From: Polynucleobacter sp. 78F-HAINBA
GTDB lineage: Bacteria > Pseudomonadota > Gammaproteobacteria > Burkholderiales > Burkholderiaceae
Length of the DNA stretch: 64,000 nt
Direction of reading: 5' to 3'
Assembly (NCBI RefSeq): GCF_018882325.1
Contig: NZ_JACVOQ010000001.1
Span: 310,001-374,000, forward strand
Below are positions 1-64,000 of this stretch, one piece after another. The notes under the pieces were generated by a model that was not told where the DNA came from, did not search any database, and saw only the letters and a list, made by a program, of their open reading frames with translations. The first letter of the stretch is position 1, and each line of letters begins with the position of its first letter. The translations under genes and the position numbers were made by a program.

Positions 1-44
1 GGAGCCTTGGCAACCGTCTTCGTAGGAGTTTTTTTAGTGGGCAT
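1..44 (-). CDS. N-terminus of an unidentified Lys/Thr-rich protein (partial)
   Basis: An ATG on the minus strand at 44-42 opens a frame that leaves the window after 14 codons. The visible residues (MPTKKTPTKTVAKA) are rich in lysine, threonine and alanine. Such a start could belong to a nucleic-acid-binding protein or to a protein with a disordered basic tail. No strong Shine-Dalgarno is visible upstream. The fragment is too short to assign, and the call as a gene rests only on the open frame and its composition. Confidence 0.4.
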   Translation of the reverse strand, partial: MPTKKTPTKTVAKA

Positions 45-90
45 ATCTATTAGTTATCTCGGTGAATTTTGTAAGTTAGTTTTAGATCTA

Positions 91-462
91 TTAAATCTGG
101 AATAAGATTGCCACTACGCAAGCCAAGCCAGCAAGCCACACTATTGATCGGGTGGTTGGCCAATCCGCTACATAGCAAATTAAATAAGCAATACGTGCAG
201 CAACAAATCCGATTGCCAATAAATCAACCCTAGCTTGCGGTGCGTTGGCTACAGTGGCAATGATGACAGCGGCGAAAAATAAGGGAAGAGATTCAAAAAG
301 ATTAGCTTGAGCGGCATTGGCGCGCGCCCGAAATCCTGTCTGCTTCGCAAGCCATTGTCTGGGCATGCCATTGTCATAACCCTCAAATCCTTTTTTAGCA
401 ATTCCAGCAGCAACATAGGGAAATAATCCCATGAACAGCACACACCAATAAGCAATAGTCAT
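91..462 (-). CDS. MAPEG family membrane protein
   Basis: A 123-residue, strongly hydrophobic protein with about four predicted membrane helices, the size and layout of the MAPEG family (membrane-associated proteins in eicosanoid and glutathione metabolism). The segment [16 protein letters not shown] at about residues 45-60 matches the family's conserved Arg/Asn/Glu loop after helix 1. Bacterial members are inner-membrane proteins, often of unknown substrate, some with glutathione transferase activity. Its start codon overlaps the plsY stop by 4 bp (ATGA), so the two are probably translated from one message. The family call is firm; the substrate is not known. Confidence 0.85.
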
Positions 463-1094
463 GATTGCGCCTTCTTCTTGGAGCCAATGCGACTTTCTTT
501 ACCGTTGATGAGATTGTAAATATTGCTGCGATGACGCCAGATCAGCAAAAGACAAACTGCAAGCAGCGCAATGCCCATCGGCTGGAAACCAAATAAGAAT
601 ACAAAGTAGATCGGACCAAATACTGCGGCAGCTAAAGCAGCTAAAGAAGAGTAGCGCATGAATGCCGCCACAATAATCCAGGTACCTAATGTAGCTAAGC
701 CCAGAATCCAATTGATGCCAAACAAAATACCGCAGGCAGTTGCAACACCTTTGCCGCCTTTAAAACCGTGGAAGATGGGGAATAAGTGGCCCAGGAACAC
801 AGCGATGACAACACCACATAACAACCAAGAGCTCAGTGTTGAAGTCAGCGATTCATCGCCTAGTAGGATTCTGGCGAGCATCACGGCAAAAAAGCCTTTA
901 AGTGCATCGCCAATTAAGGTCAGAACGGCGGCAAGCTTATTGCCGGTGCGCAGAACATTGGTAGCACCAGGATTACCAGAGCCATAAGAGTGGGGGTCGG
1001 GCAAACGCATGCACTTACTGACCACTACCGCAAATGAAATAGATCCAATGAGGTAAGCAATTGGGATGAGCAACAGGTCTAGAGTGAAATTCAT
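459..1094 (-). CDS. plsY: Glycerol-3-phosphate acyltransferase PlsY
   Basis: Inner-membrane enzyme that moves an acyl group from acyl-phosphate to glycerol-3-phosphate, giving lysophosphatidate, the first step of phospholipid synthesis. The 211 residues hold the family motifs: GSGNPGATN at residues 38-46 and the loop [19 protein letters not shown] at about 102-120, between several membrane helices. Length is normal for the family. A basic tail (GSKKKAQS) ends the protein. It overlaps the downstream MAPEG gene by 4 bp. The divergent vapBC promoter lies just upstream. Confidence 0.97.
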
Positions 1095-1134
1095 GCTGCT
1101 ATCTTAAACACTTATCTAACGAATTATTTTTGGA

Positions 1135-1180
1135 TTACCAAACCTGGATCAAATGCTATATACTATTGCTATATACATAA
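1135..1180 (+). promoter_or_regulatory. vapBC promoter with paired repeats
   Basis: A sigma70-like promoter is readable: TTACCA at 1135-1140, an 18-bp spacer, and TATACT at 1159-1164. Two identical 10-bp repeats, TGCTATATAC, lie at 1154-1163 and 1167-1176, with starts 13 bp apart. They cover the -10 element and the likely start site near 1171. This is where an autorepressing VapB-VapC complex would be expected to bind. The strong ribosome site AAGGGGAG follows before the vapB ATG at 1191. The operator role is inferred from position. Confidence 0.55.
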
Positions 1181-1190
1181 GGGGAGCGCT

Positions 1191-1430
1191 ATGTCCATAG
1201 CAATTAGCACAGTGTTTACCAATAATCGCAGCCAAGCAGTTAGATTGCCGGCAGAAGCCCGTTTACCGGATGAGGTGAAAAAGGTCATTGTCCGCATTCG
1301 CGGTCGAGAGCGAATTATTACGCCATTTGAAAACACTTGGGATAACTTTTTCCTAAATGGGCCATCCGTATCTAGTGACTTTATGAATGAACGCGGGGAG
1401 CAAAAACCAGTTAAGCGAGAAGACCTTTAA
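1191..1430 (+). CDS. vapB: VapB-type antitoxin
   Basis: A 79-residue protein with the short N-terminal swapped-hairpin (AbrB/MazE-like) domain of VapB antitoxins: residues 1-40 include TVFTNNRSQAVRLPAE, the typical DNA-binding beta segment. The C-terminal half (WDNFFLNGPSVSSDFM, then a charged end) fits the flexible region that wraps the toxin. A good Shine-Dalgarno (AAGGGGAG) precedes the ATG. The stop codon overlaps the vapC start by one base (TAATG), giving translational coupling. It probably neutralises VapC and, with it, represses the operon through the upstream repeats. Confidence 0.93.
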   Translation: MSIAISTVFTNNRSQAVRLPAEARLPDEVKKVIVRIRGRERIITPFENTWDNFFLNGPSVSSDFMNERGEQKPVKREDL

Positions 1431-1834
1431 TGCTCAAGTATTTACTGGATACCAACATTGTTATATATGTACTCAAACGCAGACCAGCAGAAGTGTTGAA
1501 GATCTTCAACACGAATGCGAGTCGAATGGCAATTTCAAGCATCACTTTATCTGAGTTAATTTATGGCGCGGAGAAGAGTCCCAACGTCGACAAGAATTTA
1601 GAGGCAATAGAGGAATTCATTAGCCATCTAGATGTACTCCCTTATGACGCAAAAGCTTCTCAACACTACGGCCAAATTAAAGCGACGCTTGAGAGAAAGG
1701 GTGAAACGATTGGTGAGAACGATATACATATTGCTGCCCATGCAATTAGCCTGGGGCTTATTCTAGTAACGAATAATTTACGTGAATTTAAAAGGGTTGC
1801 AAACCTTGCTCTAGAGAACTGGGTTGAGACCTAA
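1430..1834 (+). CDS. vapC: VapC-type PIN-domain ribonuclease toxin
   Basis: A 134-residue PIN-domain protein. Known VapC toxins cut specific RNAs, often initiator tRNA or rRNA, using Mg ions held by a set of acidic residues. Here these are visible as Asp7 (LLDTNIV), Glu42 (ITLSELIYG) and Asp98 (GENDIHIAAHA), followed by TNNLREF, the usual C-terminal Asn/Phe motif. All catalytic positions look intact, so the toxin should be active. It is the second gene of a two-gene unit that sits alone between plsY and xerD. Confidence 0.95.
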   Translation: MLKYLLDTNIVIYVLKRRPAEVLKIFNTNASRMAISSITLSELIYGAEKSPNVDKNLEAIEEFISHLDVLPYDAKASQHYGQIKATLERKGETIGENDIHIAAHAISLGLILVTNNLREFKRVANLALENWVET

Positions 1835-1875
1835 ATTTAGAGACATGCGGTAGTAATATCCCCTGGATTAGTAGC

Positions 1876-2823
1876 TTAAGAGCCCCTAGGATGATGCTGC
1901 TGATGAATCGATTTAAGACGCTCTCTAGCCACATGGGTATAGATCTGAGTAGTAGAGATATCAGCATGTCCCAAAAGCAGCTGCACTACCCTCAAATCCG
2001 CCCCATGATTGAGCAAATGGGTGGCAAAAGCATGGCGCAGGGTATGTGGAGATAAGGCCACAGGAATATTGGCAATCGTGGCATAACGCTTGATTAAAGC
2101 CCAAAAGGCTTGACGCGTTAAACCCGTCCCAGTATGACGACCCACAAATACAGCATCTGTAGTTTTACCTTCAAGCAATGGCGTTCTTGCTTCAGTCAGA
2201 TAACGACGCAACCACTGCCCTGCTTCTCCGCCAAAAGGCACTAGGCGCTCTTTACCACCCTTACCATTCACGATCCGAACCACACCCTCATTTAAGCCAA
2301 GCGCCACCGTCTTGAGAGTAACAATCTCCGAGACACGTAAGCCACTGGCATACATCAACTCCAACATGGTGCGATCACGCAGTCCCAGTGGAGTATCGAT
2401 ATCAGGGGCATTGAGTAAGGCAGTAACCTGATCTTCACTCAAGGTCTTCGGAAAGCGCAGCGCCTGCTTAGCAGCGCGCAAGCCAATGCAAGGGTCACTC
2501 TTGACCAAATTAATACGAAGTGCATGACGATAAAAGCGCTTGAAAACTGTTAGACGTCGATTAGCAGTAGTAGCCTTATCCGCACGACGATGGGCTATGT
2601 AGGCTGTGAGATCTTTTTCTGTAACGCTGTAGAGATCAGCGCCAGATTCTTTAAAAAGCCACTGTGCTAGAAGGAGTAGATCGCGACGATAGGCTGACAA
2701 GCTATTCTGGGCTAATCCATCCTCAAGCCAACAAGCATCACAGAAGCGCTCAATGGCTTCTTGGCTTGTCAATGCAATCGACGGCTTAAGCAATAGAGTC
2801 AAGCCCTGTTCAACAGTCGCCAT
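1876..2823 (-). CDS. xerD: Site-specific tyrosine recombinase XerD
   Basis: With XerC, resolves chromosome dimers at dif before division. The 315-residue protein has an N-terminal SAM-like core-binding domain (to about residue 105) and a C-terminal catalytic domain. The full active-site set is visible: Arg163 (SGLRVSEI), Lys188 (NGKGGKE), His260 and Arg263 (HTLRHAF), His286 (LLGHADISTTQ) and nucleophile Tyr295 (QIYTHV). I chose the ATG at 2823; a GTG two codons upstream (2829) is also possible. The gene is flanked on both sides by toxin-antitoxin pairs, which is unusual. XerD rather than XerC is a judgement from sequence style. Confidence 0.93.
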   Translation of the reverse strand: MATVEQGLTLLLKPSIALTSQEAIERFCDACWLEDGLAQNSLSAYRRDLLLLAQWLFKESGADLYSVTEKDLTAYIAHRRADKATTANRRLTVFKRFYRHALRINLVKSDPCIGLRAAKQALRFPKTLSEDQVTALLNAPDIDTPLGLRDRTMLELMYASGLRVSEIVTLKTVALGLNEGVVRIVNGKGGKERLVPFGGEAGQWLRRYLTEARTPLLEGKTTDAVFVGRHTGTGLTRQAFWALIKRYATIANIPVALSPHTLRHAFATHLLNHGADLRVVQLLLGHADISTTQIYTHVARERLKSIHQQHHPRGS

Positions 2824-2866
2824 AAGCACAAATGTTTCTTCAAATTATTTTTGATTGAAGTGAAAT

Positions 2867-3148
2867 TCAATCATCCTGTCGCTTTAAATCACGATAGAAA
2901 TTTTCATGCGGGCCAAAGGTCAATAACTTAATACTTTCTTCATCCAAAATTCGATAGGCCAACAGACACTGTTGCTGTGAAAGTCGAAACTTAAAAACTC
3001 GCACGCCCAGTAAATCTCCGATCTTAGCCTCCCCAATAGATGGATCTAAACCAATGGCCCTAACCGCACCGTCCAACTCAGATTTTTGTTGCGGGTGTAA
3101 TTTTTTTATAGCCCTTACAAACGAGGCCGTCAGAAGTAAGCGCATCAA
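2867..3148 (-). CDS. RelE/ParE-superfamily toxin
   Basis: A 93-residue basic protein of the RelE/ParE fold. The features are ASFVRAIKKLHPQQKSELDGAV (alpha hairpin), then the beta strands FKFRLSQQQCLLAYRI and IKLLTFGPHENFYRDLKR. The last segment resembles the C-terminal GxHxxFY pattern of RelE-like mRNA interferases. Toxins of this type act on ribosome-bound mRNA or on gyrase; which applies here cannot be read from the sequence. The start overlaps the antitoxin stop by 4 bp, giving a tightly coupled pair. Confidence 0.85.
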   Translation of the reverse strand: MMRLLLTASFVRAIKKLHPQQKSELDGAVRAIGLDPSIGEAKIGDLLGVRVFKFRLSQQQCLLAYRILDEESIKLLTFGPHENFYRDLKRQDD

Positions 3149-3354
3149 CTAAACGCATACTCACCAATGATTGGCTCTTGATCTGCAATCAAAATCTCTC
3201 GAATCATAGAAAACGGTAAGTCCGGATTCTCTTGAGCAACCCTACCAATCTGCGACCAGTATTCAATCTGCTTAGGCACCGAGCGGTGCTCAATTTGCCC
3301 ATAAGCTTTAGCCTGTTCCACCAAACTTTCAGACAACTTAACGTTAATAGACAT
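3145..3354 (-). CDS. ParD-like antitoxin of the RelE/ParE pair
   Basis: A 69-residue protein in antitoxin position. MSINVKLSESLVEQAKAYGQIEHRS looks like a ribbon-helix-helix beta strand and first helix, and PKQIEYWSQIGRVAQENPD resembles the ParD-like family with a conserved Gln-Ile-Glu-Tyr-Trp core. The acidic C-terminus (ADQEPIIGEYAFS) would contact the toxin. Shine-Dalgarno AAGGAG precedes the ATG. A perfect palindrome lies over its promoter, consistent with autoregulation. The assignment to a particular ParD subfamily is by eye only. Confidence 0.8.
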   Translation of the reverse strand: MSINVKLSESLVEQAKAYGQIEHRSVPKQIEYWSQIGRVAQENPDLPFSMIREILIADQEPIIGEYAFS

Positions 3355-3377
3355 ATTTTTCTCCTTGAGATAGGTCC

Positions 3378-3408
3378 ATTATAGCTATATAGGTTCCAAA
3401 AAGGAACC
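3378..3408 (-). promoter_or_regulatory. Promoter and palindromic operator of the RelE/ParE pair
   Basis: On the minus strand a perfect -10 element TATAAT lies at 3383-3378. Just upstream is a perfect inverted repeat, GGTTCC-AAAAA-GGAACC, at 3392-3408. It fills the spacer and reaches the -35 region, so a bound antitoxin dimer would block RNA polymerase. Transcription should start near 3371, leaving a short leader with the AAGGAG ribosome site. Confidence 0.65.
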
Positions 3409-3494
3409 AATTTATCTAAATCCGGCTAAAGAAGCTTTATGCCTTCACCACCAATTCTGAGTGGGGGATGGGTTTGCGAGAACTTGCCCTAAAT

Positions 3495-3980
3495 TTAGTC
3501 ACGGAAGTTATTAAAGCCTAAAGGCGCTTCTGTTACTTCCTTCTTAAGCAAAGCCATCGTCTCTTGTAAGTCATCCCGCTTAGTGCCAGTAACACGAACC
3601 GCATCACCTTGGATGCTAGCTTGAACTTTGATCTTACTATCTTTAATGATGCGTACTACTTTTTTAGATAACTCAGAAGTAATGCCCTTCTGAATCTTCA
3701 TGGTTTGCTTGCGCTTATCGCCACCAATAGTCTCAGTTTTATCATCCTTAAGATAACGCACATCCACATTGCGTTTAGCCATCTTGCTAATCAGTACATC
3801 GCGCACTTGGCCCAATTTAAAGTCGTCATCGCCAAAGAGGATCAAAGTCTCGTCCTTTTGCTCAACACGGCTATCAGAGCCTTTGAAGTCGAAGCGATTG
3901 GTGATTTCTTTATTGGACTGTTCGATCGCGTTTTTTAACTCAATCATGTCGGGTTCGCACACTACGTCAAATGATGGCAT
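3495..3980 (-). CDS. yajQ: YajQ family nucleotide-binding protein
   Basis: A 161-residue member of the YajQ/UPF0234 family, which has two ferredoxin-like domains. Members bind cyclic di-GMP in some species and have also been linked to RNA and nucleotide binding. The start [19 protein letters not shown] and the segment [13 protein letters not shown] are the family signature, and the end ([13 protein letters not shown]) matches the usual PLQF.NFRD-like terminus. Full length. It is a single gene, divergent from murB. A role in cyclic di-GMP signalling here is by family analogy only. Confidence 0.95.
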
Positions 3981-4100
3981 TTCAACTCCTTAGTTAATCT
4001 TGAGTAATCTTGGATATTCTGTTCTGGCAAATCTCATGGGCTTTCTGTAATTTTGAAGCAGAAAGACCGCAGAAAATACGATTGCGAATAAGATTGTGGC

Positions 4101-5141
4101 ATGAACTCCGCACAAAATGCGCCCACCTCGCCAAAATTGACGCCCAATATGGCGTTAAAGTACCGCAACACCTTTGGCTTTGAGGTATGCGCGGAATCAG
4201 CCTATGAGATCACTGCTGCAGAACAAATTCCGAAGGTGATGCAGCAAATTGCAGAGCAGAAATTACCTTGGCGAGTTCTTGGCGGAGGAAGTAATGTCAT
4301 TTTGCCCAAAGTCTTGCCTGGCGTAACCCTCCTAATGAACATTCCAGGACAAGAAATCACCCGGTCTGATGAGAGTAATACGGTGATTACGGTAGGCGCT
4401 GGGGTCAATTGGCATGACTTCGTTTCCTGGACCATAGAGCAGCAATTGCCAGGTCTTGAAAACCTTGCCCTCATACCCGGAACAGTTGGCGCAGCTCCCA
4501 TCCAAAATATCGGGGCTTATGGCGCAGAAGTAGCTGACTTTATCGACAGCATCGAAGCTTTTGATACAGCAGCCCATGCCTTTGTCACCCTCCCGAAAGC
4601 AGCATGCCAGTTTGCTTATCGCGATAGCTACTTCAAGCAAAATCCCCATCGATTTATCGTGACAAAGGTCGCTTTTAAAATCCCCAAAGCCTGGGAACCA
4701 CGACTTCAATATGCTGACCTAGCTAGACAATTTGCTGGTGCAGATACTAAGCCGACTGCTCAGCAAATTTTCACAGCCGTTTGCAATATTCGTTCACAAA
4801 AATTGCCAGACCCTAAAGTGATTGGCAATGCTGGCAGTTTTTTCCAGAACCCCATCGTTCCTGACAAGCAATACCTGGATTTACTACAGGTCCATCCGCA
4901 ATTAGTTTCTTATCCAGACCAAACAGGTATGCGCAAACTGGCTGCTGGATGGCTCATCGATCAATGCGGATTCAAAGGTCAGACGGTTGGTTCTGTTGGC
5001 GTTTACAAAAACCAAGCTCTGGTACTAGTCAATCATGGCGATGGCACAGCTGAAGACATTCTTAATTTAGCCAAATCCATTCAAGACAAAGTACGTGAAA
5101 TCTATGGCGTTCAACTTGAGATTGAGCCGAATATTTTCTAA
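4101..5141 (+). CDS. murB: UDP-N-acetylenolpyruvoylglucosamine reductase MurB
   Basis: Flavoenzyme that reduces UDP-GlcNAc-enolpyruvate with NADPH to UDP-MurNAc, the second committed step of peptidoglycan synthesis. The 346-residue protein shows the FAD-binding signature LGGGSNV near residue 61 and LIPGTVGAAPIQNIGAYGAE near residue 128. RDSYFK carries the tyrosine of type I enzymes, GNAGSFFQNP carries the catalytic serine, and the C-terminal IEPNIF carries the active-site glutamate. The E. coli-like (type I) layout is clear. It is convergent with the next gene, only 4 bp away. Confidence 0.97.
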   Translation: MNSAQNAPTSPKLTPNMALKYRNTFGFEVCAESAYEITAAEQIPKVMQQIAEQKLPWRVLGGGSNVILPKVLPGVTLLMNIPGQEITRSDESNTVITVGAGVNWHDFVSWTIEQQLPGLENLALIPGTVGAAPIQNIGAYGAEVADFIDSIEAFDTAAHAFVTLPKAACQFAYRDSYFKQNPHRFIVTKVAFKIPKAWEPRLQYADLARQFAGADTKPTAQQIFTAVCNIRSQKLPDPKVIGNAGSFFQNPIVPDKQYLDLLQVHPQLVSYPDQTGMRKLAAGWLIDQCGFKGQTVGSVGVYKNQALVLVNHGDGTAEDILNLAKSIQDKVREIYGVQLEIEPNIF

Positions 5142-5145
5142 AAAA

Positions 5146-6195
5146 TTAGTCAATATTTAATGTAAGTAATTCTGGATATTGCCTCAGTAAAGCTTGCTTT
5201 CCCTGATTTAATCTTTTAATCCATCCTGGACCACGCGACAATGCATCAGACCATGCATCTCTCACTAAATTGGCATTACCACTCTCAAAAAGCACCTTAA
5301 AAATTGCTGCGGCTTGCCCAAGATCCTTATTTGCCTTTGATCGCTCGCTAACGGGTCGCTCACCATAAATAATTAATTTATGGACCGCGTAGCGTTCAGG
5401 CGAAGGAATATTAACAATACAAGCTCCTTCTTTGGAAAGCAAAACTGCTTGCGTTGTATCGATCAACGAAAATTCCATAAACTTCAGGCATTCCAATGCT
5501 AGACCTAGCTCGGGCAAAACTACAGGCCCACCGTTACGAGTTTGAGGGGTAACAAAATCTAGTCGCAACTCCGGGTCTTTTGGATTGCGATACTGGGCAC
5601 CAGTTTTGCCAGAAAACTCTGTGATTGGTAAAAGGCCCATCTCAAGTGAATTCAAGGCATCGTGAACGGAAATTTTGACATTCGCACATAAGGCAATCGA
5701 CACATTCTTACCTGCGTGAGCAAAATCAACATCCATCGTCAAATTTGATGAGAGCCATTTCACTCCCAGCATATTGCCCATAGCTAAAAAGGCGTGGGTC
5801 CCAATCAATATCCCACCAGCACCAAAGAAACCGTACTGATCCAATCGATTGATTACTCTAAAATGCTTAGTCAGCGCACTTGCGCAACCCAGCGCCTCAG
5901 CAGACTTTGCTAGCGCCTTGATTTTGATCTGCAAATCACCCGCTTTTACAGCATCATGCTTTTTAATCAAATCGAGAATCCTGTCATCCTCTGGTCCTAC
6001 ATAAGCCATCCGACCAGTACCATCTAGGTCCCTATAGCCGTAATAGATATAGGGCCTTCCCTTTTGCATTTGTTTATGAAACGCGCCCGGTAATATCCGA
6101 AATCGATCGATGCTCTGAATTCGTAATTGATCTTGCAACTCCGCATACGCTGTTTGCGCAGACAAGGATAGAGGGGTGTATAGATCTGATTTCAT
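5146..6195 (-). CDS. GSU2403-family nucleotidyltransferase-fold protein
   Basis: A 349-residue protein that I place in the GSU2403-like nucleotidyltransferase-fold family (pfam NTP_transf_8). The catalytic pattern is present: GAGGILIGTHA at residues 125-135 is the Gly-Gly/Ser loop, TMDVDF gives Asp155 and Asp157, and LRLDFVTP gives a third acid, Asp213. The N-terminal 120 residues hold a helical region with KGRPYIYYGYRD. Relatives are mostly uncharacterised; the fold is shared with AbiEii-type toxins, so a toxin or defence role is possible but unproven. It stands alone, under a large dyad at its start codon. Confidence 0.8.
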   Translation of the reverse strand: MKSDLYTPLSLSAQTAYAELQDQLRIQSIDRFRILPGAFHKQMQKGRPYIYYGYRDLDGTGRMAYVGPEDDRILDLIKKHDAVKAGDLQIKIKALAKSAEALGCASALTKHFRVINRLDQYGFFGAGGILIGTHAFLAMGNMLGVKWLSSNLTMDVDFAHAGKNVSIALCANVKISVHDALNSLEMGLLPITEFSGKTGAQYRNPKDPELRLDFVTPQTRNGGPVVLPELGLALECLKFMEFSLIDTTQAVLLSKEGACIVNIPSPERYAVHKLIIYGERPVSERSKANKDLGQAAAIFKVLFESGNANLVRDAWSDALSRGPGWIKRLNQGKQALLRQYPELLTLNID

Positions 6196-6198
6196 CTC

Positions 6199-6230
6199 GT
6201 TATTATACAGAAAAATAATTGTATAATAAC
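6199..6230 (-). promoter_or_regulatory. Promoter inside an 11-bp inverted repeat; probable leaderless start
   Basis: Perfect inverted repeat: GTTATTATACA at 6199-6209 and TGTATAATAAC at 6220-6230, separated by 10 bp. On the minus strand one arm contains a consensus -10 element, TATAAT at 6207-6202. Only six bases separate it from the ATG at 6195, so transcription should begin at or next to the start codon. There is no Shine-Dalgarno. A repressor on the dyad would cover the whole promoter. The repeat is direct observation; the leaderless message is inference. Confidence 0.6.
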
Positions 6231-6281
6231 CAGTAAGATTAAGTAGTTACTGACTTTGAATGGATAAGTCCAGTCGACACC

Positions 6282-7487
6282 TTACTTGATATTTGCAAAC
6301 TCGACTTCCACTTGACCTTCTGCTAGCTGCACCTGGAATACCTCTTTCGTGTTGAGCTCCTTGGGGTTGCGTACTGCATGCATTGCTTGCTCCTCTTTGC
6401 TCAAGATGACTGCGTAGCCTCGCTCTAGCGTTCTTTGCGGGTTGAGCATTTCTAGTTGGGCTTGGTAGTGGCCTTGATTGCGCTTCCAACTCTCTACCCG
6501 CACACCCCATGCTTGATTGAGGCGTTGTTGCCAGCTCGCAATTTGCTCACGCATGCGATCAGGGTTTGGTAAAGCATGGCCTAGGCGCAATGCTAATTGA
6601 TCTAGAGTTTGCGCTTCTCGCTCTACACGCTGACTCACTCTTTGCAAGAGCGCTTGCATGATGGCATCAAGCTCTTGCAACATTTGATCACGACGTGGTG
6701 CTGCCAACTCAGCAGCGCCTGTTGGGGTTGGTGCTCGCAAGTCAGCAACAAAGTCTGCAATCGTGACATCAGTTTCATGACCAACACCGCTGACTATTGG
6801 GATGCGCGATTGGGCAATTACATAAGCCAGCTTCTCATCATTAAATGCCCAGAGGTCTTCAATACTGCCGCCACCCCTCACTAACAAAATGACATCAACA
6901 GCATTTTCTTTTTCAGCAGCTTTGATTGCGGAAATAATTCCCGCAGGCGCATCCGGACCCTGCACTAGGGTTGGGTAAATCACAATCGGAATATGGGGGG
7001 CTCTTCTCGCTAAAGTGCTGAGCACATCCTTGAGTGCAGCAGCCTGTGGCGAGGTGATGATGCCAATGGATCTTGGATGGGTTGGGATCTCACGCTTAGT
7101 CTCAGCATCAAAGAGACCTTCTTTGGCTAATTTAGCCTTGAGTTTGAGGAAGGCTTCATATAGCCCGCCCATACCAGCACGTCTTAGGGTTTGAATTGTG
7201 AGCTGAATATCCCCCCTGGGAACATACATTCCCAGCTGAGCACTGACTTCCACCAAATCACCAGACTGGGGCATAAAACCGACCTGTCCGTTACGACCCC
7301 GGAACATTACGCAGCGGATTTGCCCTTCCTCGTCTTTGAGAGAAAAGTACCAGTGGCCACTGTCATAAGCCTTGAAATTAGAAATCTCCCCGCTCACCCA
7401 TACGGTGTCAAAGCGCTCCTCTAAAGAGCTCGCAATGGCGCGGTTTAGGTCGCCAACACTCAGAATTTCCCTTGATATTTCCGACAT
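6282..7487 (-). CDS. xseA: Exodeoxyribonuclease VII large subunit
   Basis: Large subunit of exonuclease VII, which degrades single-stranded DNA to short oligonucleotides in repair. The N-terminal OB-fold is seen as LNRAIASSLEERFDTVWVSG and SLKDEEGQIRCVMFRGR. The catalytic domain carries IGIITSPQAAALKD, LVRGGGSIEDLWAFNDE and GVGHETDVTIADFVAD. A long coiled region follows, then a C-terminal beta segment with the conserved ERGYAVILS. I chose the ATG at 7487 (MSEISREIL); an in-frame start seven codons upstream (7508) is less likely. xseB is not adjacent. Confidence 0.96.
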   Translation of the reverse strand: MSEISREILSVGDLNRAIASSLEERFDTVWVSGEISNFKAYDSGHWYFSLKDEEGQIRCVMFRGRNGQVGFMPQSGDLVEVSAQLGMYVPRGDIQLTIQTLRRAGMGGLYEAFLKLKAKLAKEGLFDAETKREIPTHPRSIGIITSPQAAALKDVLSTLARRAPHIPIVIYPTLVQGPDAPAGIISAIKAAEKENAVDVILLVRGGGSIEDLWAFNDEKLAYVIAQSRIPIVSGVGHETDVTIADFVADLRAPTPTGAAELAAPRRDQMLQELDAIMQALLQRVSQRVEREAQTLDQLALRLGHALPNPDRMREQIASWQQRLNQAWGVRVESWKRNQGHYQAQLEMLNPQRTLERGYAVILSKEEQAMHAVRNPKELNTKEVFQVQLAEGQVEVEFANIK

Positions 7488-7801
7488 TTTTTCTCTATTT
7501 CTACACAAGCACCTGGCTTAGCGGCCAATAAATATCCACAGAAGCACATTCGCCTGCGATTTAACCGCTAAAAGTAAGTAATTACTGACCCAAAACGTCT
7601 CATAAATCCAACAGATGATCTCTATCCTTTTGATTTATATCATAAATTATCACTCTCGATTTTGAGTGTATTTGCCCAAAATCGGACATCTTTACCATCA
7701 ATCAAGGACTTACAAGCCATTTCCTAGAAAGTTTTGCACAGAGTTATCCACAGGCTGACTTTCAGAAAACGGGTTTTTAATTCAGCTAAAGTACTGAGCT
7801 T
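7488..7801. other. Intergenic region between xseA and exbB with one DnaA box
   Basis: About 310 bp without a gene between two divergent transcription units. It contains a perfect consensus DnaA box, TTATCCACA, at 7744-7752, and a related TATCCACA at 7534-7541. The middle (7610-7680) is AT-rich. No third DnaA site, replication gene or terminator was seen, so an origin is not supported. Promoters for xseA and exbB must lie here, but no strong -35/-10 pair stands out. Confidence 0.5.
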
Positions 7802-8443
7802 ATGTACTCAATCTTACTGTCTGCTGGCTGGCCTATCTGGCCACTCCTCATCATCTCCATTATTGGCCTCGCCATCATGCTCGAGCGAGCTTGGTATTTG
7901 CGCCAAATCCACATTTTTCCTAAAGATAGCCTTGAATCTGTTTTTGCCTTGGCTAATGCCATTTCAGGGCAAAAAAAGGTTTCTGAGGACGAAATCACTG
8001 CAGTTAGCCAAATTTCCCCCGCAGGCTCGCTCTTTGCTTGTATCTTGCGCGAGAAATCAGCTGGCAGCTCAGCAGACTCCGCTCTAGAGGAGCTGCAAGC
8101 AACAGCTCAGACCACGTGGCTCAAGCTGGATCGTTATTTAGGTGCACTAGCTACCATTGCGACAGTTGCACCCTTACTTGGCCTCTTTGGTACCGTGGTG
8201 GGCATGATTGAGATCTTCGGCAGTCAAGGCGCAATTCATGGGGGCGCAGGCAGCCCTCAACAACTAGCCCATGGAATTTCTGTAGCGCTTTACAACACGG
8301 CATTTGGACTGCTCATTGCCATTCCAGCATTGGCTGCGTGGCGTGGCTTACGTGCGATGGCCAATCAGCGTCAGCATGAGTGCGAAGAATTTACTCGTCA
8401 GCTGTTTAAGAAGTTATATCCCAACTCCACCACTTCAAAATGA
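7802..8443 (+). CDS. exbB: ExbB/TolQ family proton-channel protein
   Basis: A 213-residue inner-membrane protein of the MotA/TolQ/ExbB proton-channel family, which converts the proton gradient into movement of a periplasm-spanning partner. Three membrane helices are evident: residues about 5-25 (WPIWPLLIISIIGLAIML), and two in LATIATVAPLLGLFGTVVGM and TAFGLLIAIPALAAW. The family signature TVAPLLGLFGTV is intact. It overlaps exbD by 4 bp. No tonB lies next to it, so the energised partner is encoded elsewhere or differs. A separate tolQR pair occurs at 16 kb. Confidence 0.9.
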   Translation: MYSILLSAGWPIWPLLIISIIGLAIMLERAWYLRQIHIFPKDSLESVFALANAISGQKKVSEDEITAVSQISPAGSLFACILREKSAGSSADSALEELQATAQTTWLKLDRYLGALATIATVAPLLGLFGTVVGMIEIFGSQGAIHGGAGSPQQLAHGISVALYNTAFGLLIAIPALAAWRGLRAMANQRQHECEEFTRQLFKKLYPNSTTSK

Positions 8444-8898
8444 ATTGGTTAAACAATCGCATTGGTTATCAGGGTCGATTCTCCCTGGGCATTAAATCTG
8501 CCCCAGTAGAGCCAGAGATTAACCTCATCCCTTTTATTGATGTGCTCTTAGTGGTACTCATCTTCTTGATGATCTCCACCACCTTTACGCGCTACCAAGA
8601 ACTCGCTATCACCCTTCCCACCGCCAATGGCGCAGCTAGTCAGACCGAGGTGAAACAAATTCATATTGCAGTAAGTCGCGATGGACGCTTTGCAATCAAC
8701 GGCAAAGTGACTGACCGCAACCAACTTAGCAATGCACTGAATTTACTCAATCAGAACAGCGCTAATAAAGAGGGTGGTATTCAGATCAATATCGATGCAG
8801 ATGCGAGAGCACCCCATCAAGCAGTGATGAGCGCGCTAGAAGCTGCTCGTGATGCCAATCTATCTAATATTGTTTTTAGTAGTCAGACAAAGAAGTAA
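8440..8898 (+). CDS. exbD: ExbD/TolR family protein
   Basis: A 152-residue partner of ExbB: a short cytoplasmic start, one membrane helix (INLIPFIDVLLVVLIFLMIS, about residues 28-47) holding the essential aspartate of the FIDVLLVVLI motif, and a periplasmic domain that ends in the ExbD-like DADARAPHQAVMSALEAARDANL. It overlaps exbB by ATGA and precedes lpxK by 21 bp, so the energiser is co-transcribed with lipid A genes. The pair could serve TonB-dependent transport or another envelope process. Confidence 0.9.
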   Translation: MNWLNNRIGYQGRFSLGIKSAPVEPEINLIPFIDVLLVVLIFLMISTTFTRYQELAITLPTANGAASQTEVKQIHIAVSRDGRFAINGKVTDRNQLSNALNLLNQNSANKEGGIQINIDADARAPHQAVMSALEAARDANLSNIVFSSQTKK

Positions 8899-8919
8899 AA
8901 AGCATTTAAATTACTTTTA

Positions 8920-10011
8920 ATGTCATCCACAAAATCCTCCGCCAGCCTAAAGAAGGCCCCTCAGTTTTGGGAGCGACGTGGCCCTACCAGCATCGTGCTC
9001 TGGCCCCTATCTTGGGTATACGGTTTAATCAATCGCGCCCTTGATCTCATCAACGACCTAGGAATTGGTAGCAGCAAACCACAAGCAGTGCCCGTAATTA
9101 TTGTGGGTAACATCCGCGTGGGGGGTACCGGCAAAACACCTATCGTGATTGCTCTAGCTGAACGCCTAGCTCGCATGGGATGGAAGCCCGGAATTATCAG
9201 CAGGGGTTATGGTGCTGTAGGATTAAGGGCACCTACTCAGGTGCAAAGTGATTCAGATCCATCGGTCGTGGGTGATGAGCCGGTACTGATTGCTAAACGC
9301 GCACAGAATCAATTTCCGATCTGGGTCTATCCAAAACGTGTCGAGAGTATTCGTGCTCTTCTCAAGAAAGATCCTTCGGTCAATGTCATCATCAGTGATG
9401 ATGGTTTGCAACACCGTGCTTTAGCGCGTTGGCCAGCTAGAGAAGGTGGTCGTGATATCGAATTGGTGGTGCGGGATGCGCGTGGTGAAGGCAATGGCTT
9501 CTTGTTGCCCGCTGGCCCCCTACGTGAGCTGGCAACGCGAGAACGGGATGCAACCCTCATGACTGGTGTTGCCACGCCCATAAGCCTGGTTGATGAGTAT
9601 TTCGCGGGAAGAAGAGCATTTACTTTGGGTACTCAATTAGGAATGCCCTATCAACTCATTCACCCCGCCAATACTCAGTCACTCGCCTCAATCGCCGATA
9701 CCTATCTGCCCAACAAAATCACTGCTGTAGCAGCCATTGGTAACCCCCAACGCTTTTTTGATGATTTACTCAAACAAGGTATTGCAGGCAAATGTATTGG
9801 TTTAGCTGATCATGCTAGCTATACCCCAGAATTTTTCTCCGCCATTCATGCTGAATGCATCCTCATTACAGAAAAGGATGCCGTAAAATGCTCCTCAATA
9901 GAGGATGAACGCATTTGGGTAGTGCCAATGACTTTAGACCTACCGAATGCCTTTGCCGACTGGTTGCAATCGATTTTGCAAAGACCCGACCCCAATCAAT
10001 ACACCCTATAA
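8920..10011 (+). CDS. lpxK: Tetraacyldisaccharide 4'-kinase LpxK
   Basis: Membrane-associated kinase that phosphorylates the 4' position of tetraacyldisaccharide-1-phosphate to give lipid IVA. The 363-residue protein has a P-loop, VGNIRVGGTGKTP, at about residues 62-74, preceded by a hydrophobic N-terminal helix. VIISDDGLQHRALAR carries the catalytic Asp-Asp-Gly-Leu-Gln-His motif, and ITEKDAVK near the end is also conserved. Length is slightly above the E. coli enzyme. It sits between exbD and trm112/kdsB in an envelope operon. Confidence 0.97.
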   Translation: MSSTKSSASLKKAPQFWERRGPTSIVLWPLSWVYGLINRALDLINDLGIGSSKPQAVPVIIVGNIRVGGTGKTPIVIALAERLARMGWKPGIISRGYGAVGLRAPTQVQSDSDPSVVGDEPVLIAKRAQNQFPIWVYPKRVESIRALLKKDPSVNVIISDDGLQHRALARWPAREGGRDIELVVRDARGEGNGFLLPAGPLRELATRERDATLMTGVATPISLVDEYFAGRRAFTLGTQLGMPYQLIHPANTQSLASIADTYLPNKITAVAAIGNPQRFFDDLLKQGIAGKCIGLADHASYTPEFFSAIHAECILITEKDAVKCSSIEDERIWVVPMTLDLPNAFADWLQSILQRPDPNQYTL

Positions 10012-10023
10012 AAAAGATCAGAT

Positions 10024-10203
10024 ATGGATAAGCGCTTACTCGAAATTTTGGTCTGCCCTTTATGCAAAAGTACTTTGCATTTAGATAGTGAGAAGCATGA
10101 GCTCGTTTGCAAAGCAGATCGCTTAGCTTACCCAATCCGCAATGACATTCCGGTCATGCTGGTTGATGAGGCACGCAGCTTGACCGCTGATGAGTGCCAA
10201 TAA
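10024..10203 (+). CDS. Trm112 family small zinc-ribbon-like protein
   Basis: A 59-residue protein with start ATG at 10024: [20 protein letters not shown] gives the CxxC pair of Trm112/YcaR proteins, and [16 protein letters not shown] is the conserved second half. Bacterial members usually keep only part of the zinc site; here the first CPLC is present and the second pair is reduced to one Cys in ELVCKAD. In eukaryotes Trm112 activates methyltransferases; the bacterial role is uncertain. It lies between lpxK and kdsB, a common arrangement in proteobacteria. Confidence 0.93.
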
Positions 10204-10216
10204 TTGATCTACATTC

Positions 10217-10972
10217 ATGAGCGCTAAGCCAACAGAATTTTTAGTTGTTATTCCAGCCAGACTAGGCTCAACTCGCCTGCCACGCAAACCACTAGCCGAT
10301 ATCGGTGGTAAACCGATGGTGATTCGAGTAGCTGAACGAGCCCAGCAATCTTTGGCGCAAAGCGTTGTGGTCGCAACAGACTCCCCAGAAATACAAGCAG
10401 CCTGTGATGAGCACCGCATTGAGTGTCTATTGACTAGCTCAGATCATCCAACGGGAACTGATCGCATTGCAGAAGTAGCCCAATTACTAAAACTGCCAGC
10501 TGATACTCTGGTTGTGAATGTGCAGGGAGATGAACCCCTCATTCCTCCAGAGCTGATTAACCAAGTAGCCCAAACTTTGGCCGATCATCCAGCTTGCGCT
10601 ATCTCAACCGTTGCCGTGCCCATTACAGATGAAGCAGAAATCACCAATCCGAATGTTGTTAAGGTGGTTCTCAATCGCTCTGGCGAGGCACTGTATTTCT
10701 CCAGAGCAAGTATCCCGTTTGTACGTGACCCAGGGCTAGCCCAATCAGCAATACATTTACGCCATCTGGGCATCTACGCCTATCGAGCTGACTTTTTACA
10801 GGCTTACACCCGATTAGAACCAGCCCCACCTGAACAGGCAGAAGCCCTTGAACAGCTGCGCGCCCTTTGGAATGGTTACCGTATTGCTGTCCATACTGCC
10901 AGCGAAGCCCCGCCAGCAGGGGTAGATACCGCGGAAGACCTAGAGCGAGTCCGTCGCATCTTGGTCAACTAA
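10217..10972 (+). CDS. kdsB: 3-deoxy-manno-octulosonate cytidylyltransferase KdsB
   Basis: Activates Kdo with CTP to CMP-Kdo for the LPS inner core. The 251-residue protein starts with the nucleotidyltransferase signature [21 protein letters not shown] (residues about 9-28). [17 protein letters not shown] carries the metal-binding aspartate, and IPFVRD and [15 protein letters not shown] are typical of KdsB. Thirteen bp follow trm112, so it belongs to the exbB-exbD-lpxK-trm112-kdsB operon. The C-terminal [11 protein letters not shown] is the usual Kdo-site end. Confidence 0.97.
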
Positions 10973-11055
10973 GCAAGAATCTGGTTATCCATGGGTTCTC
11001 GGGGATAATCCTAGGAATTAGTTACAAGGGATCCCGAAAAAATACGGGACAATGA

Positions 11056-11742
<687 letters not shown>

Positions 11743-11774
11743 ACCATTGGCTAGTCTGAACACCCTATGACAGC

Positions 11775-11793
11775 AGGACTGCATTGCAGTCCT
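11775..11793 (+). terminator. Hairpin after adk, possible weak terminator
   Basis: A perfect 19-nt dyad, AGGACTGCA-T-TGCAGTCCT, lies 33 bp after the adk stop. It would fold into a stem of 8 bp with a 3-nt loop. The bases that follow (ACCTTTATCTTA) contain few Ts in a row, so intrinsic termination would be weak in the plus direction. It sits between the convergent ends of adk and the next gene. Confidence 0.4.
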
Positions 11794-11819
11794 ACCTTTA
11801 TCTTATATACATTAACTCT

Positions 11820-12584
11820 CTATTGAATTTCATCCTCTTCTGTCATCAATAGATCAATTTGCGCTTTTAAACGACTTTTATCAGCCTCGTAGAATGGCAT
11901 TGGGATATGTAGCCATGCCCGCCTTCCACCAGACAATCGCACTGGAATCTTATCAATATTGACCGACTCTGAGGGCGCCTGAACTTGCTGCCCAAATATA
12001 TTTTCAGTAGCGCTTGCCTCCACCTTTTGCCGTTCAACGGATTCGACTTGTGGGTTTAGTATTTCACCGTCACCCTCAATTAATATATCTTCTGAGGTTG
12101 AGTTACTCGCACCATCAAAGTACCCAGCAAATTCAACCGATTTACGAAAAACCGTTAATACTATTTCCGCCGTATTAGGAGCAAAGCCACGCTGAATAAG
12201 CTCAAACTTTAAATTGGCATCTGATGGCAACCCCGAGCTATAACGCTCCAATAACTCTGTATATAACTGAGGGCGGCGTAAAAAACCAATTAGCAAAGAA
12301 CGTTTCATGGTTTCATCTGGCGCAAACTTATATGCTTCAAGCTCCTTAGTCACCGCTAAAAATCCATCCTTTGGGCGACTAAGTAACCCCAGATAGCGAA
12401 GTGAGGCAATCAGAGCCAGTGCGGCACCATTATTTGCATTCTTATAACCCAATGCTTGCGCCACGACATCAGTTGGGGCTGGATGCAATCTTTCTGCCTC
12501 ATAAATCTGGAATGCGCGTTCTAGCGCTTCGTTCAGAGTCACCCCTGGCGCACGAGGACTTCTTTTTTTGATGTTTACTTCCAT
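11820..12584 (-). CDS. Unrecognised protein with winged-helix-like N-terminal region
   Basis: I do not recognise this 254-residue protein with certainty. The N-terminal 90 residues (NEALERAFQIYEAERLHPAP, then VVAQALGYKNANNGAALAL and LGLLSRPKDGFLAVT) read like a winged-helix fold similar to DUF5343-type proteins. A helical middle (to about 140) follows, then an acidic linker (145-205) and a C-terminal segment VRLSGGRRAWLHIPMPFYEAD that resembles a short beta/alpha tail seen on some DNA-binding proteins. Shine-Dalgarno AAGG precedes the ATG. It is divergent from an HTH/nucleotidyltransferase unit and may be the second arm of that island. Function unknown. Confidence 0.75.
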   Translation of the reverse strand: MEVNIKKRSPRAPGVTLNEALERAFQIYEAERLHPAPTDVVAQALGYKNANNGAALALIASLRYLGLLSRPKDGFLAVTKELEAYKFAPDETMKRSLLIGFLRRPQLYTELLERYSSGLPSDANLKFELIQRGFAPNTAEIVLTVFRKSVEFAGYFDGASNSTSEDILIEGDGEILNPQVESVERQKVEASATENIFGQQVQAPSESVNIDKIPVRLSGGRRAWLHIPMPFYEADKSRLKAQIDLLMTEEDEIQ

Positions 12585-12631
12585 ATGGATAACCTTGAAA
12601 TGAGTGTTATTTACATGAATACATACAGCTA

Positions 12632-12688
12632 TTAGTATGAGTGAAATTATACAAAAAAATATACTTTTTTAGTATTTTACATACTAAA
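12632..12688 (-). promoter_or_regulatory. Promoter and operator of the 11820-12584 gene
   Basis: On the minus strand a consensus -10, TATAAT, lies at 12651-12646. A perfect inverted repeat, TTTAGTAT-TTTAC-ATACTAAA, at 12668-12688 covers the expected -35 position. A further half-site TTAGTAT at 12632-12638 falls at the probable transcription start. This layout suits repression by a protein that recognises TTAGTAT. The site sequence differs from the repeats that control the divergent unit. Confidence 0.55.
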
Positions 12689-12739
12689 ATTGCATTTTTT
12701 TACAAATCATCTGGTTCATCAAGGGCATAGCGCAAAGTT

Positions 12740-12817
12740 TTCTAAATTCAAGAATAAAGAATAATTGTCTTTTTTCAGTCTTATTAGGTAGAATTCTAAA
12801 TTCAAGAATAAAGAATA
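12740..12817 (+). promoter_or_regulatory. Core promoter bracketed by two identical 24-bp dyad repeats
   Basis: The same 24 bases occur at 12740-12763 and 12794-12817 (starts 54 bp apart, about five helical turns). Each copy is a dyad with arms TTCT, ATTC and GAAT, AGAA separated by two-base AT spacers. Between them lies a promoter: TTGTCT at 12765-12770, an 18-bp gap, and TAGAAT at 12789-12794. The first repeat ends next to the -35 and the second starts at the end of the -10. The HTH protein encoded just downstream is the obvious candidate to bind here. Confidence 0.6.
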
Positions 12818-12836
12818 CTTAACAAACAATATAAAT

Positions 12837-13361
12837 ATGCGCCTTAAACAACCCTCACTTAAACCTCAAGATTTAGTGGTTGCATTAAAAATCGCTGCAA
12901 ATCGAGAGCGCCAATTTACTTTTAATCAATTGGCCTCGGAGTTAAATATGTCAATTTCTGAAATCCATGCGGCGTTTCTTAGAGCAGAAAAATCCCGCCT
13001 TGTTTCAAGATCCAGTGGAAAGATGGAGTTTATCGGATCCGCTTTACGTGAATTTATAGAGCATGGTATGAAATATGCGTTTCCGGCAGTTATTGGCACG
13101 ATCGAACGTGGTGTACCCACCAGTGTGAGTGCGGCACCACTCAATCAACATTTTGCGAAGACTAATGAAGCTCCTTTGGTTTGGCCAACCCCTGATGGAT
13201 CCGTAAGAGGGCAATCTTTGCTACCCCTCCATCACTCGGTAACTGAAGCAGTAAAAGTAGATTCAAGGCTATATGAATTCCTAGTCCTTGTGGATGCTAT
13301 TCGCTGTGGCGCAGCACGGGAACGTGAAATGGCAATTTCTGAAATTGGAAAACGGCTTTGA
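12837..13361 (+). CDS. HTH protein, putative regulator/antitoxin of a nucleotidyltransferase
   Basis: A 174-residue protein with an N-terminal helix-turn-helix (residues about 8-60: LVVALKIAANRERQFTFNQL followed by ASELNMSISEIHAAFLRAEK and a wing SRLVSRSSGKMEFI), similar in style to MarR/AbiEi-type regulators. The rest (LREFIEHGMKYAFPAVIG, then a Pro/Gly-rich middle and a helical C-terminus with CGAAREREMAISEIGKRL) is not a fold I recognise. Its stop overlaps the TTG start of the nucleotidyltransferase by 4 bp, so the two are translationally coupled like antitoxin and toxin. No clear Shine-Dalgarno precedes the ATG. Confidence 0.75.
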   Translation: MRLKQPSLKPQDLVVALKIAANRERQFTFNQLASELNMSISEIHAAFLRAEKSRLVSRSSGKMEFIGSALREFIEHGMKYAFPAVIGTIERGVPTSVSAAPLNQHFAKTNEAPLVWPTPDGSVRGQSLLPLHHSVTEAVKVDSRLYEFLVLVDAIRCGAAREREMAISEIGKRL

Positions 13362-14047
13362 ACTTACAAACCGATCCTAATTTAGTAAATATTCAATATG
13401 TTGCCGAAGCCTTGGGTGAATTTCGCAATAGCGTTGTGCTTGTTGGCGGGGCAGTAGTTGGAATCCTCATTACTGACGCTGGTCGACCACCGGCAAGACC
13501 GACTTTGGACGTCGACTTAGTGACAAAAGTATCAGATCGAGCAGAGTACTATCAAGTTTGCGAGGCTCTACGTAACGCAGGCTTCAAAGAAAATAGCGAG
13601 GCAATCTGCCGCTGGACAAAAGATGAGGTGCTAATCGACCTCATGCCTACTGACCCTGCCATTTTGGGGTTTAGTAATCGGTGGCACGAGCTTGCAATGC
13701 AAACATCCATTCCTATAACACTTCCGAGTGGATTGATGTTGCGGCATATTTCAGCGCCACTATTTATTGCAAGCAAACTTGAATCATTTAATGATCGTGG
13801 CAATGGCGACTATACGCATCATGACATCGAGGATATCGTCAATTTGGTTGATGGCAAATCAAATTTGAATATTGAGTTAGCGGCTGCTCCCATAGATGTT
13901 CAATCATTTATCCGCGAGGAGATTGAACATCTATTAATCGACCCAGACTTTATAGATCGACTTCCGTGGCTCCTAAATCCAGCGTCAACAGAACAAGGTC
14001 GAGCCGCTACGATTATTGAGAGACTAAGAATTCTGGCCGGAATGTAA
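13358..14047 (+). CDS. AbiEii-like nucleotidyltransferase
   Basis: A 229-residue protein of the nucleotidyltransferase fold seen in AbiEii/MNT-type toxins. The catalytic pattern is complete: Gly30-Gly31 (VVLVGGAVVG), Asp51 and Asp53 (PTLDVDLVTK) and a third acid, Asp94 (VLIDLMPTD). A helical C-terminal part includes APLFIASKLESFNDRGNGDY and HDIEDIVNLVDG, the Lys and Asp positions typical of AbiEii-like domains. The start is TTG at 13358, coupled to the upstream HTH gene. Related enzymes add nucleotides to tRNA or to a partner protein; the target here is unknown. Confidence 0.82.
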   Translation: MNLQTDPNLVNIQYVAEALGEFRNSVVLVGGAVVGILITDAGRPPARPTLDVDLVTKVSDRAEYYQVCEALRNAGFKENSEAICRWTKDEVLIDLMPTDPAILGFSNRWHELAMQTSIPITLPSGLMLRHISAPLFIASKLESFNDRGNGDYTHHDIEDIVNLVDGKSNLNIELAAAPIDVQSFIREEIEHLLIDPDFIDRLPWLLNPASTEQGRAATIIERLRILAGM

Positions 14048-14061
14048 GGAAGGAATTGATC

Positions 14062-14238
14062 ATGACAAATATAAAATCGACCAGCAGAATTATTAATGAA
14101 ATGCACCAAACCATACGTGGACTTGATCGCTGCGAAGTGCCAACTGTAATACTCACTAAAAATTTTGGAAAATTTATATGGGGGGCCAGAAATAAAACGA
14201 AACACTGCAAGAGCACCGATGAAGCTAAAAAAGGATAA
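14062..14238 (+). CDS. Small basic protein, third gene of the HTH/nucleotidyltransferase unit
   Basis: A 58-residue ORF beginning 14 bp after the nucleotidyltransferase stop. A strong ribosome site (AAGGAAGG, eight bases before the ATG at 14062) argues that it is translated. The protein (MTNIKSTSRIINEMHQTIRG, then a Cys-containing middle and the Lys-rich end KCKS-like KHCKSTDEAKKG) has no motif I recognise. It could be a small component of the module or a degraded fragment. Confidence rests on the ribosome site and operon position. Confidence 0.5.
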   Translation: MTNIKSTSRIINEMHQTIRGLDRCEVPTVILTKNFGKFIWGARNKTKHCKSTDEAKKG

Positions 14239-14256
14239 ATTGCAGCCCTAAAATAA

Positions 14257-14703
14257 CTACTTCAACTCTTTCAACGCACTCTCAAAAGATTCAATATCTG
14301 CAAAGCTTCGGTAGACAGAGGCAAAGCGAATGTAAGCGACTTTGTCTAAGCGCTTGAGTTCACGCATGACGAGTTCGCCAACACGCTCACTGGGGATTTC
14401 TTTTTCACCCAGACTGAGTAGCTTTTCTTCAATGCGGGCAATTGACTCATCAACTGAGTCGGAGGAAACGGGACGCTTACGCAATGCCAGCTTGACTGAG
14501 CTCACGAGCTTGTCATGACTGTATTCAACACGACTGCCATTCTTCTTCACGATTGCCGGCAACACCAGCTCTACACGTTCATAGGTAGTAAATCGTTTAT
14601 CGCATTTGGCACAACGGCGGCGGCGGCGAATAGTGTCGCCTTCATCCGATACCCGGGTATCTAATACCTGGGTATCGTCGTTATGACAAAAGGGGCAGCG
14701 CAA
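14257..14703 (-). CDS. nrdR: Transcriptional repressor NrdR
   Basis: Nucleotide-sensing repressor of ribonucleotide reductase genes. The 148 residues hold a zinc ribbon at the start ([10 protein letters not shown] and [12 protein letters not shown], four cysteines) and an ATP-cone domain from about residue 47 ([20 protein letters not shown]). [13 protein letters not shown] is the conserved end of the cone. It follows glyA by 20 bp on the same strand, a betaproteobacterial arrangement. No NrdR box was found within the window. Confidence 0.97.
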
Positions 14704-14723
14704 TGAGTGCTCTCTTTACGCTT

Positions 14724-15968
14724 TTAGCCGTAAACCGGGAAGCGCTTAGTGAGCTCGGCTACTTGAGCGCGCACCTTAGCAATATTGTCAGCATCATTTG
14801 GATTATCTAGAACATCCGCAATGAAGTTACCAACTTGACGCGCTTCAGCTTCTTTGAAACCACGGGTTGTCATAGCTGGTGAACCCAAACGAATACCGCT
14901 AGTCACCATTGGCTTCTCTGGATCGTTTGGAATACCGTTCTTGTTACAAGTAATGTGTGCTTCGCCCAATACACGCTCAGCTTCTTTACCAGTCATCTTC
15001 TTAGCGCGTAGATCAACCAACATGACGTGAGAATCTGTACCACCAGAAACAATACGTAGACCGCGTGAGATCAAAGTCTCGGCCAATGCTTTTGCGTTTG
15101 CAATCACTTGTTTTTGATAATCAATAAAGCCTGGCTCTTGCGCCTCTTTAAATGCAGCTGCTTTACCAGCAATCACATGCATCAAAGGACCACCTTGCAA
15201 GCCTGGGAATACTGCGGAGTTAATAGCCTTCTCGTGCTCAGCCTTCATCAAGATGATGCCGCCGCGAGGACCACGCAAACTCTTGTGCGTTGTGGAAGTT
15301 ACGATATCAGCATGTGGCACGGGGCTTGGATATACGCCAGCAGCAATCAAACCAGAGTAATGCGCCATATCCACCATAAAAATAGCGCCAACTTCTTTTG
15401 CTAACTTACCGATTCGCTCCCAATCAATCACCAATGAATAAGCAGATGCTCCAGCAATAATGAGTTTTGGCTTGTGCTCACGCGCCAGACGCTCCATTTG
15501 CTCGTAATCGATCACTTCGTTTTTATCAAGGCCATAGGAGATCGGGTTAAACCACTTACCGCTCATATTCAAAGCCATGCCGTGGGTTAAGTGACCACCT
15601 TCAGCCAAGCTCATGCCCATGAAGGTATCGCCTGGCTTTAAGAATGCCAAGAACACTGCCTGGTTAGCAGATGCGCCGCAATGCGGCTGTACGTTCGCCG
15701 CCTCTGCACCATATAGCGCTTTTACACGATCAATCGCTAATTGCTCAGCCACGTCCACAAATTCACAGCCACCGTAATAACGCTTACCTGGATAGCCTTC
15801 AGCATACTTGTTGGTCAACTGTGAGCCTTGAGCTTGCATCACTGCTGGGGAGGTGTAGTTTTCAGAAGCGATCAGCTCAATATGGTCTTCTTGACGCTTA
15901 TTTTCATTCTGAATCGCTGCCCACAATTCTGGGTCGGTTTTGGCTAAAGTGTTTTGGCGGTCAAACAT
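14724..15968 (-). CDS. glyA: Serine hydroxymethyltransferase
   Basis: PLP enzyme that converts serine and tetrahydrofolate into glycine and 5,10-methylene-tetrahydrofolate. Length 414 residues, as usual. Motifs visible: [20 protein letters not shown] near the start, [11 protein letters not shown], the PLP-lysine segment [15 protein letters not shown] at about residue 229, and [15 protein letters not shown] in the small domain. It leads a two-gene unit with nrdR and is divergent from tolQ; 76 bp separate them. No glycine riboswitch-like structure is evident in that short gap. Confidence 0.98.
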
Positions 15969-16044
15969 GGTGATAATCCTAATGAAGTTGGATTGCTACG
16001 TTAATTAACTTAGTAAAATCAACCTACATCATACAAAATCCACC

Positions 16045-16701
16045 ATGACACCTACTCAAGACCTCTCATTCCTCTCCCTAGTCCTTAATGCCAGCCTATT
16101 AGTCCAGTTAGTAATGTTGTTATTACTGGGGATGTCTGTGGCCTCTTGGACCATCATTTTTAAGAAAACGGCTATTTTGCGAGGCGTAAGACAAGATACC
16201 GAGCGTTTTGAGCGGGATTTTTGGTCTGGCGGCGACCTTGGCACCCTTCTGGAGGCAGCGCAGCGTAATACCCGTAGCGATGCCGTTTTAGAGCATATCT
16301 TTGAAGCTGGCATGCAAGAGTTCATGAAAGTACGTGAAATCGATGCTGCCCGCCGTGCCATGAAAGCCACCTATCAACGTGAGATGGACGCCCTAGAGGC
16401 TAATCTCCCATTCTTAGCTTCGGTCGGCTCTGTGTCTCCTTACATCGGCTTGTTTGGCACCGTTTGGGGCATCATGCATGCGTTCCGTGGCTTGGCTAAC
16501 GTTCAAAACGCCACCCTGGCGGCAGTAGCCCCTGGTATTGCTGAGGCACTGGTCGCAACCGCGATCGGCCTATTTGCTGCGATTCCTGCAGTAGTGGCTT
16601 ACAACCGCGCGGCAACCGATGTAGATCGCCTATCCATCCGCTTTGAAACCTTTATAGAAGAATTCACCAACATCTTGCAACGTCAAGCTGCAGGTAAATA
16701 A
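16045..16701 (+). CDS. tolQ: Tol-Pal system proton-channel protein TolQ
   Basis: Forms with TolR the proton channel that drives TolA and so the Tol-Pal bridge, needed for outer-membrane constriction during division. The 218-residue protein has three membrane helices: about 12-38, and two in LPFLASVGSVSPYIGLFGTV and ALVATAIGLFAAIPAVVAY. The SVSPYIGLFGTVWGI signature is intact. tolR starts 2 bp after its stop. It is the head of tolQRAB; the second ExbB-like protein in the window (7.8 kb) is a paralogue. Confidence 0.96.
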   Translation: MTPTQDLSFLSLVLNASLLVQLVMLLLLGMSVASWTIIFKKTAILRGVRQDTERFERDFWSGGDLGTLLEAAQRNTRSDAVLEHIFEAGMQEFMKVREIDAARRAMKATYQREMDALEANLPFLASVGSVSPYIGLFGTVWGIMHAFRGLANVQNATLAAVAPGIAEALVATAIGLFAAIPAVVAYNRAATDVDRLSIRFETFIEEFTNILQRQAAGK

Positions 16702-16703
16702 GC

Positions 16704-17123
16704 ATGGCCGGCTCACTCAGAAAGTCCTCTAAGCGTCGGGCAATGGCCGACATCAATGTGGTGCCCTATATCGATGTGATGTTGGTATTGCTGGTCATCT
16801 TTATGGTGACCGCACCGATGGTCAATCCCGGTGTCGTGAATTTGCCTACTGTAGGTGGTGCAAAAGTGCAATCCTTGCCACCCGTCTTTTTAACGATTGA
16901 TGCCAATGAAAATGTCATTGTTCGTAAAGACGGTGATCCGGTTCAAACTTTGAATAAATTTGAACTTGGCGCCTTTGCCAGATCACAAGCCGAGAAGTCC
17001 GCCGAGCAACCCGTTGTTCTTGCTGCTGATAAATCCATTAAGTACGAAGTAGTGATGGAAGTGATGTCCAAGCTCAAAGAAAATGGTGTGAAACGTGTCG
17101 GCCTTGCCGTGAAGAGCCAATAG
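16704..17123 (+). CDS. tolR: Tol-Pal system protein TolR
   Basis: Inner-membrane partner of TolQ. The 139 residues comprise a basic start (AGSLRKSSKRRAMADIN), one membrane helix with VVPYIDVMLVLLVIFMVT carrying the proton-binding aspartate, and a periplasmic ExbD/TolR domain ending in KENGVKRVGLAVKSQ. Located directly between tolQ (2 bp) and tolA (19 bp). Length and motif match TolR of other betaproteobacteria. Confidence 0.96.
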   Translation: MAGSLRKSSKRRAMADINVVPYIDVMLVLLVIFMVTAPMVNPGVVNLPTVGGAKVQSLPPVFLTIDANENVIVRKDGDPVQTLNKFELGAFARSQAEKSAEQPVVLAADKSIKYEVVMEVMSKLKENGVKRVGLAVKSQ

Positions 17124-17142
17124 GTCTCTTTGTCTTTCATTC

Positions 17143-17943
17143 ATGAATAGCGCGCAAACTTTTCACTCAAGCTTCTCACGAGGCCGGCCTACTAAAAACG
17201 AAAGTACTAAACGTGCTTTTAGTTTTTCACTGGCTGCGCACTTAGGTTTAGTCGCATTCTTAGTCATCGGCATCAGTTGGAATAACTCCACACCATCAGG
17301 AGTAGAAGTTGAGCTTTGGGATGCGAGTCAGCAAGTCGAAACGCCTGTTGTGCCAGAACTCAAAACGGAAATGAAAGAAGAAGCGGCCGACATCGCCATC
17401 AAGAAAAAGAAGGTTGAGAAAGAGCCGCCTAAAAAAGAAGTGGTGAAAGAAACCCCTAAGCCACCGAAACCGACTCCACCTAAGGAGAAGGAAAAAGAGA
17501 AACCAAAAAAGGCTGAAGCCCCGAAAGCAACTGCCCCCGCCGAAACTAAAGCCAATGCCGCCGCCGAGAAAGTGCGTGCCGACCAATTAGCCCGTCTGCG
17601 CGCTGCTGCTGGGGCTGAAGGTGGCAGCGGTGGAACCAGTGGAAGTGGTGTTGGTGGCGGTGGTAATGCACCTCCAGGATGGACGGATAAAGTTATCAAA
17701 AAGGTTAAGCCTCTAATTGTGTTCAACCCAGAATCCATTAGCGGTAATCCTGCGGCAGTCGTTAAAGTCAATCTGGCACCCGATGGCGCAATCTTAAGCA
17801 CCGATCTCATTACCTCTAGCGGCAACGCCGGCTGGGATCGCGCAGTGTTACTTGCACTAACCCGTGCGGAGAGCCTGCCAAAAGACGACAATGGAAAAAT
17901 TCCTCAAAGAGAAGTTAAGCTGACCTTTAAACCCAAGGACTAA
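17143..17943 (+). CDS. tolA: Tol-Pal system protein TolA
   Basis: Links the TolQR motor to TolB and Pal across the periplasm. The 266-residue protein has an N-terminal membrane helix (AFSFSLAAHLGLVAFLVIGI, about residues 24-44). A long helical, Lys/Glu/Pro-rich domain follows (residues about 85-150, with repeats such as KKKVEKEPPKKE and PKPPKPTPPKEK), then a Gly-rich hinge (GGSGGTSGSGVGGGGN). The compact C-terminal TolA/TonB domain runs from PPGWTDKVIKKVKPLIVF to VKLTFKPKD. It precedes tolB by 3 bp. Confidence 0.95.
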   Translation: MNSAQTFHSSFSRGRPTKNESTKRAFSFSLAAHLGLVAFLVIGISWNNSTPSGVEVELWDASQQVETPVVPELKTEMKEEAADIAIKKKKVEKEPPKKEVVKETPKPPKPTPPKEKEKEKPKKAEAPKATAPAETKANAAAEKVRADQLARLRAAAGAEGGSGGTSGSGVGGGGNAPPGWTDKVIKKVKPLIVFNPESISGNPAAVVKVNLAPDGAILSTDLITSSGNAGWDRAVLLALTRAESLPKDDNGKIPQREVKLTFKPKD

Positions 17944-17946
17944 AGC

Positions 17947-19254
17947 ATGTGGCAAGTAGCTAAAAAGTATTTTTTATCAGTGGTAACAATGTTTACAGTG
18001 ATGCTGTCAATCACTGGATTGAGCACACCCGCTGTAGCACAAATGAATATTGAAATCACTGGCGTAGGGCAATCGCTCTACCCCATCGCCGTGATGCGCT
18101 TCAAAGATGAGAACAAACTTCCTACCAGTGTTACTGAAATTATTCGCCAAGACTTAGCGCGCAGTGGTTACTTTAAAAATACTGAAAATGGTAATGCGAG
18201 TGAAAGCGATGAAGGCACACCAAACTACAAATCCTGGTCGGCTCGTGGTGCGGATGCTTTGGTTCTTGGCTCGGTAGTGCAAACTGGTGCTTCTCAGTTT
18301 GAGATTCGCTACAAGTTATTTGATGTTCGGAAGTCCGAGAGTCTTGGCGGCTTAAATATTAATTCCAGTGCCGATAATTTACGTGCAGCTGCGCACAAAA
18401 TTGCTGATGACATCATCTACAAATTATTGGGTGAGCGTGGCATCTTCTCAACACGCCTTTCCTACGTCATTAAAGAAGGCAAGCGTTATCGCTTAGTCAT
18501 CTCCGATGCGGATGGTCAGAACATTCGCAATGCTATGAATAGTGGTGAACCTATCATCTCCCCATCATGGTCACCAGATGGCAAGAAAGTAGCTTATGTA
18601 TCTTTTGAAGATCGTAAGCCCGTCATCTACGCTCATGAACTCGCTACTGGTCGTCGTATTTCTCTCTCAAATCAAAAGGGCAATAACAGCGCACCTGCTT
18701 GGTCGCCTGATGGCAAGAAATTGGCCGTATCCCTCTCCAAAGACGGCAACACCCAGATCTACGGCATTAATGCGGACGGCACCGGACTACAACGCCTCAC
18801 GCGCGGCCGCACCATTGATACTGAACCACAGTACTCCGCAGATGGTCGCTACATCTATTTCACGAGCGATCGTGGTGGCAATCCACAAATCTATCGTATG
18901 AGTGCTGAGGGCGAACAAGTTGAAGGTGCAAAGCGCATTACTTATAAGCAAGGCTTTGTGACTTCACCGCGCATCTCTCCTGATGGCAAGTATTTGGCTT
19001 ATATCGCTAATATTGGCGGGGCATTCCGTCTTTACATCCTTAACCTCGCTACAGGCGACTCGCAAGCCCTTACTGATGGCACTAGCGATGAATCCCCCTC
19101 CTTCGCTGCAAATGGTCGCTATGTGCTGTATTCCACCAAAGTCGGCGGCAAACGGGTCTTGGCGGCAGTCTCTGTGGACGGCAACTCTAAGCAGGTACTC
19201 AGCATTCCAGGATCCGATGTGCGTCAGCCATCCTGGGGCCCCTTTATGGATTAA
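17947..19254 (+). CDS. tolB: Tol-Pal system beta-propeller protein TolB
   Basis: Periplasmic protein that binds Pal and TolA. The 435 residues begin with a signal peptide (cleavage likely after STPAVA). An N-terminal TolB domain follows (IEITGVGQSLYPIAVMRFKD), then a six-bladed propeller with repeated PxWSPDGKK-type blades: ISPSWSPDGKKVAY, APAWSPDGKKLAV, EPQYSADGRYIYFTSDRGG, SPRISPDGKYLAY and SPSFAANGRYVLY. In most bacteria pal follows directly; here a toxin-antitoxin pair on the other strand separates them, with only 14 bp between the tolB stop and the toxin stop. Confidence 0.97.
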   Translation: MWQVAKKYFLSVVTMFTVMLSITGLSTPAVAQMNIEITGVGQSLYPIAVMRFKDENKLPTSVTEIIRQDLARSGYFKNTENGNASESDEGTPNYKSWSARGADALVLGSVVQTGASQFEIRYKLFDVRKSESLGGLNINSSADNLRAAAHKIADDIIYKLLGERGIFSTRLSYVIKEGKRYRLVISDADGQNIRNAMNSGEPIISPSWSPDGKKVAYVSFEDRKPVIYAHELATGRRISLSNQKGNNSAPAWSPDGKKLAVSLSKDGNTQIYGINADGTGLQRLTRGRTIDTEPQYSADGRYIYFTSDRGGNPQIYRMSAEGEQVEGAKRITYKQGFVTSPRISPDGKYLAYIANIGGAFRLYILNLATGDSQALTDGTSDESPSFAANGRYVLYSTKVGGKRVLAAVSVDGNSKQVLSIPGSDVRQPSWGPFMD

Positions 19255-19268
19255 GACTGATGAATGTA

Positions 19269-19757
19269 TTAGGTCTGACCCACTAAACGTGGGTCATAAG
19301 AAAACTGTTCAATTTTCTTTGCTTTAATCAGTTTTATATCTGGATGCAAGGGGTTAATTAATACATTGCTTGCTTGTGGAATTACAACGGAAGGTACCAA
19401 TAACAAGGCACTTGCGTTTGATTGCAGCCACTTCTGACCCTTCTCAATGCTGGCAGTTCCAGCCGGCAATGCATCCCAACCAATGCCAGCCGTTTTAGCA
19501 TTCAAGCTCTTAGCCAAATTCCACACTCTCGTCGGGATATCAATTCGGACCAGATAGCGGGTTAAGGGAAGCCCTTGCGCATTGATATGCACCAGAGTTT
19601 CCAGGCAAGCAAGTGCGATGGACTCCGAGGTATACAAGACGGGTGTTCCTTTTTTATTCCATCTTCCACCTGATTTTTTTGCGCCCTCCCCACTAAGATC
19701 ATCGGCCTTAAACATGGGAGCATCGAGCGCGATTCTCCAAACTGCCTGAACACTCAT
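19269..19757 (-). CDS. RES-domain toxin
   Basis: A 162-residue RES-domain protein. Characterised RES toxins (for example MbcT) degrade NAD+. Conserved positions are present: Arg8 (VWRIA), GGRWN at residues 30-34, Tyr42 (LYTSES) and Glu53 (ACLETLVH). The late PSVVIPQASNVLINPLHPD segment is the usual C-terminal Asn-Pro-x-His region. It overlaps the upstream antitoxin by ATGA. The protein looks intact. It lies convergent to tolB inside what is normally a continuous tol-pal operon. Confidence 0.92.
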   Translation of the reverse strand: MSVQAVWRIALDAPMFKADDLSGEGAKKSGGRWNKKGTPVLYTSESIALACLETLVHINAQGLPLTRYLVRIDIPTRVWNLAKSLNAKTAGIGWDALPAGTASIEKGQKWLQSNASALLLVPSVVIPQASNVLINPLHPDIKLIKAKKIEQFSYDPRLVGQT

Positions 19758-20254
19758 GCGTATGCTCCAGTTTGAATTTTGGCAAGGAGATCAGAAATCA
19801 TCTCTTGACCAGAAACTGTATCTAAATAGGCTGAAGGCTTCTCGCCACCCAATGCTGGGGAAGGCTTTTCAAGCCAACTTGCCACCCACTTAGCAGCGTC
19901 AAAGCCATCTGGGTTTCCTGACTCAGCAATCATTGATTCCACCTGCCCCACCAGCTTAGCCATACCAATTAAACGCTCGCCCTGTTCAATCGGCAGCATT
20001 TGATTTGCGACGGATTTTTTATCAATGGTCGACTTCGGTAAGTTCAAGAACTTAAATAAGGTTTCCTTTGTAATTCCCATGGAGTCAGAAATGACGCTGA
20101 TATATCTGGCGGGAATCCCATCTCGAATCAACTTGATGCGATCCATAGGCTCAACTCGATAAATAGTGGCAAAAGATAGATCCTGTTGATCAAACCCCGC
20201 TTGGGGTTTATGAAGCACTTTCGTCGCAGTCTTTTTTGGGATTACGCCAGGCAT
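19754..20254 (-). CDS. Xre/MbcA/ParS-type antitoxin of the RES pair
   Basis: A 166-residue antitoxin. The middle has a helix-turn-helix-like Xre segment (GIPARYISVISDSMGITKET and LFKFLNLPKSTIDKK). The C-terminus has the MbcA/ParS toxin-binding domain (DUF2384), with AKWVASWLEKPSPALGGEKP followed by SAYLDTVSGQEMISDLLAKI. It neutralises the RES toxin and probably represses the pair through the two CCTCA/TGAGG repeats that overlap its promoter and ribosome site. The 4-bp overlap gives coupling to the toxin gene. Confidence 0.92.
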   Translation of the reverse strand: MPGVIPKKTATKVLHKPQAGFDQQDLSFATIYRVEPMDRIKLIRDGIPARYISVISDSMGITKETLFKFLNLPKSTIDKKSVANQMLPIEQGERLIGMAKLVGQVESMIAESGNPDGFDAAKWVASWLEKPSPALGGEKPSAYLDTVSGQEMISDLLAKIQTGAYA

Positions 20255-20262
20255 ATTAAATT

Positions 20263-20296
20263 CCTCATGTGAGGATTTATTTTACCTCATTTGAGT
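20263..20296 (-). promoter_or_regulatory. Paired palindromic operators upstream of the Xre/RES genes
   Basis: Perfect palindrome CCTCATGTGAGG at 20263-20274 and a near-identical CCTCATTTGAGT at 20285-20296, with starts 22 bp apart (two helical turns). Between them on the minus strand lies TAAAAT (20284-20279), a likely -10. The proximal copy also contains the Shine-Dalgarno GAGGA of the antitoxin gene, so binding could block both transcription and the ribosome site on DNA. Operator function is inferred. Confidence 0.6.
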
Positions 20297-20348
20297 AAAA
20301 GTAAAAGCATCCACAACTGCTTTAGGCTACTGCACACGGTAATTTCCA

Positions 20349-20403
20349 TTCAAATTCAGCGGTCTTGGGGGCATAATATTGGCTATTAGCTTATTTAATA
20401 GCC
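20349..20403 (+). promoter_or_regulatory. Probable pal promoter with 5' leader hairpin
   Basis: TTCAAA at 20349-20354, a 17-bp gap and CATAAT at 20372-20377 form a plausible sigma70 promoter for pal-cpoB-queC. Just after it is a perfect dyad, GGCTATTA-GCTTATT-TAATAGCC (20381-20403), which would fold at the very 5' end of the message. No T-run follows, so it is not a standard terminator; it may stabilise the mRNA. The pal ribosome site AAAAAGGAAAG precedes the ATG at 20429. Confidence 0.45.
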
Positions 20404-20428
20404 TCGTTTGTAGGAAAAAGGAAAGATC

Positions 20429-20929
20429 ATGAAGATTTCTATCGCACGCCGTGCCGCAACATTCACCCTCGTAGGTGTAACAGCATTATTTTTGGCCGCT
20501 TGCTCAAGCGTCAAATTAGATGATGTTGATGGCGCCAATGGTGGTGGCAGTGGCAACTTCGGCTCACAGCCATGGAATGATCCAAGCAGCCCACTCTTCC
20601 AGCGTAGCGTCTATTTTGATCTCAACGAATACACTGTTCAGACCAAATATCAGAAACAATTATCTGCACATGCCAGCTTCTTGAAGGCTAACCCAAAGCA
20701 GAAAATCATTATTCAAGGCAATACCGACGAGCGCGGCACAGCCGAATACAACTTAGCATTGGGTCAACGTCGTTCAGACGCAGTACGTAAGTCACTTAAT
20801 TTAATGGGCGTCTCTGATGACCAAATGGAAGCCGTGAGCTTTGGTAAAGAGAAGCCCAAAGCAGAAGGTGACAATGAAGCCGCCTGGGCAGAGAATCGCC
20901 GTGCTGATATTGTTTACATCACGAACTAA
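20429..20929 (+). CDS. pal: Peptidoglycan-associated lipoprotein Pal
   Basis: Outer-membrane lipoprotein that binds peptidoglycan and TolB. The 166 residues show a lipoprotein signal (LVGVTALFLAACSS, acylated Cys at about residue 25), a Gly-rich linker, and an OmpA-like domain. In that domain SVYFDLNEYTVQ and IQGNTDERGTAEYNLALGQR carry the diaminopimelate-binding Asp and Arg. Its stop overlaps the cpoB start by one base. The RES/Xre pair sits upstream, so pal must rely on its own promoter or on readthrough from tolB. Confidence 0.97.
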   Translation: MKISIARRAATFTLVGVTALFLAACSSVKLDDVDGANGGGSGNFGSQPWNDPSSPLFQRSVYFDLNEYTVQTKYQKQLSAHASFLKANPKQKIIIQGNTDERGTAEYNLALGQRRSDAVRKSLNLMGVSDDQMEAVSFGKEKPKAEGDNEAAWAENRRADIVYITN

Positions 20930-21666
20930 TGCTCATGCGTAAGCCAAATCACTCTTTTAAACAAACGCTCTCACGAGCGTTTTGTTTAAGTGCCATCACT
21001 ATTTTTCTAGGGATGTCCAACAGTGCCTGGGCACTCTTTGCTGACGATGATGCGCGTAAGGCTATTCTTGACTTACGTAAGTCTCTAGCAACTACGCAAA
21101 TGGATTTACAAAACCAAATTGAGAAGCTCAAAGCGGACAATGCGGAATTACGTGGCAAGGTAGAGAGCCTGGAGAAGCAAGGTGAAGATATCAGCACCAG
21201 CCAAAAAACGTATTATCAGGATTTAGATAACCGTCTCGGGAATTTTGAGCCTCGCACCGCCACGATTGAAGGTGTTAGTGGCACAGTTCAACCGAATGAG
21301 AAAAAAGCCTACGACGATGCATTGAAGGCTTTTCAGGCAGGCAACCTCAAAAAGGCGGATGAAGGATTCTCCGCATTTGCTAACCGCTATCCGAAAAGCC
21401 CTTATTTACCATTAGCGCTTTTCTGGAGCGGTAATAGTAAATATGCCAACAAAGATTACGCTGGCGCAATTGCGCAGTTACAAAGCTTGATTAAACGCTA
21501 TCCAACTCATCCCCGTGTTCCCTCTGCGATGTTGACACTCGGAAATTCGCAATTGGAAAGCGGCAACAAAGCAGCAGCCAAAAAAACATTCAGCGAGATC
21601 ATTAGTAAGTACCCAGATACTGAGTCAGCAAAAGATGCTCAGCAGCTGAACGCTGCAATCAAGTAA
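20929..21666 (+). CDS. cpoB: Cell division coordinator CpoB (YbgF)
   Basis: Periplasmic protein that links the Tol system to peptidoglycan synthesis at division. The 245 residues have a signal peptide (AITIFLGMSNSAWA), then a coiled coil (ILDLRKSLATTQMDLQNQIE through about residue 100). Tetratricopeptide repeats follow, from EKKAYDDALKAFQAGNLKKA through FWSGNSKYANKDYAGAIAQL and MLTLGNSQLESGNKAAAKKT. This order is typical of YbgF. Start overlaps the pal stop; an ATG two codons later (20935) is also possible. Confidence 0.95.
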   Translation: MLMRKPNHSFKQTLSRAFCLSAITIFLGMSNSAWALFADDDARKAILDLRKSLATTQMDLQNQIEKLKADNAELRGKVESLEKQGEDISTSQKTYYQDLDNRLGNFEPRTATIEGVSGTVQPNEKKAYDDALKAFQAGNLKKADEGFSAFANRYPKSPYLPLALFWSGNSKYANKDYAGAIAQLQSLIKRYPTHPRVPSAMLTLGNSQLESGNKAAAKKTFSEIISKYPDTESAKDAQQLNAAIK

Positions 21667-21678
21667 GTTCCGCTCGCC

Positions 21679-22419
21679 ATGTCTTTTCTATCTGCCGCGT
21701 TTCAGAATATTGCTCCCCGCAAACCAAATGCTCCTGCAGTTATTTTGTTTTCTGGCGGATTAGATTCCAGCACGATTCTCGCGCTTGCAAAAGATCTTGG
21801 CTACGCACCCTATGTTTTATCAGTAGGCTATGGGCAACGCCACTCCTCAGAGCTGGCTGCAGCAAAACATATCGCAAAAAAAATGGGGGTTATTCGTCAC
21901 GAGGTCGTGAATTTAGATCTCACTCGTTTTGGTGGCTCTGCATTAACTGACTCCACAATTGATGTGCCCATTACTCCCGGCAAGGATCAAGAGATCCCCG
22001 TCACTTATGTACCGGCACGTAATACCATCCTGCTCTCACTCGCTTTAGGCTGGGCAGAATCATTGGGTGGATTAGATATTTTTTATGGCGCTAATGCAGT
22101 GGATTACTCTGGCTACCCTGACTGCCGCCCAGAATATGTTGCCTCATTTGAAACGATGGCTAACCTCGCCACCAAGGCTGGGGTTGAAGCTATCAATGAT
22201 GACAATCGCTTTCGGGTTCACGCGCCCATCATCAGTATGAGCAAAGCGGAAATCATCCAGCTAGGAACCACGCTAGGAGTGGATTACTCGCAAACTGTTT
22301 CCTGCTACCAAGCTAATGACTTAGGTGAAGCTTGTGGTGAGTGCGAATCTTGTCGCTTAAGGCAGGTAGGCTTTAAGCAAGCAAATCTGAATGATCCAAC
22401 TCGCTATCAGAAAAAGTAA
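21679..22419 (+). CDS. queC: 7-cyano-7-deazaguanine synthase QueC
   Basis: Makes preQ0, a precursor of the tRNA base queuosine, from 7-carboxy-7-deazaguanine, ammonia and ATP. The 246-residue enzyme has the ATP pyrophosphatase motif [15 protein letters not shown] (about residues 22-36). It also has [18 protein letters not shown] and a zinc site in the C-terminus with four cysteines ([20 protein letters not shown]). It follows cpoB by 12 bp, completing the pal-cpoB-queC unit, and is convergent with ribE with 6 bp between the stops. Confidence 0.97.
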
Positions 22420-22425
22420 TTCGGT

Positions 22426-23043
22426 TTACTTTATTTGAGCTTCCAGCATTCGTGCCACATAACGCGCGATCAAATCAACCTCTAGATTTACTGCATCACC
22501 CTGCTTGAGCTTACCTAATGTCGTGTTCTCAAGAGTATGCGGAATGATATTGATATCGACTAAGCAAGCATCTTTAGTGTCATGCGTTTGATTGACCGTC
22601 AGTGAAACGCCGTTCACTACGATCGAGCCCTTATAGGCCAAGAATGAAGCTAGCTCTTTGGGCGCTTCAATCTGCAGCAACCATGAACCATACGCATCTT
22701 TAGCCACGGCAGCAAACTGCGCTACCTTACCGACACCATCAACGTGACCACTCACTAGGTGACCACCCAAGCGATCATTGAGGCGAAGCGCCTTTTCTAG
22801 ATTTACAGGGCCCACTTTATCGAGACCCACCGTCTTATTTAACGACTCGCGAGAAATATCCAATGCAAAAGTATTGCTAGTCAATTGAGTAGCAGTCATG
22901 CATGCACCTTGAATAGCAATGCTGTCACCTAAAGCAACATCATCGAGATAGCCTGTCGGCACTTCTACCAATAAATGTAAGCCATCGCCCTTTTCTTGAG
23001 CGCTTTTGATATTGCCAACGGCAGTAATAATTCCAGTAAACAT
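22426..23043 (-). CDS. ribE: Riboflavin synthase alpha chain
   Basis: Dismutates two 6,7-dimethyl-8-ribityllumazine molecules to riboflavin. The 205 residues form the two similar lumazine-binding repeats: MFTGIITAVGNIKSAQ with IQGACMTATQL in the first, and GGHLVSGHVDGVGKV with GVSLTVNQ in the second. Length is as expected. It follows ribD by 35 bp on the same strand. The partner genes ribBA and ribH are on the opposite strand 3 kb away. Confidence 0.97.
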   Translation of the reverse strand: MFTGIITAVGNIKSAQEKGDGLHLLVEVPTGYLDDVALGDSIAIQGACMTATQLTSNTFALDISRESLNKTVGLDKVGPVNLEKALRLNDRLGGHLVSGHVDGVGKVAQFAAVAKDAYGSWLLQIEAPKELASFLAYKGSIVVNGVSLTVNQTHDTKDACLVDINIIPHTLENTTLGKLKQGDAVNLEVDLIARYVARMLEAQIK

Positions 23044-23078
23044 AGTGAGATTTTAGCTTGTAATACTTTTAATAAAAA

Positions 23079-24194
23079 TTAGGATTTGATGAGACGTATA
23101 CGGATATCAGAGCCAAATCTATCTTGATCGATCATTTGCCAATCTTGACGTTGATCCAATGCCCCCAAGGGTGAAATGTTTGCCATACCAATACCCTCAC
23201 CAATAAAGAAGGGGGCATAGTAGAGGAGTAGCTCATCGACACAATGTTCGCGGAGCAAAGAACCATTCAATTTAAATCCGGCCTCGACATGGATTTCATT
23301 CATGTGGCGTTCTTGAGCGAGGTACTGAAAGAGTTTAGGTAAATCTACTTTGCCGTGAGCGTTGGCCATGGCAATCACTTCAATACCGAAGGCGTCAAAG
23401 GCTGCAGCCTTTTCTTTTGCAACTGGGGAGTCTAATGAGGCGCAAACTAGAATGACTCCAGATTGATCCAACTGCTTGAGCACCTTGGAATGCAGTGGCG
23501 TCTCTAATTTAGAATCCACAATTACCCGCCATGGCTGACGCTCCGTTTTTACTTCTCTGACATTGAGAGTTGGATCATCCTCTTTAACGGTACCTACGCC
23601 GGTCAAAATGGCACAAGCTTGAGCGCGCCAGTGATGACCATCGGCTCTTGCAAGTGGTCCTGTAATCCACTGGCTCTGGCCATTGGGGAGTGCCGTCTTC
23701 CCATCCAAGCTGGCAGCAATTTTCATCCGCACCCAAGGCAAACCTCGCATCATCCGAGAAATAAATCCTCGATTAAGCGCTTTTGCCTCTGCTTCTAACA
23801 AACCACAACGCACCTCAATTCCTGCAGCCTTCAATCGCTCTAAGCCCTTACCACCCACCAAAGGATTTGGATCAGACATAGCGGCAATCACCATGGCTGG
23901 CTGCGCCTCAATCAAGGCATCAACACAAGGTGGAGTTCTGCCGGTATGGTTGCATGGCTCTAAGGTGACATAGACTGTCGATCCAGCGGGATCCAAGCCT
24001 TTCGCCTTCACATCCGCCAATGCCTGAACTTCGGCATGAGGACCGCCCACTCTTTGGGTATGGCCTCGCCCAATCACCTGTCCATCTTTGACGATGACAC
24101 AACCTACCCGAGGATTGGGATTGGATAGATAAAGGGCTTTTTGAGCTTCAGCCAAGGCTTCACTCATCAATTGATGGTCAACAGCGGTATACAT
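23079..24194 (-). CDS. ribD: Bifunctional riboflavin deaminase/reductase RibD
   Basis: Carries out the deaminase and reductase steps after GTP cyclohydrolase II. The N-terminal deaminase domain has the zinc site HAEVQAL and EPCNHTGRTPPC. The C-terminal reductase domain holds WVRMKIAASLDGKTALPNGQ, SQWITGPLARAD and a late EAGFKLNGSLL. I chose the ATG at 24194 (MYTAVDHQLM, 371 residues); a TTG twelve codons upstream is open but has no support. It lies 47 bp after the fimT-like pilin gene on the same strand, so cotranscription with the pilin operon is possible. Confidence 0.96.
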   Translation of the reverse strand: MYTAVDHQLMSEALAEAQKALYLSNPNPRVGCVIVKDGQVIGRGHTQRVGGPHAEVQALADVKAKGLDPAGSTVYVTLEPCNHTGRTPPCVDALIEAQPAMVIAAMSDPNPLVGGKGLERLKAAGIEVRCGLLEAEAKALNRGFISRMMRGLPWVRMKIAASLDGKTALPNGQSQWITGPLARADGHHWRAQACAILTGVGTVKEDDPTLNVREVKTERQPWRVIVDSKLETPLHSKVLKQLDQSGVILVCASLDSPVAKEKAAAFDAFGIEVIAMANAHGKVDLPKLFQYLAQERHMNEIHVEAGFKLNGSLLREHCVDELLLYYAPFFIGEGIGMANISPLGALDQRQDWQMIDQDRFGSDIRIRLIKS

Positions 24195-24241
24195 GGGTCT
24201 ATTAAAACCGATTGTGGGCAGAAGCAGCAAATTTACCCGTC

Positions 24242-24832
24242 CTACTTACAGGCTTTGGAGTCCTTATAAGGATCGCAAATTCTCCAGCGGCCACCACTAC
24301 CCAGAATCAACTGTCTTTCCAAGCTTGCATCTTGCTCATGACCCAATACCAGGCGATTAGCCACAAAGCCGCCCTGCCCAGTTTTAGCGGCACCAGCAGC
24401 ATTGAACAAAATCCCCCGTTTTGAGCTGTGCGGATCTATAAATTGTTTACCCCCACCCTTAAAGTAGATGGGCGCAATATCCCCCTGAGAAAACCAATTG
24501 CGCTCCACACAAGCCGATGAGGCGCGCTTGTTTGAACAGGCATTCCTCACCGCCCATCCCTCATCCCACAGATTGCCACTTATAGGCGCAATCTGAATAG
24601 GAATACCAAGAATGAGAGCCTGCCCTCGGGCAAATTGCGCATGCGCAATAAAACGTCGGGCAATAGTATCGATTTCTCGAACGGCCATGTAGTACTGAAG
24701 TGTCGGCATCGACATCACTGCCATGATCGTAATCAATAGCACCACAGCCATTAACTCCAGCAAACTCCCACCGCGCTCATTTACTAAGCACTTCACTTCA
24801 TTTGCATTCTGGTTTTCATTCATGCGATTCAT
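24242..24832 (-). CDS. fimT: Type IV minor pilin, GspH/FimT-like
   Basis: A 196-residue prepilin-like protein. The leader ends at Gly21 and the mature helix starts GSLLELMAVVLLITIMAV, with the conserved Glu at position +5, so prepilin peptidase should process it. The globular part fits GspH/FimT: RRFIAHAQFARGQALILGIP near residue 60 is the family pattern. Several cysteines (ACSNKRASSACVE, and the C-terminal DPYKDSKACK) may form disulfides. It is the last of four pilin genes that overlap by 4 bp each. FimT-type proteins can bind DNA in transformation; that is not shown here. Confidence 0.85.
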   Translation of the reverse strand: MNRMNENQNANEVKCLVNERGGSLLELMAVVLLITIMAVMSMPTLQYYMAVREIDTIARRFIAHAQFARGQALILGIPIQIAPISGNLWDEGWAVRNACSNKRASSACVERNWFSQGDIAPIYFKGGGKQFIDPHSSKRGILFNAAGAAKTGQGGFVANRLVLGHEQDASLERQLILGSGGRWRICDPYKDSKACK

Positions 24833-25158
24833 TCAAATTCTTGGCGCCAATTTAAGCGGGTGGCTTGTTTAGTCTTTTCATCCAGAGAAACTAAGATCTG
24901 GAGTGTGGGTTTTTCTTTAGTTGAAATTAACCAGAGATTTTTTCCTGCAGATTGAATATGGCAAGCGGAGTGATTGAGTACGGCAATATTCCCTAAATAC
25001 TCCTCACACTCCAAAAGCGCTTTTTCAGATGCAATGAATTTTCTTCCTGAGTCGACTGAAGCATGAAGACTGATGAGCTCCAGCGCAACAGAACGCTCCA
25101 AGATGTTTACCAAGGAAGCTAGCAGCATCAATAGAGATAAGACCCAAGCAATAATCAC
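24829..25158 (-). CDS. PilX-like minor pilin component
   Basis: A 109-residue protein in the PilX position of a minor pilin operon. It begins directly with a hydrophobic helix (IIAWVLSLLMLLASLVNILE) from a GTG start at 25158 that overlaps the pilW stop as GTGA. No leader peptide or Gly cleavage site precedes the helix, and no other standard start codon exists before the upstream in-frame stop. A short globular part with two cysteines (LLECEEYLG, HSACHIQ) follows. PilX-like is inferred from order and size; the sequence itself is divergent. Confidence 0.7.
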   Translation of the reverse strand: MIIAWVLSLLMLLASLVNILERSVALELISLHASVDSGRKFIASEKALLECEEYLGNIAVLNHSACHIQSAGKNLWLISTKEKPTLQILVSLDEKTKQATRLNWRQEFE

Positions 25159-25805
25159 GAGAGATTTCTTGTAGAAAAAGTACGCTCAAATATGCGCTGA
25201 ATCTTTGCGCCATCAGTCATTTCTAATTTCACCCTGAATGTCTGTGCACCCGCATCAGATGGCACTACGGTCTGTGTGCTAGCCTGTATAGGCTCGATTG
25301 ATAAACGGTTAATACCATTCATTAAGGTAGTGTTTTGTAAGCGTCCTTGGCGATCCAGAGACTGGCAAATAAGTGAGCCGCCATTCACACGCATACCCTT
25401 GGGAATGCTTGCCTGTCGATCCACCATAAATCCATGTTGAGCTAAATTCTGCTTGCTACGCTCTTGAGTAATAACGTTACCAATGCAATCAAAATCCACC
25501 CCTCGAGAAACTTCATGTTTCACCATAATGGAATCTGAACTTTGAAATCCCACGCCCTTCTGAATTTGAATGAAACTGTATTTTGATTTTTCCATTCTCT
25601 TGGCGCTTAGAGTGGGTGCATTCCGATATCCCGCCATCCGAATAGAACGACCAATCAATTCCAGAGCGCGATCCGCTTCAAGTGCGAGTGATTGGGTTTT
25701 CTCAAGCTCAATTTGTTTGGCGATCAGCTCCCCACTATTTTTTAATAGCGGCCCCACCAAGATAAGACATAGCGCGAATCCAACGAGACATTCCAACAAG
25801 CTCAT
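25155..25805 (-). CDS. pilW: PilW-like minor pilin
   Basis: A 216-residue PilW-type minor pilin. The mature helix MSLLECLVGFALCLILVGPL has the conserved Glu at +5 if the initiator Met is counted as +1. The region ADRALELIGRSIRMAGYRNA (residues about 44-63) is the PilW hallmark. The ATG overlaps the pilV stop by 4 bp, and an in-frame stop lies four codons upstream, so there is no room for the usual leader. Two cysteines (FDCIGN, SLICQS) may pair. Minor pilins of this set prime pilus assembly. Confidence 0.85.
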   Translation of the reverse strand: MSLLECLVGFALCLILVGPLLKNSGELIAKQIELEKTQSLALEADRALELIGRSIRMAGYRNAPTLSAKRMEKSKYSFIQIQKGVGFQSSDSIMVKHEVSRGVDFDCIGNVITQERSKQNLAQHGFMVDRQASIPKGMRVNGGSLICQSLDRQGRLQNTTLMNGINRLSIEPIQASTQTVVPSDAGAQTFRVKLEMTDGAKIQRIFERTFSTRNLS

Positions 25806-26113
25806 TTGAAAGACTTAGTGCGCAAACGCACTTTTGGCATATCCGTTATTGAAACAATTTTTGCTGCTTTGGCTTGGGCAATCTCATGTTGATCTAACTC
25901 TTGATGTATTTGCACGCGCTTTTCCCTTAATTGCCCCATACTCAGCACCAATTTTTGATAGGTATTGCCCAAGCTGATCCAACTGGTCACTACCAAGGTC
26001 ATTGCCACCAGGACCTCTAGCAATACAAAGCCATGACTTTGTCCACCTAATTCATGAACATTAGCGGGTCTCTTGTTCGCTTTCTTGACGGATCCAGGCG
26101 GAATGTTGGGCAT
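25802..26113 (-). CDS. pilV: PilV-like minor pilin
   Basis: A 103-residue protein, first of four overlapping minor pilin genes. A long basic leader of 28 residues ends in Gly28, and the mature helix starts FVLLEVLVAMTLVVTSWISL with Glu at +5, the prepilin peptidase and methylation pattern of PilV. The globular part is short (QLREKRVQIHQELDQHEIAQ), about half of a typical PilV, so it may be a reduced version. It is divergent from ribBA, with 131 bp between them. Confidence 0.82.
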   Translation of the reverse strand: MPNIPPGSVKKANKRPANVHELGGQSHGFVLLEVLVAMTLVVTSWISLGNTYQKLVLSMGQLREKRVQIHQELDQHEIAQAKAAKIVSITDMPKVRLRTKSFK

Positions 26114-26244
26114 GGGCCATTTTCCAAGGTCATATCAAGTGGAAATAGGCTTTAGATGGGCGCTAGTCGTCAGAAAAGCTGGATATTGAGCTAAGGATGC
26201 CAAGTGGGACCCAAAAACCCCTCCTCAGCTTAAAATAGAGGGCT

Positions 26245-27396
26245 ATGCAAAATACTCTCGCCTCCACCGAAGAAATCGTTGCTGACATGAAAGCCGGCAA
26301 GATGGTGATCTTGGTCGATGAAGAAGATCGCGAGAACGAAGGCGATTTAGTACTCGCTGCTGACCATGTCACCCCTGAAGCAGTCAATTTCATGGCCAAA
26401 CATGGTCGTGGACTGATTTGCCTCACTTTGACGCGCGAACGTTGCCAACAAATTAACCTACCTTTGATGGTGCGTGATAACGGCACTTCAATGGGCACGA
26501 ATTTCACAGTCTCAATTGAAGCAGCTAGTGGCGTCACCACCGGAATCTCAGCAGCTGATCGTGCCCACACTATCAAAACTGCGGTTGCCGCTAATGCAAA
26601 GCCCAATGACTTAGTTCAGCCAGGACATATCTTTCCGTTAATGGCGCAGCCAGGTGGCGTATTGATTCGCTCTGGCCACACAGAAGCAGGTTGTGATTTA
26701 GCCGCCATGGCGGGCTGCTCGCCTACCGCCGTCATTTGCGAAATCATGAAAGACGATGGCAGCATGGCACGTTTGCCAGATTTGCTAGAGTTTGCAAAAG
26801 AACATCAATTAAAGATTGGCAGTATTGCAGATCTCATTCAATATCGTAGCCAACATGAAAGCATTGTGGTGCGCGAAGGTGAGCGTGAGTTTGTGACGCC
26901 TTGGGGTAAGTTCCAAGGCATCGTCTATCGCGATACACCAAGCTCATGCATTCACTTAGCTTTGGTTCATGGCAAGCCTTCAGAGAGCACAGAAACTTTA
27001 GTACGTGTACACGAGCCCCTTACAGCATTAGATTTCTTGGATGCCAATGTGAGCACCCATTCTTGGCCACTCGCCCACGCACTACAAAAACTTGCTTCAT
27101 CACCGGCTGGTGTCGCTGTTTTACTCAATGCATCTGGCATTGCCGCTCCCGGCGATGCAGATTGGCTGGCGCAGTTTCACAAGCTCAATGGTACGCACTC
27201 AGAAAATACCGAGACACCGCCGGCTCGCAAAACCGATTTCCGCACTTACGGTATCGGCGCGCAAATCCTCAAAGATCTGGGCGTAGGAAAAATGCGTTTG
27301 CTAGCCAATCCAAGTCCAGTACCAAGCCTATCTGGATATAAGCTGGAAGTGACTGGCTACACCCCTTTTGCATCTAATCTTGAATCGAATTTATAA
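26245..27396 (+). CDS. ribBA: RibB (DHBP synthase) fused to a degenerate GTP cyclohydrolase II domain
   Basis: N-terminal residues 1-205 form 3,4-dihydroxy-2-butanone-4-phosphate synthase, which converts ribulose-5-phosphate for lumazine synthesis: [33 protein letters not shown] and [17 protein letters not shown] are intact. The C-terminal half resembles GTP cyclohydrolase II ([41 protein letters not shown]). It has lost the zinc cysteines of the normal LTGD..CDCG segment and the RQEGRGIGL-like catalytic loop. It should therefore act only as RibB, as in the RibBX group, and a working RibA must be encoded elsewhere. Operon with ribH and nusB. Confidence 0.93.
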
Positions 27397-27413
27397 GTTA
27401 TTCCGAAAGCATC

Positions 27414-27929
27414 ATGAATACATCAAACAATGAATCCGCAGTAGGCGTATTGGCTAGCGATCTAAATGGTCAAGACTTACGGGTTGGCATTGTGCAAGCG
27501 CGCTTTAATGAAGAACACTGCGTTGCACTCACTACTGCATGTATTGAAGAACTCATCAAGTTAGGCGTCTCTCAATCTGATATCAAGTTAGTCACTGTGC
27601 CGGGCGCATTAGAAATTCCATTTGCACTGCAAAAGTTAGCTGAAACAGGTGAGTTCGATGGCTTGGTTGCGCTAGGCGCCATCATCCGTGGCGAGACTTA
27701 TCACTTTGAACTCGTGTCGAATGAATCTGGTGCTGGCATCACCCGTGTTTGCCTAGAGTCTGGATTACCAATCGCGAATGGCGTCCTCACCTGCGAGACA
27801 GATGAGCAGGCTCAGGTTCGCGTTCAAGTAAAGGGTGCCGATTGCGCAAAAGCCGTAGTTGAAATGGCCAACTTAGCATTAGCCCTCACACCAGACATTG
27901 ATTTTGAAATCAATCCTAGCGAAGAATAA
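27414..27929 (+). CDS. ribH: 6,7-dimethyl-8-ribityllumazine synthase
   Basis: Joins the four-carbon unit from RibB with the pyrimidine from RibD to form lumazine. The 171-residue enzyme has [12 protein letters not shown] near the start, [29 protein letters not shown] and [14 protein letters not shown], all standard active-site segments. The N-terminal 20 residues are extra and probably flexible. It follows ribBA by 17 bp and precedes nusB by 8 bp. Confidence 0.97.
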
Positions 27930-27937
27930 AGATTGAT

Positions 27938-28432
27938 ATGACTAAAACCCCTGCAACTGCACAAGCCCCTGTAGCTAGCGCACCAAAGCGCTCCCTCACA
28001 CCACGTCGCCGTGCTCGTGAATACGCCTTACAGGGCGTCTATCAAAGCCTGGTGATGCGTCGCGCAGGTAGCCTGCCAAATGCCGCAGCCATCGCCAAAC
28101 AGTTAGCTGAAGATCCTGGCTTTCGTCGCTGCCAGCATGACTTGTTTCAGGGCATCTTTGCTGGCGTATTAGAACGTACAGATGAACTCGAAGGCATCAT
28201 CACTCCTGCGCTAGATCGCCCTATTAATGAGCTCTCACCTGTAGAGCATGCCGCTTTGTTAATTGGCGTGTATGAACTGGCTATGGATTTATCTGTGCCA
28301 TACAAAGTGGCTATCAATGAGGCTGTAGAACTTGCCAAGACCTTTGGCGGTACCGATGGCCATAAATACGTCAACGGCGTACTAGACCTCTTAGCTCAAA
28401 AACTCCGCAGTACAGAGATTCAGGCAGGCTAA
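27938..28432 (+). CDS. nusB: Transcription antitermination factor NusB
   Basis: Binds boxA RNA with S10 for rRNA antitermination. The 164 residues comprise an unstructured basic start (TPATAQAPVASAPKRSLTPR), then the all-helical NusB fold: RRRAREYALQGVYQSLVM, LSPVEHAALLIGVYEL, and VPYKVAINEAVELAKTFGG ending in KYVNGVLDLLA. Position after ribH is conserved in proteobacteria. A good intrinsic terminator follows at 28469. Confidence 0.97.
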   Translation: MTKTPATAQAPVASAPKRSLTPRRRAREYALQGVYQSLVMRRAGSLPNAAAIAKQLAEDPGFRRCQHDLFQGIFAGVLERTDELEGIITPALDRPINELSPVEHAALLIGVYELAMDLSVPYKVAINEAVELAKTFGGTDGHKYVNGVLDLLAQKLRSTEIQAG

Positions 28433-28468
28433 GTCAAGATGAGCTAATCCGTCTAAAGACAGCCCACC

Positions 28469-28503
28469 AACCCCTGCACTCCTTTCAGAGTCCAGGGGTT
28501 TTT
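28469..28503 (+). terminator. Intrinsic terminator of ribBA-ribH-nusB
   Basis: Stem AACCCCTG (28469-28476) pairs with CAGGGGTT (28493-28500), and an inner ACTC/GAGT pair extends it. The loop is CTTTCA and a run of five Ts closes the site. It lies 36 bp after the nusB stop and ends the riboflavin operon. Confidence 0.85.
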
Positions 28504-28592
28504 CATTACCTTTGCTTGAGGGATAAAATTAATTGATCAAATACATTAAGCTACTAAACATCAATAGCTAGAACGATTTTGGAGACTTTGTC

Positions 28593-30065
28593 ATGCAAAA
28601 GATAGATATTCGTAAGTTACTCAAAGATCCAAGCCTTTTTAAAGAAGAGGCCTTCATTAACGGTGGTTGGGTAAAGACTGCCAATACCTTCGCAGTGACC
28701 AATCCAGCTACCGGCGAAGAAATTGCTCAAGTAAGCAATCTTGAGCCAAAAGATGCAGAGCTAGCCATCCAGGCTGCAGAGAGCGCTTTCCAAGAATGGA
28801 AAAGTAAAACTGCCAAAGAACGCGCTAGCGTCATGCGCAAATGGTTTGATCTTGTTATTCAAAATACGCAAGACCTGGCCACCCTCATGACCCTAGAGCA
28901 AGGCAAGCCCTTAGTGGAGGCAGCCGGTGAAGTAGCCTACGGCGCCTCATTTATTGAATGGTTTGCAGAGGAAGCAAAACGCGTAGCAGGCTCTATTCCA
29001 AGTACGACATGGAGTGATAAACGCCTCATCGTCATGAAGCAACCGATTGGTGTCTGCGTGGCGATTACGCCCTGGAATTTTCCAATTGCGATGATTACCC
29101 GCAAGATTGCACCAGCAATGGCTGCAGGTTGCACGATTGTTATCAAACCAGCTGAGCTAACTCCACTGTCCGCCTTGGCTCTAGCTGAACTTGCACAGCG
29201 CGCTGGTGTCCCAGCTGGCGTGGTCAACATTCTGACGGCAGATGCCGATCAATCGATTGCGATTGGTAAAACGCTCTGTGCTTCACCTGTAGTGCGTCAC
29301 CTCTCATTTACTGGCTCCACAGAAGTGGGTCGCATTTTGATGGCGCAGTGCGCGCCTACCGTAAAAAAATTAGCACTCGAGCTTGGTGGTCATGCGCCTT
29401 TCATTGTGTTTGAAGATGCAGATATCGATGCAGCAGTCTCTGGTGCAATGGCATCTAAGTATCGTAATTCTGGTCAAACCTGTGTTTGCGCAAATCGCTT
29501 CTATGTACACAAGAATGTCCTCGATCAATTTGTGGAGAAGTTTGCTAAAGCCATTCAAGTGATTAAGGTGGGTAACGGCATGGAAGCCGGCACTACTCAA
29601 GGCCCGCTGATTGAACAAGCAGCACTAGAGAAGGTGGAGAAACATATGGCTGATGCGCTTAGCAAAGGCGCAAAGCTCATTAGCGGCGGAAAGCGATCTT
29701 CCTTGGGCGGCACTTTCTATGAGCCAACGATTTTGTCTAATGTCACTAATGACATGCTCATTACTTATGAGGAAACCTTTGGCCCAGTAGCCCCCATCAT
29801 TGCCTTTGAAAGTGATGAGGAAGCAATAAGATTGGCGAACAATAGCCAATTTGGATTAGCCTCCTACTTTTACAGCCGAGATATTGGTCGCATCTGGAAG
29901 GCGGCTGAAGCATTGGAGTACGGCATTGTGGGAGTGAACTCAGGAATCATCTCTAATGAAGTGGGTCCATTTGGAGGGGTAAAGCAATCGGGCTTAGGGC
30001 GTGAAGGGAGCATCTACGGCATGGATGAGTATCTTGAGCTCAAGTACGTTTGCTTGGGACTGTAA
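28593..30065 (+). CDS. gabD: NAD(P)-dependent succinate-semialdehyde dehydrogenase
   Basis: Aldehyde dehydrogenase family enzyme, 490 residues, closest in style to GabD, which oxidises succinate semialdehyde to succinate in GABA use. Motifs: ITPWNFPIAMITRKIAPAMA, the Rossmann segment LSFTGSTEVGRILM, the general base Glu in KLALELGGHAPFIVFEDAD, and the catalytic Cys in YRNSGQTCVCANRFYVH. The Phe-Gly-Gly-Val-Lys-Gln-Ser-Gly C-terminal pattern is intact. It is a single-gene unit between two terminators. No gabT or transporter lies beside it, so the physiological substrate is by family only. Confidence 0.9.
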   Translation: MQKIDIRKLLKDPSLFKEEAFINGGWVKTANTFAVTNPATGEEIAQVSNLEPKDAELAIQAAESAFQEWKSKTAKERASVMRKWFDLVIQNTQDLATLMTLEQGKPLVEAAGEVAYGASFIEWFAEEAKRVAGSIPSTTWSDKRLIVMKQPIGVCVAITPWNFPIAMITRKIAPAMAAGCTIVIKPAELTPLSALALAELAQRAGVPAGVVNILTADADQSIAIGKTLCASPVVRHLSFTGSTEVGRILMAQCAPTVKKLALELGGHAPFIVFEDADIDAAVSGAMASKYRNSGQTCVCANRFYVHKNVLDQFVEKFAKAIQVIKVGNGMEAGTTQGPLIEQAALEKVEKHMADALSKGAKLISGGKRSSLGGTFYEPTILSNVTNDMLITYEETFGPVAPIIAFESDEEAIRLANNSQFGLASYFYSRDIGRIWKAAEALEYGIVGVNSGIISNEVGPFGGVKQSGLGREGSIYGMDEYLELKYVCLGL

Positions 30066-30093
30066 GAGCAAGGATTACGGCAGCAAATCAATC

Positions 30094-30125
30094 AAGCCGC
30101 TTAATAGCGGCTTTATTTCTTTTTG
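30094..30125. terminator. Terminator between gabD and trmB
   Basis: AAGCCGC (30094-30100), loop TTAATA, GCGGCTT (30107-30113), followed by TATTTCTTTTT on the plus strand. It ends the gabD message. The stem overlaps the last codon of convergent trmB by a few bases; on the minus strand the T-run is weaker. Confidence 0.75.
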
Positions 30126-30952
30126 TAAACCAAATCCCAAACTCCATGACCCAGCTTAATGCCGCGGTTCTCAAACTTGGTAATCGGTCGGTAAGCGGGT
30201 CTCTCTACGTATCCCGGATGCTGAGCGCTGAGCTGCTCTAGCGTAGGCCTGAATTCTTTTGAATCTTCAGATTTAGCTACATCTTCCGCTGTGAATGTCT
30301 CTACCTGCACTTGCTCGGAAGATGTATTAACAAGGGCTGATTCTGCATTTAATACCAAGAGCATTTGCTCGGCATAGTTATGCCAGTCGGTAGCCAAATG
30401 TAAATAGGCGCCAGGCTTGAGGCGTGAGACTAACAACTTCACAAACTCCGCCTGAATCAGACGACGCTTGTGATGACGCTTCTTATGCCAAGGATCTGCA
30501 AAATAAATATGAATGCCATCCAAAGAATTTGGGGCAAGCATCTTCTCCAGTACCTCAACCGCATCATGCCGAATCAATCGCAAATTAGTGAGATTGTTCT
30601 CGCCAATTAATTTCAGCAAAGCACCCACACCCGGTGGGTGTACTTCGATCGCCAAAAAATCATCTTCAGCGCGTAAAGCAGCAATTTTGGCAGTCGTCTC
30701 GCCCATCCCAAAACCAATCTCTAATATCTTAGGATGCGATGAACCATTGAATGCCTGCGGAAGATCTAATACCGTATCTTGAAACGGCACCAAGAACTGA
30801 GGACCTAAGTCATCGATGGCGCGCTGCTGACCAGCGGTTGTTCTGCCAGCCCTCAATACAAATGAGCGGATACGATCTGTTCTAGGAAAAGTCACTGTAG
30901 CAATACCTTTATTTTGGGAATGGAGTGTTCCACCCTGCTGAGCGATAGGCAT
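30113..30952 (-). CDS. trmB: tRNA (guanine-N7)-methyltransferase TrmB
   Basis: Methylates G46 of tRNA with SAM. The core begins at [20 protein letters not shown]. The SAM site is [20 protein letters not shown], and [18 protein letters not shown] carries the active-site Asp-Pro-Trp motif. A tail with [18 protein letters not shown] closes the enzyme. The start is uncertain: the ATG at 30952 (and a GTG at 30964) would overlap the upstream DUF2721 gene by over 40 bp, while a GTG at 30895 with AAGG upstream would avoid any overlap. Function is clear. Confidence 0.95.
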
Positions 30953-31367
30953 AGACCACTTCACCTAAAACGATAGATAAGGATGTCATGAATGATATGA
31001 GACCAAGCACAAATGTCCAAATCACATAAGTAGCCTGCAAGGAACGCACGGCACCGGCTTGGAAGAAAAATAACTCTAAGACTGTTAAAGAAATAAATAC
31101 ACCACTTAAGACATCAAAAAAGATGGCAGCCGTACAAAGACGACCGCGTACCTTTGCCTCATTCGCCTCTTTCATCATATGCTTTAGGATGTCTGGATCC
31201 TGAATTCCGCCCTCCTGAATTCGGTGCTGAATAGCGCGCATACGATCTACTGATCGTGCTAAGCGGGCAGAGATCGCATTAATTAAGGTGGCTACTGCAG
31301 TTAATAAAAATACTGGGGCTAATGCCAGTTGAATGTTATTAGTAATAGCGTCAATCGATACATCCAT
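30909..31367 (-). CDS. DUF2721 family membrane protein
   Basis: A 152-residue protein with three membrane helices: about residues 15-33, 80-103 and 112-135. The segment [20 protein letters not shown] after helix 1 is the DUF2721 signature. A long cytoplasmic helix separates helices 1 and 2. The family has no established function. It lies upstream of trmB on the same strand and 41 bp after uppP. Confidence 0.85.
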
Positions 31368-31408
31368 ATTTATTCCAATCTACGTCTATTAAATTTCATT
31401 GATTTAAA

Positions 31409-32260
31409 TTAGTGAGACCAAGCCACGAGACCGGTGTATGCACTTACCAATACCAGCACACCAAAGACAATTCGATACCAGGCGAATGGAATGAAATTAT
31501 GTCCAGCGACATAATGAATCAACCAGCGTACACAAATAAAAGCAGAGATAAAGGCGGCGATAAAGCCCACCACAATTGCTAAAGTAAAGTCACCAGATAA
31601 GGACACTGGATTTTTCCAAAGCTTGAGAAGTTCGTAAGCAGTTGCACCACCGATCACGGGAATTGCTAGGAAGAAAGAAAACTCGGTCGCCACTGCACGA
31701 GACAAACCAAATAACATACCGCCAATAATGGTTGCGCCCGAACGAGAGGTTCCCGGAATCAATGCGGCACATTGAGCAAGGCCAACCTTCAGCGCATCTG
31801 AAGGGGTTAAATCATCAACTGACTGAATATGAGACTTAAGCGGCGAATGCATCAGTTTGGTTTGACGGCGTTCAGCCCAAAAAATGACCAACGCACCCAA
31901 TATAAAAGCACTTGCTACCGGGATAGGAGCAAACAATACCGCTTTAATGTGCTTGCCAAATACAAACGCCAAGCCCAATGCCGGAATGGAGGCAATCAGG
32001 AGATTGAGAATAAAACGACGGGAAATCGCGCTACTTTTGACAGTAGAGGCGACTTTCCAGAGCTTTTCACGAAACTCCCAGCAAACCGCCAAAATGGCTC
32101 CAAACTGAATGATGACTTCGAAGGCCTTGCCCCGTTCGTCATTGAAGTCGAGTAAATCACCCACCAAAATGAGATGTCCCGTGCTAGAGATGGGCAAAAA
32201 CTCTGTTAAGCCTTCCACTACCCCCAGTATTAAGGCCTTGCCTAGCAAAATTAGATCCAT
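31409..32260 (-). CDS. uppP: Undecaprenyl-diphosphatase UppP (BacA)
   Basis: Integral membrane phosphatase that recycles undecaprenyl diphosphate to the monophosphate carrier used for peptidoglycan and O-antigen. The 283-residue protein has about eight membrane helices. Its two active-site motifs are [20 protein letters not shown] (residues about 13-32) and [18 protein letters not shown] near 168. Loss of the carrier causes bacitracin sensitivity in other species. It is divergent from the TolC-family gene. Confidence 0.96.
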
Positions 32261-32381
32261 AATCGCAATTTTATAGATAGATCAAACCCTTGGAGGGGAT
32301 TTGGCAAAATGGTAACCAATTAAGGCGTTATACACAAATAAGCCTTAAACTTCATGGCACATAAAAACGTATCTGAATGAG

Positions 32382-33992
32382 ATGAACCCGCCCCGCTTTC
32401 GCCTTTCGAAACTCAGCACCTTAGGTTTACTCCTAAGCCAGGCGCTCGGACTCAGCTTCATCTCACCAAGCACCTTTGCACAAAGCGCTAATGGGGCCAA
32501 GCCTTCATTGCCAACCCCCATGAGTGCACAGTCCTTAGTGGGCCTAGATATGCCACCTCAAATGGTGATCGCCCCAAAACCAGCCATACCCAGTAGCCCA
32601 GCACCCTCAAACCTGAGTGGAAATGCTGCCAACGTTGGGCAAGCTTCAGATCTGATTCGTCTCTATCAAGAGGCAGCATTTAGCGATCCCGTCTTAAATG
32701 CTGCGCGCTTTAACTATCAAGCCAGCAAAGAACTCTATTGGCAGGGTTTGTCACTCTTATTGCCACAAGCTACAGCCGTTCCTGGTGGGACTCGCTACTA
32801 TCAACATACCGCAGGTAATCAACCGGCTAACTCGTATTCAGGTTCGCGGGTGTACGACCAAAAAAACTATACCGTCACCCTCACTCAACCTGTCTTCAAT
32901 ATGGCAGCATTTGAGGCATTTAAACAAGGCGACCTCAATACCAAAATTGCCGACATGCGCTTTTACTTAGCGCAGCAAGATTTAATCATTCGCGTATCCC
33001 AGGCCTACTTCGATGCACTCACTAGCCAAGATAACGTAGAGCTCTATCGGAATAAAAAAGGATTAATTAAGCAACAACTAGAAATTGCTCAAGCCAAGTT
33101 TGATACTGGACTAGCAACTATTGTTGACGTTAATACCGCACAAGCAGCCCTAGACCTTGCTAACTCTCAAGAAATTGCTGCTCAAGCCGATCTGATTGTT
33201 AAGAGAGGTGTCTTAGAGCAATTAGTGGGCCACCCTGTCGGCGCTCTAAAGCCACTTATCAAAGAGGCTAAGATTGATGGGGTTCTCAAAGACCCTCGCT
33301 CTAAGTCAAAAGATGGCAATGGGATTCCAATTGCAGATAGCGTTAATCCTCAGCTACCCAAAGGGCAAACTTTGGAAGACTGGATCAACCAAGCAGAGAC
33401 CGCAAACTTTAATGTGCTTGCTGGCCAACTATCTGTCAACTTAGCCGAAAGTACTTATAAAGCCTCGCAAGCGCTGAACTATCCCTCTCTGAATTTCGTG
33501 GGCACAGCGGGTTACAACACATCCAATGGAACGGCCAATAGCTTAACCCCGTCACAAACAAATATTTATAACAACACGATCGCCTTACAGATGACTATCC
33601 CATTGGTCTCTGGTGGATACAACAGCTCACTCATTCGTCAAAACGCAGCATTGCTAGACGCTGCTAAAGCAAACTATGACAATGCACGCCGTACCGCGGC
33701 CCAAAGTACCCGTGCAGCATTTACTGGCTTCTATGGCGGACTGGCAAGTGTTAAAGCCTACGAGGCTGCAGAACGCTCATCCACTTCGGCGCTTGAATCT
33801 AGCAAGCTCGGATTTCAGGTGGGAACTTTGATCAACATTGATGTGTTGATCGCATTAGATACCGTGATCACCACCCGCTCACAATTACAGCAGGCTCGCT
33901 ACAACACGATTCTCAATGCCATTAAGCTAAAAGCCCATGCAGCAGCACTATCAGATGAAGATCTAGTTGCTATCAATACTTTGCTGCGCTAA
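32382..33992 (+). CDS. TolC-family outer-membrane efflux/secretion channel
   Basis: A 536-residue outer-membrane protein with a signal peptide (LLLSQALGLSFISPSTFAQS). A Pro/Ala-rich linker (to about residue 85) follows, then two outer-membrane-efflux-protein repeats: DLIRLYQEAAFSDPVLNAAR with FDTGLATIVDVNTAQAALDL, and FNVLAGQLSVNLAESTYKAS with LGFQVGTLINIDVLIALD. These match TolC, the channel for type I secretion and tripartite efflux. No inner-membrane pump or adaptor is adjacent, so its partners are elsewhere. The N-terminal linker is longer than in E. coli TolC. Confidence 0.9.
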   Translation: MNPPRFRLSKLSTLGLLLSQALGLSFISPSTFAQSANGAKPSLPTPMSAQSLVGLDMPPQMVIAPKPAIPSSPAPSNLSGNAANVGQASDLIRLYQEAAFSDPVLNAARFNYQASKELYWQGLSLLLPQATAVPGGTRYYQHTAGNQPANSYSGSRVYDQKNYTVTLTQPVFNMAAFEAFKQGDLNTKIADMRFYLAQQDLIIRVSQAYFDALTSQDNVELYRNKKGLIKQQLEIAQAKFDTGLATIVDVNTAQAALDLANSQEIAAQADLIVKRGVLEQLVGHPVGALKPLIKEAKIDGVLKDPRSKSKDGNGIPIADSVNPQLPKGQTLEDWINQAETANFNVLAGQLSVNLAESTYKASQALNYPSLNFVGTAGYNTSNGTANSLTPSQTNIYNNTIALQMTIPLVSGGYNSSLIRQNAALLDAAKANYDNARRTAAQSTRAAFTGFYGGLASVKAYEAAERSSTSALESSKLGFQVGTLINIDVLIALDTVITTRSQLQQARYNTILNAIKLKAHAAALSDEDLVAINTLLR

Positions 33993-34011
33993 AAAAATAA
34001 TCAGTAAATAT

Positions 34012-35043
34012 TTAAGCTTGATCTAAAAGCTTTAAAGATGCATTAAGAACCTCTTGAACGCTTGGTGGATTTTGAATATCGCCCACGTTACAGATTTGAC
34101 TAGACCAATAACCTTCAGTCTTCCAACGTGGTGAGTCACAATAGATTTCGACAGTCGGTTTATCAAGTACTGCCGATAAATGGGTCAGGCCAGTATCCAC
34201 CCCCAAAGTTAAAGCTGCTCCAGCAATTACCGAAAATGCCTCTTCAATAGAAAAGGCTGGCGGCACTAGGGCCCCAGGAATCTGAGCAGCCAGCAATTGG
34301 CTAACAGATTTTTCTGTGGCATTCCCCCAAGGGAAAACCAGTTGACATCCTCGAGCAGATAAGCCTTTACCCAGCGCAATCCAATTGTCATTAGACCAAC
34401 GCTTAGCTTCTCGAGCCGTAGAGTGGAAACACAATATATAAGGTGTTTTCAAACCTTCAACCATAGCTTTTGGAATGCTTTCTACAAATGCTTTGGGGTA
34501 AAACTGTGGCGCATCACTTCTATGTAGCAACGGCCAATCTAAGGCAGAGCACATTACCCAACGTGAACGATCTACCGCATGGCACTGTGTTGGAACTTGT
34601 ACTGATTGGTTATAGAAAGATCTGGCGAGGGGCTCATAACCTGAAAACTCTGTGGCATTAGCAAGACCAGCAACCACTGCGCTAGAACTTTTTTTAGCTA
34701 GTGAGCATACGATGGCAGATTTAAGAAGCCCTTGGGTTTCAATCAATACGTCATATGTGGTGGCTTGAAGTGCTCTTCGAAACGAAAAAAACTTTTTCCA
34801 TGTTGCCAATCTAAAGAGATTTTTCTTCCAGCGACGTAAGCCAAAAGGAATGATGTGATCAATCCCCCGAAAACCATCACGCGATAATAGGGGCTCAAGT
34901 AAGTGGACATAGCCTTCTTCCACCACCCAATCAATTTGAGCGTCTGGTAAGTGTGCACGCAAATCGCACACAATTGGCAAGTTATGCAATACATCCCCGA
35001 GAGAGGATAGTTTTACCAACAGGATTTTGGGGGAAGCGCTCAT
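34012..35043 (-). CDS. waaC: Lipopolysaccharide heptosyltransferase I
   Basis: GT9-family enzyme that adds the first heptose to Kdo2-lipid A. The 343-residue protein begins ILLVKLSSLGDVLHNLPIVC, the standard acceptor-site start, and has DVLIETQGLLKSAIVCSLAK, HAVDRSRWV and the late donor-site segment LGVDTGLTHLSAVLDKPTVE. WaaC rather than WaaF is favoured by these details. It follows rfbC on the same strand by 41 bp, so core and rhamnose genes may share a message. Confidence 0.93.
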   Translation of the reverse strand: MSASPKILLVKLSSLGDVLHNLPIVCDLRAHLPDAQIDWVVEEGYVHLLEPLLSRDGFRGIDHIIPFGLRRWKKNLFRLATWKKFFSFRRALQATTYDVLIETQGLLKSAIVCSLAKKSSSAVVAGLANATEFSGYEPLARSFYNQSVQVPTQCHAVDRSRWVMCSALDWPLLHRSDAPQFYPKAFVESIPKAMVEGLKTPYILCFHSTAREAKRWSNDNWIALGKGLSARGCQLVFPWGNATEKSVSQLLAAQIPGALVPPAFSIEEAFSVIAGAALTLGVDTGLTHLSAVLDKPTVEIYCDSPRWKTEGYWSSQICNVGDIQNPPSVQEVLNASLKLLDQA

Positions 35044-35084
35044 GCGAGCATTATCTTATCTTTTAAAAGCAGCCCTAAATTTAC

Positions 35085-35651
35085 TTAAAACTTAGGAGCG
35101 TTATCCCACGATAAACCAGCAGAATCTTTGGCATTCATATTCGGGGTGGCACCTTTAGGCAAGGGCCATTCGATGGCTACAGTCGGGTCATTCCAAGCCA
35201 AGCAGGCCTCACTTTGAGGGTGATAGTAATCTGTAGTTTTGTAGAGAAACTCCGCAGTTTCAGATAAGACTAAAAAACCATGAGCGAGACCCGCCGGTAT
35301 CCATAACTGCTTATGGTTCTGAGCGCTTAACTCGACGCCAACCCACTTTCCGTATGTCGGCGAAGATTTACGAATATCGACCGCGACATCAAAAACACTT
35401 CCAGCCACAACTCTCACTAGCTTTTCCTGTGCTTGCTCTAGCTGGTAATGCAAGCCACGTAATGTCCATTGGCGTGAAAAGGAGTGGTTATCTTGCACAA
35501 ACTCCACATTCAAACTAGTAGTAGCAGAAAAATCTTGCGCATTAAAGGACTCGGCAAACCAACCGCGCTCATCCCCAAAGACTTTAGGCTCGACTACCAG
35601 TACATCATGAATAGCAGTCGGCGTTATCTGGAGCTTAGAAGACGCAGTCAT
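35085..35651 (-). CDS. rfbC: dTDP-4-dehydrorhamnose 3,5-epimerase
   Basis: Third enzyme of dTDP-L-rhamnose synthesis. The 188-residue cupin protein has [40 protein letters not shown] (with the catalytic His), and [20 protein letters not shown], all family signatures. It overlaps the rfbA stop by 4 bp and is the last gene of rfbB-rfbD-rfbA-rfbC. Confidence 0.97.
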
Positions 35652-36586
35652 CCAACCACTTTCTTATGAGATAAAGAAACCGGTTGCGCAGAAGTGTTGA
35701 GCTCATTCAATATTTTGCTCAAGTATTGGCCATAACTATTCTTACTTAACTGAGCAGCTACTTTTTGTACTGTTTCAGCGCTAATCCAGCCCTGACGGTA
35801 GGCAATCTCTTCAGGGCATGCCACCATAAGGCCTTGGCGTTTCTGCAGTGTGGCAATAAAGCCTGCAGCATCCAATAAAGAATCGTGCGTTCCAGTATCT
35901 AACCAGGCAAAACCACGACCCATAATTTCTACACTGAGCTCATTCTTTTCAAGGTAAACGCGATTGACATCGGTAATCTCGAGCTCACCACGTGCACTTG
36001 GTTTAATCGAAGAGGCAATATCGCACACTTGATTGTCATAGAAATAGAGTCCTGTTACTGCATAACTACTTCGCGACTTAAGGGGCTTCTCTTCAATAGA
36101 CAATGCTTTGTAATCTTTATCAAATTCAACAACGCCATATCGCTCAGGATCATTCACGTGATAAGCAAAGACTGTTGCACCACTAGCGCGCTCATTAGCG
36201 CTGTTGAGCTGATCAACCAATTCATGGCCATAAAAAATATTATCTCCAAGAACTAAGGCGCTTGGATTATTACCTACGAAATTTTTACCCAGATTAAAAG
36301 CTTGAGCCAATCCATCAGGAGAAGGCTGAACACAATACTCAATATTTAGACCCCATTGAGAACCATCCTCGAGCAACTCGGCAAAACGTGGCGTGTCATG
36401 CGGCGTAGAAATCAACAAAATATCCCGAATGCCAGCAAGCATTAGGGTTGTCAAAGGGTAATAAACCATGGGCTTGTCATAGACAGGCATCAGCTGCTTG
36501 GATACAGCTTGAGTCACTGGATATAAGCGAGTGCCAGAGCCTCCCGCCAAAATAATGCCTTTACGATTCATGTGATTTAGTGCCAT
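35648..36586 (-). CDS. rfbA: Glucose-1-phosphate thymidylyltransferase
   Basis: Makes dTDP-glucose from dTTP and glucose-1-phosphate, the entry to the rhamnose pathway. The signature [20 protein letters not shown] is at the start, with [17 protein letters not shown] and [13 protein letters not shown] later. I chose ATG at 36586 ([10 protein letters not shown]), which has AGAAAG upstream and starts 10 bp after the rfbD stop. The ATG at 36571 is the alternative. Longer readings reach into rfbD and are unlikely. Confidence 0.96.
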
Positions 36587-36596
36587 AGCATTCTTT

Positions 36597-37559
36597 CTAG
36601 ATAAGTCCGTCTTTAGCCAAATTAGTGACATAAGAGCGGAGAGCCTCATCCCAAGGCTGTTTTAATTGTTCCAATTTTGACATATCACCCCGACCCTCAA
36701 ACACCTGATGGAGCTTATCAGTGGACATCCTTGAATTCATGGGTCTTGAGGCTGGCAAAGGGTATTCCACAGCAAGAATAGGTTTAATAGCGCTTGGATG
36801 AGTCTTCAGTGTTGCCCCAGCATCCAGGGCTACTTGCACAGCCAAACACGCTAAACCATGCCAAGTAGTCTCACCGGTAGGAACCGCATGATAGATGCCC
36901 GATGACAATTTTCTTAAGCGAGCATGTTCATCCAGGACCAAGTTCAAACTCACCTGCGCTAACCAATTGGCACTCGTGGGAACGCCAAACTGGTCATGAA
37001 TGATTTTCAACTCTTCACGCTCTTTCGCTAATCGCAAAATAGTGCGAATGAAATTACTGCCCTCACCATATACCCAGCTGGTTCTAAAAATAGTGTATTG
37101 CCCAGTACCTTGAGCTTGAGAAAACACCTTTGTAATGGCCTCTTCCCCTGCGGCTTTACTTTTACCGTAAACACCCAAAGGATTGCGTAAATCATCTTCT
37201 AGATAAAAACCATATTTCTCACCATCAAACACATAGTCAGTGGAGTAATGCAAGAAGGTCGCATTGTGATCAGCAGCATATTGAGCCATGATTTCTGGAG
37301 CTTTTGCATTGATAGCAAAAGCTAAATCGAATTCTGTCTCCGCCCTATCGACTGCCGTATATGCTGAAGCATTAATAATCAATTGTGGCTGAAATTGATT
37401 CAGCAGCTGAGTAAGCGCTTCCTCATTAGCAAGATCACATTCGGAGCGTCCAGCATACTGAACAACAGGCTTAGCAAGTAATGTTGAGGTGCGTACGCCC
37501 AACTCTTCTTGGAAGGCTTTTCCAAATTGGCCATCCTTGCCAAATACGAGGATCTTCAT
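36597..37559 (-). CDS. rfbD: dTDP-4-dehydrorhamnose reductase
   Basis: Last step of dTDP-L-rhamnose synthesis. This Rossmann-fold SDR starts [20 protein letters not shown] at 37559, preceded by AAAGAG. It has [13 protein letters not shown], the YSTDYVFDG segment and the catalytic YGKSK ([15 protein letters not shown]). About 320 residues, a little longer than the E. coli enzyme ([13 protein letters not shown] region normal). It lies 7 bp after rfbB. Confidence 0.96.
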
Positions 37560-37566
37560 TTGCTCT

Positions 37567-38628
37567 TTAGTTGTACTGCTTAGAAAGCCAGTCACGGTAA
37601 GAGCCACTGACTACACCCTCAATCCAAACGGGGTTATCTAAATACCATTGCACCGTTTTACGAATGCCCGTGTCAAAGGTCTCTGCCGGCCGCCAGCCAA
37701 GCTCACGCTCTATCTTGCCAGCATCAATTGCATAACGACGATCATGCCCAGGACGATCTTTAACGTAAGTAATTTGATCTATGTATGACTTGCCATCGAT
37801 ACGAGGTTTTAGCTCATCCAAAATTATGCAGATAGTTTTAACTACCTCAATATTAGCCTTTTCATTCCAGCCACCAATGTTGTAAGTCTCGCCCAACTTG
37901 CCTTTGGCCAATACTTCACGAATCGCAGAGCAGTGATCGCCAACATAGAGCCAATCACGAATCTGCTGACCATCACCATAAATTGGCAATGGTTTTCCAT
38001 TAAGTGCATTGAGAATCACCAATGGAATTAATTTCTCCGGGAAGTGATATGGGCCGTAGTTATTCGAGCAATTGGTCGTCACTACTGGGAAGCCATAAGT
38101 ATGAAACCACGCACGGACCAAATGGTCAGAAGCAGCCTTAGAGGCGGAGTATGGGCTATTAGGCTCATAGGAATTGGTTTCTGTAAATGCGGGATCAGTA
38201 GCAGATAAGGAGCCATAAACTTCATCAGTGGACACATGATGAAAGCGGAAGGCATTCTTGGAGGATGCAGATAAACCACTCCAATACTCACGAGCACATT
38301 CAAGGAGATTGAAAGTGCCAACAATATTGGTTGTCACAAATTCAGCAGGCCCGTGAATTGAGCGATCAACATGGCTCTCGGCAGCAAAATTAATGATAGC
38401 GCGGGGTTGGTACTCTTTTAATAACCTAGTAACCAACACTTGATCGCCAATATCACCATGGACAAAGATATGACGCAAATCATCTTTCAAAGATGCAAGG
38501 GTAGCTAAATTACCCGCATAGGTCAGCTTATCTAGATTAATAATACCCTCATTGCCTGGCACTTTTAGCCAATCTAAGACGAAATTGCCCCCAATAAAGC
38601 CAGCGCCACCGGTTACTAAAATCATCAT
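37567..38628 (-). CDS. rfbB: dTDP-glucose 4,6-dehydratase
   Basis: Second enzyme of the rhamnose pathway. The 353-residue SDR protein has [19 protein letters not shown] at the N-terminus, [29 protein letters not shown] and the catalytic pair in [15 protein letters not shown]. The C-terminal substrate region has [13 protein letters not shown] and [17 protein letters not shown]. First gene of the rhamnose operon; two adjacent ATG codons (38628, 38625) could start it. Confidence 0.97.
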
Positions 38629-38748
38629 AATTTTCTCTAAGGATGAGATTTTATATATTAATAGATTTTACCCTCGACATCTTCACAATAAGGGTCTAAG
38701 TCAAATTCTGAGCAATAATCATGGGCATATTGTGTGGATAAGCAGAAA

Positions 38749-40140
38749 ATGAACTTAAATTTACAACGATTTCAAAAAATTACAGCGCTTCTTCTGCTTC
38801 TTATCCTTATTCCACTTTGGAATACCCCACACACGATTGCCGGAAGATATTTCTGCGAAGGATTTCTATTAATTCTAGTTTTTACATATAAATCTGATTG
38901 GAAGACTTTTTTCCTAGCAAACAAAGCTCTAGCCTTTTTCTTCGTTTATTTATTTATACAGCTCATATTTTTTTCTAAGAATTATGAGATCGCTTTCAAT
39001 AACTTTCGCGCTGAGTGGATGCACTTTATTCTGTTTTCAATCATTGGCGCAGGCGTAGGGCAACTTCTAGAGAAATGGGGCTCCACCAAGATCCTTCTCT
39101 TTCTTGGCATTGCGTTTTCTATACCCCTTTACACTCATCTGATACTGTCATCTATTAAAGGCGTCCAGATTAACTCAATACCTTGGGGTTATTGGGGGAT
39201 AAATGAGATACATGGGGACTTAGGATACACAGCTCTGCAAGCCTCGATATTTTTATTTACCTATTTGCTATATCAAACGAAATCTAGATTTTTGAAGTTG
39301 GTAACAATCATTCTTCTTGCCGCATGTATATTTTCACCCCTGTTGGCATCTAGCCGAGGGGGAACAGGATTCGTCCTCATTGGAATTCTCTTTATATCCC
39401 TCGCCTACTTCTTTATAGGAGAGGGATATAAAGTCAGCCTGAGAAATAAGCTTATAGGGGCTATATCAGTTTTTATTCTGATTGCAGCCACCTACCAAAT
39501 TGGACTAATAAATGATCCAAATAGATGGGGCGGGATTATCTCCAGAGTTTCCCTTGGATTTGAGGGTGATCCAAACAAACTCTATTGCGAAGGTATAGGC
39601 ACCCTAGAATCAACCCTCAAATCCAAAGGAGTGGCAATTACTCCCGAAATTCAAAAAGGCTTAAGTAGCATTGTGGATGGAGATGGTGCTCGGATAATGG
39701 CTGCGCGATCTGGCGCTTCTCTAACAATTCAAAACCCAATGGGTATAGACCAATCAAGACAGTCTTATCAACAGGCTATTACAAAATCATGTAATATTGC
39801 CCCCGCTATATACATTTCACATACACATAATGCCTGGATAGATACCGCGCTCGCAATTGGAATCCCAGGTTCTGCATTACTTTTATTGGTACTCTTAACT
39901 TATCTGAGTAAAGGATGGGGCGCACTCATATCGAACATGCCATCCGTCACTCCATTCGGCATGGCGCTCTTCGCCAGCTCCTTTTTATGGATCTTAAGGG
40001 GCCTTCTTGATTCGACACAGAGAGATCAGATGTTAGAAATGCAGGCTTTTGTGTTGGCTCTTTTACTGGGAATAATTATTGCCAAAGGTCTCAAATACAA
40101 GGAGAATAAAAGAACTAATGTTTATAAAACAATAGCTTAA
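38749..40140 (+). CDS. O-antigen ligase family membrane protein
   Basis: About 463 residues with ten or more membrane helices and a large periplasmic loop (residues about 260-370), the plan of WaaL and Wzy-like proteins. The Wzy_C/WaaL hallmark region is LLASSRGGTGFVLIGILF before the loop, and the loop ends in SHTHNAWIDTALAIG with the conserved His. WaaL joins O-antigen to lipid A-core, while Wzy polymerises it; position among core and rhamnose genes favours WaaL. I chose ATG at 38749; GTG at 38734 is possible. Its 3' end overlaps the convergent gene by 26 bp. The coding region is AT-rich. Confidence 0.85.
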   Translation: MNLNLQRFQKITALLLLLILIPLWNTPHTIAGRYFCEGFLLILVFTYKSDWKTFFLANKALAFFFVYLFIQLIFFSKNYEIAFNNFRAEWMHFILFSIIGAGVGQLLEKWGSTKILLFLGIAFSIPLYTHLILSSIKGVQINSIPWGYWGINEIHGDLGYTALQASIFLFTYLLYQTKSRFLKLVTIILLAACIFSPLLASSRGGTGFVLIGILFISLAYFFIGEGYKVSLRNKLIGAISVFILIAATYQIGLINDPNRWGGIISRVSLGFEGDPNKLYCEGIGTLESTLKSKGVAITPEIQKGLSSIVDGDGARIMAARSGASLTIQNPMGIDQSRQSYQQAITKSCNIAPAIYISHTHNAWIDTALAIGIPGSALLLLVLLTYLSKGWGALISNMPSVTPFGMALFASSFLWILRGLLDSTQRDQMLEMQAFVLALLLGIIIAKGLKYKENKRTNVYKTIA

Positions 40141-40870
40141 ATTCTGAATTTTGAGAAACAAGCCAAGCCCGAAATCTCTCTTTCAGACGCCTAACCCTAG
40201 AGTCTTTGTAATACTTTCCAGACCCGCCTCCCATCCCACAAACGACTGGAGGAATTTCAAAGAGAAAACGGCTCAACTTTTCTCGTGTCACCATCTCAAG
40301 AAACCTTTCCTCTATACCAATGCCTGATGGCCCTCCAATACCAATGTGGGCTTTTGATAAATGATTGACATAGAAGTCTTTATCAATCATATAAAACCTT
40401 GTATCGACATACTCCAGTTGACTTTTTTTAAAAGAAAAAACATTTGAAAAAAAAGCTTGGCATACGAAATGTCCATTCCAAGATTGAATACATTCTAAAA
40501 AATTATCAACCCAAAGTTTAGCCGTGCATTTTACAAACCACTGCGATTGTAGCAGAGTTTTTGAATGCTCTAAGGCGTAACGGATAATTTCCCCCTCTCC
40601 ATACCCCTTTCCATGCAAACGAATCAGATCTGGGTCATTACTAAAAGAGATGCATTCAATGTTCGCGCCTGGAAAACGCTCCAACACCAAGAGAGAAAAA
40701 TCAAAGCCAGACCCGTCACACAACACATATTTATTTTGTGGAGAGATATCCAACCACTTTTGAATTGACTCTAAAGTGTGGAATACCCTTAATTTCTCAT
40801 CCTTCAGCTGAACGGATTGATCCATTGCAGTAACACTTGAAGTTAGAAGGATTGGTGGCAATTTATCCAT
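40115..40870 (-). CDS. Unrecognised protein in the LPS cluster, possible glycosyltransferase
   Basis: I do not recognise a family for these about 251 residues. A readable start is ATG at 40870 (MDKLPPILLTSSV), five bases after the stop of the upstream gene. The frame is open further upstream but then overlaps it. The protein has FHTLESIQKWLDIS and YVLCDGSGFDFSLLVLERFP, whose CDGSGFDF resembles the start of a sugar-phosphate or glycan-modifying enzyme. There are later segments IGIGGPSGIGIEERFLEMV and VVCGMGGGSGKYY. The YVLCDGS...IECISF layout recalls sugar transferases of capsule loci. The role in O-antigen synthesis is inferred from neighbours only. Confidence 0.7.
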   Translation of the reverse strand: MDKLPPILLTSSVTAMDQSVQLKDEKLRVFHTLESIQKWLDISPQNKYVLCDGSGFDFSLLVLERFPGANIECISFSNDPDLIRLHGKGYGEGEIIRYALEHSKTLLQSQWFVKCTAKLWVDNFLECIQSWNGHFVCQAFFSNVFSFKKSQLEYVDTRFYMIDKDFYVNHLSKAHIGIGGPSGIGIEERFLEMVTREKLSRFLFEIPPVVCGMGGGSGKYYKDSRVRRLKERFRAWLVSQNSEFKLLFYKH

Positions 40871-40874
40871 AAAT

Positions 40875-41774
40875 CTATAGGTAACTCTGTAGAAATCTAC
40901 CAAAACGCTTGATTCTTCGCAATAGGCGAGAAGGAAGTGATTTGTTTGGGGCGCCAAGATGCCCATCCATATCCCACGCAGACTGATATATCACTCCGAA
41001 ATAGTGCTTCGCCAATTTAGCTTCGGTTTCACCTAAACGCTTCATCAAGAAATACTGCCAGTCATAGTGATATGTTCTAAATAGGGGTTCAATTGCAATC
41101 AGGGGAATGGCGCAATATTTCATGAGCGCCTCACCATAGATTAATGACTCTGGATGCTCTGGTGTAATGAGATCCCAAATACTAATACTTTTGGGCTGTA
41201 AGTATTCTTGATCTAAAGATTGCCAAACTTTTGCCGACCAGTTAAATGGAGCTGGTGCGCAATAAAAATGAGGGCCAACTCGATTAAACAATTTCTGAAC
41301 ACGCTCAGCCTCTACTCTGAGGTCATGCTCCACTTTGTGGTGACCACGATTAGTGGCAAGCTGAAATAGCTCTTTATTCTGATGCAAAACTGTATAAGGT
41401 ACATTAGCATCTGTCACAAAATCAGATTGCTTGAAGTCGCGAACAAATTTGCTATCTGAATCCAAGCAAAGGTAGTTTTCAGCTAAACCCAAACGCCAAA
41501 ATTCTGCTTTGACAATTTGCTGAGAAAGCCCTCCAGGCATTTCACGATATTTAACTAAATCAGCACGGGGATTAGTGGCAACGATTTCTTCATCTGCCAC
41601 CCAATCGTAATCAACTTTACCGATTACTTCTTCCAATAATGCCTTCTCGGAAGCTGGTGTAGAGATATAAAAAGGAATGTGATCAACGTTGTGTCGCTTG
41701 ACCGACTCTAAGAGCCTCTTCAGGCGCAAGAAATCCCGTGAGTAGGATTTGCAATAAAGAACAAAGTTGTTCAA
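40875..41774 (-). CDS. DUF6492 family protein, likely glycosyltransferase
   Basis: A 299-residue protein that I place in DUF6492, a glycosyltransferase-like group. FVLYCKSYSRDFLRLKRLLE begins it, and YLCLDSDSKFVRDF carries an Asp-x-Asp-like metal motif after PGGLSQQIVKAEFWRL. HFYCAPAPFNWSAKVW and IEPLFRTYHYDWQYFLMKR follow. The start is TTG at 41774, supported by AGGA seven bases upstream; no ATG fits. It lies between a GT4-like gene and an unrecognised gene, all on the minus strand, and presumably acts in surface polysaccharide synthesis. Confidence 0.75.
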   Translation of the reverse strand: MNNFVLYCKSYSRDFLRLKRLLESVKRHNVDHIPFYISTPASEKALLEEVIGKVDYDWVADEEIVATNPRADLVKYREMPGGLSQQIVKAEFWRLGLAENYLCLDSDSKFVRDFKQSDFVTDANVPYTVLHQNKELFQLATNRGHHKVEHDLRVEAERVQKLFNRVGPHFYCAPAPFNWSAKVWQSLDQEYLQPKSISIWDLITPEHPESLIYGEALMKYCAIPLIAIEPLFRTYHYDWQYFLMKRLGETEAKLAKHYFGVIYQSAWDMDGHLGAPNKSLPSRLLRRIKRFGRFLQSYL

Positions 41775-41799
41775 ATGGATTCCTGTTCTTTATTTTTGT

Positions 41800-43167
41800 T
41801 TATTTAGATCTGTTTTGCACTTGAGTCAAAATCGTAGAAACTGCCTGGTCTACCCCAATGGGCTTCCAAACCGGTTGAATCAACTGCCGATTACTCCAAT
41901 CTATCCAGATTTTTTCCAAAGCCATCTCGATCTCGGTGGCCTCGCTCTGCGGACTAAGATAGGCCCCTCTATATAGCAACATTTGATCTAACTGTGGGTT
42001 GCGATGGGTAATTCCCCAGATTGGTCGAGCCGTCCACAGGTAATCGTAGAACTTAGATGGGATATATTCAGCACACCACTCATCGTTACCATGCAGCAAG
42101 ATTAAAACATCAGCAGCTTGCATTTTTTCAGCCACCTGCTCACGACCAGATTTGCCAGTCACAGGATCTTTTTCCAAACGACCATGTGCCAGTAAAACAT
42201 CTTCAAAACCCAATTGCTTTATTGCATCGATCGATAATGAATCCAATGGCGCGCCATAAGCATGCACTCGAATCTGATCTCGGGCTTCTGGATATTTTTT
42301 TAACAAAGGCACCAAGGCCTTAAGAATGGTAGAAAGTGAGCGGTCATTTGCCAAGGAGCCAAAATGACATAAGTTAAGTTGTTCTGTGTAACGGTGTGAT
42401 TGATTAGCATCTAGACTTCCAGGGGGCTCAGCACCTGGGGTCACTACAAAACCATGCGCATTATTAAGGGTGTTCAGATTTGGGTTACGCACCTTGGCGT
42501 AATGCAAAGCCCCATCGGTAAACCACCAGACTTTGTCAGAAAACCGAGTGAGTTGACTTTCTAAATAGTGACGAAAGCGGGCATCCCGGTTTTTAGGCTT
42601 TTCAAAACCCTGATCCTCTGGATTCTTACGGATTACCAAAGGATCATGAACCTCAGAAATCAACTCAATGCCCGTCACCTTCTTTAACCAAACTCCAGTG
42701 AGGTGGGCGGACCATGCGCTGCCTACTGAAAAAACAACATCTACTTTACCAGCACGTATTAAGCGCCATCCATGAAAGAAGGCGGGCAGCGCCCAAGACC
42801 ACTGACTTGAGTAACCAAGCAATAACTTCTCAACTGCAATTAAGGGTGAAAGTAATAACGACACTGTTCTAGTCATTAATTTATAAATCAAGCCGCGACC
42901 ATACTTATTGGCAACCCAGTGACGAAAGTCAAAACGAAATCCTGATGGACCCCAAGCAATGAATTGGTAATGTGGGAAACGCCGGTCTTTTATTCCGGTA
43001 ATTGCACTAAATACAATGGGCTCGACACCAGCCTCCAAAAGATATGGAATTTTGTCGGTAATAGTCAAACTTGCAGCACGCCCATCCATATTAAATGCAT
43101 GGGTCAAGATCAGCCAACGCTTCTTGTCGATCACTGCTGGCAACTGTATGGCGCTTTGAGTGCTCAA
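41800..43167 (-). CDS. GT4-like glycosyltransferase
   Basis: A protein of up to 455 residues with a two-domain GT-B layout. The N-terminal part has WLILTHAFNMDGRAASLTIT and a hydrophobic patch near residue 100-118 (LMTRTVSLLLSPLIAVEKLL) that could bind the membrane. VDVVFSVGSAWSAHLTGVWL and ELISEVHDPLVIRK follow. The C-terminal part has LCHFGSLANDRSLSTILKAL and ADVLILLHGNDEWCAEYIPS, where the Glu in the late motif fits GT4 donor binding. The start is uncertain (TTG at 43167, or GTG at 43134). It follows pyrB by 18 bp, a position often held by pyrC. Confidence 0.85.
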   Translation of the reverse strand: MSTQSAIQLPAVIDKKRWLILTHAFNMDGRAASLTITDKIPYLLEAGVEPIVFSAITGIKDRRFPHYQFIAWGPSGFRFDFRHWVANKYGRGLIYKLMTRTVSLLLSPLIAVEKLLLGYSSQWSWALPAFFHGWRLIRAGKVDVVFSVGSAWSAHLTGVWLKKVTGIELISEVHDPLVIRKNPEDQGFEKPKNRDARFRHYLESQLTRFSDKVWWFTDGALHYAKVRNPNLNTLNNAHGFVVTPGAEPPGSLDANQSHRYTEQLNLCHFGSLANDRSLSTILKALVPLLKKYPEARDQIRVHAYGAPLDSLSIDAIKQLGFEDVLLAHGRLEKDPVTGKSGREQVAEKMQAADVLILLHGNDEWCAEYIPSKFYDYLWTARPIWGITHRNPQLDQMLLYRGAYLSPQSEATEIEMALEKIWIDWSNRQLIQPVWKPIGVDQAVSTILTQVQNRSK

Positions 43168-43185
43168 GTGCTATGTCCGATCTGA

Positions 43186-44166
43186 CTAGTTACCAGCAAC
43201 GATAGACATCACTGCCATACGCACTGCAATACCAAAGGTGACTTGATTGAGGATGACTGACTGCGGACCATCTGCTACAGCGGAATCAATCTCCACACCA
43301 CGATTCATAGGGCCTGGGTGCATCACAATGGCATCGGGCTTAGCCAGAGCTAAACGTGCTGAAGTTAAGCCATATTGCTTGAAGAACGCATCACCCTCTG
43401 GGACCTGACCAGCTTCCATACGCTCTTTCTGGATACGCAAGGTCATGACTACATCAACACCCTTAAGGCCTTCTTCCATGCTGTGAAAGACTTTCACTCC
43501 CAGCATATCTAAATCACTTGGCAAAAGACTCTCAGGACCAATCGCACGAATATCTGTACAACCCAAGGTTCTCAAAGCACAGATATTGGATTTGGCAACT
43601 CGGCTATGCACAATATCGCCCACGATAGCGACCTTTAAGCCACTAAAGTCCCTCTTGAAATGGCGCATCGTATACATATCCAATAAACCTTGAGTTGGAT
43701 GCTGATGGCTACCATCACCTGCGTTCACAACGTGCACATGAGATGGCACATGCTGCGCAATTTCAATCGGAGCCCTGGAGGTGCTATGGCGCACTACAAA
43801 AATATCTGCTTGCATTGCCACTAAGTTATCAATCGTATCCAACAAGCTTTCGCCTTTAGCAGTTGAGGATGTGGAGATATCTAAATTAATGACATCTGCT
43901 GATAAGCGTTTAGCGGCGATTTCAAAAGTAGTGCGAGTACGAGTGGAATTTTCGAAGAACAGATTAAAGACGCTCTTGCCCCGCAATAGTGGCACTTTTT
44001 TTACTTCTCTAGCAAGATCAGTAACGCTCACAAACTGCTGGGCGGTATCAAGGATATGGAGGATTTGCTCCTTTGGTAAACCTTCTAAAGTCAACAAATG
44101 AGTTAACTCACCAGCGGCATTGAATTGATTTACTGAAGTAATCACTGAATTATTAATGCCGCTCAT
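43186..44166 (-). CDS. pyrB: Aspartate carbamoyltransferase catalytic chain
   Basis: Joins carbamoyl phosphate and aspartate, the first committed step of pyrimidine synthesis. The 326-residue enzyme has [18 protein letters not shown] (the Ser-Thr-Arg-Thr-Arg carbamoyl-phosphate motif), [12 protein letters not shown], and [14 protein letters not shown]. No regulatory chain pyrI or pyrC-like dihydroorotase is adjacent. It overlaps the pyrR stop by 4 bp, last of yqgE-ruvX-pyrR-pyrB. Confidence 0.97.
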
Positions 44167-44669
44167 TCTGCACGCTCCTCTAATTGGAAGCTGAACTTAC
44201 CAGCATCATTTTTTTCTAGAACTAAAATTTGATTTTCAGGAACGCTCACTTGCTCTCCCACAAAGTCAGCTGAAATTGGTAATTCACGATTCTCACGATC
44301 CGCCAAAACCATCAACTCCACTTGCGCAGGTCTACCAAAATCAAACAACTCATTGAGTGCTGCTCGAACCGTGCGGCCAGTGAGCAAAACATCATCAATC
44401 AAAATCACATTTGCGCCATTGACCTCAAAAGGAAGATGGGTGGACATTGTGCTGGCAGTACGGAGCGCTGTCATGCCCTTCTCGGCATAGTCATCTCGAT
44501 GAAACGCTACATTGATTACGCCAAAGTGAGGCAAATTGAGGTCAGCGGCTAAACGTTCTGCAATCCAAGCTCCGCCCATTGCAAGACCAGCCAACTCAAA
44601 TAAATCACCAGCCTTTATGCGCTGACTCAAGGTCTCTAATAATTTCAGATAGGACTGCTCTGCATTCAT
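44163..44669 (-). CDS. pyrR: PyrR: uracil phosphoribosyltransferase / pyrimidine regulator
   Basis: A protein of about 168 residues of the PyrR family, with the PRPP motif [20 protein letters not shown] and [16 protein letters not shown]. In Bacillus PyrR is an RNA-binding attenuator protein; in Gram-negatives it mainly has uracil phosphoribosyltransferase activity, and control of pyrB through it is uncertain. ATG at 44669 lies one base after the ruvX stop (TGAGATG); a longer start at 44693 would overlap ruvX. Confidence 0.93.
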
Positions 44670-44670
44670 C

Positions 44671-45078
44671 TCAACTAATCCAATTCTTTTCAAGAAAATA
44701 CTGCTCCAAAATCAAGGCCGCAGACTCGGCATCCAAATTGTCTCGCATGTCTGGATCTCCCTCTAAAACAGCAGAGGTATAACGCTCATCAACCCAATCG
44801 ACCGGCAACTGAAAGCGTCCGTGCAACTGGTTACCAAAGCGACGGGCCTTGGCACTCATTTCATGCTCAGTACCGTCAGGATGGCACGGCATTCCCACCA
44901 CCAGCTGATTTGGCTGCCACTCTTTGATGAGGACCTGAATAGCTCTAAAACGCACATCCTCAGATGGCTCCGCAATCATCTTCAAAGGCTGACCGGCTTT
45001 AGTCAGAGTATTGCCAACAGCAATACCAATGCGCCGTGTGCCATAGTCAAAAGCCATGATGGTGAGTTCCTTATCCAT
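44671..45078 (-). CDS. ruvX: Holliday junction resolvase-like / pre-16S rRNA nuclease YqgF (RuvX)
   Basis: A member of the RNase H-like YqgF family, which matures the 5' end of 16S rRNA. About 135 residues from ATG at 45078, which has GAGGGT upstream and follows the yqgE stop by 10 bp. MAFDYGTRRIGIAVGNTLTK carries the first catalytic Asp, LVVGMPCHPDGTEHEMS the middle motif, and VDWVDERYTSAVLEG the later Glu. Conserved neighbour of yqgE in many proteobacteria. Confidence 0.95.
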   Translation of the reverse strand: MDKELTIMAFDYGTRRIGIAVGNTLTKAGQPLKMIAEPSEDVRFRAIQVLIKEWQPNQLVVGMPCHPDGTEHEMSAKARRFGNQLHGRFQLPVDWVDERYTSAVLEGDPDMRDNLDAESAALILEQYFLEKNWIS

Positions 45079-45088
45079 CTTGGCACCC

Positions 45089-45754
45089 TCAGGCATGCCC
45101 TGCCTCACCCGATAAATGAGAGGGGTCAAATCCCAAAAGGCTCATCGTTCGTTCGTAACGCTGGCTAGAAGGCGTATTAAAAATAATTTCAATCATTTGT
45201 TGCTGGGACAGGGGCACGTTTATCCAACCATTAAGAGTAATCTCTTCTTCAAGCTGTCCAGCGCTCCAACCCGCATAACCCAAAGTCATTAAGAATTTAC
45301 TGGGTCCAAAACCGGCTGCCACCGCCTCAAGCACATCCTTAGATGTAGTCATGGTTAGACCGCCCGGAACCGCTAAGGAAGAGCTATAAGCCACCTCTGT
45401 AGTGGGCTCATGCAAGACAAAGCCGCGCTCAATTTGCACTGGGCCGCCAAAATAGACCGGCTGATCCGATACCGGCTCAGCTTCCAGCTTGACCTCAATT
45501 TTTTCAAATAAGGCGCCCATATCAAGCTCGGTCGGGCGATTGATCACCAATCCCATGGCACCCCGCTCGGTATGCTCAAAAAGATAAATGACGGAACCCG
45601 CAAAATTGGGGTCAACCATGCCTGGCATGGCAATTAAGAATTGGTTTGCTAGATGATCAGCGGAATAAGCAATTGAGGACCCAATAGCAGAAGCTTGGGT
45701 AGTCTGGGCGGGCGTTGTAGCTTGACCCACAGGGGCTTTTTTAGCCATATTCAT
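45089..45754 (-). CDS. YqgE/AlgH family protein
   Basis: A 221-residue DUF179 protein, called AlgH in Pseudomonas, with a role in regulation that is not well defined. NQFLIAMPGMVDPNFAGSVI and YLFEHTERGAMGLVINRPTE are the family signature. VYFGGPVQIERGFVLHEP and MTLGYAGWSAGQLEEEITLN complete it. The first 35 residues are Ala/Gln-rich and probably disordered. First gene of yqgE-ruvX-pyrR-pyrB. Confidence 0.95.
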   Translation of the reverse strand: MNMAKKAPVGQATTPAQTTQASAIGSSIAYSADHLANQFLIAMPGMVDPNFAGSVIYLFEHTERGAMGLVINRPTELDMGALFEKIEVKLEAEPVSDQPVYFGGPVQIERGFVLHEPTTEVAYSSSLAVPGGLTMTTSKDVLEAVAAGFGPSKFLMTLGYAGWSAGQLEEEITLNGWINVPLSQQQMIEIIFNTPSSQRYERTMSLLGFDPSHLSGEAGHA

Positions 45755-45787
45755 GTGGGTTTATTTTACCGAATTCCCCCGCCTGAG

Positions 45788-46606
45788 CTAGATCTTTCCG
45801 GTAATCCAATAGGCTAAAAGACCAATCCCTTCATGCATCGCCTTATTCCAGTTTTGCACACCATCCTCCAGGTCAAACTTACCCCAGCGTAGCTGGTTAC
45901 TAGTTTGGTAGTCCACCGGAACCGGAATCACCTCCACCCCCTGTTTTTGGAAAATCTTTACCGATCTGAACATATGTGATGCCGAAGTAATCAGGAGCCA
46001 AGGTTTTGGGGGTGCATCAGACTCTTTGGCAGCTTTAGCACCCAACTCCAAGATCATGGGCCTCATCAATATGACATTTTCATAAGTATTACGAGATTGA
46101 TTTTCATAATGGGCGTTTTTATCTGGCAAACCCTGCTCCGCTACCAGCTGTTTGAAGGCATCCGCCTCTGAAATGCCCTTGGGAGAGAGGCGCCCGGAGA
46201 AGCCGCTAAAGATAAAAGGGAGATCGGGGTACTTACGAATAAGCTCAAAGGCTTTGGTGACACGCTCAGCCGAGGAATAGATTGATATCTCACCACGATC
46301 CACTGCAATCTCACCGCCCTCAATGGCACCGCCCAAAATAATGATCCCACCAAAGTCCGCCTCTGACATCTGCGCAAGCTGAACCTTGGGCACGCTATCT
46401 TCGAGAGTTCTTAAAAGGACCTCAGAAGTGGGCAACCATCCAACCAGCAATAAGTCTGCCAAAGCGAGTAGCAAGAATCGTTTGCACAAATGAGTTTTTC
46501 TAAGACTCAGAAATAACAGGCTGAGTACTACAAAAACAATCAACCAATTAAGTGGCTCAATGCAAAACTGCACCACTTTTGAAAATACGAAAAATAATGT
46601 ATCCAT
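45788..46606 (-). CDS. DUF218 family protein (ElyC/SanA/YdcF type)
   Basis: A 272-residue protein with two N-terminal membrane helices (LNWLIVFVVLSLLFLSLRKT, then FLLLALADLLLVGWLPTSEV) and a DUF218 domain. The domain begins GGIIILGGAIEGGEIAVDRG and contains FIFSGFSGRLSPKGISEADA, ENQSRNTYENVILMRPMIL and LLITSASHMFRSVKIFQKQG. This matches ElyC, which in E. coli affects peptidoglycan or lipid-carrier homeostasis. It is a single gene, divergent from the photolyase. Confidence 0.9.
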   Translation of the reverse strand: MDTLFFVFSKVVQFCIEPLNWLIVFVVLSLLFLSLRKTHLCKRFLLLALADLLLVGWLPTSEVLLRTLEDSVPKVQLAQMSEADFGGIIILGGAIEGGEIAVDRGEISIYSSAERVTKAFELIRKYPDLPFIFSGFSGRLSPKGISEADAFKQLVAEQGLPDKNAHYENQSRNTYENVILMRPMILELGAKAAKESDAPPKPWLLITSASHMFRSVKIFQKQGVEVIPVPVDYQTSNQLRWGKFDLEDGVQNWNKAMHEGIGLLAYWITGKI

Positions 46607-46685
46607 TAGCTATCAGTCTATTTAATAAGCAGGATATTACTCGTAAGCCCAGCGAAGGTCTCCAATAAGCCCTAATATAGGGGCT

Positions 46686-48176
46686 ATGCAAAAAGCTCTC
46701 GTTTGGCTCCGTCGCGACCTGCGTCTCTATGACAATGCAGCGCTTCACCACGCCCTTACCAATAACGCCCAGGTCTGGATGACCTTCATCTTCGATACTG
46801 AGATCCTTGAGCCACTGAAGGTCGATGATCAGGCGAGCGGTGGTTTAACGCACGATCGACGCGTCGATTTCATTTGGCAGGGCTTGCAACAAATTGATGC
46901 ACAGTTACGTAAACAGGGCGGCGGACTGATTGTTCAGTTTGGTAAGCCCACTACGTGTATTCCGAAGATAGCTGAGACTTTGGGTGTCAATACTGTGTAT
47001 ACCAACCATGACTACGAGCCATCAGCGATTGCCCGTGATCACTCTGTGGGAGCTTCATTAGAAAAGCTTGGGATTGATTTTGAGACTTTTAAAGATCAAG
47101 TCATTTTTGAGAAGAAAGAAATTCTCACCAATTCCAATACGGTGTTCTCAATCTTCACGCCATACAAAAATAATTGGCTCAAGACGCTGCAAGAAAAAGA
47201 TATTGCGGCCTATGACTGCACACCCAAAAAAGGGCAATTCGCAGCCATCCCAAGCACTTTGGAATCCCCCCTCCCATCATTAGAGTCTATGGGCTTTAGC
47301 CCAACCGGTATTGAAACCTATCTACCACCGGGATCTGAAGGTGGCCAAAGCTTCTTAGAAGATTTCCTCCACCGCATCGATCAATATCAAATTGGCCGAG
47401 ACTTCCCTGCGATTAAGGGTGTGAGTTATCTATCCACCCATCTGCGCTTTGGCATGCTATCTATTAGAGGCTTGGTAAGAGAAGCACATCGCCGCATGCT
47501 GGCAGGCAGCATGGGTGCAACAATCTGGTTGAGCGAACTGATCTGGCGTGATTTTTATTTCATGATTCTGGCGAACCATCCGCGTCTTGCTGAAGGCGCA
47601 GCCTTCAAGCCTGACTATGACAATATCGAATGGGAAAGCGGTGCCATTGCCAAGAAGTTATTTAAAGCCTGGTGTGATGGCAAAACGGGCTATCCATTAG
47701 TAGATGCAGCCATGCATCAACTGAATCAAAGCGGGTATATGCATAACCGCTTACGGATGGTGGTTGCGAGCTTTCTGACCAAAGATCTAGGAATTGATTG
47801 GCGCTGGGGTGAGATGTATTTTGCAAAACATCTTAATGACTTCGAGCTATCGTCCAATAATGGCGGCTGGCAATGGGCCTCCTCTTCCGGATGCGATGCA
47901 CAACCCTACTTCCGCATCTTTAATCCGATTACCCAATCCCAAAAGTTTGACCCTGAAGGAAAGTTCATTCGTCGCTATTTACCGCAGCTCGACAAACTCT
48001 CCAAGAAATCTATTCATGCGCCTTGGGAAGCCGGCCATATTGAACTGGAGGCTGCTGGTATTCTGCTTGGTCGTGACTATCCCCTACCAGTTGTTAATCA
48101 CGATGAAGCGCGCAAAAAGACCTTGGTGCGCTACAGCGTAGTTAAAAAAGTGACTCCCGAGGAATTCACAACTTAA
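46686..48176 (+). CDS. phrB: Deoxyribodipyrimidine photolyase
   Basis: Light-driven repair of cyclobutane pyrimidine dimers, FAD as cofactor. The 496-residue protein has the N-terminal antenna-domain start ALVWLRRDLRLYDNAALHHA. The FAD domain holds LSTHLRFGMLSIRGLVREAH, TIWLSELIWRDFYFMIL and MHNRLRMVVASFLTKDLGI. DFELSSNNGGWQWASSSGCD with YFRIFNPI is the DNA-photolyase signature, with the electron-transfer tryptophans intact. It reads as a class I CPD photolyase; a cryptochrome or (6-4) enzyme is less likely. Confidence 0.95.
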   Translation: MQKALVWLRRDLRLYDNAALHHALTNNAQVWMTFIFDTEILEPLKVDDQASGGLTHDRRVDFIWQGLQQIDAQLRKQGGGLIVQFGKPTTCIPKIAETLGVNTVYTNHDYEPSAIARDHSVGASLEKLGIDFETFKDQVIFEKKEILTNSNTVFSIFTPYKNNWLKTLQEKDIAAYDCTPKKGQFAAIPSTLESPLPSLESMGFSPTGIETYLPPGSEGGQSFLEDFLHRIDQYQIGRDFPAIKGVSYLSTHLRFGMLSIRGLVREAHRRMLAGSMGATIWLSELIWRDFYFMILANHPRLAEGAAFKPDYDNIEWESGAIAKKLFKAWCDGKTGYPLVDAAMHQLNQSGYMHNRLRMVVASFLTKDLGIDWRWGEMYFAKHLNDFELSSNNGGWQWASSSGCDAQPYFRIFNPITQSQKFDPEGKFIRRYLPQLDKLSKKSIHAPWEAGHIELEAAGILLGRDYPLPVVNHDEARKKTLVRYSVVKKVTPEEFTT

Positions 48177-48212
48177 TTACGGGCTGTAGTGCGTTCCGAT
48201 TTAAGATAGGGT

Positions 48213-49052
48213 ATGAGCAAGATCTATGCCGTCGGTGATATTCAGGGGTGTGCGCCCTCATTAAAGAGTCTCGTCAAAAAACTCCCAAAACAGTCTAAGA
48301 TGATTTTCTTAGGCGATCTAGTTAATCGAGGTCCAGACTCTTTGGGTACCCTACGCCATCTCAAGCAATTACAAGAAGAAGCGCGCGTCGAATGCATTCT
48401 CGGAAACCACGACCTTCATCTACTCGCAGTCGATGCGGGTATTCGTAAAACTAAGGGGCTCGATACTGTTCAACCTATTCTCGATGCGCCCGATAGAGCT
48501 GACTTAATCCATTGGTTACGCCATCGACCGATGGCATTAAGTAATGGCAAGGTACTGACCGTCCATGCAGGCGTCGTGCCTCAATGGGATTTGCAGCAAA
48601 CAATTGAGTGCGCGCAAGAAGTAGAAAAAGTGCTTCGCAAAAAATCCTATAAAGATTTTTTAGCGAATATGTATGGCAACACTCCAAATAAGTGGAGTAA
48701 TTCCCTAAAAGGGTATGAGCGTTTACGCATCATTACCAATGCGCTAACCCGTATTCGTTTTTGCACGCCCACAGGTACCATGGAGTTTGAAAGCAAAGAA
48801 GGTTTTGAAGATGGCCCAAAGGGCTATATCCCTTGGTTCAAAGCTCCCAAGAGAAAAACAAAAGACTCCCTGATTTACTTTGGGCACTGGTCAACTCTAG
48901 GACTACTACGACACGAGAATGTCATTGGACTGGATACAGGTTGCGTATGGGGTGGCAAACTCACCGCCATGGAAATTCCAGAGTCAGGCAAGCCAAGCAA
49001 GGATCTAAAGATTATCCAAGTAGATGGTTACGACCATCCACTCAGAATGTAA
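48213..49052 (+). CDS. apaH: Symmetrical bis(5'-nucleosyl)-tetraphosphatase ApaH
   Basis: Hydrolyses Ap4A to two ADP. The 279-residue metallophosphatase has YAVGDIQGCAPSLKSL, IFLGDLVNRGPDSLGTLRHL and ECILGNHDLHLLAVDAG, which give the metal ligands Asp, His, Asn and Asp. VLTVHAGVVPQWDLQQTIEC and LIYFGHWSTLGL complete the active site. Length matches E. coli ApaH. It follows phrB by 36 bp and is convergent with hemL. Confidence 0.97.
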   Translation: MSKIYAVGDIQGCAPSLKSLVKKLPKQSKMIFLGDLVNRGPDSLGTLRHLKQLQEEARVECILGNHDLHLLAVDAGIRKTKGLDTVQPILDAPDRADLIHWLRHRPMALSNGKVLTVHAGVVPQWDLQQTIECAQEVEKVLRKKSYKDFLANMYGNTPNKWSNSLKGYERLRIITNALTRIRFCTPTGTMEFESKEGFEDGPKGYIPWFKAPKRKTKDSLIYFGHWSTLGLLRHENVIGLDTGCVWGGKLTAMEIPESGKPSKDLKIIQVDGYDHPLRM

Positions 49053-49068
49053 TCCTGCCTACTAGCTC

Positions 49069-50361
49069 TTATAACTTTTTAAATGCAGTTTTAGCTGCAG
49101 CAATGATCTCATCCAGCACGGCATTGTCATGCGCAATGGAAGTAAATCCAGCTTCATAAGCAGAAGGCGCTAAATACACTCCTTGATCGAGCATCAAGTG
49201 GAAGAATTTCTTGAACGCTTCGATATCGGTTTTAGTCACCGCCTCGAAGGAAGTTGGGACCTCATTAGCAAAATAGAAGCCGAACATGCCGCCAACGCTA
49301 TCCACAGCGAACGGCACACCTGCTTCATCGGCAGCGAGCTTTAAACCTGCCATCAGTTTTTCAGTTTGACCAGTCAGACACTCATAGAAACCTTCCCTAG
49401 AAATAATCTCCAAGGTCTTCAAGCCTGCAGCTACCGCTACTGGGTTACCTGACAAGGTGCCCGCCTGATAAACGTTACCTAGCGGAGCTAGCTTAGACAT
49501 GATTTCTTTTTTGCCACCAAAAGCAGCCATCGGCATGCCGCCACCCATGACCTTACCAAGACAAGTGAGGTCAGGAGTAATGCCCTGCAGGGATTGCGCG
49601 CCACCTAAAGCAACCCGAAAGCCCGTCATCACCTCATCGTAAATCAATACACTGCCATGCTCACTAGTATGCTGACGAAGAGTCGATAAAAATTCTTTTG
49701 AAGGTTTAATCAGATTCATATTGCCAGCAAAAGGCTCAATAATCACCGCCGCAACCTGATCGCCCTGCTTCTGAAAAACTTCCTTCAACGCTGCTACATC
49801 GTTATATGGCAACACCAGCGTATGTTTTACTAGATCATGAGGAACACCGCCAGAAGATGGTGCATTCTGGGTGGAGTCCGCAAAAGTTAAAAGGCCAGAG
49901 CCTGCCTTAACGAGCAAGCTATCAGCGTGGCCGTGATAGCAGCCCTCAAATTTAATAATGAGATCACGACCTGTATAGCCACGCGCCAGGCGCAAAGCAC
50001 TCATCGTTGCCTCTGTACCACTCGAGACCATGCGCACTTGCTCAATGCTAGGAACCAACTGGCAAATACGTTCCGCCAATTCGATTTCACCTGCGGTAGG
50101 AGCGCCGTAGCTAAAGCTAGTTTCTGCAGCCTGCTTAACAGCCTCAACCACCTCTGGATTTGCATGGCCCGCAATCATGGGACCCCAAGACATAATCAAA
50201 TCAATATAGCGCGTGCCTTCAGCATCCCAAAAATAAGGGCCTTTAGCCTTAGCAACAAAACGGGGCGTACCACCCACCTGACGAAAAGCACGCACCGGTG
50301 AGTTCACCCCACCCGGAATAGTCTTTTGCGCACGCTCAAATAAGATCTCGTTTTGTCCCAA
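49069..50361 (-). CDS. hemL: Glutamate-1-semialdehyde 2,1-aminomutase
   Basis: PLP enzyme that forms 5-aminolevulinate, the start of haem synthesis by the C5 route. The 430-residue protein has [20 protein letters not shown] at the start, [18 protein letters not shown], and [15 protein letters not shown]. The PLP-lysine segment is [18 protein letters not shown], and ends with [15 protein letters not shown]. Full length. The rubredoxin gene lies 54 bp upstream on the same strand. Confidence 0.97.
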
Positions 50362-50415
50362 AATGCCGCCCTGCCTTCGCTAAAGTATTTTTATTAGTTA
50401 ATTCACTTGAGGCGA

Positions 50416-50586
50416 TCAGATCGCCATCATTTCAAAATCTTCCTTACGTGCACCACACTCAGGACAAGTCCAATTCATGGGCACATCCTTCCATAGCGTG
50501 CCTGGGGCAATGCCCTCTTCAGGTAGGCCAGCAGCTTCGTCATAAACCCAGCCGCAAATTAAGCACATATATGTTTTAAATTCCAT
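50416..50586 (-). CDS. Rubredoxin
   Basis: A 56-residue electron carrier that holds one iron with four cysteines. The ATG at 50586 opens MEFKTYMCLICGWVYDEAAG, whose CxxC pair is followed by GIAPGTLWKDVPMNWTCPEC and then GARKEDFEMM, the second CxxC and the usual acidic end. GAGG-like ribosome site (GGGAGACGGCG) lies upstream. It sits between hemL and an rRNA methyltransferase gene; its redox partner is not evident in the window. Confidence 0.97.
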   Translation of the reverse strand: MEFKTYMCLICGWVYDEAAGLPEEGIAPGTLWKDVPMNWTCPECGARKEDFEMMAI

Positions 50587-50610
50587 CGCCGTCTCCCTTA
50601 TCTATGTTTT

Positions 50611-52077
50611 TTATTTTAAATCCGCTGCAGCATCGCGTTTTTGATGCATCTCAAACTTAAATAGCCTGCACTCTAGAGGACCGTTGAATAGTGGCGTACG
50701 CTTAGACTCTTTAATACGCAACTGCCCTGGTAACGCCATATCTGCTGTGAGCACAAATACATTCCAGCCACCAAAAGCATCCTTGAGGTGCTGACCAAAC
50801 TGCCTCAAGAACTCCACAAATTTCGGATCTTGTTCTTCTTGGGCTTGTAACTTTTTAAGAGACTCGCGACTAGAGCGTTTAGCACTTTGACGCCCTGTTT
50901 CCAGATTAAAGGCATAGCGATCTTCTGGCTCTTCAGCTTGCTCATAGGAGTCGCGCTCCATATCACCGCCCGCAGCACGATCCTGACCTCGGCCACCCTT
51001 AATCACGAGACGCTCACCATACGGGGGGTTCAAGAGCATCACGCCTTCTTTAGCACTCGCTGGCGGCTTACTAGCCAAGGCATCAATCTGACGAGTGACA
51101 GGTAAACCAGGTAACTGTGCACGCTGCCAGTTACTTTTGAACATCGCCACCAAACGCTCATTAATATCGCCACCACTGATACCTAAAGATTCTGAATCTG
51201 GAAATTGCTTGCGCTTTTCCATCATCTCAGCCTGAGCAGCTTCTTTTAGAGAAATCCAGCGCTTTTGTTCAGTGGCTTCATTAAATGGTTTTAATCTTTG
51301 AAATCCAAAACCATGCGCTGAAGTAACCAATGGGCGGTAAGCCAAACGACTCGGCTTAGCATCATCGCCATACATCCCCGCCCGAATAGCTCCCGGCGGT
51401 ATAGCCAAAGCCATTTGTGCAGCCTCAATTAGAAAAGTGCCACTTCCACACATCGGATCAAATAAGGTTTGGGCAGGCTTCCAGCCAGTAATCGATAGGA
51501 TTCCTGCGGCGAGATTTTCTTTTAAAGGTGCATCACCTTTTTCATCACGCCAGCCACGTTTAAATAAGGCCTCACCAGACGTATCTAAATAAATAGTGGC
51601 ATGAGTAGCTGTCAGATGAGCCTGAACGCGCACATCCGGAAACGCAGTATCAATACTTGGGCGATCACCAGTCACATCGCGCAAACGATCCACGATCGCG
51701 TCTTTAATCTTCAAGGTTGCAAAATTTAAGCTCTTTAAGGGCGAGCGGTGTGCAGTCACATCAACCCGCAGAGTTTGCTTGGAAGAAAACCACTCCTCCC
51801 AAGCCAAGCCACTAGCCAACTTATAGAGATCTTCTTCTTGGCGGTATGGCGATTCCGCCATCTGCAGTAAAACTCGGCTTGCAATTCGTGAATGCAGGTT
51901 CAATGCCATCGCCGCAGAGATAGGTGCCGCCAAACCCACTCCACCTGTAGGGCTCGTCGGCGTAGGATCAATCACCCAAGCACCCAAAGCTTTACAGTCG
52001 GGGCGCTGCGCAATACTTGCTAGCTCTTGTGCAAGAGGCACTTCCAGTCCGCCTGGACAAACAACAAAAAATCTCAT
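50611..52077 (-). CDS. THUMP-domain class I RNA methyltransferase (RlmL-like)
   Basis: A 488-residue SAM-dependent methyltransferase of the RlmL family, which in E. coli makes m2G2445 in 23S rRNA. RFFVVCPGGLEVPLAQELAS starts the N-terminal region, and a THUMP domain with LRVDVTAHRSPLKSLNFATL follows. The catalytic domain has TLFDPMCGSGTFLIEAAQMA (SAM site) and VMLLNPPYGERLVI (Asn-Pro-Pro-Tyr). It lacks the RlmK half found in E. coli. After NPPYGERL it has an unusual charged insert of about 60 residues (GGRGQDRAAGGDMERDSYEQ and on) before FVEFLRQFGQHLKDAFGGWN. Confidence 0.9.
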   Translation of the reverse strand: MRFFVVCPGGLEVPLAQELASIAQRPDCKALGAWVIDPTPTSPTGGVGLAAPISAAMALNLHSRIASRVLLQMAESPYRQEEDLYKLASGLAWEEWFSSKQTLRVDVTAHRSPLKSLNFATLKIKDAIVDRLRDVTGDRPSIDTAFPDVRVQAHLTATHATIYLDTSGEALFKRGWRDEKGDAPLKENLAAGILSITGWKPAQTLFDPMCGSGTFLIEAAQMALAIPPGAIRAGMYGDDAKPSRLAYRPLVTSAHGFGFQRLKPFNEATEQKRWISLKEAAQAEMMEKRKQFPDSESLGISGGDINERLVAMFKSNWQRAQLPGLPVTRQIDALASKPPASAKEGVMLLNPPYGERLVIKGGRGQDRAAGGDMERDSYEQAEEPEDRYAFNLETGRQSAKRSSRESLKKLQAQEEQDPKFVEFLRQFGQHLKDAFGGWNVFVLTADMALPGQLRIKESKRTPLFNGPLECRLFKFEMHQKRDAAADLK

Positions 52078-52154
52078 GAGGCTAGCAATCTAAAAAGGGT
52101 AAAGAAAAAATAATAAAAACAATTAAACAGTTAACAGTTGTCTGTTGTTCGGCT

Positions 52155-52580
52155 CTAAGGCTTAATCACGACTACAGCCGTCACGATCAATAGCAGAATG
52201 ACAGGTACTTCGTTAAACCAACGGAACCAAACTCCCGAACGGGTATTAACGCCATTGCGAAACTTCTTCAGCAAGCTCCAACAAGCATGGTGATAACCAA
52301 TAACCAGGATGACAAAGAACATCTTGGCATGCATCCAAACCTCACCAGCACCAATCTTGAAATGCAACCAAAGGGTTAAACCCAATAAGACGGCCGGTAC
52401 TGCCAAAATTGTCATGAAACGAAAAAGGCGATCAGCCATGCCGAGTAGACGTGCATACACTTCAGGATTTTTTTCATCAGCCAGATTTACAAAGATACGC
52501 GGGAGATAAAACAAGCCTGCGAACCAAGAGGCAATCAAGACAATGTGAAAAGTCTTAGTCCATAAATATGCGTTGCCCAT
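52155..52580 (-). CDS. hemJ: HemJ-family protoporphyrinogen oxidase
   Basis: A 141-residue membrane protein with four helices. AYLWTKTFHIVLIASWFAGL and FYLPRIFVNLADE carry the conserved His and Arg of HemJ, and MHAKMFFVILVIGYHHACWS a further His pair. HemJ oxidises protoporphyrinogen IX late in haem synthesis in organisms without HemG/HemY. It is a separate gene between the methyltransferase and proA. The assignment is good; the enzyme class was once called DUF/UPF0093. Confidence 0.93.
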   Translation of the reverse strand: MGNAYLWTKTFHIVLIASWFAGLFYLPRIFVNLADEKNPEVYARLLGMADRLFRFMTILAVPAVLLGLTLWLHFKIGAGEVWMHAKMFFVILVIGYHHACWSLLKKFRNGVNTRSGVWFRWFNEVPVILLLIVTAVVVIKP

Positions 52581-52642
52581 GATAAGTAGTTCCCGTTCTG
52601 TAGTTTTTATCGTTCTTTAATCAGGATTGATTAAGTGCGCAT

Positions 52643-53929
52643 TTAAGTGCGAATTTCGCCATGACCCATGACGATATATTTGAGTGAAGTAAGTCCATCT
52701 AAGCCGACAGGGCCACGAGCATGCAACTTGTCATTGGAAATGCCGATCTCTGCGCCCAAACCATATTCAAAACCATCGGCAAAACGGGTGCTGGCATTGA
52801 CCATCACGCTAGCACTATCGACCTCGCGTAAGAAGCGATTTGCCTGTGCTTGATTATTGGTAATGATGGCATCAGTATGTTTACTACCGTATTGCTCAAT
52901 ATGACTAATTGCTTCATCGATATCGGCAACAGTCTTAATTGACAAGATTGGTGCCAAATATTCTGTTTGCCAATCTTCCTCAACTGCATTAACTAAATTT
53001 GTGAATCCTGCAGCCTCTAAAGTATTGCGGGTAAGGCTATCAACACGCAACTCCACACCCTTATCTTGGTAGATTTTGCATAGGGCTGGTAAGACTTGAG
53101 GTGCAATGGTTTTGTTGACCAAGAGTGTTTCCATCGCATTGCAAGGGGCATAGCGCTGGGTCTTAGCGTTATCGCAAACCTTAATCGCCATCGCGATATC
53201 TGCGTCAGCATCAATATAGGTATGGCAGATGCCATCCAAATGCTTAATCATCGGCACGCGTGCCTCCGCCATCAAGCGGGCAATCAAACTCTTGCCACCA
53301 CGTGGCACGATTACATCAATATATTCAGTCATAGTGATCATTTCACCAACAGCTGCACGATCTGTAGTGGTCACAACCTGTACCGCATCCATTGGCAAAT
53401 TAGCAGCATCTAAGCCTTCTTGAATCAATTGCGCCAACAAGGCATTTGAATCAATTGCCTCTGAACCACCACGCAAGATAACCGCATTACCCGACTTCAA
53501 GCAAAGGGCGGCTGCGTCAATCGTCACATTTGGACGAGACTCATAAATAATGCCGATGACCCCCAGTGGCACACGCATCTGACCGAGTTCAATACCAGAG
53601 GCCTGTTTTTGCAAAGCTGTAATCTTCCCAATTGGATCTTCCAGAGAAACAATTTGCTCCAAACCCAAGGCCATGGACTCAATCGTCTTTGGAATCATAG
53701 TCAGGCGATCGATAAAGGCGGCATCTTGGCCATTCGTTTTTGCGCGGGCAACATCAAGCGCATTCACACGCTGAATTTCTTCGGAATGTTCACGAACCAA
53801 CTTCGCGATATGCAATAAAGCCTGATTTTTCTGTTCGCTAGATGCCCGCGCCATTGCGCGTGAGGCCTGACGAGCACGTCGGCCGATATCTTGCATCATT
53901 TGCTGAATGGTGTTCGTTGAATTACTCAT
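52643..53929 (-). CDS. proA: Gamma-glutamyl phosphate reductase ProA
   Basis: Reduces gamma-glutamyl phosphate to glutamate semialdehyde in proline synthesis. The 428-residue enzyme has [59 protein letters not shown] and the catalytic cysteine in [16 protein letters not shown]. The end has [20 protein letters not shown] and [15 protein letters not shown]. Downstream end of leuS-lptE-holA, with its own 62-bp upstream gap. Confidence 0.97.
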
Positions 53930-53991
53930 ATATTTACTAAGTCAAAATTAATATTGTTGTATCTAAGTTGGATTTTTCATGCCAGTTTTAT

Positions 53992-55053
53992 CTAGCGCAA
54001 TAAATTACCTACCAAACGCAAACCATCCCAAGGATCTGCTGGCAACTCAGCAGCATGCAACCCTTTGGCCTGACGATCTAAACCTGCTGCCACCTGCATC
54101 GCTCTGCGCAACTTCAAAGGCTGCACCCGTTTTAGGGCCATGGGATATAAGCGCTCCTTATTGCCCCAGATGCGATTAGCACGCATTAAGTTCTGTACAG
54201 ACTCCCCGGCATCACTTGCTGCCTTCAGTTTCGATAGTATCCGAAGCTCTTCAGTCACGCTCCACAGAATCAAAACTAAAGGCTCACCCTCGCCTTTGAG
54301 ACCATCCAACATGCGATTTAAGCGAGGCAAATCGCCAGCCAACATCGCTTCAGTCAATTCAAAGACGTTATAGCGGGCCACCTTCAAAATGGCTGATCGA
54401 ATTTGCTCCTCAGTAAGGACGCCAGCAGGATGCAATAAACCCAGCTTCTGAATTTCTTGATGAGCTGCTATGAGGTTGCCCTCAACCTGCTCCGCAATGA
54501 ATGCCAAAGCGCGTTGCCCATCTGGACCTGACTGCACTTCTTGACCCTGCTTCTTCAGGCGCCCAGCAATCCATTGCGGTAATTGCGTGCGATCTAAGGA
54601 ATCCAACTGAATCGCCATGCCCGCTTCATCCAAGGCGCTAAACCAAGCAGAGGTTTTAGTCTTGCCATCTAATTTAGGTAGGATGATGCAAAAAATAGTG
54701 TCTGGTCCCTCAGATCCCACCGACTGAGACTCGATTTGGGCAGAGAATTGTTTGAGTGCATCCGCACCATCACGACCAGGCTTCCCGGTCGGGATACGTA
54801 ACTCAACCCAGCGCTTATCTCCGAATAAAGACATGGTTTGGCCGGCACTGAGTAAAGCGCTCCAATCAAACCCACGCTCTTGCAATAAGACTTCCCGATC
54901 GGTGTAACCCATTTTTTTTGCAGTGGCACGCAACTGATCCATCGCCTCCATCATGAGGAGAGGCTCATCACCGCTAAATATATAGAGAGGCTTTAATGAA
55001 GCCGCTGAATTCAGTGACTTCAAATGAATCTGCAGGGCATCGCTCTTAACCAT
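53992..55053 (-). CDS. holA: DNA polymerase III delta subunit HolA
   Basis: Opens the beta clamp as part of the clamp loader. The 353-residue protein begins VKSDALQIHLKSLNSAASLK and has PLYIFSGDEPLLMMEAMDQL, the usual HolA start. FSAQIESQSVG and LDSLDRTQLPQWIAGRLKKQ follow, and VEGNLIAAHQEIQKLGLLHP marks the lid domain. The C-terminal helical collar has VLILWSVTEELRILSKLKAA. It follows lptE by 19 bp in the conserved leuS-lptE-holA order. Confidence 0.95.
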   Translation of the reverse strand: MVKSDALQIHLKSLNSAASLKPLYIFSGDEPLLMMEAMDQLRATAKKMGYTDREVLLQERGFDWSALLSAGQTMSLFGDKRWVELRIPTGKPGRDGADALKQFSAQIESQSVGSEGPDTIFCIILPKLDGKTKTSAWFSALDEAGMAIQLDSLDRTQLPQWIAGRLKKQGQEVQSGPDGQRALAFIAEQVEGNLIAAHQEIQKLGLLHPAGVLTEEQIRSAILKVARYNVFELTEAMLAGDLPRLNRMLDGLKGEGEPLVLILWSVTEELRILSKLKAASDAGESVQNLMRANRIWGNKERLYPMALKRVQPLKLRRAMQVAAGLDRQAKGLHAAELPADPWDGLRLVGNLLR

Positions 55054-55072
55054 GCGATTTGCTCGTCATTCT

Positions 55073-55600
55073 TTAAAAGCTTTTAGCCCGTGGCGCTCGG
55101 GCCGACGCAGCAACACGACGCAGAATTTGTACTGCAAGATCTCTGCGCATCAAAGACAAGAATTGCTGCATTTGAACATCCGTTGCTAAAACTGTGGACA
55201 CCGAGAAGTCCATATCACGCGTCATATAAATCTCCGCTTCGGGCACCACATCTGCTCCGGCATTGTCATACGCTCTAAAACCAACCCGCATGTTTAAGCG
55301 ATAGGCAGAGACCTGACCATTCGAGTTGTACGCCAAGATTTCGCGGCCATTGAGATCGCTTGTAATCTCTAAGATAAGATCAGCATCTTTAGGGTTGATT
55401 GCTACCTTCGCATCAGTACCCGTCAAAATGGCTGTTTGTAGATCAGTTCTCAGGGGTGGTGATGGGCTACCAGTAATCGCAATTACCTTAAATGGCAAAT
55501 CCACCATGCCACGCAAACGGTAGCCACAGGCGATCAAACCACTGACCGGAGCCAGTGCCAGAAATCCAAGCATAGTACGTCGAAGGTGATTTACGCGCAT
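55073..55600 (-). CDS. lptE: LPS-assembly lipoprotein LptE
   Basis: Outer-membrane lipoprotein that plugs LptD and delivers LPS to the cell surface. The 175 residues start with a basic signal peptide (MRVNHLRRTMLGFLALAPVS) and lipobox GLIACGYRLRG. The compact domain follows: PFKVIAITGSPSPPLRTDLQ, LEITSDLNGREILAYNSNGQ, and YRLNMRVGFRAYDNAGADVV. It lies 34 bp after leuS and 19 bp before holA, the usual place. Confidence 0.93.
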   Translation of the reverse strand: MRVNHLRRTMLGFLALAPVSGLIACGYRLRGMVDLPFKVIAITGSPSPPLRTDLQTAILTGTDAKVAINPKDADLILEITSDLNGREILAYNSNGQVSAYRLNMRVGFRAYDNAGADVVPEAEIYMTRDMDFSVSTVLATDVQMQQFLSLMRRDLAVQILRRVAASARAPRAKSF

Positions 55601-55634
55601 CTGTTAGTTTCTATTTAAAGTAATTTGCAAGGAT

Positions 55635-58307
<2,673 letters not shown>

Positions 58308-58358
58308 TCAATACAACTCTTTTCTTCTATTCTGATTTAATTCACTGAATTACTTTAC

Positions 58359-59162
58359 TTACTTGCGCAGGCCAAGAACATCTTGCATGTCATACAAGCC
58401 TGAGTTCTGCGCTTGTAAGAAGCGTGCAGCGCGCAATGAACCCTGCGCGTAAGACTGGCGGCTAGAAGATTTATGGCTGATCTCAATACGCTCGCCCTCG
58501 CCTGCAAATAGGACGGTATGATCGCCCACAATATCTCCACCCCGAATAGTGGCAAAACCAATTGAGCCAACTTTGCGCTCGCCCGTGTGACCTTCGCGGG
58601 CATATACAGCCACATCGTCTAATTTCTCACCAAGCGCATCTGCAATCACTTCACCCATTCTGAGTGCAGTGCCAGAAGGCGCATCTACTTTATGACGATG
58701 ATGAGCTTCAATGATTTCAATGTCATAACCTTCGTTCAACATCTTGGCAGCAATCTCTAGCAACTTAAATGTCGCGTTGACACCCACACTCATATTGGGA
58801 GCAAATACGATAGCTAAATTGGCGGAAGCTTTCTTAAGGCTTTCAATTTGCTCTGGACTTAGACCAGTAGTGCCGATAATCATTTTGCTACCCGTCTTTT
58901 GCGCTACGGCTAAGTGAGCCATCGTGCCTTCTGGGCGAGTGAAATCAATTAAAAACTCAGCGTCAGTTAAAGCCTTTGTAATATCAGACGTAATTGCTAC
59001 ACCAGTTTTTTTTCCTAAAAACGCACCAGCATCTTCACCAAGCAAAGGGCATGACTCATGCTCCAAGGCGCCAACCAACTCAGCATCTGAGCAATTGAGT
59101 ACAGCCTCGATCAACATTTTTCCCATACGGCCAGTGGCACCAGCAATTGCGATTCTCATCAT
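58359..59162 (-). CDS. dapB: 4-hydroxy-tetrahydrodipicolinate reductase DapB
   Basis: Reduces hydroxy-tetrahydrodipicolinate in lysine and diaminopimelate synthesis. The 267-residue enzyme has the nucleotide-binding start [40 protein letters not shown], and the catalytic and substrate motif [40 protein letters not shown] is the C-terminal signature. It follows bamE on the same strand; the 150-bp gap between them contains a possible lost 3' end of bamE. Confidence 0.97.
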
Positions 59163-59228
59163 TTGTATCTTCGTTTCTTATTCAAGGTTGTCGAAAGAAA
59201 TCACTCGACATCAACACAACAGTAATCT

Positions 59229-59312
59229 TTATTTAACTTCACTAGCCTGCGGAACGTTGAGAGCACCAGGACCTAACTGTTGAGGCGCTGGCTGGGCATC
59301 TGGCGATTTTTT
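59229..59312 (-). pseudogene. In-frame coding-like extension beyond the bamE stop
   Basis: Directly after the bamE TAA (59315-59313) the same frame continues for 27 codons, beginning KKSPDAQPAP and ending VPQASEVK, and then meets TAA at 59231-59229. The composition (Pro, Gln, Ala) matches the end of BamE itself. The stop lies at the join of a T5A8 run; changing the first A of that run to T (TAA to TTA) would restore a continuous frame. It may be the former C-terminus of BamE, cut off by a recent nonsense change. Confidence 0.55.
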
Positions 59313-59948
59313 TTAAAAACTAAAGAAGTCCCAAAAAGAACTGCTAGCAGGAGCCGCAGGCACAGTCGCCCCAGCCGGCAAATTGTTAGTTGGGCTAGGA
59401 ACTAGTAACTCGGGTTGCTGCAAAGGCGGTGTTACTGGAGGCTTGTTCGACCCCGTCATCACATCCCAGAATGATCTCTTCGATTTTGCGTAGCCATCGA
59501 TTTCCTCGACCAACTCTACATCTGTTGGTAATGCATCACCTTGGAACTTGACTAACTTATCACCCTCGAAAAATACGGTGACGCGACGCTCTTTACTCAT
59601 TGGCTGGCCAGCGCGCTTAAATTCAAAAACATAGTCCCAGCGATTGGCATGGAAATAACTAGCGAGCAAAGGTGTGCCCAGAATTTGGCGAACTTGCTCG
59701 CGACTCTGACCAACTTGTAGCTTGGCGTACTGTTCGCTCGAAATAAAGTTGCCCTGCACCACATCCGGCACATAAGGTCTAAAGACTTTGTTCATCCAGG
59801 CGCGTTGCGTGTCATCAACAGCGCTGGTACAGCCAGTAGCAAGCAATACCGAACCAAGTGCAGCAATAATTAACCCCGTCCGAGCGAGGTCGAAAACCCT
59901 AAAAATGGAGTTCAATAGACGGGTAAAAAGTTGAAGGCAATTTTGCAT
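59313..59948 (-). CDS. bamE: Outer-membrane protein assembly factor BamE
   Basis: Lipoprotein of the BAM complex, which inserts outer-membrane proteins. The 211 residues begin MQNCLQLFTRLLNSIFRVFD, followed by a signal helix and lipobox LLATGCTSA (Cys40). The SmpA/OmlA domain has PDVVQGNFISSEQYAKLQVG, QSREQVRQILGTPLLASYFH and WDYVFEFKRAGQP. A Pro/Gln-rich tail ends FWDFFSF. The N-terminus is longer than usual, and any longer start would run into fur. It is divergent from fur, as in other betaproteobacteria. The stop may be premature (see the extension at 59229-59312). Confidence 0.92.
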   Translation of the reverse strand: MQNCLQLFTRLLNSIFRVFDLARTGLIIAALGSVLLATGCTSAVDDTQRAWMNKVFRPYVPDVVQGNFISSEQYAKLQVGQSREQVRQILGTPLLASYFHANRWDYVFEFKRAGQPMSKERRVTVFFEGDKLVKFQGDALPTDVELVEEIDGYAKSKRSFWDVMTGSNKPPVTPPLQQPELLVPSPTNNLPAGATVPAAPASSSFWDFFSF

Positions 59949-59991
59949 GGCAGGCCGTATCATTAAGACATTGATTTTAGCTCCCAAACCC

Positions 59992-60450
59992 ATGAATATG
60001 AACCAAAACCCGACTCCAGCAGATTTACGCGATATTGGCCTCAAGGCGACCGGTCCACGCATGAAAATCTTGGATTTTTTTCATCAAAATGGCGGCACTC
60101 ACTTTAGCGCTGAAGATGTCTTTATGGCCTTAGCCAAAGATGACAAAGAAATTGGCTTGGCTACGGTATACCGGGTACTCACCCAGTTTGAACAAGCAGG
60201 GCTCTTGCTCCGTAGTCATTTTGAGTCCAGCAAAGGTGATGGTAGGGCTATTTATGAGCTCAATGAGGGCCAACACCATGACCACTTAGTCTGCCTAGAT
60301 TGCGGCCATGTTGAAGAGTTTGTCGATGAGGCAATTGAGAAGAGGCAGCGCGATATTGCCAAAAACCTCGGTTTTAAGCTCCAAGAGCACTCTTTGGCTA
60401 TGTATGGTCACTGCCAAAAGAAGAATTGCCGAAATAAGCCAAAGCTCTAA
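59992..60450 (+). CDS. fur: Ferric uptake regulator Fur
   Basis: Iron-dependent repressor. From ATG at 59992 (or 59998) the protein has 152 residues: the winged-helix domain with LRDIGLKATGPRMKILDFFH, FSAEDVFMALAKDDKEIGLA and TVYRVLTQFEQAGLLLRSHF, and the dimerisation domain with GQHHDHLVCLDCGHVEEFVD (His and Cys metal ligands) and a C-terminal GHCQKKNCRNKPKL. Only a short space separates it from bamE, so their promoters overlap; no classical Fur box is obvious there. Confidence 0.96.
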   Translation: MNMNQNPTPADLRDIGLKATGPRMKILDFFHQNGGTHFSAEDVFMALAKDDKEIGLATVYRVLTQFEQAGLLLRSHFESSKGDGRAIYELNEGQHHDHLVCLDCGHVEEFVDEAIEKRQRDIAKNLGFKLQEHSLAMYGHCQKKNCRNKPKL

Positions 60451-60474
60451 TTTAAGAAGATAAGAGCAGATATT

Positions 60475-60503
60475 GAAAAAAAACCTCAATTGAGGTCTTT
60501 TTT
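60475..60503. terminator. Bidirectional terminator between fur and gap
   Basis: Perfect dyad ACCTCAATTGAGGT (60483-60496), flanked by an A-run on the left (60475-60482) and a T-run on the right (to 60503). It can therefore end both the fur message on the plus strand and the convergent gap message on the minus strand. Confidence 0.85.
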
Positions 60504-60555
60504 ACATATAAAGCAAGAATTTAAGGGATTTTAGCCTTAAAACCCGATTAATTCA

Positions 60556-61584
60556 TTACTTTACAGCCATTAATGCTTCAGCGGCATTGAGCATTTGGAC
60601 TGAATAGCCCCACTCGTTGTCATACCAAGCCAATACTTTGACCAACTTACCATCCGCTGAGACGCGAGTTTGGGAAGCATCATAAATACTGGGGCGTGGG
60701 TCGTGATTGAAGTCGATGGATACCAAAGGCAGGGTGTTGAAACCCAAAATACCTTTCAATTCGCCCTCACTCGCTGTTTTGAGGATGGAGTTCACCTCGT
60801 CCACGCTGGTAGCGCGGCTGGCAGCAAAGGTTAAGTCCACAACAGAAACGTTAATGACGGGGACGCGCATCGCAAAACCATCAAAGCGCCCTGCCAAAGC
60901 TGGCAATACCAAGCCTACCGCTTTTGCAGCGCCTGTCTTCGTTGGAATCATGCTGGTCACAGCAGAACGCGCACGGCGCATATCCTTGTGATAGACGTCA
61001 GTCAGAACCTGATCATTGGTAAATGCATGAATTGTGGTCATCAAGCCAGACTCGATACCAATCTTTTCTAGCAATGGCTTAACCAATGGCGCTAAACAGT
61101 TAGTCGTGCAGCTCGCGTTAGAAACAACGATATCGCTTGGCTTGAGAACTTGTTGGTTTACACCGTAAACGATTGTGGCATCCACATCTTTTTCACCGGG
61201 AGCAGAAATCAATACCTTCTTCGCACCCTGGGAGATATGCACCATGGCTTTTTCTTTTGAAGTGAATTTGCCAGAACACTCAAGCACCAAGTCCACACCC
61301 AACTCACCCCATGGAGTTTCTAAAGGATTGCGGGTGGAGAACATCTTGATGCGATCGCCATTGACCACCATGCAATCGCCATCCACTTTTACTTCAGCAG
61401 GAAAACGACCATGCGCAGAGTCATATTGCGTCAGGTGCGCATTGATATCAATATCACCCATCGCATTAATTGCAACGATTTTGATATCACGCCTTGGCTT
61501 ACCGTTCACTTGATCTTCATACAAAGCACGTAAGACCATACGACCAATACGACCATAACCATTGATTGCGACACGAATTGTCAT
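60556..61584 (-). CDS. gap: Glyceraldehyde-3-phosphate dehydrogenase
   Basis: Glycolytic and gluconeogenic oxidation of glyceraldehyde-3-phosphate. The 342-residue enzyme has the NAD site [20 protein letters not shown], the catalytic cysteine in [20 protein letters not shown] (about residue 158), [20 protein letters not shown] and [32 protein letters not shown] is near the end. Gene order tkt then gap on one strand joins the pentose phosphate and glycolytic steps; 56 bp separate them. Confidence 0.98.
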
Positions 61585-61640
61585 TCCATTCCCCTTACTA
61601 ATTTTGAATTCTTAAATAAAAGCTTTGCTTCTTGTCTTGT

Positions 61641-63635
61641 CTATTTCTTTGCGATGCATTGCTTCACGGTTTTAGCAATCTGATCGACTGTTAAACCAAA
61701 GTATTCATAGAGCACCGGTGCTGGGGCTGATTCACCAAAGGTATCAACACCATGCACTGCTGCACAACCGTACTTCCACCAGAAATCACTCACACCTGCT
61801 TCAACAGCAATGCGCGGAACGTCAGCCGGCAAAACCTTTGCTTTATAAGCAGCATCTTGTTGATCAAATACGGTCGTTGATGGAATCGACACTACGCGGA
61901 TTCCAAAACCTTCACCCTCTAAACGCTCAGCAGTTTGCAACGCTAAAGCAATCTCAGATCCCGTAGCAATAATCACTGCATCGATCTTCGACTTCTTTGG
62001 ATCACGCAATACATATCCACCGCGCGCAATATCTTTTACTTGTTGGCTATTGCGAGACACAAATGGGCAGTTTTGACGACTGAAGATCAAAGCGCTTGGA
62101 CCATGCTTACGTTCAATCGCAGCACCCCATGCAACCGCACTCTCAGTGGTATCGCATGGACGCCAAACCATTAAATTCGGAATCAATCGCAGGCTCGCTA
62201 CATGCTCAACAGATTGATGCGTAGGACCATCCTCACCCAAACCAATCGAGTCATGGGTAAAGACAAAGATGCTACGTAACTTCATCAATGCCGCCATGCG
62301 CAATGCATTGCGACTGTAATCAGAGAAAGTTAAGAATGTGCCGCCAAATGGAATGTACCCACCATGCAAAGCGATACCGTTCATGATGGCACTCATACCA
62401 AACTCGCGCACACCATAGTTAATATGGTTGCCCCACTGATCAGCACGCACAGCTTTGCATGAAGACCAGTTGGTTAAATTAGAACCCGTTAAGTCGGCAG
62501 AGCCACCCATAAATTCTGGCAAAGCAGGTGCTAATGCTTCGATGGCATTTTGACTTGCCTTACGAGTAGCAATGGTTTCTGCTTTGGTTTCACATGTCTT
62601 TAAATATGCATCCAAAGTCTTGGAGAAGTCTTTAGACAGCTCACCTTGCATACGACGCTGCAACTCAGAAGCCAGTTCTGGATATTTATTTCTATAGGCT
62701 TGGAATTCTTTATTCCACTCATGCTCTGCAGCTTGTCCGCGCTTCTTGAAATCCCAGGCTTCATAAATATCTTTTGGAATTTCAAATGGCGCATACGGCC
62801 AGTTCAAAGCAACCCGGGTTGCGGCAATTTCAGCTGCGCCTAAAGGTGAGCCATGGACCTTGTCGCTACCAGCCATATTTGGCGAGCCCTGGCCAATCGC
62901 TGTCTTGCAACAAATCAAGGTAGGTTTGTCACTTTTCTTGGCTTGAGCAATTGCACTAGACACTGCCTCAGCATCATGACCATCAACATCACGAATCACA
63001 TTCCAACCATATGCCTCAAAACGTTTTGGCGTATCTTCGTTAAACCAAGAAACGACTTTGCCATCAATCGAGATACCGTTGTCATCCCACAGCGCAATTA
63101 ACTTGTTGAGCTTGAGCGTGCCAGCCAATGAACAGACCTCATGACTAATGCCTTCCATCAAACAACCATCACCTAAAAATACATAGGTGTAGTGATCAAC
63201 AATGTCATGACCCGGACGATTAAATTCTTGCGCCAATAATTTTTCAGCCAGCGCCATACCCACTGCATTGGAAATACCTTGGCCTAAAGGACCAGTAGTT
63301 GTCTCTACGCCAGGAGTAATTCCATACTCAGGATGACCCGCAGTTTTACTGTGTAGCTGACGGAAATTCTTCAACTCACTCATTGGTAAGTCGTAACCTG
63401 TGAGATGTAAAAGTGAATACAGCAACATCGAACCGTGGCCATTAGATAAAACAAATCGATCGCGATTCATCCAATGCGGATCTGTTGGGTTATGTTGTAG
63501 ATGCTCATTCCAAAGACCGACTGCAATATCAGCCATACCCATTGGCATTCCAGGATGACCCGAATTGGCTTGTTGAACTGCATCCATGGATAAAGCGCGA
63601 ATGGCGTTGGCCATACGAATTTGAAGGTTTGACAT
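61641..63635 (-). CDS. tkt: Transketolase
   Basis: Thiamine-diphosphate enzyme that moves two-carbon units between sugar phosphates. The 664-residue protein begins [20 protein letters not shown], with [20 protein letters not shown]. The ThDP motif is [20 protein letters not shown], followed by [14 protein letters not shown]. The pyrimidine domain has [20 protein letters not shown] and [20 protein letters not shown]. Full length. It is divergent from rsmE with 43 bp between. Confidence 0.98.
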
Positions 63636-63678
63636 CGTAAATTTGGTCTCTGGAGAATTAATTAGCTATATTTCAGTA

Positions 63679-64000
63679 ATGCCTCAATTTTATCTTCCCG
63701 GGCCATGGGAAAACCAAAAGCCAAATACCCTCACTCCTGAGCTTGCACATCACTTGCGCGTCCGCCGCATCCAAGTCGGCGAATTCTTCCCCATATTTGA
63801 TGGCAAAGGCCAAGTTGCCAAAGCCAAACTACTCTCCCTAGGCAATAAGTCTGGAGAAGCCGAATTAAGCGATATTCGCGTAGACACACACCGAGAGAGT
63901 CCCTACGCCATCACACTGGCTCAAGGCCTGGCTGGAGGAGACAAGATGGATTGGGTGATGGAGAAAGCCATAGAGACCGGCGCCCAGGTCATTGCGCCCT
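63679..64000 (+). CDS. rsmE: 16S rRNA (uracil-1498-N3)-methyltransferase RsmE (partial)
   Basis: The start of a SPOUT-class methyltransferase that methylates U1498 of 16S rRNA. From ATG at 63679 the visible 107 residues contain MPQFYLPGPWENQKPNTLTP and ELAHHLRVRRIQVGEFFPIF with DGKG, the PUA-like RNA-binding domain. They also contain LAQGLAGGDKMDWVMEKAIE and TGAQVIAP, the beginning of the SAM-binding domain. The gene leaves the window at its right edge. Confidence 0.95.
   Translation, partial: MPQFYLPGPWENQKPNTLTPELAHHLRVRRIQVGEFFPIFDGKGQVAKAKLLSLGNKSGEAELSDIRVDTHRESPYAITLAQGLAGGDKMDWVMEKAIETGAQVIAP

What the first reader, a model, noticed from the sequence alone, without database searches (positions are those of the whole stretch)
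59229..59320. bamE stop codon followed in frame by 27 coding-like codons at a T5A8 run
After FWDFFSF and TAA the same frame reads KKSPDAQPAP... to VPQASEVK and a second TAA. The Pro/Gln-rich composition continues that of the BamE tail, and there is no other gene in this gap. The stop straddles a homopolymer junction (TTTTTAAAAAAAA), where one T/A boundary change would remove it. This could be a strain-specific nonsense change, a sequencing error, or a slippage-controlled C-terminal extension.
Basis: partly seen in the sequence, partly recalled or inferred. Interest (0 to 1): 0.6.

Follow-up and report, generated by a model that had tools for sequence, protein, structure and literature searches.

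The report
Late nonsense mutation trimming bamE
In this freshwater Polynucleobacter genome one changed base has turned a conserved serine codon near the end of the bamE gene into a stop, so the protein should lose a short, probably floppy tail; this is an ordinary late truncation (or, less likely, a base-call error), not a new control mechanism.

Summary
bamE (minus strand) stops at TAA 59315-59313, and the same frame stays open for 27 more codons to a TAA at 59231-59229. Openness alone means little: 29 of 178 ORFs here have their next in-frame stop at least 27 codons on. Comparison decides it. Of 150 genus genomes examined, 103 carry the second FWD module at this place; 102 read through it with a serine codon (TCN), and only the window has a stop. 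The nearest relative has TCA, one base from TAA. The T5A8 run is a by-product of that substitution, not evidence of slippage: a one-base slip either way misses the native tail frame, none of those 102 has the stop, and no suppressor anticodon was found among 36 tRNA genes. In relatives the tail is under purifying selection (dN/dS 0.13 against 0.03 in the core), yet several other lineages lack it, so its absence is tolerated. Verdict: most likely a recent, lineage-specific nonsense change that removes the last 28 residues of BamE. An assembly base error is the main rival, since no reads or second strain could be checked. Ordinary; low interest.

The parts
59316..59948 (-). bamE as it stands: 211-aa BamE lipoprotein (signal peptide with LLATGC lipobox, BamE domain at residues 66-136, Pro-rich tail with two FWD modules)
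   Evidence: Pfam PF04355, E 2.7e-24, 85.2 bits against cut-off 23.2; nearest relative 99% identical in protein; lipobox read from the sequence
59313..59315 (-). premature TAA stop in place of a serine codon
   Evidence: TCA in nearest relative G044; TCA 78, TCT 12, TCG 10, TCC 2 in the 102 other genomes with the module
59232..59312 (-). 27 orphaned codons, the former BamE C-terminus KKSPDAQPAPQQLGPGALNVPQASEVK
   Evidence: matching endings in relatives; extension dN/dS 0.127 among 25 related genes; one codon differs from the nearest relative
59229..59231 (-). ancestral bamE stop codon (TAA)
   Evidence: no difference from G044 in this codon
59307..59319 (-). T5A8 run created by the C-to-A substitution; relatives have a C inside it (T5-C-A4 in G044)
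   Evidence: sequence; codon table of relatives
58359..59162 (-). next gene downstream, dapB (dihydrodipicolinate reductase, name recalled, not searched)
   Evidence: 267-aa ORF; of the 66 bases between the old bamE stop and its start 1 differs from G044

Best explanation
A recent single C-to-A substitution changed a conserved serine codon (TCA) of bamE into TAA in this Polynucleobacter lineage. Translation should now end after FWDFFSF, so the last 28 residues of a 239-residue protein are not made. The BamE domain (66-136) is intact, so the protein most likely still works in the outer-membrane assembly complex. The lost piece is a Pro/Gln-rich, probably disordered tail that several other Polynucleobacter lineages lack. 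Shown: the base difference, the conservation of the serine and of the tail in relatives, and that the stop is unique among the genomes examined. Inferred: that the base is real in the organism, and that the effect on fitness is small.
For: 102 of 103 genomes that carry the module read through with a TCN serine codon; the window is the only stop (150 of the 177 matching genomes examined). The nearest relative has TCA, with 9 of 633 bases differing before the stop and 1 of 27 codons after it. On a bamE core tree the window pairs with that relative (98, starred) inside a 21-row clade (86) whose other 20 rows have the full tail. The tail is coding in relatives: dN/dS 0.127 over 300 pairs of 25 genes. 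Absence of the tail is tolerated elsewhere: the tail-less group needs 12 changes on the tree, at least 4 forced by starred branches. Bases look sound: of 156 G044 ORFs matched at 80% identity or more, 4 have a stop in this genome, 3 of them ahead of the apparent true start (by inspection), which leaves bamE; the frameshift test flagged none.
Against: Serine is invariant in the 102 other genomes with the module and the tail is under purifying selection, so its loss is not expected to be wholly neutral. No reads, second strain or peptide data were available. The AlphaFold model is poor overall (mean pLDDT 53.2), so disorder of the tail is weakly supported. Counts of changes on the tree do not tell loss from gain.
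Confidence: 0.78

Rival explanations
1. Assembly or base-call error: the organism has a serine codon here and a normal 239-residue BamE; the draft assembly carries one wrong base beside an A-run.
For: Draft assembly of 27 contigs; the change lies next to a homopolymer; the orphaned codons are undecayed (1 codon differs from the nearest relative, and that codon looks derived in the relative); the other genomes with the module all have serine (102 of 102).
Against: The assembly looks clean: bamE is the only interior stop in this genome among 156 matched ORFs and the frameshift test flagged none; completeness 99.99, contamination 0.06. A substitution is not the typical homopolymer error, which is an indel (recalled).
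Confidence: 0.17
2. Regulated or leaky C-terminal extension: ribosomes or RNA polymerase slip, or the stop is suppressed, so that some BamE keeps the long tail.
For: The downstream codons are intact, and the stop sits in a U5A8 run of a kind that can favour slippage (recalled).
Against: A single slip in either direction gives an end unrelated to the native tail; two compensating slips or true stop readthrough would be needed. No anticodon tta, cta or tca among 36 tRNA genes found by the Rfam tRNA model. TAA is the main stop codon of the long ORFs in this stretch (115 of 184). The stop is in 0 of 102 other genomes with the module. Ordinary low-level readthrough cannot be excluded from sequence.
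Confidence: 0.03
3. Selected truncation: loss of the tail is favoured in this lineage.
For: Tail-less bamE genes are scattered over the genus tree.
Against: The tail-less relatives lack the second module altogether and are different alleles; nothing in the data separates selection from drift.
Confidence: 0.02

Closest known systems
BamE (Pfam PF04355), outer-membrane assembly lipoprotein
   Same: BamE domain, lipobox, and 63 to 99% protein identity to the genus hits listed
   Different: Ends 28 residues before the C-terminus of its closest relatives
Late nonsense (C-terminal truncation) allele, a common kind of variation between related bacteria (recalled)
   Same: Single-base change from sense to stop near the 3' end, with the downstream codons still conserved
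   Different: Nothing of note
Programmed slippage or stop readthrough (recalled)
   Same: Stop next to U and A runs, intact codons downstream
   Different: Stop not conserved; one-base slips do not lead into the native frame; no suppressor anticodon found

Membership tests
BamE family | BamE domain | tested here: met
   PF04355, E 2.7e-24, residues 66-136
BamE family | lipoprotein signal with lipobox cysteine | tested here: met
   LLATGC read from the sequence; C40 invariant in the 39 aligned sequences; no signal-peptide program was run
BamE family | works in the BAM complex | not testable with these tools
   needs experiment
Late nonsense allele | close relatives read through at the same codon | tested here: met
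   102 of 102 other genomes with the module, out of 150 examined
Late nonsense allele | one base step from the relatives' codon | tested here: met
   TCA in the nearest relative, TAA in the window
Late nonsense allele | downstream codons are coding in relatives | tested here: met
   dN/dS 0.127 over 300 pairs of 25 genes
Late nonsense allele | present in the organism's DNA (reads or second strain) | not testable with these tools
   no reads held; one genome per species in the collection
Programmed slippage or readthrough | stop and slippery site conserved among relatives | tested here: not met
   stop in 0 of 102 other genomes with the module
Programmed slippage or readthrough | a one-base slip leads into the functional frame | tested here: not met
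   both slipped frames give unrelated ends
Stop suppression | suppressor tRNA | tested here: not met
   no tta, cta or tca anticodon among 36 tRNA genes found in the genome; a divergent tRNA below the search threshold would be missed

The most novel reading that the evidence does not exclude
The stop is real and leaky, so the cell makes a mixture of short and long BamE, with the conserved tail added to a minority of molecules.
Probability: 0.03. Interest if true: 0.4.

Novelty: new member of a known kind. Interest (0 to 1): 0.12.

Why it matters
For annotation: the bamE end in this genome is not the ancestral one, and the gene should be noted as truncated at its 3' end. The side result is more useful: the BamE tail that 102 of the 150 examined Polynucleobacter genomes carry in full is under purifying selection, yet other lineages of the genus lack it, which offers a natural comparison for what BamE tails do. 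Nothing here points to a new mechanism.

Tried and rejected
Slippage: both one-base slips past the stop were translated; neither gives the native tail. Suppressor tRNA: no such anticodon among 36 tRNA genes. Chance open frame: 27 open codons is not rare (29 of 178), so the argument rests on conservation. Another copy of the allele: an exact pattern over the stop found 0 matches in viral contigs (a poor place to look for a bacterial gene, and records near the window's own genome may be left out there). Structure: the model is low in confidence (mean pLDDT 53.2) and serves only as weak support for a disordered tail; no fold search was made. Literature: the listings (1 of 1 papers shown; 5 of 5; 15 of 61; 15 of 23; 10 of 13; 10 of 25) showed nothing on BamE tails in Polynucleobacter. 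Of PMC3359395 I saw passages, of PMC6529637 the abstract and outline, and of all other papers only the search listing.

First attempts that were replaced: one search was translated one base out of frame; the scripts missed part of the loci through narrow motif filters (one search missed 23 of 150) and were superseded.

Rows left out. One search matched 177 of 186 genomes but listed 150; the other 27 were not examined. In one search two of 150 were cut, L252 by the contig end and L280 by the end of my stretch. In the tree, three of 138 distinct genes were dropped: L048 and L078 because my motif search missed their first module (both have full tails), and L075 because it is cut. The dN/dS set holds only the 25 distinct full-tail genes of 720 bases with at least 84% core identity, the window not included. 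In the reverse direction, 2 of 155 matched ORFs of this genome have a stop in the G044 partner (codon 20 of 222; codon 47 of a 102-aa ORF at 80% identity); I did not look into these two.

Full report
What is there. bamE lies on the minus strand at 59948-59313 (stop included), with the next gene (dapB, name recalled) at 59162-58359. Pfam identifies the BamE domain at residues 66-136 with E 2.7e-24. The gene ends SFWDFFSF-TAA, and the same frame goes on through KKSPDAQPAPQQLGPGALNVPQASEVK to a second TAA at 59231-59229. A run of 27 open codons is not rare by itself: 29 of 178 ORFs of at least 150 aa in 220 kb of this contig, bamE among them, have their next in-frame stop at least that far away; 6 of the 184 such ORFs were left out because no second stop was seen within 600 bases or the stretch ended.

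Which organism. The best named records are Polynucleobacter species such as P. hallstattensis (94% in the best segment) and P. bastaniensis (93%). The window lies in a 2.05-Mb draft of 27 contigs, completeness 99.99 and contamination 0.06. The species was not identified.

Relatives read through. A search of 186 genomes of the genus found bamE in 177 and listed 150. I read those 150, the window's own included (loci). Of the 150, 103 have the second FWD module at this place. In 102 the next codon is serine (TCA 78, TCT 12, TCG 10, TCC 2) and the frame runs 22 to 38 codons from that serine to the stop. Only the window has a stop there. Of the other 47, 45 lack the second module and 2 are cut. In 120 genomes drawn from the family, the tail peptide matched 10, all of this genus, which is 1 of 25 genera; one listed genome of the genus had no match.

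How the stop arose. The nearest relative, G044 (L002), has TTT TCA AAA CAA where the window has TTT TAA AAA AAA. Before the stop 9 of 633 bases differ, 7 of them without changing the residue. After it 1 of 27 codons differs, and in the next 66 bases 1 differs. That one codon, CAA, looks derived in G044, since the next closest relatives have AAA or AAG. So the window lineage needs one C-to-A change, and the T5A8 run is its by-product. On a tree of the bamE core (135 rows, quick method) the window pairs with L002 (98, starred), inside a 21-row clade (86) whose other 20 rows keep the full tail.

Is the tail real coding sequence? Yes, in relatives. In 25 related genes (300 pairs) dN/dS is 0.127 for the extension, 0.041 for the tail before it, 0.028 for the core and 0.262 for the signal region. 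The tail is constrained, though less than the core. Lineages without it are scattered on the tree (12 changes for the tail-less group, at least 4 forced by starred branches). Such counts do not tell gain from loss; repeated loss is my inference, because the tails of the others are alike. A structure model gave the last 31 residues pLDDT under 50, but the whole model is weak (mean 53.2).

Error or real? I compared 220 kb of the window's contig with 400 kb of G044. Of 396 mechanical G044 ORFs of at least 80 aa, 156 matched at 80% identity or more. Four had a stop in this genome; three of these lie ahead of the apparent true start by inspection, which leaves bamE as the only interior one. The script's test for frameshifts flagged none. 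In the other direction 2 of 155 matched ORFs have a stop in G044, which I did not follow up. This argues for a clean assembly and a real change. It does not prove it: reads and a second strain were not available.

Slippage or readthrough. A one-base slip at UUU-UAA gives SFLKKIARCPASAS... or SFKKNRQMPSQRLNS, neither of which is the native tail. No suppressor-type anticodon is present among the 36 tRNA genes found. TAA is the commonest stop of the long ORFs (115 of 184). The stop is in 0 of 102 other genomes with the module. A programmed extension is not supported; ordinary low-level readthrough cannot be judged from sequence.

Conclusion. This is most likely a recent, lineage-specific nonsense change that removes 28 residues from the end of BamE (0.78). 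The main rival is an assembly error at one base (0.17). The kind of event is ordinary and the interest is low.

Noticed in passing
bamE tails of L120, L121, L217, L218, L221, L224, L243, L250: These Polynucleobacter relatives lack the second FWD module and the LGPG end, and finish in a short end with terminal K (for example NNLPAVTK). Tail-less genes are scattered on the bamE tree, which suggests repeated loss.
   Followed up: partly
L097 (bamE match from 2501) and L280: A MAG bamE with a long tail carrying four modules of the form [ST][WL]W[EQ][KR]LTGQNKP, resembling the first FWD module RSFWDVMTGSNKPP. BamE tails here may grow by module repetition.
   Followed up: no
G000 contig 11, 170001-390000, against G044 (window is 310001-374000): Identity to the nearest relative jumps between blocks of over 800 bases from 78% to 99.7%, as expected from recombination; window about 38626-41653 has no match of that length.
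   Followed up: no
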